Shown in pieces: positions 1 through 28,017 of a stretch of 28,017 bases of DNA. The notes beneath the pieces were generated by a model. The model did no database searches and was not told the DNA's origin. It was given only the letters and a program-made list of their open reading frames with translations. Position 1 is the stretch's first letter, and every line of letters starts with the position of its first letter. A program made the position numbers and the translations under genes. The stretch is from a virus. The DNA is taken from positions 1 to 28,017 of the IMG/VR virus record IMGVR_UViG_3300031669_000189; one strand, written 5' to 3'.

Positions 1-214
1 GTGCACTAAAGAAATACCCAAAGGTTACAAAAAGTTTTTTAATGATTGTGTGAAAGAAAACCCATGGTCTGCATTACAATACGCATCCAGTCTACTGCCA
101 ACCGATTTATTAGAATGGTGTGCGAGAAAAGAGCCATGGGCTGCATTGGGATACGCATATAGTCTACTACCAACCGATTTATTAGAATGGTGTGCGGAAA
201 ACAGATACGCGTGA
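1..214 (+). CDS. Partial protein with 24-residue tandem repeats (5' end outside window)
   Basis: An open frame enters from the left edge (first complete codon at 2) and stops with TGA at 212-214, giving the last 70 residues. Residues 21-44 and 45-68 are two nearly identical 24-residue units, each starting PW(S/A)AL and ending LLPTDLLEWCA, encoded by 72-bp DNA repeats at 62-133 and 134-205. A more diverged unit may precede them. The pattern of leucines, alanines and a tryptophan suggests stacked alpha-helical repeats, somewhat like DUF4116-type repeats, but I cannot assign a family. The frame is reliable because the repeat is conserved at protein level and the stop lies 22 bases before the next gene. 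Function unknown. Confidence 0.6.
   Translation, partial: CTKEIPKGYKKFFNDCVKENPWSALQYASSLLPTDLLEWCARKEPWAALGYAYSLLPTDLLEWCAENRYA
62..205 (+). repeat. 72-bp tandem repeat, two copies, in coding sequence
   Basis: Copy 1 (62-133) and copy 2 (134-205) both begin CCATGG and share about 63 bases with roughly seven substitutions; the last nine bases differ. The period is exactly 24 codons, so the repeat is a protein repeat and not a noncoding array. Confidence 0.85.
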
Positions 215-236
215 TTGATTTTAATAGGAGGAGTAA

Positions 237-686
237 ATGAAAACAAGCGAATTAGTTAAAGGCCAATTATATATTAATGATGAAACCGGATATATTGGGT
301 ATTATGTGGGGATAGATAAAAACGAGATGCTTCTTCACGTATATTACACCTTTGCTAATAGCCCTAATAGTATGGCTTGTATTTATTTGGTGGATGTTGA
401 TATTATAAATATGCGCCCTGCCTACCTAAAACACAAATATTATGGTAAGCATGTTATGGTGTGGGACTCAGGCGAAATTAAGCAAAAACAAAAAAGAATT
501 CTTATTGATGAAATCACATCAAGCGGGTGCAGGGTTGTCAGGAAAAAATATGAAATAAATTATAACAATAATGAATCTTTTTATGTTGACGTTTTTGAGC
601 ATTGGGAGCCAATAGATGAAAAAGAAACTATCACTATCGAAGTTACACCAGAGCAAAAGAAAAAAATTATGGAGATACTAAAATGA
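237..686 (+). CDS. Hypothetical phage protein, 149 aa
   Basis: The start at 237 follows the strong ribosome-binding site in the repeated 14-mer at 227-240. The protein is soluble, with no membrane segment. Its N-terminal half is rich in aromatic and beta-branched residues (GYIGYYVGI, LLHVYYTF), which suggests a small beta-barrel; the C-terminus is acidic, then lysine-rich and helical (EVTPEQKKKIMEILK). I recognise no family and no catalytic motif. Its stop overlaps the start of the next gene (ATGA at 683-686), so the two are probably translationally coupled in the early operon. Real gene, function unknown. Confidence 0.75.
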   Translation: MKTSELVKGQLYINDETGYIGYYVGIDKNEMLLHVYYTFANSPNSMACIYLVDVDIINMRPAYLKHKYYGKHVMVWDSGEIKQKQKRILIDEITSSGCRVVRKKYEINYNNNESFYVDVFEHWEPIDEKETITIEVTPEQKKKIMEILK

Positions 687-856
687 AATTAACAATCAGG
701 CAAAAATTAAAACTTGAAAAAAAATTAAACAACGAAATGATTTGCCCGGATTGTAAAACGATTATGTCAAAAAACGAGAAGGCTCCTTTCTTCCGTGAAA
801 AAAGAGAGGGAGAAAAAATGGCAACATTTTATTGTGGGTGTAAAGGATGGGACTAA
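683..856 (+). CDS. Small zinc-ribbon-like protein, 57 aa
   Basis: ATG at 683 overlaps the upstream stop (ATGA) and the frame runs to TAA at 854-856. A GGAG at 671-674 lies 8 bases upstream. The protein has a basic helical N-terminus (residues 1-17), then CPDC (21-24) and CGC (51-53), a four-cysteine set typical of a zinc ribbon. The final codons overlap the start of the RusA-like gene at 847. Short cysteine-rich proteins like this are common in phage early operons and may bind nucleic acid or host polymerase, but nothing here fixes a role. Confidence 0.7.
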   Translation: MKLTIRQKLKLEKKLNNEMICPDCKTIMSKNEKAPFFREKREGEKMATFYCGCKGWD

Positions 857-1251
857 CAAAAGTATTTGATTTGTTTGTTGGCGGAACTCCGCTCCCCGAA
901 CCGCGCCATAGGTCGACGGCAACAGGAAAAATATATAGAAGCAAAAATGCAGATAATTGGATTAATGCTTTGCAGCGTGTGTTTGTATTCAATAAGCCAA
1001 AAGCTGCCTTCAATGGTCCATTAAAAATAAAATGCCAATTTGCTTTTCATAGGCCAAAGTCAATAAAAGACGACGTTGTGTGGAAAGATAAAAAACCTGA
1101 TATTGACAACCTATATAAATTGATAGCCGATCAGTTAGAAAAAGCTGGAATTATTGAAAATGATAGCCGGTTTGCTGTCTGCGAATTATCTAAAGAATAT
1201 ATCAGTATTTGCAAGTATGAGGGGGTTTACATACAAATATGGAAACTATAA
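847..1251 (+). CDS. rusA: RusA-family Holliday junction resolvase
   Basis: At 134 residues this is close to the usual RusA length of about 120. RusA enzymes are dimeric, metal-dependent endonucleases that cut four-way DNA junctions; in phages they resolve recombination intermediates or debranch DNA before packaging. The family signature is visible: KKPDIDNLYK at 82-91, with Asp85 and Asp87, and GIIENDSR at 101-108 with Asp106. These match the acidic catalytic residues of RusA (Asp70, Asp72, Asp91). The N-terminal GTPLPEPRHR replaces the usual G.P.pK.R segment. The start at 847 lies inside the end of the zinc-ribbon gene with AAAGG immediately before it. The spacing is short, so expression may depend on coupling. 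The stop overlaps the next gene by 13 bases. Confidence 0.93.
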   Translation: MGLTKVFDLFVGGTPLPEPRHRSTATGKIYRSKNADNWINALQRVFVFNKPKAAFNGPLKIKCQFAFHRPKSIKDDVVWKDKKPDIDNLYKLIADQLEKAGIIENDSRFAVCELSKEYISICKYEGVYIQIWKL

Positions 1252-1481
1252 CAATTAAAGGCTTTGTCACTGTTACCGGGTGGCGCAGAACAGAAAAAGT
1301 GATTTTTGATTATTTTTATATTTTGTCAAACGAGGACAGCAAAATATATAAAATAAAATACGATAAAAGAAAGCATATACCAGTAGAGCTAAATGCTTTC
1401 TTAGAAGTTACAGGCATAAGTAAAAATAATGACGACATAATAAATAATGTTGTGGATATAAAATCATGCATACCGGAGTAG
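1239..1481 (+). CDS. Hypothetical 80-aa protein
   Basis: ATG at 1239 lies within the end of the resolvase gene (13-base overlap), with GAGGGGG 13-19 bases upstream, a distant binding site consistent with coupling. The protein alternates beta-like segments (TITIKGFVTVTG, FLEVTGI) with charged turns, and could be a small OB-fold-like or beta-barrel protein; that is only an impression from the pattern. No cysteine motif or membrane segment. The position right after the resolvase suggests a DNA-related role, unproven. Confidence 0.65.
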   Translation: METITIKGFVTVTGWRRTEKVIFDYFYILSNEDSKIYKIKYDKRKHIPVELNAFLEVTGISKNNDDIINNVVDIKSCIPE

Positions 1482-1484
1482 ACT

Positions 1485-2336
1485 ATGAAAAAAAATAAGT
1501 TTGTTTTTTTTTGGATGATCGGCGGGATAATTGCCCTGGTTGTCAATTTTATTTTTTACATTAAGTTTTTTCAAAACATGGATTATGAAATATTTATTTA
1601 TATCCCAATATCTGTTTTTTTAATCTTCCTGAACAGCGGCCTTTATTTTCTCGGGATCAAAATCAAAAAGTTTTCCTTAATGTTTGTCGCTGTTATAGTT
1701 TCTCTGTTTTCTATTTTTTGCAATGTGTCAGTCCAGTATTCAGACGCAAGGCAAAAAAGCGACCGCCAGGAATTTGAAACGATTAAAAAAAGTGACGACT
1801 CGGATGATAAAAAATACTACCGGGAAAGAATTGCAGAGCTGAATAAAGAATATAACTCCTACAACTCTGCAAAGTTTGAAACAATAAAAAATCTTAATGA
1901 TAGATTTGAATATAAACAAACTTCTGCGCTGGTAGAAGAGCGCCAGAAGGAAATAACGGAAAACATAAAATATTATGAATCTATGCTAAACGAAAAAACA
2001 GAAATAGAATCAAAAATAATCCCCGATATATTTGATTTTATAACTAACAGCATGGATCAAAAATTACTAGTAACGTTTATTTTTATAATATTTTTATCAA
2101 TCGTTTTGGAATTATCAACGCCGATGTTTTTTTATCTTTATCTTTTGGAATCAAAGGAAATTGTTGTTTCTGTTGGTAATCCTGATTACCCGCGGCCAAC
2201 AACAACATTAGTGGAAGAGAAAAATCCTGATAGAAATAATATTGCAGTGGCTGGCTTTACAATGACTAAAACAAGAATGAGAAAAAAAGTTCTTGATGAT
2301 GATCTTTACCAGCCAGACCTATTTAAGGAGGAGTAA
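1485..2336 (+). CDS. Four-helix membrane protein with long coiled coil, unknown function
   Basis: The 283-residue protein has three predicted membrane helices near the N-terminus (about 8-29, 35-57, 62-83), then a charged, helical stretch at 85-180 that looks like a coiled coil, a fourth helix at about 195-220, and a polar tail of about 60 residues. An even number of crossings places the tail on the N-terminal side of the membrane and the coiled coil opposite helices 3 and 4. The C-terminus ends KEE because the next gene's ribosome-binding site is encoded there. I recognise no family. It is too large for a simple holin and lies in the early operon, so superinfection exclusion or a host-takeover role is possible, but this is inference. 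A GGAG at 1475-1478 precedes the start by 6 bases. Confidence 0.8.
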   Translation: MKKNKFVFFWMIGGIIALVVNFIFYIKFFQNMDYEIFIYIPISVFLIFLNSGLYFLGIKIKKFSLMFVAVIVSLFSIFCNVSVQYSDARQKSDRQEFETIKKSDDSDDKKYYRERIAELNKEYNSYNSAKFETIKNLNDRFEYKQTSALVEERQKEITENIKYYESMLNEKTEIESKIIPDIFDFITNSMDQKLLVTFIFIIFLSIVLELSTPMFFYLYLLESKEIVVSVGNPDYPRPTTTLVEEKNPDRNNIAVAGFTMTKTRMRKKVLDDDLYQPDLFKEE

Positions 2337-2663
2337 ATGAGTATTAAAAAAGAATCAATTGAGCATTGGAAAGCTATGATTGAATGGGTGAGAGAACAGG
2401 ATGAAAATAAGCGTCCTAATCCCTTACGCATGGAAAGAAAAATAAAAATGAATTGGATGGCTGAATACTGCCCGTATTGTATAAAGTACTATGCAAGGTA
2501 TTATTATTGCCCTGATTGTCCAATTTCAAAAAGTGGTAATTGCTGCAACGATAAAAACTCTATTTGGCGCATGATATACGAAAGCCAGACCTGGGGCGAG
2601 TGGCTTATTCATGCAAACGATATGCTATTGCTACTCGAATCTTTATCGGAGGAGGAGGAGTAA
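2337..2663 (+). CDS. Cysteine-rich hypothetical protein, 108 aa
   Basis: It starts inside the repeated junction 14-mer. The centre holds CPYC (45-48), CPDCP (58-62) and GNCC (68-70), six cysteines that could bind one zinc. They are flanked by a tryptophan-rich helical N-terminus (HWKAMIEWVRE) and a C-terminal helix that ends in four glutamates, the last two imposed by the downstream ribosome-binding site. No family recognised. Together with the proteins at 683 and 2664 it makes three small cysteine-rich proteins in one operon. Confidence 0.75.
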   Translation: MSIKKESIEHWKAMIEWVREQDENKRPNPLRMERKIKMNWMAEYCPYCIKYYARYYYCPDCPISKSGNCCNDKNSIWRMIYESQTWGEWLIHANDMLLLLESLSEEEE

Positions 2664-2843
2664 ATGAAAACAATAACAATAACAGTAAAATGCCCAGAAT
2701 GTCACTCAATAGATTTGAAAGATATATCACCTGAAAGATTCAAAACAAGGCCGATAGGTTTTATGTTATGCTATAAATGCGATAATTGCAAATTAAATTT
2801 CGATTTGCATGTAAAATATGAAGCTACGGGGCAGGAGGAGTAA
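2664..2843 (+). CDS. Small zinc-ribbon protein, 59 aa
   Basis: ATG at 2664 lies in the junction 14-mer and the stop TAA at 2841-2843 is part of the next copy, so both boundaries are marked by the same element. The protein has CPEC at 10-13 and CYKCDNC at 36-42, a clear zinc-ribbon layout with about 22 residues between knuckles. Short beta segments surround each knuckle. It ends QEE because of the encoded ribosome-binding site. Function unknown; a nucleic-acid or protein adaptor is likely from the fold. Confidence 0.75.
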   Translation: MKTITITVKCPECHSIDLKDISPERFKTRPIGFMLCYKCDNCKLNFDLHVKYEATGQEE

Positions 2844-3122
2844 ATGAAATATATTAAAATGAACACACCAATAGGAGAATATAAAGTTCCTTTGCTTTTT
2901 ATCGCAAATCATAGGGCTGATTATTATTCTGGAGAAAATGACAGAGTTGGGGAAATAGAATATGTAATGAATGATAATTTTGAGGGGATTGACTGGCTGA
3001 TAAACAATATGAATTACGAAGATGTAAAAGATGTGTCAATTAAAGTTTCTGATAAAGTTTTTGTGACAGAAGCTAACTTCTTTACATCTAGTGATGATTT
3101 TGAAATTATTGAGGAGGAGTAA
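2844..3122 (+). CDS. Hypothetical acidic protein, 92 aa
   Basis: It is bounded on both sides by the junction 14-mer. The protein is acidic, without cysteines or membrane helices, with alternating beta-like stretches (YKVPLLFIANH, VSIKVSDKVFV) and a central NFEGIDWLINNM helix. It ends IEEE. No family recognised. Small acidic early phage proteins often inhibit host enzymes or mimic DNA, but there is no direct evidence for that here. Confidence 0.72.
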   Translation: MKYIKMNTPIGEYKVPLLFIANHRADYYSGENDRVGEIEYVMNDNFEGIDWLINNMNYEDVKDVSIKVSDKVFVTEANFFTSSDDFEIIEEE

Positions 3123-3578
3123 ATGAAAAAATTAATTGAAAAATTCAGCTATGACAAAAAAACTGGGGTGGTGTTTATTTCTTATTTACAGGAAAACAGC
3201 AACACAGGAAACAACGATCAAAAAACAATTAAATCTATGGACGAACCGGATGGGGATTTATTTATTGCTTTTGATAACATGATCGAACATGCCGCAGTAA
3301 TAGCGGAGCTCCCTGACTCCTGGTTAATCGATTTGACAATTAGCGGGTTGACGATAAGCCGCGGGTCATCGGATGGGGTAGTTATAACACTACAAAGGAG
3401 CATGCGAAGTTTAAAATCTCCGATGGTTATCAATACGCCGCACTGCACAACAGAAAACGAAAACTTTACAGAAGAATGTAAAGAAGATTTATTAAATTTT
3501 GAAAAAGAGGCAATTGCATATATTGACGGAAAAAGAGCTCAAAAGGAACTACCGTTTAATTTAGAACTTGCACAATAA
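3123..3578 (+). CDS. Conserved-type phage hypothetical protein, 151 aa
   Basis: This is the last gene of the early operon and starts in the fifth junction 14-mer. It has a beta-rich centre with LTISGLTISRGSSDGVVITLQRSM at about 92-115 (cited as a segment) followed by VINTPH, then an acidic helix and a C-terminal AIAYIDGKRAQKELPF. From memory this layout resembles a widespread uncharacterised phage family next to recombination or replication genes; I cannot name it with certainty. No membrane segment or catalytic motif. It is followed by a short gap and the terminator hairpin. Confidence 0.75.
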   Translation: MKKLIEKFSYDKKTGVVFISYLQENSNTGNNDQKTIKSMDEPDGDLFIAFDNMIEHAAVIAELPDSWLIDLTISGLTISRGSSDGVVITLQRSMRSLKSPMVINTPHCTTENENFTEECKEDLLNFEKEAIAYIDGKRAQKELPFNLELAQ

Positions 3579-3623
3579 AGGAGATGCCTATAAGCAGAAA
3601 TTAAAAACAAACAACTACCACTT

Positions 3624-3875
3624 TTAGCCGGGCGGCACGGGTCGCTCCCGGCTATTTTCTGGATAGTTACCCTTTGCAGCCTGGGCGGATTCGCGCAACC
3701 CATAGCGGGCAATTATAGCCGTTGTTATAGTTCCGCACCACATTATAGAGGTTTTTATAATCTCTTCCGATATCCCAAAAAGCTTCCCAACCACAATAAT
3801 TAACAAAATAACAACCATGGTGATTACGGAAAAAGAACAAATTTTTGACAAAAATAATTTTCTCAAGGTTTCCAT
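3624..3875 (-). CDS. Holin-like small membrane protein, 83 aa
   Basis: The last gene of the late operon. It has two hydrophobic segments (about 14-34 and 42-56) with a short charged turn between them and a polar, basic tail, which fits a two-helix holin. Holins collect in the inner membrane and open it at a set time. It starts 13 bases inside the end of the coiled-coil gene upstream. Its last ten codons (RERPVPPG) are formed by the + strand terminator stem, so this C-terminal sequence is constrained by RNA structure. Assignment rests on size, topology and position, not on recognised homology. Confidence 0.55.
   Translation of the reverse strand: METLRKLFLSKICSFSVITMVVILLIIVVGKLFGISEEIIKTSIMWCGTITTAIIARYGLRESAQAAKGNYPENSRERPVPPG
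3625..3658 (+). terminator. Intrinsic terminator of the early operon
   Basis: TAGCCGGG (3625-3632) and CCCGGCTA (3647-3654) form a perfect 8-bp, GC-rich stem with a 14-base loop, followed on the + strand by TTTTC. It lies 47 bases after the last + strand gene. On the - strand the bases after the stem are AAAA, so it is oriented to stop rightward transcription. It overlaps the last codons of the convergent gene at 3624-3875. Confidence 0.75.
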
Positions 3876-4180
3876 AGCCCCACTATTTTGCTAAGTAATA
3901 ATAATATCGCAGGGCTTACCAGGGTGCTAATAATCGCAATAGTTACCGCCCCCCGCCATTTTTTATCGTCACCAATTTTTAATTTTATCGCGTCAAGTGC
4001 TTGTTTTATATGGTCAAAAATGACGCTACTTTTTTCTACTTCTACCTCAAGGGTCCTTACCCTTTTTTCAATTTCTTCCATTTCTGCGCGTGCTGTTTTT
4101 TTTTCTTCATACAATCTTTTGAGTTCATCTCTAATCATGTTAATGCAATCATCAAAATATTGTTTCTGTTGACCTGTCAT
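3863..4180 (-). CDS. Coiled-coil protein with C-terminal membrane anchor (XhlA-like)
   Basis: Residues about 8-70 are strongly helical and charged, with heptad-like leucines and valines (ELKRLYEEKKTARAEMEE, RVRTLEVEVEK). DDKKWRG leads into one membrane helix at about 77-100. Long coil plus kkW and a C-terminal helix is the layout of XhlA-type lysis proteins, which act with a holin. The start overlaps the previous stop as ATGA. An alternative is a spanin-like or antiholin role. Position between two other membrane proteins at the end of the late operon supports a lysis function. Confidence 0.6.
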   Translation of the reverse strand: MTGQQKQYFDDCINMIRDELKRLYEEKKTARAEMEEIEKRVRTLEVEVEKSSVIFDHIKQALDAIKLKIGDDKKWRGAVTIAIISTLVSPAILLLLSKIVGLWKP

Positions 4181-4623
4181 CTTTCCCTTTTCGCAAATAG
4201 CGTATTATAAATCATAAAAATAGCAAGATAAAAAGCCATTATTTTTAAAACTTGTAATAAATCATAATTGTTTATAACAGCTTTTATTAATATTGTCAAC
4301 ATAGTTATTATTGATATAACATATATTGAGTTGCAAGTTCTATTAAATAAATGTATTGAAAAAATTATAAATACAATACCGGTAGCGTTTCCCTGGTTTC
4401 CAATAAAAGAAGTTACAATCCCGCAAACTAAATATAGTATAGCTGCCCCGTAATGTGTTTTAAGTATCGTGGAATAGATAGAAACTAATAGCAGCAAGAA
4501 AATCGTAACTTGCGTTATTATCGAAACACTCCCGCAGCTTTTATTTAAAATCATACTAGCAAAATTAAGTATAAAAATAACCGAAAGAAAAATATTATTT
4601 AATATATTTATTTTGCTATTCAT
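4177..4623 (-). CDS. Multi-pass membrane protein, about 148 aa
   Basis: A very hydrophobic protein with four or five predicted membrane helices separated by short polar loops, ending KRER. I place the start at the ATG at 4623 (MNSKINIL), 1 base after the upstream stop, because the longer frame begins with TTG inside the preceding gene. The binding site is weak (TGGA). No family recognised. As part of a run of three small membrane proteins it may be a holin or antiholin component, but four or more helices is high for a classical holin. Confidence 0.6.
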   Translation of the reverse strand: MNSKINILNNIFLSVIFILNFASMILNKSCGSVSIITQVTIFLLLLVSIYSTILKTHYGAAILYLVCGIVTSFIGNQGNATGIVFIIFSIHLFNRTCNSIYVISIITMLTILIKAVINNYDLLQVLKIMAFYLAIFMIYNTLFAKRER

Positions 4624-4624
4624 T

Positions 4625-4999
4625 TTATATATTCCAGAAATCAACTTTTTCCGATAATATAGTTTGTTCGAACTCCGTCATGAATTCACCGGTTTTAATT
4701 TCCAAAATTCTTGCAGAGTGGTCTTCCCCGTGCTCCCTTTGTCGGTGTTGCAGCATTATCCCTTCTATAATATCAAGGCAGTGCTCACGTTTTGCAAGCG
4801 CACTGCACGGAACATGATACGGCATCATAAGCTCCGCCCTATCCCGCACAGATTGATATCTTTCATTCGCATAGTCAGGGTTACCTTTAAGTTCCTGCTC
4901 AAAAACCAGCCGGGCCACACTTCCGCGTTCTTTAGGGTTCTTGATTCCAATGTACCTTGGCACGATATCACAAACATAAATCAAAAAATTATTTTCCAT
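4625..4999 (-). CDS. Hypothetical late protein, 124 aa
   Basis: The start at 4999 has GGAGG five bases upstream; an earlier ATG at 5011 overlaps the fibre stop (TAATG) and would add four residues, so it cannot be excluded. The protein is soluble with mixed charged and aromatic residues, two cysteines near CSALAKREHC, and a helical C-terminal half. It sits directly after the tail fibres, where many phages carry a fibre-assembly chaperone, but I see no motif of a known chaperone family. Function unknown. Confidence 0.6.
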   Translation of the reverse strand: MENNFLIYVCDIVPRYIGIKNPKERGSVARLVFEQELKGNPDYANERYQSVRDRAELMMPYHVPCSALAKREHCLDIIEGIMLQHRQREHGEDHSARILEIKTGEFMTEFEQTILSEKVDFWNI

Positions 5000-5010
5000 T
5001 ATAACCTCCA

Positions 5011-5706
5011 TTATTTTACTCTCATAATATAAACCATTGTTATATTTATTGGCCTTGTTTCATCTGCCGTCCTTGGCGCACCGGTTACACCATCGTCCAT
5101 TGCATCCCTGGCCGTCTGATTATTTATACTTGGCGTTGCTGTTCGTGTTGATCCCGCGAAAGCCGCGCCGGTTCCAGTTAGAAGATTTGCTGGCACATCA
5201 TATAAATTCGCAGTTCCAGAATATGTTGTATTATGCCAATGCTTCATAAATCCGTCGATTTGTTCAGCGCCGGAAGTAGCTCCACCCCTTATAAATCTTT
5301 TATCCACATTGATGCTGCGGATTACCTGGCCATTTAGGGGGGAGTCAGGATCGCTTAATGTTTGTCCATTGCATTCAACCCAGCCGTCTGGAAGAGCGGG
5401 AACGCCCGGCATGCTTTTGTCCCATGCCATAGTTGATCCTATCGGAACTATTTGCAAGCCGATAGTTCTTATAATTGATTTTAGCGAATTAAGTATCTGG
5501 GGATTCCCGACGCTGTCAGGATCACCGCTCGGGGTCTCGCCGGCATCATCCAGGATTGATGTCATAACGCCTATAAAATCATTATTTAATGTTGCCAGAA
5601 TTGGCGAGCCGTCTCTTAAAAATTCTGTCGTGCTGTCTTTCATTTTTCCAAATGGGAAATTGACATCAACTCCGCCGTTTTGTGGATATTCATCGTATTT
5701 ATTCAT
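5011..5706 (-). CDS. Tail fibre or collar protein, 231 aa
   Basis: Residues about 13-80 match the N-terminal domain of the neighbouring fibre gene (FPFGK, NDFIG, TPS, LKSI at the same spacing), probably the baseplate-attachment domain. The middle has LPDGWVECNGQTLSD (about 108-122) followed by DKRFIRGG, the signature of phage tail-collar domains in receptor-binding proteins. The C-terminus has KHWHN, which could be a metal-binding HxH site, and ends with ETRPINITMVYIMRVK, typical of tail-collar ends. It probably recognises the host surface. No diversity-generating retroelement template or reverse transcriptase is nearby. Confidence 0.85.
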   Translation of the reverse strand: MNKYDEYPQNGGVDVNFPFGKMKDSTTEFLRDGSPILATLNNDFIGVMTSILDDAGETPSGDPDSVGNPQILNSLKSIIRTIGLQIVPIGSTMAWDKSMPGVPALPDGWVECNGQTLSDPDSPLNGQVIRSINVDKRFIRGGATSGAEQIDGFMKHWHNTTYSGTANLYDVPANLLTGTGAAFAGSTRTATPSINNQTARDAMDDGVTGAPRTADETRPINITMVYIMRVK

Positions 5707-5718
5707 TTATTATTCCTT

Positions 5719-6732
5719 TTATTCTAACACATCAAAAGTTATCGGTCCTCTGTTGTATGGGTCTGAATTATAAAGTGTACTATCAAAAACACCACCACTT
5801 CTTCTTTTCATCGATATTGTTGATGATGAAATAGAGCCTATTCCACCAGCAAGTAAAAAAGGGTCGGCTATATTTAAAAACCCATTTAGTGGTAATAGCA
5901 GCGTATCGTCATCATTTCTTATTAGTACGCTTATGTTTCTAAAATCTTTATATTTTACTCCAAATACATGAGATTTATTGCGTTCGATGTCTGCCTCCAT
6001 ATTCCAATTGTTTATCTGCATTTCAACTCTGCAAGAATAATATTCTTTTGTTTTGATAATATTATAATATTCAGTTTGATCGGTATTTATAAAAACTTTT
6101 CCGGAGTAACCAAACGAATTATTGGAAACATTCACTATTCCTGCAAGAGCTGGAGTAGCATCGTTATAAAAAATACCGATTATTCTTTTTGTTGCAGTTA
6201 TGTAAAAGCCTGATTTTGCAGATACCCAACTATTTTTAAATGTAACCGGAATTGCTGTGGGATCGGTTTCTGTTAATTCTGTTGCTGAAAAAATAGGGGT
6301 TCCACCAGAATCTTCCAGTTCAACAATTCCCCAATGACCTGCTGTTATTCCTGCTATGTTTATAATCACATTTGAAGGAATAGAAAACGATTTTATATCA
6401 CCGTCATTTATCCCGATAAATCCAGGTGTTAGCGTAAGAACACCGGCATTGTCAAACAAATGATTGGTATATAATCCAGACATATTATTACTTAATATGT
6501 TTTTGAGACCTATTAAATACTGTGACAAATCGGCCGTTTCCGGGGTATCGGATGGGGTTATTGAGGATTCCTGCAGGATAGCTCCAAGAAAACCGATAAG
6601 GTCGTTTCTTGTATCTGCGTCGTGTACGGAACCATCTAACTGTTGTGGTCCACTTGCGTTATTTGCTTTTCCAAAAGGATAACCGGTTTCCCCTGTTAAA
6701 AATCCATTTTTATTTTCATAGTTTAAAGCCAT
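5719..6732 (-). CDS. Tail fibre protein, 337 aa
   Basis: The N-terminus (YPFGK at 18-22, NDLIG at 43-47, TPS at 59-61, LKNIL at 76-80) aligns without gaps to the second fibre, and similar N-termini begin many Mu- and P2-like fibre proteins. The rest is beta-rich with glycine and aromatic residues and no recognised enzymatic motif, as expected for a fibre shaft and tip. It follows the gp48-like baseplate protein, the usual place for fibres, with a good binding site (AAGGAG, 6 bases before ATG). It likely binds the host, or links the baseplate to the second fibre. Confidence 0.78.
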   Translation of the reverse strand: MALNYENKNGFLTGETGYPFGKANNASGPQQLDGSVHDADTRNDLIGFLGAILQESSITPSDTPETADLSQYLIGLKNILSNNMSGLYTNHLFDNAGVLTLTPGFIGINDGDIKSFSIPSNVIINIAGITAGHWGIVELEDSGGTPIFSATELTETDPTAIPVTFKNSWVSAKSGFYITATKRIIGIFYNDATPALAGIVNVSNNSFGYSGKVFINTDQTEYYNIIKTKEYYSCRVEMQINNWNMEADIERNKSHVFGVKYKDFRNISVLIRNDDDTLLLPLNGFLNIADPFLLAGGIGSISSSTISMKRRSGGVFDSTLYNSDPYNRGPITFDVLE

Positions 6733-6742
6733 AAATTTCTCC

Positions 6743-7600
6743 TTAATTTATATAATTTATCATCATCGCCGCCCAAGTTCCTGTCGGCTTATATTTTAAT
6801 ACTAATGTTTCAAATTCGATTCTTCTTGATGCTGGAACATCTGCAAATTCAATATAAATAATTTCCCCATACACTCCGAGAGTGACATCGCCGCCTATAA
6901 AAAACACATGCTTCCAACATTGCGGCTGTATTTCTCCCATGATCGCCATTCCGCCTCCGTGATATGCGAATATATTTCCACAGATAGTTGAATAAGCAGA
7001 TTCACAATTCGGGATAGGTTCAATTTTAATCGCTGTTAGCCGATCAAATCTACCATCAACGGCATTCTCGTTTCCGTCAACCATATTTTCATTGCCATCG
7101 GCAGAGATAAAAGCCGGAGATTGATCATAAATCGGACCGTTGGCCAGGTAATATCCGCCCTTGACTCCGTCGATAGCGTTTTCATTTCCGTCAACTGCGT
7201 TTTCGTTGCCATCTACCATATAATAATCAGTATCAATAAATTGCGACGGGTCAACAGCTGGCCGGTTTCTGTGGACCTGTACATTAAATCCAGATTGATC
7301 AAAAATGCTTTGTAGATAATCAGGCCCAAGACTACCGGTAGAAGTTTTAGCTGTCAGCAGGTTTAGCCTGCGCTGCGCTTCTGTTAGACTGTCAACAAAT
7401 TGAATTCCAAATTCACGTTCCAAATCTGATAGATAGGCGGTCTTTAAAGGAGCTCTGATTGTTGTTATGCTTTTTAAAAAATTTCTTACAGCTTCTTTAT
7501 TTTTGGCGTTAGCTTCCAGGAATTTTAAAAAATCTCCGGTAGCATTCCAGGCCGCCCCCTCCGGCAGGAGCGACAAATTAACGTTAAGCAAATCAGACAT
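6743..7600 (-). CDS. Mu gp48-like baseplate protein (DUF2313) with DGNEN repeats
   Basis: The N-terminus matches the gp48/YmfQ family: LLNVNLSLLPEGAAW near the start, then LEREFGI and TEAQRRLNLLTAK. Family members are tail or baseplate proteins at the fibre attachment site. I choose the ATG at 7600, which overlaps the stop of the baseplate J gene by 8 bases; a frame extended to 7630 exists but adds ten unlikely residues. The length is 285 residues, longer than many relatives (about 190-200). The middle contains VDGNENAVDGNENAIDG (129-145) and a near copy at 167-183. The C-terminal half has a second domain ending with KPTGTWAAMMINYIN, similar in style to family ends. Confidence 0.85.
   Translation of the reverse strand: MSDLLNVNLSLLPEGAAWNATGDFLKFLEANAKNKEAVRNFLKSITTIRAPLKTAYLSDLEREFGIQFVDSLTEAQRRLNLLTAKTSTGSLGPDYLQSIFDQSGFNVQVHRNRPAVDPSQFIDTDYYMVDGNENAVDGNENAIDGVKGGYYLANGPIYDQSPAFISADGNENMVDGNENAVDGRFDRLTAIKIEPIPNCESAYSTICGNIFAYHGGGMAIMGEIQPQCWKHVFFIGGDVTLGVYGEIIYIEFADVPASRRIEFETLVLKYKPTGTWAAMMINYIN
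7052..7216 (-). repeat. DGNEN heptapeptide repeats in the gp48-like gene
   Basis: Two pairs of seven-residue units of the form xDGNENx lie at 7166-7216 and 7052-7102, separated by 63 bases. Each pair encodes (V/A)DGNEN(A/M)VDGNENA(I/V)DG. The codons differ between copies, so the protein sequence, not the DNA, appears conserved. Confidence 0.85.
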
Positions 7601-8741
7601 AGGACACCCCGCCAGTAGCAAGTTTTGCAAGCTCTCCTACTCCGAGAATGTATTTTGGTAAAAAAGTTGTTGACGATAATCCAAACGCCACCGACTCAAC
7701 TGAACCACCGGCAGCGGTTACAACTCCGTTAACTATGCATCCGGCGTCGGTATCCGTTATGATATCATTTTTTTTAGAAATCAAATCAAGGCCCTGGATG
7801 TACGGTTTTTTATTTCTGAAATATTCATCAACGGCAATGGAAATATTTTCCTTTACGACTGCCTCATTATCCACAACCAGGCCAGAAATTTGTAAATAAA
7901 ATTGAGTTCTGTAAATTGGCAATACTGATAATAAATCAACGTTAAGCGGCATTCTGGTCTGCAATCCGTTTTCATCATAAATTATTGAATATTCGACATC
8001 ATCCAATATGGCCTGTGGCGGTATCCCATCCGGATCGATATCAGACGTAACCTCGATATAAACCTGAATATCGCCCGGCTGTGGTAATGCGTAAGGGTAA
8101 GCCTCTTTTACTCCGCTCACCTCTTTTGACCAGGCCCGGTAGTCTGTGGTTGCTCCACCCTGTGGGGGAGTCTGTATTCTGGATAATATTCGATTTCTCC
8201 ATAACTCCAAATCTTCTTCTTCTGCCCCAACAACATCGACGGAGCTAATTGTTGCCGTAGTGGTTGCCCCGGCTACCGGTGACACGATCCCCATAGTTTG
8301 GCCGATATTAAGATTTCCCTGCACACCTACGGTCAGAGCAATTACAGGGATAACGGCAACCCCGCCATCGGTAACTATTGCAGAAAGTGACTGATATACT
8401 ACACCATTATCATTTCCGACAAACTGGGTAGATATCGGAATTAGCGTTGGATCAACTCCTGGAAGATCGACTGTCAATTGAGCTGCTACCGCCGGGTTTC
8501 TTGGGATCCCATATTCCTGTCCGAGTTGCGTCAATCCTTCCGCTGTTGCTGATATTGCCAATGCCTGTTTGGCTGCGTCAAAACCATATTTATACAAAAT
8601 TGTAAAATTCCCGGCTTCAACTCCGGACTGAACTCTTAAAAAGGCCACGTCCATTGGTGGTACTATTTGATTTAGTTCTGATTGATAATTTGCCAAATTA
8701 TCATCAAATATTTGTTGTGTTGTCGGTATTATTACTGCCAT
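7593..8741 (-). CDS. Baseplate J-like protein (Mu gp47)
   Basis: At 382 residues it has the expected size of Mu gp47 / P2 gpJ, the wedge protein that links the hub to the fibres. Visible family features are the N-terminal IPTTQQIFDDNLANYQSEL, the central AEGLTQLGQEYGIPR, GVQGNLNIGQ, and the strongly conserved EEEDLELWRNRILSRIQTPPQGG followed by DYRAWSKEVSGVKEAYPYA (cited as segments). No membrane segment. It lies between gp46- and gp48-like genes exactly as in Mu, with AAAGGAATAAAA before the ATG. Confidence 0.95.
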   Translation of the reverse strand: MAVIIPTTQQIFDDNLANYQSELNQIVPPMDVAFLRVQSGVEAGNFTILYKYGFDAAKQALAISATAEGLTQLGQEYGIPRNPAVAAQLTVDLPGVDPTLIPISTQFVGNDNGVVYQSLSAIVTDGGVAVIPVIALTVGVQGNLNIGQTMGIVSPVAGATTTATISSVDVVGAEEEDLELWRNRILSRIQTPPQGGATTDYRAWSKEVSGVKEAYPYALPQPGDIQVYIEVTSDIDPDGIPPQAILDDVEYSIIYDENGLQTRMPLNVDLLSVLPIYRTQFYLQISGLVVDNEAVVKENISIAVDEYFRNKKPYIQGLDLISKKNDIITDTDAGCIVNGVVTAAGGSVESVAFGLSSTTFLPKYILGVGELAKLATGGVSYV

Positions 8742-8743
8742 TT

Positions 8744-9199
8744 TTATTCCTTTCTATATGCTGGGTCGATCGCTTGAATCGTCCAGTTTATACCATTTTT
8801 TGATTCCAAAACATTCGACGGCGAACCGTCACCAGGTGGCTGAATTAGAATTTCAGTATCTATTCTATCGCCTGTTGGGTTGCTGATATTAACACCAATT
8901 GCCGAAGCAATAGAATTGTCAGTCATCCACGATAGCGCCTCCTCCGCCGATTCTCTAATTGCATTTATAGAATTTATAGTTATTGGTTTTTTTGTTTCCT
9001 CCTCATATCGGCTTCCAATTTTTTCGCTCTTTTTTTTCATTAGTACATTTCCAAACCATCCCAGTTTTGTATGCAGCGAAATGATAACAGCATTTTCAAG
9101 TCCGGCATCCATGACAGGTTGACCGCCACGAAAAACTAAATCAGCCCCATTTTCTGTTATAAATATTTTAGGATCACCCTGGTATAAATTGCGAATCAC
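8744..9199 (-). CDS. Mu gp46-like baseplate protein
   Basis: This 151-residue protein fits the phage GP46 family by length and pattern: an N-terminal FITENGADLVFRGGQPVMD, then GLENAVIISLHTKLGWFGN, and a C-terminal half with NPTGDRIDTEILIQPP. The family forms the baseplate wedge with gp47. The start is GTG at 9199 in a GTGA overlap with the gp45-like stop, preceded by GGAGG seven bases upstream; no ATG fits. Gene order gp45-46-47-48 supports the call. Confidence 0.9.
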   Translation of the reverse strand: MIRNLYQGDPKIFITENGADLVFRGGQPVMDAGLENAVIISLHTKLGWFGNVLMKKKSEKIGSRYEEETKKPITINSINAIRESAEEALSWMTDNSIASAIGVNISNPTGDRIDTEILIQPPGDGSPSNVLESKNGINWTIQAIDPAYRKE

Positions 9200-9702
9200 A
9201 AATTAACCTCCGCTACTTTTGATGCATCTATGCTGGCAGTGCTGGGGATAGCCGGAGGTATGGGTGGAGTACCGGATGACCCATGCACGTGTAGCAAAAA
9301 ATTATTATGGTCCTGTTTTAGTTGATCAAAGCCAGATTTTAAATTATTAAATGCTACGGCAAAATCAGTTCCTTTGTTTATTTGAATACTCCCGTCGGAC
9401 TTTAAAAATATTTCAGCCTTTAAAGTACCGGATTCATCGGTTGAGTAAATCCGATATTCTCCCGGGCCCGTCTCACCTGGTAGTTTTTCCAGATTAAAAG
9501 AGGTTCCTATTTTGTAGGCCTGGCCAGATTTTGTCAAATTTACTTTTGTACCGTTAGGAGGATTTGTATCAACTCCGAAGCCGGGAAACGCCTGCACCTC
9601 CTGGATATCATTAGGATCGGTTATCTGCACCTTTAACATTAAGACAGCGTTCTTTCCGTCTTTATTTTTTTTTCTTTCGCTACCAACTACAACACCTATC
9701 AT
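9196..9702 (-). CDS. Baseplate spike (Mu gp45 / gpV-like) with HxH tip motif
   Basis: This 168-residue protein has an N-terminal OB-fold-like region (residues 1-80), a short beta-helical region (about 85-115: GSIQINKGTDF) and a C-terminal FDQLKQDHNNFLLHVHG followed by a proline-rich end. Mu gp45 and P2 gpV form the trimeric membrane-piercing spike, and HxH motifs in such proteins bind iron near the tip; HVH is at 138-140. The position between the hub and gp46-like genes matches Mu. Whether the HVH here is at the apex cannot be seen from sequence. Confidence 0.85.
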   Translation of the reverse strand: MIGVVVGSERKKNKDGKNAVLMLKVQITDPNDIQEVQAFPGFGVDTNPPNGTKVNLTKSGQAYKIGTSFNLEKLPGETGPGEYRIYSTDESGTLKAEIFLKSDGSIQINKGTDFAVAFNNLKSGFDQLKQDHNNFLLHVHGSSGTPPIPPAIPSTASIDASKVAEVNL

Positions 9703-9709
9703 ATTACCT

Positions 9710-10909
9710 CTAATATTTTTTTACTACTGATAATGTAGTTTGTTTTCCTGAATTACTCATTGAGAATTCAACCGCCTTAATCAATAAATTTATCCCATCC
9801 GGGAAACCGGCAGTTTCTGATTTTAATATCATTCTGGTATTTTTTTTATAGAGATTTCCATTGGGATCGCGCCAACCAGAAACCTGTAAAGAAATATTAA
9901 ACGAATCTGCCCGGGCCTTATCTCTTTTCCAATCTGCCGAATCTTTTATATTTGCGTCCGTTGTATCATCAGCGGTAAAAGTCATTTTTCTGACTTTTGG
10001 TATTTCATTGTCAATACTGATTGCGCTGTTTGATGAATTGCCTGGACTTTGCCCGATTGCTTTGTAGGTATTAAAAATTGATCTACCATCATAGTTTATT
10101 GCCGGGATTGATAAAAGATAATTGCCACCCTCTTCGAGTGTAAACAATGGTGCCGAAGTTGTGCCAGTCCAGAAAACAAGCTGCCCTTTTTCATTTGATG
10201 AAATAAGCAATCCTCTTTGAGTGGCAAGGTTTGCCAAAAATTGCCCGACTGACTCTGTTGGCTCTATTGTTACCCTGTCAAACACTGGACCGGGATCATT
10301 ATCAAAAATAATATCAAGTGAAAAAGGCGAAAGTATTGATTTTGAAATATCTTTAATATTCATATTTGAAAATTCATAAGGCGGAGATGAAACGGAATCT
10401 ATAATGTCGGCCGTTTTTGTCCAGCCTTCAAGTTTTATAATTCTTTTTGTTTGCGAAAGTTCAGGGGAAACATTATATAAAATTCCATTATCAATAATAT
10501 TTCCGCCAATATAAACAAGTGACTCATTATAAGAGTAAGGTTTAAAAATATCAACTATTTCTTTATCTTTTATATTATATGCCATTGAGCAGTTCCAGCC
10601 ATCGGCGATCACATCCATTGCCTGGTTGAGCCGAAAATTTTCAAAGCCCTCAAATTCTTTTCCTTTTATTACAATGGTTAGCTGATCTTTTTCTTTACCA
10701 GGAATAAATAATTTATTGTTGTCAATTATTTTTCGATCAACTTCAATTAAATCCGGAATAAGAAAAACTTGCCCAGTATAAATTAAGCGTTCATCTTGAA
10801 TTATTTCACGGTTGGCTTCGAGTATTAGTTTGTATTTGTGGCCATCGCCATAAAGCTTTGATGCAATCCTCCACAGAGAGTCACCTTTAACTACAGTATA
10901 TTTTTTCAT
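9710..10909 (-). CDS. LysM plus baseplate hub protein (Mu gpP/gp44-like)
   Basis: Residues 1-52 form a LysM domain (YTVVKGDSLWRIASKLYGDG and GQVFLIP), the fold of the small P2 gpX protein. The remainder (about 70-399) resembles the gpP/gp44-type hub: an FEGFENFRLNQAMDVIADGW segment, an ISKSILSPFSL region, VGQFLANLATQRGLL and QLVFW. In Mu and P2 the LysM protein and the hub are separate or differently joined, so this is a fused form. The start ATG overlaps the stop of the gpN-like gene (ATGA). It forms the hub below the tail tube. Confidence 0.88.
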   Translation of the reverse strand: MKKYTVVKGDSLWRIASKLYGDGHKYKLILEANREIIQDERLIYTGQVFLIPDLIEVDRKIIDNNKLFIPGKEKDQLTIVIKGKEFEGFENFRLNQAMDVIADGWNCSMAYNIKDKEIVDIFKPYSYNESLVYIGGNIIDNGILYNVSPELSQTKRIIKLEGWTKTADIIDSVSSPPYEFSNMNIKDISKSILSPFSLDIIFDNDPGPVFDRVTIEPTESVGQFLANLATQRGLLISSNEKGQLVFWTGTTSAPLFTLEEGGNYLLSIPAINYDGRSIFNTYKAIGQSPGNSSNSAISIDNEIPKVRKMTFTADDTTDANIKDSADWKRDKARADSFNISLQVSGWRDPNGNLYKKNTRMILKSETAGFPDGINLLIKAVEFSMSNSGKQTTLSVVKKY

Positions 10910-12165
10910 ATAAAAACAGATACCTCTCTTCCGGCCGGTAATAATAATATTTCGTTGCCGTGCAAGTCGTTAGTTTCTATAAAAAAATCAATTGTACCAT
11001 TATCCAAATTCCCATAACTATTAGCACAAACTGTTAAAATACTTGTTTGAGATTCAAGAATAATAATCTTTTCTATTTTTAGATTTGTTGAATTATTAAG
11101 CAGCGATCTAACCGCAGTAAAAAGAGAATTAAATAATTGCGGGTAAGTTGTCGACTGGCTAATATATTGCAAGTCTATCGGTGAGGAATTAAATAAAACT
11201 TGCTGATTATCAAAACTATTTGTCATTAGTTCAAACATGGAAATTATTGAACCAATTACAAGAACAGAATCATTCCTGTTCTGAAGTTCTCCCGATACGG
11301 AAGAAAGTATTGCCCCAGCAACAGCGGAGCCGGCAGCGATTTCATTCGTTAAAGCAGTATTTTTTGATTCAATTGATGAATCGGGAATTACAAAATTTAA
11401 TAACTGATTTAGAAGATCGTTATATATAGAGATTCTTACTTTTATGCTATCGATAGCATAAACCGGCACTTGAATATAATTTATCAATTGACCTACCATG
11501 GCGACAGGATCAAAAATTGGAGAATTAATCGTATTTAAAAAAGCGGCTTCTATGCTGGAGAAAAGATTAAAAATATCTTCATCGTTTTTTGCTAATTCAG
11601 ATAATGAAGATTTTGATAATGAAAAAATATTTCTTGCAGCTGTAATTATCGATTGCCTTGTTTCTGCGGTTGAAATATCAACGCTATCCTCAAAGCCTGA
11701 AATTGATGATTGATTAAAATTATCTATATTCGCGATTACCTCATTGGCACTTTGGGCCTGCGAAATTGTTGCCGACTCTCCGCTGTCTTTTTGCCACTGC
11801 GTTGATACCTGGGTCATATTACCGTTTCCAACCGGGTCGACGGTTTCAGTAGCAGATAACAATTGAAGTTTTTGAAATCCCCAGACTGGATGTCTTACAT
11901 CCCATGGCCCGGACTCGGCGAATAACGTTTGAACAAACTGTGCCCCGACAATGTCATGATCCTGCCCGGTAAAAAATAAATCAAGCGGGAAAATAAAATC
12001 ATCAGATTTTAAATCCTGAGTAACAGTTCCATTGACGTCTGGATAAGAAAATATTCCTACTTTTTTATTAAACTGTCTAGTTGCCGATCTCCAGATAGCA
12101 TTAAACACCTGTCCACTCGGGGATGTCAAAACTACAAATTCGGAAATTCTATCTTTCCAACTCAA
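10906..12165 (-). CDS. Mu gpN-like tail/DNA circularisation protein
   Basis: The N-terminal 110 residues show the DNA_circ_N pattern: MSWKDRI, SPSGQVFNAIW, FSYPDVNG, QDLKSDDFIF, FTGQDHD, FAESGPWDVRHPVWGFQKLQLL. In Mu, gpN is a tail and baseplate component once described as a DNA circularisation protein. The middle is low in recognisable motifs, mainly helical. The start is TTG at 12165, in a TTGA overlap with the tape-measure stop, with GGGGGTG upstream; no ATG lies near enough to keep the conserved N-terminus. Length 419 is slightly below Mu gpN (about 490). Confidence 0.88.
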   Translation of the reverse strand: MSWKDRISEFVVLTSPSGQVFNAIWRSATRQFNKKVGIFSYPDVNGTVTQDLKSDDFIFPLDLFFTGQDHDIVGAQFVQTLFAESGPWDVRHPVWGFQKLQLLSATETVDPVGNGNMTQVSTQWQKDSGESATISQAQSANEVIANIDNFNQSSISGFEDSVDISTAETRQSIITAARNIFSLSKSSLSELAKNDEDIFNLFSSIEAAFLNTINSPIFDPVAMVGQLINYIQVPVYAIDSIKVRISIYNDLLNQLLNFVIPDSSIESKNTALTNEIAAGSAVAGAILSSVSGELQNRNDSVLVIGSIISMFELMTNSFDNQQVLFNSSPIDLQYISQSTTYPQLFNSLFTAVRSLLNNSTNLKIEKIIILESQTSILTVCANSYGNLDNGTIDFFIETNDLHGNEILLLPAGREVSVFI

Positions 12166-14420
12166 GGATTCACCCCCTGCAATTTTAAATTTATACCGGG
12201 GGCCGGGTTATCATTTGATAATTTTGAACCAACTGGAGCCCCATTAATATCGAGGGTTACCCTGGATTCATTTATATTTTTCCCACCGTTTTCGCCTGCT
12301 GGAGATTCTGGCAAAATTGGCTTTGCAGCTTCGGCCGATACAAATTCCCTGACAGCATTTATTCCTTGGACTGCGCTCTCAAGTCCGGCCACGTCGATTT
12401 TTAGGAATTTCCCCACCTTGGCAACAAATCCAATTATGCCAGCAGCCATCCTGCCAAAAATATTTAAAATGATATCAGCAAATCCAAAAAATACTTTTTT
12501 TATAAATCCTATCGATGCAAAAAATCCAGTTTTTAATGCCTCCCATGTTATGTTTGCTGCCGTAGTTATTCCACCCCATAGCTTAACAAAGAATTCCGAT
12601 AGTGGTTTCCAGTGTTTTATTATCAATGCAGGGATTGCTATCATTGGAGCAAACATAACTCCAGCCGTGGCGATAAAAGGATTGTCAAGCAATTTAGAAA
12701 ACCAATCCCACGCTAATTTTAAAGCCCCAACAACTTTGTGCCAATTTTGAACTAATGCAACGATAGCCACAACCAGAATTCCAACTGCTGCAATTATTAA
12801 CCCGATAGGATTAGCTGTTAATATAACATTTAATACAATTTGAATCGCTGCCCATATTTTAGTTGCCAGAATAATTGCCCCAATAGCAATGGCTAAAGGT
12901 TTTAAAAACTTTACAATTGGGGTTATCGCTCTTATAAATACAGTAGCTACTTTGATTATTAAATTAAACCCTTTCAATAATCCATTTAGCATTCCACCCG
13001 CTTTTTTCCCACTCGGTATAAATCCAGAAAAAATAACTTTAGCTAAATTCAAAACAGCTTTTCCTAAATCAATAATTGATTTAAATATTTTTTTAACTAT
13101 AGGAATAGTTCCTTTAATTATTTTAATGAATCCGAAAAAACCTTTCTTTAATGGGTCGAAGTTTATTTTTTTTACAGCGGTAACAATAAATGATAAAAAC
13201 TTTCTTATAGGTTCAAAGTTTATTTTTCTTACGATATCGGTAACAAAAGAAATTGCATTACTGATATCGTTTTTAAAAACGTCCATAAACTTAAAGCCCA
13301 ATTCAATTGATGCCGATTTTAACGATGCTAATCTATTTTGAATTGATGTTCTCATTCTTTCGGCTGTTTTCTGCGCCGTTCCGCCTGCGTTAAGAAGCTC
13401 ATCCCGAAAGTTCCTTATTGATTTTGTGCCAGAGTCCAAAAGAACATTTATGCCAGTAACAGAACGCGCACCAAATACTGTCGCAAGTGCTGCCGTTTTT
13501 TGAGCCGTTCCCATCCCGATAAGTCCTTTTTCAAAATCCGAAAGGATATCAACGACATCTCTAAAATTACCTTGCGCATCTTGCGTCCTGATATTCATTT
13601 TGTTAAGAACATCTCCGGCCTCTGCGGTCGGACTTGCAAGCCTTAACATAATATTTCTTAACATGGTCCCAGATTCTGCGCCCTTCACCCCGCTATTAGC
13701 CATTACTCCGGCAAGTGCATTAAAACTTTCAAGGCTCTGTCCGGCAGCCGTAAACGCAGAAGCGCCTTTTTTTACCGACTCAAAAAGTGTTATTAAATCA
13801 GTATTGGAACTATTCATAGTTTTAGCCATGACATCATTTAGGCGGTTATAATTATTTAAAAGCTTGCCAGTATCATTAGTCATTAATCCAAATGCGCCTA
13901 AAGAGTCACTAGCAATATCGGTTGCGGTAGCCAAATCAGAATTTGCCAGTGTGGCCAGGTCGGCAGTCGGCCTTAACGATGTCATGGCCTGGTCGGCATT
14001 AAATCCAGCCATGGCTAAAAATTCCAAACCTGCCCCCGCCTCTGCCGCAGTAAACTCAACTGCTGCACCAACATCGCGGGCAGTTTTTTCTAATGCCAGT
14101 AATGTGTCTTGCCCTTCTTTTGTGTTTAGGTTAAGCCCTTTAAACTTTGACGATGCGGAAGTTATTGATTGATCAAGATCAACAAATTCCTGGCCGACTG
14201 CACGAATGCCACTTATCAGAAGAGAAATTCCTTTTTGAATAATGTTAGCTGATAGTATTCCTTTTACGATATTTCCAAATCCTGCCGCCCCCCTTGAAGC
14301 TTTTGAAAATGAGCTTCTAGAGCTTTCCCCGAATTTGTTAACGCCTTTTGTCATTAACCCAAATTTTGAGGAAACTCCGTCTTTAGCAGTAAAACCTAAC
14401 GCAATCGCAAAATCAGGCAT
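12162..14420 (-). CDS. Tail tape-measure protein (TP901 family)
   Basis: At 752 residues this is the largest gene of the window. The TP901-type core is clear: TAAEAGAGLEFLAMAGFN at about 124-141, preceded by ARDVGAAVEF and followed by SDLATATDIASDSLGAFGL. The protein sets tail length and is ejected with DNA. After about 370 it is very hydrophobic, with several possible membrane helices (about 480-560), as usual for this class. A 19-residue unit (KINFEP, KINFDP) occurs twice around 390-425. Its ATG overlaps the end of the frameshifted chaperone extension. Confidence 0.95.
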   Translation of the reverse strand: MPDFAIALGFTAKDGVSSKFGLMTKGVNKFGESSRSSFSKASRGAAGFGNIVKGILSANIIQKGISLLISGIRAVGQEFVDLDQSITSASSKFKGLNLNTKEGQDTLLALEKTARDVGAAVEFTAAEAGAGLEFLAMAGFNADQAMTSLRPTADLATLANSDLATATDIASDSLGAFGLMTNDTGKLLNNYNRLNDVMAKTMNSSNTDLITLFESVKKGASAFTAAGQSLESFNALAGVMANSGVKGAESGTMLRNIMLRLASPTAEAGDVLNKMNIRTQDAQGNFRDVVDILSDFEKGLIGMGTAQKTAALATVFGARSVTGINVLLDSGTKSIRNFRDELLNAGGTAQKTAERMRTSIQNRLASLKSASIELGFKFMDVFKNDISNAISFVTDIVRKINFEPIRKFLSFIVTAVKKINFDPLKKGFFGFIKIIKGTIPIVKKIFKSIIDLGKAVLNLAKVIFSGFIPSGKKAGGMLNGLLKGFNLIIKVATVFIRAITPIVKFLKPLAIAIGAIILATKIWAAIQIVLNVILTANPIGLIIAAVGILVVAIVALVQNWHKVVGALKLAWDWFSKLLDNPFIATAGVMFAPMIAIPALIIKHWKPLSEFFVKLWGGITTAANITWEALKTGFFASIGFIKKVFFGFADIILNIFGRMAAGIIGFVAKVGKFLKIDVAGLESAVQGINAVREFVSAEAAKPILPESPAGENGGKNINESRVTLDINGAPVGSKLSNDNPAPGINLKLQGVNP

Positions 14421-14984
14421 TCTCGCTATCCCTTATTATTTCATGCCACGAATTCCAGTATTTCAACCAGTACCAATCCATCTTTTGAATCTCCGACGGG
14501 GAAACCTTCCGATAAAAAAGATTCCCCATCATCTGATTTAGGCGGTCGGCTATACCGCCGTTAAGAAAAAAAGCGCTATCCCTTCCATGTACATAAGGTC
14601 TGCAGTTTTAATTTCCGACACAACAGGTTCGCCCATTCCGCATAAAACACCCATTAGTGAATACACACGCTTATGAATTATTGTTTCCCCGTGGCCGTCC
14701 ATTCCTTTTTTTGCTTCACCACTTAATGTTTTATATGTCAGCTCTTTGATTGAAGCGTCTCCACCAAGTGGAGTTTTTAATTTTTGTGTAATGCTTCCGT
14801 CGCTGTTTATCATTAGCCTACCAAGCATGATCCCTTTTTCTATTTTATCAATTTGAGCCTGCACATTTTTTTTAGTTGTTTCATCCGATATATTATCAAT
14901 ATCAAAATCATAACAATCAAAAAAAATATCAAGTTGTTTTTTTGCTGTCTCTTTCGAAATAATATTTTTTTTAAACATGCTCAT
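14413..14984 (-). CDS. Tail assembly chaperone long form via -1 frameshift, 190 aa
   Basis: The long form uses 140 codons of the zero frame up to the slippery site at 14565-14571, then 50 codons in the -1 frame to TGA at 14413-14415. The extension begins LNGGIADRLNQMMG and continues with YRKVSPSEIQKMDWYWLKYW, so it is rich in tryptophan and tyrosine, as usual for the long chaperone of contractile-tail phages (P2 E+E', Mu-like pairs). It ends three bases inside the tape-measure gene it helps to fold. The extension has no start codon with a binding site of its own, which supports a frameshift. Confidence 0.88.
14541..14571 (-). promoter_or_regulatory. Programmed -1 frameshift signal
   Basis: Read on the - strand the heptamer T TTT TTC (14571-14565) sits in the correct frame for the X XXY YYZ rule. 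A 5-base spacer (14564-14560) is followed by GGCGGT (14559-14554), a 7-base loop (14553-14547) and ACCGCC (14546-14541), a perfect 6-bp stem. The zero-frame stop TAG lies in the loop. The hepta-T tract sits four codons before the stop. Confidence 0.88.
14550..14984 (-). CDS. Tail assembly chaperone, short form, 144 aa
   Basis: The zero-frame product stops at TAG (14550-14552). The protein is acidic with a helical N-terminus and resembles the short chaperone by position (between tube and tape measure) and by size. Motif-level family identity is not clear. The binding site AAGGAG lies 6 bases before the ATG at 14984; a second ATG two codons later could also be used. It would coat the hydrophobic tape measure together with the long form. 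Confidence 0.82.
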   Translation of the reverse strand: MSMFKKNIISKETAKKQLDIFFDCYDFDIDNISDETTKKNVQAQIDKIEKGIMLGRLMINSDGSITQKLKTPLGGDASIKELTYKTLSGEAKKGMDGHGETIIHKRVYSLMGVLCGMGEPVVSEIKTADLMYMEGIALFFLTAV

Positions 14985-14993
14985 TTTATCTCC

Positions 14994-15380
14994 TTACAGT
15001 ATTGTCCAGCCATTGACTGGAGCCAAAGAAAAAGTAAATATCCCGTCCATAGTCGTGTAAGTTGAATCTCCGACAAACCAGGCAGACCCGATATATTTTA
15101 TTCCACCGGCTAATTCAAGAACCACGTTAACAGATTCCCCGGCATCAGCAATTCCTTTTAGGCGGTTGGAAACGATTGAATCGGCAACTCTTACCTGTAT
15201 ACCATCAAGCATTTCCGCCCTTCTTGTTTGTTTTAGAGTTGTACCACCACCTCCGCCATTTGGCAAGGCCTCATTATCATATGCAGCTACATTGACGGTG
15301 ATATCAGTATCATTTACAATCGCATAGGTGACACCGACCATTGTTATTTTTTTTAATGTTCCAACATTTCCTCTTCCCAT
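14994..15380 (-). CDS. Tail tube protein (Mu gpM-like)
   Basis: The 128-residue protein lies directly after the sheath, where the tube gene is found in Mu-like phages, and its beta-rich pattern (MVGVTYAIVNDTDITVN, VADSIVSNRLKGIADAGESVNVVLELAGGIKYIG) fits the family. The tube is the inner channel of the contractile tail. A run of five glycines (PNGGGGGTT at about 41-49) forms a flexible loop. The ATG is preceded by AAGGGGG. Confidence 0.88.
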   Translation of the reverse strand: MGRGNVGTLKKITMVGVTYAIVNDTDITVNVAAYDNEALPNGGGGGTTLKQTRRAEMLDGIQVRVADSIVSNRLKGIADAGESVNVVLELAGGIKYIGSAWFVGDSTYTTMDGIFTFSLAPVNGWTIL

Positions 15381-15391
15381 CGTATACCCCC

Positions 15392-16915
15392 TTATCCTAA
15401 TAGTACGGCGAAGCTGACATCAAATTGAACCTCGGTGTCAATAATTCTGCCATTGCCTGAAAACACACATTTAAAAATTATGTTTACCCTGTTGCTGTTA
15501 TCAGGGTCGAATTCTACCGTTGAGTTATCAATAGAAAATTGATCATCGGCAATCCAGGCCTTGCGTAAAAATGAACCGGCGAGTGCCACAATATCGGCAA
15601 TGAACGCGTCAAGATCGCGGGCCTTATCGTTCTCGCTTGCTTTTGATGCATCTAATACGAGTATTACTTGCTTCCACTCCTCACGAGCAAAATTAACCCT
15701 GAAAGCATTTGTTAGATTTTGTGCTTTGGAAATATTGACCATGTACCGGTAACCGTTGGAGCTGCTTGCAACTTCATCCGGATGGTAGAATGTTAGCATG
15801 TCCAAAAGATAAACAGCATTATTTTTTACAACCGTTGGAGAAATTCCGGAAAACTCGGCAAGGTTAAGATTGTTATAATCTCCCGTCCACCTGTCGGCTG
15901 GCAATCCAGGAATTACACCTGGAAGAATTTCATCAACATAATGTTGTGCCGCATTATTTGAATTTATACGGGCCATAATCCCGATTATGGTTGCGCCGAT
16001 TTCAGACGGATGATTAGGCGATCCTGGAACCGCTGCAATTCCGTTCGTGCGGTCAAGTTTTCTACCGTCACCGATTACGATCAAAGCGGAGAGCCCTGCC
16101 GTGTCTGCCTGCGTGTCACCGGTAATGCTGCGGAATGGTCGAAAAATTACTTTTTCATAAAGTCCGACAAAATCATTACCAGCCCCGTTATATGTAGACA
16201 GCGCATTGAGGGTTGCCGCCGCCTGTCCATATCCATGGATAATATCCGTAAACCACCGCTCATTATTTCCCGTTCCGTCGAGCGCATCCTGAATATCAGG
16301 ATCGGTAGCACCGCCGGTCATATCAGTGACAGCAAGAGAAACGCCGCCAGGCAGCTCTTCACCTTGCCCCCAGTTAAATGTTATTGTGATAAAATTACCA
16401 TAAGTTCCTTTTGTCTTGGCTGTAAACTCTGCGTCTTCCGTGGCGATTCCAATGGCAGCGGTGATTGGCAAGTTTACATTTGCATTAACGGCATCAACTA
16501 TATTCAACGCTATGTCGTCGTCAATCTCTCCGACAGCAACCGGGATTGTAACACGCTCACCGGCAATGTAAAGATTGATTGTGCCGGATACTGCTGTCGT
16601 AACCGTAACGGTAATTTTCCCAGTAGCGGCTACTGCCCCGCCTTCTTCCGGCTGTGGTATAATCCAGGTCTCAACTCCTCTTGATCCGCGCTGGGCGGCA
16701 AGGTGTAATCGGTGGAGCATCGATCCAAATCCATATTTGGCAGCTGTTTGTTGCGGGTCGATACTTTGAAGCGGGATATTATCGGCAATAACTTTTCCAG
16801 CTTCATACGTACCTATAATCCCAATCTTTCGCACAAGCTCTGTAGCTCCGCTAACAAACTGGACGTTTTTTATACTTGCCGCATTAACGGCAGCAATGCT
16901 ATTTGATGTTAGCAT
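15392..16915 (-). CDS. Contractile tail sheath (Mu gpL-like)
   Basis: At 507 residues it matches Mu gpL (495). The family pattern is evident: RKIGIIGTYEAGKV near the N-terminus, GFGSMLHRLHLAAQRG, WIIPQPEEGG, the inserted beta domain with GTINLYIAGERVTIPVAVG and DLPITA-type segment, and the C-terminal FKCVFSGNGRIIDTEVQFDVSF. The sheath contracts to drive the tube into the cell. The start overlaps the stop of the upstream gene by 7 bases. Confidence 0.95.
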   Translation of the reverse strand: MLTSNSIAAVNAASIKNVQFVSGATELVRKIGIIGTYEAGKVIADNIPLQSIDPQQTAAKYGFGSMLHRLHLAAQRGSRGVETWIIPQPEEGGAVAATGKITVTVTTAVSGTINLYIAGERVTIPVAVGEIDDDIALNIVDAVNANVNLPITAAIGIATEDAEFTAKTKGTYGNFITITFNWGQGEELPGGVSLAVTDMTGGATDPDIQDALDGTGNNERWFTDIIHGYGQAAATLNALSTYNGAGNDFVGLYEKVIFRPFRSITGDTQADTAGLSALIVIGDGRKLDRTNGIAAVPGSPNHPSEIGATIIGIMARINSNNAAQHYVDEILPGVIPGLPADRWTGDYNNLNLAEFSGISPTVVKNNAVYLLDMLTFYHPDEVASSSNGYRYMVNISKAQNLTNAFRVNFAREEWKQVILVLDASKASENDKARDLDAFIADIVALAGSFLRKAWIADDQFSIDNSTVEFDPDNSNRVNIIFKCVFSGNGRIIDTEVQFDVSFAVLLG

Positions 16916-17544
16916 ATTTCATTACCTCTCATGTCAAATTTTATCCCGGTTTTCGAGTTGTCGCCGGGGTCAACTTCCAAATCTCCAACATAGGCAGGAA
17001 TTCCGTCATCTCCGGTTGTGCATTCGTTAGACCTGATTTCAATTCTTGACGTAGCACTAATGGTTACAAGCGATCCCCTGCGGGAAATATCATTTTTAGA
17101 AAAGTTTCCCATCCAACGCCCACCGAGTTCTTCCATTCCTAAATCACGATTTTTATTATTCATAATTATTCTAAATACATTCCAGAATAAAAGATCAGCT
17201 TTATCGTCAACAATATTTTCGGCAATCTTTAAATCAGATATTGCCTGCGCGATTTCTTCCGGATCATTGGAATTATCAAGGGCCGAAAGATCGCCGCTCG
17301 ATGCTGCACTAATAAGAAAATCAATTTGAATAACTAAATCAGTTGTGAATTCTGTTTGCGAGCTTGAATTGCGTGGAATGTCAATTTCCTTAATGTAGAT
17401 AGATACAAGCTGATTGTTTTCTGTTATATCCTCTATTTGCTCCGATTGTGATTGATATCCAGATATACGGAATAGACCCAAAGAACCATCGCCAACTATT
17501 TTAATCAGGTTATTTTTTATCGTTATGTAATTTGGATTATTCAT
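16909..17544 (-). CDS. Probable tail-terminator or connector protein, 211 aa
   Basis: The protein sits immediately before the sheath, after the small head genes, where a head-tail connector or tail terminator is expected. It is soluble, with beta-rich first half (VIQIDFLISAAS) and RRGSLVTISATSRIEIRS at about 155-172. Three cysteines occur near the C-terminus. I do not recognise a specific family, so the function is inferred from position only. Its start ATG lies in an 8-base overlap with the upstream gene. Confidence 0.65.
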   Translation of the reverse strand: MNNPNYITIKNNLIKIVGDGSLGLFRISGYQSQSEQIEDITENNQLVSIYIKEIDIPRNSSSQTEFTTDLVIQIDFLISAASSGDLSALDNSNDPEEIAQAISDLKIAENIVDDKADLLFWNVFRIIMNNKNRDLGMEELGGRWMGNFSKNDISRRGSLVTISATSRIEIRSNECTTGDDGIPAYVGDLEVDPGDNSKTGIKFDMRGNEIC

Positions 17545-17953
17545 TTATCAACCTTAATAATAATCTGATAGTGTTTATTTCTGGAATATTAAAAATACTA
17601 TAGACTTGGTGTTTTATGGATGGTTCTCCGTCCGGGTCTGAACCGGGAGGGATTATTACAATCCATTTTTTATTTGGCTGCCCCATGCGCTGAAAATCAA
17701 TAGAATCAAATGTGATTGATACAACCGGGTCCGGAGTTGGTATCGTTACGCCTGTGTCGGCATCCTCTTCTATGCTATGATACTGGACCTGAGCCGTAAG
17801 CGGTTTTTGATCAATCTCCGGTAGATCAATATCACGATAATTTTTATTCTGCTTTTCTCCGTTTGAAGAAAATAAAATAACTCGCATTCCCCAATCGCCT
17901 TGAGATTCAACAGTGAGTTGAGTGTCAGATTTAATCAGGGAACGCAAGCTCAT
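17537..17953 (-). CDS. Hypothetical head-tail connector protein, 138 aa
   Basis: Located between the head genes and the tail terminator candidate. The start is in a TAATG overlap with a small gene missed by simple length cut-offs. The central VVSITFDSIDFQRMGQPNKKWIVIIPPGSDPDG and the helical C-terminus do not match a family I can name. Its place matches the connector genes (gpFII or similar) of lambda-type heads, so a structural role is likely, but this is inference. Confidence 0.65.
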   Translation of the reverse strand: MSLRSLIKSDTQLTVESQGDWGMRVILFSSNGEKQNKNYRDIDLPEIDQKPLTAQVQYHSIEEDADTGVTIPTPDPVVSITFDSIDFQRMGQPNKKWIVIIPPGSDPDGEPSIKHQVYSIFNIPEINTIRLLLRLINE

Positions 17954-18123
17954 TATTCATTTTCCTTTTTTGGTTTTGCGGAATTAAATGTTGGCCTTGT
18001 TTGTGGCTTTGATGGTTCATCAATAATTCCAAATTGACTTTCAAGCACATCCGGCGGGATAATATCGCCTGCCTTAAATGTTTTTGGTCCGATTGTCAAT
18101 TTTCTTCCTGGAGCAATTATCAT
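17953..18123 (-). CDS. Small head-region protein, 56 aa
   Basis: ATG at 18123 overlaps the upstream stop (ATGA) and the frame runs to TAA at 17953-17955, which itself overlaps the next start (TAATG). This perfect chain of overlaps supports a real gene. The N-terminus IIAPGRKLTIGP plus FKAGDIIPPDVLES resembles the GDEIPDGAI segment of its neighbour at 18120-18437, so the two may share a small domain. The C-terminus is proline- and lysine-rich. Function unknown. Confidence 0.75.
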   Translation of the reverse strand: MIIAPGRKLTIGPKTFKAGDIIPPDVLESQFGIIDEPSKPQTRPTFNSAKPKKENE

Positions 18124-18437
18124 TTTCCACCGCCTTCTTTTACTATCTGTTTTTCATCTTCGATTTTTTGTAGTGCAGCCGTTAGAGCTTCGATTTTCTT
18201 TAACAAAGCCTTGTTTTCTTTTTTCAATTCAAGAATTTCTTTTGAATCTTTTTTTGGCGCAGAGGGTGGAGCTTCATTTTTTAGTTTTCCAGGGTTACCG
18301 ATATCGCCTTTCTCAATCAATCTTTCAAGGCGTTTTTTTTCAATTGCTCCGTCTGGTATTTCATCACCAATGGAATATTTTTTTACTCCGTCGATTTCGT
18401 TGTTTGCCGTTATTGTTTTATTTTTCAAAACTATCAT
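18120..18437 (-). CDS. Coiled-coil head-region protein, 105 aa
   Basis: The N-terminal half has short beta strands and a YSIGDEIPDGAI segment followed by LERLIEKGDIG, like small proteins found after major capsid genes. A proline-rich linker leads to a coiled coil at about 66-97 (ILELKKENKALLKKIEALTA). The binding site AGGAGG lies 5 bases before the ATG. The position corresponds to gpFI of lambda, which helps DNA packaging, but I have no sequence evidence for that equivalence. Confidence 0.7.
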   Translation of the reverse strand: MIVLKNKTITANNEIDGVKKYSIGDEIPDGAIEKKRLERLIEKGDIGNPGKLKNEAPPSAPKKDSKEILELKKENKALLKKIEALTAALQKIEDEKQIVKEGGGK

Positions 18438-18446
18438 GATTCCTCC

Positions 18447-19682
18447 TTATTCCGCTATGATATCTTCGAGAACTCCGAAGGCGTCCGTCTGAGTTGTGGC
18501 AAAAATTGGGCCGCCAACCTGCGCCCGCATCGTTACGCTTTTTCTATTTGCGTCTCTATACGCATCGTAGGAAAATGCATTGATAGGAATGATTGCTCCG
18601 GCTTCTACCTCCGGGGGAACTATCATGGCACCGGGTGAAAACCCGAAATATTGCGCATACATTGCGATATCTTCGGATGTTAATGGTAACAGTTCATCAG
18701 GTCCAAAGTATCTGTCTGCTCTGGCTTTTGTGGATGTAATAAAAACGGTTCCTTCGGGCAGATAGTCAACAGGATTACCATTATCATCTTCATAATGTTC
18801 GGTGTAGACCATTAACCACAATTGGTATCCTCTGTAAGTTGTTACCACTCCGCGCAAAACAAGCCCGGCATTAATCAGGCGTTGGATATCGGCAGGAATT
18901 GTCATGGTAGCATTTATGGACACAACATCAATAAAGCGCCTGTTATCTGCAATTCCCTGCACGATAGTGTTCCCAATAAAAGCAGTTATTGACGCACCGT
19001 CCATAATTGCCACATTTGGTTTTATATGGCCGGCTCTGTCGATTTGCAAACACATACCATCAAGATCACCGATAGGATCGGCTAACGCGTTTGTCCATGG
19101 CAGAGCTACGGAATCGGTATTAAGTGCGTTACGTCTGAAATCATATTGCAAGTCGGGATTTGCTGTTCCGAGAATTGCATCTTGTTTACCAGTCAATAAT
19201 GATTGCCAGGCCAAGCGCTCAAACAATCTGATAATGCGCTTATTCATTTCCCGGTACAGGTCAGCTGCCTTTTTTCTCATGCGGTCAAATTTTGTAATTG
19301 ATCCACCCTGCGCAGCATATGGACCTTCGCCGGCGATAATGTTATTTAATTCATTTGCGGTAATGATCGCCTCTTCCTCGACTAACGGATACACGCGGCG
19401 AAAGTTTGAGAACTGGCCTTCTGTTAGTGCAATCGGATTTCCTTTTATTGTTCTCGCAGGCAACCCGCGCGGGATAAGGGCGGCTGTTTTTTCGCTTCCA
19501 CGGATAATGTCAATTTCCACAACCATGGAATTTTTAGAAATTACCGTCCTGCCGTCTGCCATCGGGTTTCCAAAGAAATGTTGGCCGACGGTTGGAACCA
19601 TAATTGATTTTCTGTCATCATAAAGCCCTGTAAAAAAATACGAATATAAATCTTTTACTCCTGGGGATATTGGTACACTCAT
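18447..19682 (-). CDS. Major capsid protein (lambda gpE family)
   Basis: At 411 residues it is slightly longer than lambda gpE (341). The lambda-family features include an N-terminal region with TVGQHFFGNPMADGRTVISKN, the central RGLPARTIKGNPIAL, an E-loop-like acidic area, GYQLWLMVYTEHYEDDNGN at about 293-311, and FGPDELLPLTSEDIAMYAQ. It follows the decoration protein directly, as in lambda (C-D-E). The binding site AAGGAG lies 5 bases before the ATG. It forms the shell of the head. Confidence 0.93.
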   Translation of the reverse strand: MSVPISPGVKDLYSYFFTGLYDDRKSIMVPTVGQHFFGNPMADGRTVISKNSMVVEIDIIRGSEKTAALIPRGLPARTIKGNPIALTEGQFSNFRRVYPLVEEEAIITANELNNIIAGEGPYAAQGGSITKFDRMRKKAADLYREMNKRIIRLFERLAWQSLLTGKQDAILGTANPDLQYDFRRNALNTDSVALPWTNALADPIGDLDGMCLQIDRAGHIKPNVAIMDGASITAFIGNTIVQGIADNRRFIDVVSINATMTIPADIQRLINAGLVLRGVVTTYRGYQLWLMVYTEHYEDDNGNPVDYLPEGTVFITSTKARADRYFGPDELLPLTSEDIAMYAQYFGFSPGAMIVPPEVEAGAIIPINAFSYDAYRDANRKSVTMRAQVGGPIFATTQTDAFGVLEDIIAE

Positions 19683-19693
19683 AATTTCTCCTT

Positions 19694-20137
19694 TTAATTT
19701 TCAAAGCCTGAAACGCTTTGAACAGCTTTTGCATAAATCCCGACTTCCTGCAATGCGGATTCAATCGTTGCCGTTTTGCTAACAACCACATCGGCAAGAA
19801 AATCCTCTATTGCTGTACCGTCATCGGCAATAAGTAAATCCCTTCTTACCTCGACATCGCCAACCAGGATAACAACATTTAAAACATCTCCGGCAATAAC
19901 ATCGGCCTCCAATATTTCGCAAAGCAAAATACCACGCGGGATTTCAGTACCATCGACGGCTGCCAGATTTGTTAATGGCACCCATTTGCTTGTTGCCGGC
20001 ACCTGGGCCATAATTGTATATTGAAGGATATCGCCCGATCTTTCCGCGTCCTGCAGTACAATTTCATTATTCATGGTTCTGCCATTGCGAAGAATAAAAT
20101 ATCTGTTGTCTAAATCACTTCTCACTTGAACTGCCAT
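19694..20137 (-). CDS. Head decoration protein (lambda gpD family)
   Basis: At 147 residues it is slightly longer than lambda gpD (110). The beta-rich middle resembles gpD: VPATSKWVPLTNLAAVDGTEIPRGILL followed by ILVGDVEVRRDLLI. gpD trimers stabilise the expanded capsid. The position between the protease-scaffold gene and the major capsid gene matches lambda C-Nu3-D-E. The start is preceded by AGGGGGTG. Confidence 0.88.
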   Translation of the reverse strand: MAVQVRSDLDNRYFILRNGRTMNNEIVLQDAERSGDILQYTIMAQVPATSKWVPLTNLAAVDGTEIPRGILLCEILEADVIAGDVLNVVILVGDVEVRRDLLIADDGTAIEDFLADVVVSKTATIESALQEVGIYAKAVQSVSGFEN

Positions 20138-20147
20138 AAAACACCCC

Positions 20148-20522
20148 CTATTTTATTCTTTTTTGAGCCGCTGCGAAATCCTCGGGAGTTCTTACACTTC
20201 CGTCGGCGCTCTGTGAAGTCGACCCAATAACGGCGGTATCACCAATATCATTTGTATCATCTACGGCGTCGTCTTGGATTTTTTGCTCCAGCGTTGCATC
20301 ATACGCAGCAACTACGCCATCAGCAAAGGCGGAATCTTTGCCTTCCTTGATGTGGCTAATCAAAAGCGCAGTAATCGCTTTTGGATAATTGCCTCCGAGA
20401 TACCCTGAAATCTTGGCTGCCCTTTCTCTTTCTTTTTGCTGCCCTTCGGCGATACCCTCGGATTTAATCTGATTGTATATCCCCGGATTTTCGGCTTTTA
20501 ATTGTTCAATTGTTATATCCAT
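20148..20522 (-). CDS. Nested scaffold protein (lambda Nu3-like), 124 aa
   Basis: An in-frame ATG at 20522 (codon 286 of the protease gene) is preceded by a perfect AGGAGG five bases upstream. The product starts MDITIEQLKAENPG, which looks like a new N-terminus after the linker NIKQEDS. It is highly charged and helical with no cysteines, as expected for a scaffold that directs capsid assembly and is removed later. In lambda, Nu3 arises in exactly this way inside gene C. The long and short forms would share the C-terminal capsid-binding end. Confidence 0.82.
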   Translation of the reverse strand: MDITIEQLKAENPGIYNQIKSEGIAEGQQKERERAAKISGYLGGNYPKAITALLISHIKEGKDSAFADGVVAAYDATLEQKIQDDAVDDTNDIGDTAVIGSTSQSADGSVRTPEDFAAAQKRIK

Positions 20523-21377
20523 AGAATCCTCCTGTTTTATATTATCCGCTCCGACAGGAGTGGAAAAATTACTATATTTAATTTTTTCAAATTCAATTAT
20601 TTCATCTATCATACCAACAGCGAGCGCTTTTCTTGCTATCAAGACACCACCTTTTCCGAAATCTGATTTTACTTTGTCTTCATCCACTCCGCACCCGGCC
20701 GCAACCCTGGCAATGAAGACGGAGCAAATATCATCAATGCGTGCCTTTATTTTCGATCTTCCGTTGGAAGTTGAAATATCAGGGAATTTATCCGGGCTGT
20801 CGGTTGATGTTATTACATGCCTTGTAATGCCACGACTTTTATCGTTTTCTGTGCGATCGATAACTTCGACCAAAACTCCAATGCTGCCTATTTCATCCGT
20901 CTCGGATGATGCAATTCTACAATCACACTGCGAGGCAAGCCAGAATCCAGCCGATGCACACATATTGCTAATCAGTGCAGTTGTTTTTATTCCACAATTT
21001 TTAATTGCGGATGCCGTCAAATCACAGCCGGAAACGTGACCTCCAGGAGTGTCAAACTCAAAGATAATTTCTTTTGCCATTGCTTCTTTTGCTTTGTCGA
21101 TCATGGAAATTATATCAGCGTATAATGTTTGCTGCTCTCCAAACAAAAATGCGCAAGGTTCGATTTCATTAACAAGCTGACCAATTACCGGTATATATGC
21201 GATTCCTTCGGAAATTACCATTTCCAATTCTCGGCCTTGACTTTGAAAACTTAAAATATCAGCTTTTATTTTATCAATCTTCTCGGTTGATAATTCAAGT
21301 TTTTTAGTGTCGACCATCGACTTAAATATCCGATAAGATTCATAATAATCTTTTTCAAATAGCATGAATATTTTCAT
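20148..21377 (-). CDS. S49 capsid maturation protease with C-terminal scaffold
   Basis: The N-terminal 270 residues form a signal-peptide-peptidase-type (S49) serine protease as in lambda gpC: EFDTPGGHVSGCD (107-119), SNMCASAGFW with probable nucleophile Ser142 (137-146), and DEIGSIGVLVE (161-171). Lys197 in SPDKFPD is a candidate general base by spacing. The enzyme cuts scaffold and portal during procapsid maturation. The C-terminal 124 residues are charged and helical, and also have their own start at 20522, as with lambda C and Nu3. The end carries an EDFAAAQKRIK basic helix that could bind the capsid protein. Confidence 0.92.
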   Translation of the reverse strand: MKIFMLFEKDYYESYRIFKSMVDTKKLELSTEKIDKIKADILSFQSQGRELEMVISEGIAYIPVIGQLVNEIEPCAFLFGEQQTLYADIISMIDKAKEAMAKEIIFEFDTPGGHVSGCDLTASAIKNCGIKTTALISNMCASAGFWLASQCDCRIASSETDEIGSIGVLVEVIDRTENDKSRGITRHVITSTDSPDKFPDISTSNGRSKIKARIDDICSVFIARVAAGCGVDEDKVKSDFGKGGVLIARKALAVGMIDEIIEFEKIKYSNFSTPVGADNIKQEDSMDITIEQLKAENPGIYNQIKSEGIAEGQQKERERAAKISGYLGGNYPKAITALLISHIKEGKDSAFADGVVAAYDATLEQKIQDDAVDDTNDIGDTAVIGSTSQSADGSVRTPEDFAAAQKRIK

Positions 21378-21388
21378 ATTTAATTCCC

Positions 21389-21850
21389 TTAATTAAAATG
21401 TAAAACCGTAAGCGCAAGCCCAGGCGTTCCCCTACTTTCTATGGGGTGCCCTATTTCCTGAAAATGTTTATCTGTTGCAAATGGCGGAACCGGCAATGCT
21501 TCATTCATTGCTTGTCCGGCAGGAATAATATCTGCCGCAATTTGAACCCTTGAAAATGTTGACCGCACTACGGCAGACCCATAATAAACATATGCTTTTC
21601 CTGATATAACAATATATACATCTTCACCATTAGGCACTCCATCGCTGTACATTATTCCAATCGGACTAACATTTCCATTATTTGTATATTGCACCCCATT
21701 ATCAATTGTGGTTGATGCTTTGCAAATATAACCTTTTATGGATGGGGCGCCCGTTGAGTTTATCATTTTAATTGCATATCCACCGTCCGGAGTTAAAAAT
21801 ATTTCAGGCGGTAATGTGCCAGGTGTTTTATCTCCTATAAATCCATTCAT
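21389..21850 (-). CDS. Probable capsid cement or decoration protein, 153 aa
   Basis: I choose the ATG at 21850, an ATGA overlap with the upstream stop, over a frame reaching 21892. The protein is beta-rich with repeated short strands and glycine turns: GYAIKMINSTGAPSIKGYICKAS, GIMYSDGVPNGEDVYIVISGKAYVYY, and a C-terminal IGHPIESRGTPGLALTVLHFN. This is the style of small DUF2190-type capsid cement proteins, but the family match is not certain. It lies between portal and protease, where lambda has no gene. Confidence 0.62.
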   Translation of the reverse strand: MNGFIGDKTPGTLPPEIFLTPDGGYAIKMINSTGAPSIKGYICKASTTIDNGVQYTNNGNVSPIGIMYSDGVPNGEDVYIVISGKAYVYYGSAVVRSTFSRVQIAADIIPAGQAMNEALPVPPFATDKHFQEIGHPIESRGTPGLALTVLHFN

Positions 21851-22119
21851 GGCAAATCCACCCTTATTCTGCCATCGCCTCCTTTTGCCCAAATATAAAT
21901 ATCAATGCCGGCATTTGCAGAAATTGGAATATTGTTATCATTTAAAAATATAATAACTCCTTCAGATTCTAACGTCGGTGCAATTCCCCCAGTATCTCTG
22001 TATGTTTGCAGATACATTATAGGAGCTGTGCTCATTTCCCAAATCTGGCCAGTCGTAACATTTGCGGCAACAGGCACCCATGACCCGGCCGGTATTTCAA
22101 AAATTACTGGATTACTCAT
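21847..22119 (-). CDS. Small beta-rich phage protein, 90 aa
   Basis: The ATG at 22119 is preceded by AGGAG nine bases upstream and overlaps the portal stop by 8 bases; a TTG two codons earlier is possible but too close to the binding site. The protein has IFEIPAGSWVPVAANVT, YLQTYRDTGGIAPTLES, then DIYIWAKGGDGRIRVDL. From memory this pattern is common in small conserved phage proteins of head modules, but I cannot name the family. It may be a decoration or connector component. Confidence 0.65.
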   Translation of the reverse strand: MSNPVIFEIPAGSWVPVAANVTTGQIWEMSTAPIMYLQTYRDTGGIAPTLESEGVIIFLNDNNIPISANAGIDIYIWAKGGDGRIRVDLP

Positions 22120-23755
22120 TATCAATATCTCCTATATCAAATTCTAATAATTGATCTGTATTATCATTTGATTTCATTTTTTCATTTTCTTCTTGCAGGC
22201 GTGCAGCATTGTCATCAAAATTAGAACCATTTAAATTTCTTGATTCTCTTTCCCTGGTAGTCAGGCCTAAATTAATATTTTCAAGTCTAGCTTTTGCTTC
22301 TTTTAATTTATCGATTGCCGGAATTGGATTTCCAACCCAGCTTGCATTTAACCAGGCCGCTTTTATTCTCGGGTCATTCCACCCAGGGCAGGCAGCTCGT
22401 CCGGCTGCAATTTCACCAACAAGCCACATTTCATATACGTGAGATAAAAGATCGCTGACCAGTTCCATTATCCATTGTTTTGCTATTTGGTAGGCCAGAA
22501 TTATGGCTCCCTGACTAGCAGAATAATTATTTTTAAAATTCATTTCTAAAACTTCCAACGGCATTCCGGAAGAGCTGGCAAGAATTTGCATTATTGAATT
22601 CCTAAAAGCCACAAAGTCGGCAGCAGCCCGATTAAAATCAAGCGACTTTAAATCCTCTCCCGCTTGCAATCCGAAGACGCCAATTCCAGGAGCTTTTAAA
22701 ATATCGTGGCCTATATTGTTATAAGAAATTCCATTGCAAGAATCAATATTTTCTTCCGGCTCTTCATCGTCGGAATTAAAACTTGTTTTTACTGAGGTTA
22801 GCGGATTTCCTGCCGGCCTGTCTTCAGGCGGCTTAACGTAAAGCGCAATACTAGCCTGAATTATGGCTCTCTGAATTTCAGCGTCTGAAAGATCGGTTAT
22901 TTTTTGTAGCCACTGTAAAGAGGAGAATATTTCAGATAATCCGCGACCCTGGCCGGGGTACACCTGCCTGAACCCATGAATCATCATCACGCGTTTTGAT
23001 TTTGGTCCAGCTGCTGGAACAATAACAATTTTTGATTCATGTTTTTTGTAATCCCAAACTATTACAGAATACTCAATTTCTTTTCCGCCTTCATCCCGGT
23101 TAATCCCGTCGCCGACAGTATACATCGCATTATCGCCAATAGTTGTAACAATTCCGGTACCGTTAATCTGGTTGGGGTCTATAATTTGGAGCTGTAGAGG
23201 ATTCTGTAATTTTTGATTTTTTGAATAATAAAATCTTACGAAATATTCACCGTCTCTAATCTGGCCTGTAAGCGCCATTCTTTGGAGTTGATAAAAATTA
23301 TTTTGCCAGTCGCGAGAAACTTCTTTTGACAATGCCCAGCGATTAAATCTTTTTTCAATCGGTCGTGACCACTCTCTGGCTTCTTCTTTTGTGATCCCGA
23401 TAGCCTCCCAATCCGGAATTGGAACTATTGTGATTCCGGTATTAACGACGATATCAACTTTTCTGGTTACAAGAGAATTTGCAGACGGTTGGTCAAAGCA
23501 GGCCTCGCGCGCTCTTTGCATTATCGTGAAATTATTAGCGTATGAATTGTAACCAAGGCAATCGAGGCTATGATCCCAATGGTTGCCGGATGATCCGCCG
23601 CCGGAATTGAATTGATAAAAAGTTGAACTTATATTTGAGCTGTATTGTGATCCGTTATTTATTTCAGTAGTAAGATTTCCAGCGCCTTTTTTAACAAGTT
23701 CTTTTAATTTATTTTTTGCTAATCGTTTAAATTTAAATTTGTCAAAAAATCCCAT
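22112..23755 (-). CDS. Portal protein (lambda gpB family)
   Basis: The 547-residue length matches lambda gpB (533). Family features: an N-terminal basic region, FTIMQRAREACFDQPSANSLVTRKVDIVVNTGI at about 76-108 (cited as segment), DGEYFVRFYY, IDPNQINGTG, IHGFRQVYPGQGRGLSEI, FRNSIMQILASSSGMPLEVLEMNFKNNYSASQGA and WLVGEIAAGR. The portal forms the dodecameric ring through which DNA enters and leaves the head. The start overlaps the gpW-like stop (TAATG). The N-terminal 60 residues include a glycine- and serine-rich linker not needed for the core fold. Confidence 0.95.
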   Translation of the reverse strand: MGFFDKFKFKRLAKNKLKELVKKGAGNLTTEINNGSQYSSNISSTFYQFNSGGGSSGNHWDHSLDCLGYNSYANNFTIMQRAREACFDQPSANSLVTRKVDIVVNTGITIVPIPDWEAIGITKEEAREWSRPIEKRFNRWALSKEVSRDWQNNFYQLQRMALTGQIRDGEYFVRFYYSKNQKLQNPLQLQIIDPNQINGTGIVTTIGDNAMYTVGDGINRDEGGKEIEYSVIVWDYKKHESKIVIVPAAGPKSKRVMMIHGFRQVYPGQGRGLSEIFSSLQWLQKITDLSDAEIQRAIIQASIALYVKPPEDRPAGNPLTSVKTSFNSDDEEPEENIDSCNGISYNNIGHDILKAPGIGVFGLQAGEDLKSLDFNRAAADFVAFRNSIMQILASSSGMPLEVLEMNFKNNYSASQGAIILAYQIAKQWIMELVSDLLSHVYEMWLVGEIAAGRAACPGWNDPRIKAAWLNASWVGNPIPAIDKLKEAKARLENINLGLTTRERESRNLNGSNFDDNAARLQEENEKMKSNDNTDQLLEFDIGDIDNE

Positions 23756-24054
23756 TATAAGCCACCACCTGTTACAGTAGACCTACGTTTTAGATTTATA
23801 GCAGTGACATCTTTTAATCCTAATTTATCACATATTGATTTTATTTTTGCATCAACAAATAATATTTGTTCCTGCAATTCTTTCGTGCCAAATCTTTCGG
23901 CCATCTGGCTGGCTACCCCGGAATCATAACGATATTTTTTTATTCCGTTAACCGGGGAAGAAAATAGTCCAGAGAGTGCATCCTCAAGATTTAATTTGAG
24001 CGTTTTATATCTTTCTAATTCAGCGAGTAGTTCTGTCCTGCTAAAACATGCCAT
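23755..24054 (-). CDS. gpW-like head-tail joining protein, about 99 aa
   Basis: Located between large terminase and portal, the place of lambda gpW. It has a helical N-terminus (LLAELERYKTLKLNLEDALSG), YRYDSGVASQMA in the middle and a second helix (ELQEQILFVDAKIKSICDKLG). The combination of helix, short beta turn and helix fits gpW or the similar DUF6148-type proteins. The start is ambiguous: ATG at 24054 or TTG at 24060; neither has a good binding site. If the promoter proposed at 24061-24088 is real, the transcript would begin at or near 24054, making it leaderless. Confidence 0.7.
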   Translation of the reverse strand: MACFSRTELLAELERYKTLKLNLEDALSGLFSSPVNGIKKYRYDSGVASQMAERFGTKELQEQILFVDAKIKSICDKLGLKDVTAINLKRRSTVTGGGL

Positions 24055-24060
24055 ATTCAA

Positions 24061-24088
24061 ACAATAGCATATTTTATTTATTTTTCAA
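24061..24088 (-). promoter_or_regulatory. Possible internal promoter before head genes
   Basis: On the - strand TTGAAA (24088-24083) and TATTGT (24066-24061) are separated by 16 bases. The -35 matches consensus in five of six and the -10 in four of six positions. A start about 7 bases downstream falls on the gpW-like ATG at 24054. The region is AT-rich, so chance matches are likely. Confidence 0.35.
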
Positions 24089-24107
24089 TTGCTTAATTGT
24101 CGATAGT

Positions 24108-24132
24108 TTAGGCCTTTTAGGCAAAGGCCTAA
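24108..24132 (-). other. Perfect 10-bp hairpin after the terminase gene
   Basis: TTAGGCCTTT (24108-24117) and AAAGGCCTAA (24123-24132) form a 10-bp stem with a 5-base loop. It overlaps the terminase stop at 24129-24131. On the - strand it is not followed by a T run, so it is not a classical terminator; on the + strand TTTTCT follows, which could stop antisense transcription. It could also limit or process the late mRNA. Confidence 0.7.
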
Positions 24133-26087
24133 TTTTCTACGATTTTTTTTAGTTGCTTTAGAATTAACGCCCTGTTTATTTTTTCAATTTGGACAGGATT
24201 AACTTTTCTTTTTTTGGCTGACTCAATTTGTTTTTTTACAATGTTGTCAATATAAACATCGGCCGCAGTTAAATTATAACCCCTCAAATCCAATGCTTCA
24301 TTTCGTCTGCCTGACGGCAAGTGGAATGTGCCATCAGAAAACCGCTCCTCCGCCCGGAGCATCTCAAAATAATTGTCTGGGTAGTCAGCCGGGAATTCAC
24401 AAAATCCGGGCCGCTGCTCGCCAATCTGATTTCTTAATATATTTAGATTTGCATAAATATTATTTTTATAATAATTTACAATCGACTGAATAACAATTAA
24501 TCCTGAGTTTACTTTTTTTTCATAATATTTTTTAACGTTCTTTAGCCTGACCAATCCTTCGATCGGATAAATTCCCTGGCCGCTTTGCGCGAACTGGTAA
24601 ACGGCTCCCTGGCTCTGGCCGTCTCCGCAGTCGATAACGGTAATGGCAACCTCAAATAATTTTCCGTCGTCTGTTTTGTAGGAAAAACCGCCATTTTCTA
24701 TGTGTTCTCGGAGCTTTTGCCATGCGCCGTCATTTGCATCATCTATTGAGCCGACTATCTGAAAATATGAAATTGACCAGGTTCGCCTTGATGATCCGTG
24801 CCCACAAACTTCAATCTCCAGACGTGGAGGATGTTTTTTGTCGCCCTTCTTTCCCCTCTGAACATCAACGGCAGCGGTAAGAAAAATGACACCTTCCGGA
24901 ATTGCGCCGGATGGGTAATTCCCGCGTAGTGCAATAAGCCTTTTGAGTTTTGGCCGATCACCCTGTTGATTCCACGGTTCGCCTAAAAATAAATTTACAA
25001 ATGTTTTTAAATCTTCCGGATCATCCTGCGAGTTGAGCCATTTTTCCACAAGATTGCTCCACGTGATTTGACCTGGTGGGGCATAAAAAGAATTTATGTG
25101 ATACGAGCGGGTTCTTTTTGATCTGCTTTTAGCGGTCGGCTTCCATTTCCCATTTTTAACTATTTGATGCTTTTCGGCTTCAGTTATTTTGCATCCGTTT
25201 TTTATGCAGCGATACCAGACTGAACCTTCCACAAGTATTCCGTCTTTTTTTTCGTATTGGATTCCAAATTTGTCACGCTCACCCCACTGCAAATATTGGG
25301 ACTCCCCGCAGTGCGGGCAGGGAAGAAAGAATTCTCGCTGGTCACCCATTTTGAAAAACTTATAGATAACGGATGTTTCCGCATCGGTCGGAGTTGAGTT
25401 GTCCCATTTTTTGGCCCGGTCCCCATATGCGTTAAGTCTGGCATCGGAGATTGCAAACGGGCTGCCCTGGCCTTTTATAATCACCGGAGCTTCATCGATT
25501 TCGTCGCGCCATAATCTTTTTACTGAGTCCTGTCTCAACTGGGGGCCGCTCCCCAAAGAAACCATGTTTAAAAATCCTGCTGGGTATTCTTTTTTTAATA
25601 TTGTGTCACCGGTTCGCCGGCTTTTTCTGTTTTCTGTTTGGGCCCTGATCAATGGACGCAATCCGCAGCTATCGATTGCAGGATTTAACCGCTTATTGCT
25701 CCAGGTATCGAGTAGATCACCGCTGCCGCTTGCGAACATTTGGTCGGCCGGATATTCTCCGATATGGTACACAATACAGCACTCCATTCCAAATGTCATT
25801 GCAACCTGGGCCGCTTTCATGCTTATTACCCATGTTATTGGAGAGTTTGCAGAAAAATTATCTATAATTTCAATTATCCACGGGGTGACAGTCAAATCTA
25901 CCAGGCCCGGGATAGGTGAATTTAAAGGCATTATTCTTTTATTTTGTATATACTCGGATACAAGCATCCCGGAAACCCGGTCAGGAATTGCACCTATTAA
26001 CTGATTTATTTTTTTTTTAATCGCATTTACGAATTGTGATTTAATTTTTAGCTTTTGATTTTCTACAATTTCAACTTCATAACTCAT
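24129..26087 (-). CDS. Terminase large subunit (GpA family)
   Basis: The 652-residue length matches lambda gpA (641). The ATPase part has a modified Walker A (SMKAAQVAMT, 89-98) and Walker B RLWRDEIDEA (191-200). A zinc-binding CPHC (257-260) with C294 and C299 is characteristic of the GpA family. The C-terminal nuclease domain carries LTAAVDVQRG and IDCGDGQ acidic motifs. The enzyme cuts concatemers and pumps DNA into the head. The start overlaps the methyltransferase stop (ATGA). Confidence 0.95.
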   Translation of the reverse strand: MSYEVEIVENQKLKIKSQFVNAIKKKINQLIGAIPDRVSGMLVSEYIQNKRIMPLNSPIPGLVDLTVTPWIIEIIDNFSANSPITWVISMKAAQVAMTFGMECCIVYHIGEYPADQMFASGSGDLLDTWSNKRLNPAIDSCGLRPLIRAQTENRKSRRTGDTILKKEYPAGFLNMVSLGSGPQLRQDSVKRLWRDEIDEAPVIIKGQGSPFAISDARLNAYGDRAKKWDNSTPTDAETSVIYKFFKMGDQREFFLPCPHCGESQYLQWGERDKFGIQYEKKDGILVEGSVWYRCIKNGCKITEAEKHQIVKNGKWKPTAKSRSKRTRSYHINSFYAPPGQITWSNLVEKWLNSQDDPEDLKTFVNLFLGEPWNQQGDRPKLKRLIALRGNYPSGAIPEGVIFLTAAVDVQRGKKGDKKHPPRLEIEVCGHGSSRRTWSISYFQIVGSIDDANDGAWQKLREHIENGGFSYKTDDGKLFEVAITVIDCGDGQSQGAVYQFAQSGQGIYPIEGLVRLKNVKKYYEKKVNSGLIVIQSIVNYYKNNIYANLNILRNQIGEQRPGFCEFPADYPDNYFEMLRAEERFSDGTFHLPSGRRNEALDLRGYNLTAADVYIDNIVKKQIESAKKRKVNPVQIEKINRALILKQLKKIVEN

Positions 26088-27112
26088 AAATCATGTTGCT
26101 CATAAATTATTTTTTGATATTCATCGGTATCAAATAGATCACCTTGTTGTAGATAAGTTTTATATCTTGCTTCCTGCATTTTCCAAAATATTATATTATT
26201 TTCGCATCCTCGAAATTCAAAGCCGAGTTTGTCGCAGACTATTCTTTCGTAGCAGCCCCCGGAAAACGGGCTAAATACTTTACAGCCGGGCGATCCTACC
26301 GCCTGGATTATTCTATGCACTAATGTTGGTGGTTTTTGTGTTGGGTGATTTATATTTCTTGTCAGGTTGGATTCCTGGATTGCCCTGATTACATCGTATT
26401 TTATTTCCTCAACAGGGTTGAATGGTCGGCGCAGCGATTCGTATTCAGACCGCAGCGATTCGTATTCTTTGCTAAAATATTTACCTGATTTTATTGATTG
26501 TAATTTTAAATAGATTTCTTCTGTTGGAAAACGATATTGACTATCTGAAAAATAATGACGACTAACAACATTTCTAGTATCAGTGGCACAGTTAATAAAA
26601 TCGTTAAATTGTTTTTCGTTTTTAAACCCATAATCTTTTTTTATCTTTTCTTTTTCTTCACGCATATATTTTTTAATAGGCTCAAATAAATTAGGATTAG
26701 AATAAATCATGGTTAACCCGGATTTATCGTCACCTTTATCATAAAAAAGAAATCTTTCGGTAATTGGTGCCCACCGTCTTAATGATTCAATGCTATTTCT
26801 TTTAGTTTGACATTCTATTTTTTCCCAAACACACACATTTAAAAGATTAAAGTATTTATCAAAAATTATTTGCTGATATGCAATATTAAGAGCATGCCCC
26901 CACAAAATTATTGAGCCATTATCTTTTAAAATCCTGTTACATTCGATGGCAAGTTTTTCGTGCATCTCTTGCCATTCTTCAAAAGACATTTGAAAATCAA
27001 AATCTCCCTTGATATTAAAATAAGGCGGATCAATATAAATAACATCAAAGTACTTATCTGGTATGGTTGCCATATACTCCATATTGTCAATCAAATAACA
27101 TTCATTAATCAA
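26084..27112 (-). CDS. DNA methyltransferase (N6-adenine or N4-cytosine, beta class)
   Basis: From the proposed TTG start at 27112 the product has 342 residues. Motif IV DPPY is at 28-31 (VIYIDPPYFN), followed by target-recognition sequence, then HPTQKP at about 256-261 and the SAM-binding motif FSPFSGGC at about 280-287. The order IV before I, with HPTQKP, marks the beta class; DPPY favours N6-adenine. The usual DPF.G.G of motif I is SPFSGG here. The frame extends to ATG 27235, but that overlaps most of the zinc-ribbon gene, while TTG 27112 has GGAGG eight bases upstream. It probably protects phage DNA from host restriction. Confidence 0.88.
   Translation of the reverse strand: MINECYLIDNMEYMATIPDKYFDVIYIDPPYFNIKGDFDFQMSFEEWQEMHEKLAIECNRILKDNGSIILWGHALNIAYQQIIFDKYFNLLNVCVWEKIECQTKRNSIESLRRWAPITERFLFYDKGDDKSGLTMIYSNPNLFEPIKKYMREEKEKIKKDYGFKNEKQFNDFINCATDTRNVVSRHYFSDSQYRFPTEEIYLKLQSIKSGKYFSKEYESLRSEYESLRRPFNPVEEIKYDVIRAIQESNLTRNINHPTQKPPTLVHRIIQAVGSPGCKVFSPFSGGCYERIVCDKLGFEFRGCENNIIFWKMQEARYKTYLQQGDLFDTDEYQKIIYEQHDL
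26431..26467 (-). repeat. 21-bp tandem duplication in the methyltransferase
   Basis: A 16-base identical core occurs at 26431-26446 and 26452-26467 with period 21, encoding EYESLRS and EYESLRR one after the other. It lies between the DPPY and HPTQKP motifs, in the variable target-recognition region, so the duplication is in frame and probably tolerated. Confidence 0.85.
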
Positions 27113-27287
27113 GATTTTCGCCTCCGGCACTTGCAAATAACCCCTCTTCGCATTGTGCGCATTTTTTTTGCTTTGGGTTGTAGCAATAACAACAGACAAG
27201 TTCATCGCATTTATTGCAGCGCTCAAAATATTCAAGTTCTAAAGGCTGTCTGCATAATGGACAAAATAAAATATTAATATCGTTCAT
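27105..27287 (-). CDS. Nine-cysteine zinc-binding protein, 60 aa
   Basis: Nine cysteines occur in 60 residues: CPLC (9-12), CNKC (24-27), CCYC (32-35) and CAQC (43-46, preceded by KK). This could hold two zinc ions in a RING-like or double-ribbon arrangement. The start overlaps the small-terminase stop (ATGA) with GAGGAG upstream. Its end overlaps the proposed methyltransferase start. No family is certain. Its place between terminase genes suggests help in packaging, methylation or host takeover, but that is inference. Confidence 0.78.
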   Translation of the reverse strand: MNDINILFCPLCRQPLELEYFERCNKCDELVCCYCYNPKQKKCAQCEEGLFASAGGENLD

Positions 27288-27928
27288 ATTAACTCCTCTA
27301 AAAATAAAGAAATTGTTTTTTTCAATTCCTGGATACTACGTGATTGATCATCGTCAATTTTTTGCTTGATAGCTAAAACCTTTTCTGGCTCAACGGTCCC
27401 CGCTATACCGGCAAGCTGCCCGGCCAAACGCTCACCCATGGTTAAGAAATGAATTGCAAAACCACCTGAAATCCTCATAAATATTTTTTCGACCAATTCT
27501 GTAGGAATAATTTTTTTCATTTCAGCAGCTGTCTTTAATTTGATTTGAACTGTCTGGGCGCGTATCTTTTCCATTTCTAAAAGTTCGCGACTTTCAGCCG
27601 CCCGGATTAACCCGGCTTCTGCTTTATCAAGATCGCTGCTAACTTTTTTATCCGGCTCTTTTTCTTCCTTTTCCTTTGCCGGTTTCTTTGACTTCTGCTT
27701 TGTTTTAGCTGCTTTAGCCGCCTTGGCTTTCTTTTTTATTTTTCTGATTTCTATTTTTGACGTTTTAGATGATAGGTATATTTTAGTTTTAGCTGCGTCA
27801 AGATTTATTCCAGACTTGCCAGCTTTGTCTTTTTCTTTTTTAATGGTTCTGGTAGCTATAAGGCTGGCAACTGCTTGCTTTGTTATCCCTGCCATTCTTG
27901 CAAATTCAATCTGCGTTACAATTTCCAT
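27284..27928 (-). CDS. Terminase small subunit (Nu1-like)
   Basis: The N-terminus (residues 1-30: EFARMAGITKQAVASLIATR) is a helix-turn-helix for DNA recognition, as in lambda Nu1. A lysine-, alanine- and glutamate-rich linker follows (about 55-100), then a helical C-terminus (EAGLIRAAESRELLEMEKIRAQ) for oligomerisation and large-subunit contact. The length of 214 exceeds lambda Nu1 (181) mainly by the linker. The ATG at 27928 is the only start that keeps the helix-turn-helix complete. The promoter lies so close that the mRNA would have almost no leader. Confidence 0.85.
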   Translation of the reverse strand: MEIVTQIEFARMAGITKQAVASLIATRTIKKEKDKAGKSGINLDAAKTKIYLSSKTSKIEIRKIKKKAKAAKAAKTKQKSKKPAKEKEEKEPDKKVSSDLDKAEAGLIRAAESRELLEMEKIRAQTVQIKLKTAAEMKKIIPTELVEKIFMRISGGFAIHFLTMGERLAGQLAGIAGTVEPEKVLAIKQKIDDDQSRSIQELKKTISLFLEELI

Positions 27929-27936
27929 AATTCCCT

Positions 27937-27965
27937 ATTTTATCACAATGTATGTGTTTGGTCAA
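27937..27965 (-). promoter_or_regulatory. Late operon promoter, extended -10
   Basis: On the - strand TTGACC (27965-27960) and TAAAAT (27942-27937) are separated by exactly 17 bases, and TGA precedes the -10 (extended -10). Transcription should begin near 27930-27931, two or three bases before the ATG at 27928. The spacer holds CACA-N5-TGTG (27944-27956 on the + strand), a small inverted repeat that could be an operator. Confidence 0.75.
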
Positions 27966-27970
27966 GACTC

Positions 27971-28005
27971 AAAAAAACAACCCGCACGTGTCGCGTTATG
28001 TGCGG
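27971..28005 (-). terminator. Intrinsic terminator upstream of the late promoter
   Basis: Read on the - strand, CCGCAC (28005-28000) and GTGCGG (27987-27982) form a GC-rich 6-bp stem with a 12-base loop, followed by GTTGTTTTTTT. It would end a transcript coming from the right, outside the window, and so isolate the late promoter just downstream. Confidence 0.65.
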
Positions 28006-28017
28006 CTTAAACCTACC

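Follow-up and report, generated by a model that had tools for sequence, protein, structure and literature searches.

The DNA stretch analyzed in this study, hereafter the window, comprises 28,017 bases of virus record IMGVR_UViG_3300031669_000189 and belongs to a phage with a contractile tail. It carries recognizable terminase and portal genes, genes for a head maturation protease and a major head protein, and, for the tail, sheath, tube, tape-measure, and baseplate hub and wedge genes. The structural genes are encoded on the minus strand. A DNA methyltransferase gene (26084-27235, minus strand; phrog_67, E 1.6e-35) lies between the genes of the small and large terminase subunits. The tail genes follow the order sheath, tube, chaperone gene, and tape measure, so that a single gene stands directly downstream of the tail tube gene and directly upstream of the tape-measure gene, whose ATG occupies 14420-14418. 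The features of this locus are listed in Table 1.

Table 1. Features of the tail chaperone locus in the window.
Feature	Coordinates	Strand	Basis
Tail sheath gene (contractile tail)	15392..16915	-	phrog_165, E 1.6e-78
Tail tube gene, directly upstream of the chaperone gene	14994..15380	-	phrog_4699, E 4.2e-7
Shine-Dalgarno sequence AAGGAG of the chaperone gene	14990..14995	-	read directly
Tail assembly chaperone, short (zero-frame) form, 144 aa	14550..14984	-	phrog_4648; relatives' profile; position upstream of the tape measure
Slippery heptamer T TTT TTC, in frame, inside a 7-T run	14565..14571	-	position and phase match T TTT TTN of homologues
5-nt spacer TTAAC	14560..14564	-	read directly
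6-bp stem-loop GGCGGT-ATAGCCG-ACCGCC, possible stimulator	14541..14559	-	stem GGCGGT/ACCGCC; loop ATAGCCG holds TAG
Zero-frame stop TAG, within the loop of the stem-loop	14550..14552	-	read directly
-1 frame extension, 50 codons and TGA; predicted long form 190 aa	14413..14565	-	relatives' extension profile matches the same frame
Tape-measure gene	12162..14420	-	PF10145, E 3.8e-40; phrog_1533, E 8.9e-66

At its end, the chaperone gene reads ...GCG CTT TTT TTC TTA ACG GCG GTA TAG in the zero frame. The heptamer, the spacer, and the stem with the zero-frame stop in its loop are present in the frame and spacing that a preliminary description of the locus had given. From the C of the heptamer, 50 codons are open in the -1 frame (14565-14416; LNGGIADRLNQMMGNLFYRKVSPSEIQKMDWYWLKYWNSWHEIIRDSENA, LNGG...ENA) up to the TGA at 14415-14413, and the predicted junction peptide of the long form is ...GIALFFLNGGIADR. 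The same description had counted the 50 codons correctly and placed their end three bases inside the tape-measure gene; the -1 stop in fact ends 8 nt inside that gene.

These elements were compared with shuffled sequences. Of the codon shuffles of the chaperone gene, 0.4% had an in-frame T TTT TTN within their last 24 nt, and of the dinucleotide shuffles of the extension, 4.8% had 50 open codons. A perfect 6-bp stem rich in G+C, placed 4-9 nt downstream, arose in 0.5% of shuffles, by a definition of the stem that was set after the stem had been seen. The folding energy downstream of the slip site was not unusual for the window (z -1.2 and z -0.9). The case for a frameshift made by the window alone is good but not final.

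The short form matched phrog_4648, a family listed as 'unknown function', over its full length (residues 6-141 on profile positions 3-143 of 143, E 2.7e-13). All seven relatives tested matched the same family, and a profile of the relatives' short forms, from which the window row had been left out, matched the window short form at E 8.5e-32. PF10109 (Phage_TAC_7, 'Phage tail assembly chaperone proteins, E, or 41 or 14', the type of P2 E and Mu gp41) matched neither the window protein nor the nine closest viral records. The homologue of SppYZU01 passes the gathering score of PF10109 (29.3 bits vs a cut-off of 25), and matches to it at E <= 1 were obtained for 13 of 42 homologues, the best at 3.5e-9. 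The model predicted for the short form (pLDDT 91) matched the 'Tape measure chaperone' of Burkholderia phage Mica (E 7.6e-4) and, more weakly, further tail assembly chaperones; among solved chaperone structures, no match was found by sequence or by fold. The homologue in Acinetobacter phage Scuro is annotated as a tail assembly chaperone. Both the place of the gene and its family fit a tail assembly chaperone, which the preliminary description had expected at this position, and on these comparisons phrog_4648 can be named a tail assembly chaperone family.

The tape-measure protein served as the route to relatives and led to 80 virus loci and several isolated phages, and the short-form profile then identified 65 locally distinct homologues (the window counted in) directly upstream of tape-measure genes. 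No direct relatives of the short protein were found by a pattern search of viral contigs or by tblastn in phages, and none by a sheath-based scan of viral contigs. A genome scan yielded 11 distant loci, only one of which, L093 on a Nitrospinota MAG contig, has a chaperone of this kind. The results revealed an in-frame T TTT TTN at most 22 nt from the stop in 45 of the 65 homologues. Among about 410 other ORFs of the same loci, such a heptamer near the stop was found in 3; two of these are duplicate chaperone genes, and the remaining ORF, in L082, may be a further gene of this kind.

A run of Ts might also be read differently, with RNA polymerase rather than the ribosome slipping on it and an added T leading into the -1 frame. 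The preliminary description had raised this for the 7-T run of the window, and runs of 7-8 Ts occur in 39 of the 65 homologues; the comparison nevertheless lends the proposal no support. The extension is kept in six relatives whose run has only six Ts (L003, L008, L052, L060, L039, and L044) and also in 16 homologues without any T6 run. Moreover, 45 of the 49 runs of six or more Ts share the one phase in which T TTT TTN is in frame, a phase that polymerase slippage does not need, although constraint on the zero-frame protein may contribute to this bias. Homopolymer runs of 7 are short for efficient transcriptional slippage. A transcriptional slippage gene, for which the run should be long enough and its phase unconstrained, was rejected as a candidate class. 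We consider polymerase slippage very unlikely; the phase bias and the six-T relatives fit ribosomal slippage, and transcriptional slippage is not needed to account for them.

In all 65 homologues, the -1 extension runs for 45-84 codons beyond the zero-frame stop. The open frame in 65 of 65 is weak evidence alone, because a -1 run of at least 45 codons also occurs in 43% of the 410 other ORFs. We therefore turn to its conservation as protein. An extension profile of 13 relatives, with the window row left out, was searched against 782 window ORFs and matched exactly the -1 ORF 14416-14607 (E 3.7e-22), and the motif QM.GNLFYR.V.P.EI..M.Y..LKYWN.WH is common to L013, L014, L015, L020, L022, and others. 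Between the window and five relatives, differences fell on the three -1 codon positions as 93/62/140 (p 1.5e-7), in pairs that all share the window and are thus not independent. Between close pairs elsewhere in the family, change in the -1 frame is mostly synonymous (e.g., 27 to 6, 21 to 6, and 22 to 6). Conservation as protein, codon-position bias, and synonymous change together place the extension under protein selection and argue strongly that it is translated.

The same evidence bears on whether heptamer, stem, and open -1 frame merely coincide without function. Taken singly, the elements are not extreme, as the shuffling of the open frame and the 43% of other ORFs indicate. The conservation of the -1 frame as protein, together with the heptamer in 45 of 65 homologues, refutes such a coincidence barring an error in the homologue set, and we regard its probability as negligible.

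The extension could alternatively be a separate small protein started inside it and not a fusion, for example from two adjacent in-frame ATG codons in the -1 frame of the window (MMGNLFYR..., approximately 37 aa). Separate CDSs are indeed annotated between the chaperone stop and the tape-measure start in VP16T (105 nt) and AeroV_348 (L007; 192 nt). However, no Shine-Dalgarno-like sequence precedes the extension ATG, which is missing at that place in L015, L016, L023, and L025, and conserved residues of the extension sit upstream of it. A separate start also leaves the conserved in-frame heptamer unexplained. An independently started protein is thus highly improbable, even more so than polymerase slippage. 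VP16C shares the annotated 105-nt CDS, and in other records a gap of 166-315 nt lies between the chaperone stop and the tape-measure start. Among the 45 heptamer-bearing homologues, we see no common route into the extension other than the shared slippery site.

The T TTT TTN heptamer appears not to be the sole solution in this chaperone family, because 20 of the 65 homologues have no in-frame T TTT TTN, the 16 without a T6 run included, and all of them keep the extension. Most homologues without the heptamer have CTT TTT or CTT TTA, that is, a U_UUN tetramer. Such a tetramer could let a single tRNA slip, as in insertion sequences and phages. In L002, L005, L006, and L012 (Vibrio phages VP16T, CKB-S1, 1.009.O, and VP16C), CTT TTT ATT stands in place of the heptamer. 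CTT TTA ATG GAT TAG or a close variant is found in L036, L040, L045, L047, L048, L062, and L093, which keep the -1 extension; the site of L048, TTA TTA ATG GAT TAG, has no U_UUN tetramer, and its extension is likewise kept. It is quite possible, if short of probable, that the conserved extension is reached by at least two slip signals in the family, namely T TTT TTN and, in approximately 16 members that include VP16, Scuro, and the group with CTT TTA ATG GAT TAG, a single-codon U_UUN slip or an unrecognized signal. If this is true, the family would be a natural series for the exchange of slip sites with the product kept, and the window would stand on its canonical side.

We further analyzed possible stimulators of slippage. 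A comparison of related phages, as the preliminary description had suggested, finds the extension and, in 45 of 65, the heptamer conserved; the sequence of the stem is not conserved among the relatives, and stems are enriched in the closest group. In the twelve heptamer-bearing loci of that group, which are not fully independent, downstream folding was better than in shuffles (combined p 1.5e-4), and over all 45 heptamer loci the tendency was small (mean z -0.5). The downstream stem is probably a stimulator that raises the efficiency of slippage. An upstream Shine-Dalgarno-like stimulator was unsupported as a family trait, since the site in the 45 loci was no better than the rest of the same gene. 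The window has a Shine-Dalgarno-like GGAAGGG 8 nt before its heptamer (14572-14590), and such sequences are not enriched over the family.

These findings strongly suggest that two forms of a tail assembly chaperone are made from the gene through a -1 ribosomal frameshift, a reading that we hold with high confidence. Its basis is the sequence anatomy, the conservation of heptamer and extension, the gene order, the family, and the predicted fold. The long form had already been judged very probable, and the homologues bear this judgment out: the heptamer is kept by 45 of them and the extension, conserved at the protein level, by all 65. We infer that slippage occurs in vivo, with an efficiency that the stem would help to set, and that the two forms divide the labor of tail assembly. 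The majority of ribosomes would terminate at the TAG and release the 144-aa protein, of the type of lambda gpG and P2 gpE. A minority, with the P and A sites on TTT TTC, would slip back one base, re-pair on TTT TTT, and continue for another 50 codons, giving a 190-aa fusion of the gpGT or gpE+E' type. By analogy with lambda, the common part may coat the tape-measure protein and the extension may recruit tail tube subunits.

The arrangement is the classical lambda G-GT or P2 E-E' arrangement in a divergent contractile-tail phage. P2 gpE and gpE+E', likewise produced by a -1 frameshift and belonging to PF10109, share with the window the contractile tail and the order sheath, tube, chaperone, and tape measure, and the P2 extension overlaps the tape-measure gene by 8 nt, as in the window. 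The P2 short form has 91 aa, compared with 144 aa here, and the window short form has no significant match of its own to the P2 E family, the link running through relatives. Homology of the extension with P2 E' is suggestive by eye and was not significant by hhalign (probability 9.8%) or hmmsearch (0.8 bits), a short pattern, PSE(I/L)..M, being all that is shared. Lambda differs in its flexible tail and in the greater length of its T part, annotated with 144 codons. The likeness to lambda gpG and gpGT lies in the genetic logic and the place upstream of the tape-measure gene (PMC5009743). The lambda frameshift mechanism and its breadth among long-tailed phages have been reviewed; both lambda proteins are absent from the virion, the short form binds the tape measure, and the extension binds the tube protein (PMC5009743). 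For P2-like prophages, T7C has been reported at the tail chaperone slip site (PMC3931495).

The phages of phrog_4648 (Vibrio VP16T/C, Shewanella SppYZU01 and SFCi1, Acinetobacter Scuro, and Aeromonas AeroV_348) resemble the window in their homologous short form, their gene order, and their conserved -1 extension, which is of a longer type with the motif Y.GLPD.RTL..EI.FFY.GL. Their gene annotation covers the short form alone, which is mostly called a hypothetical protein and in Scuro a tail assembly chaperone. The expectation that standard annotation would miss the long form thus holds for the relatives too, and none of the inspected isolated phages of the family has the long form annotated.

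The frameshift principle has been known since lambda and P2, and the arrangement described here is ordinary in kind and new as an annotation, present in a divergent, unannotated branch. A family filed under 'unknown function' would accordingly become one of tail assembly chaperones, in which programmed frameshifting is conserved.
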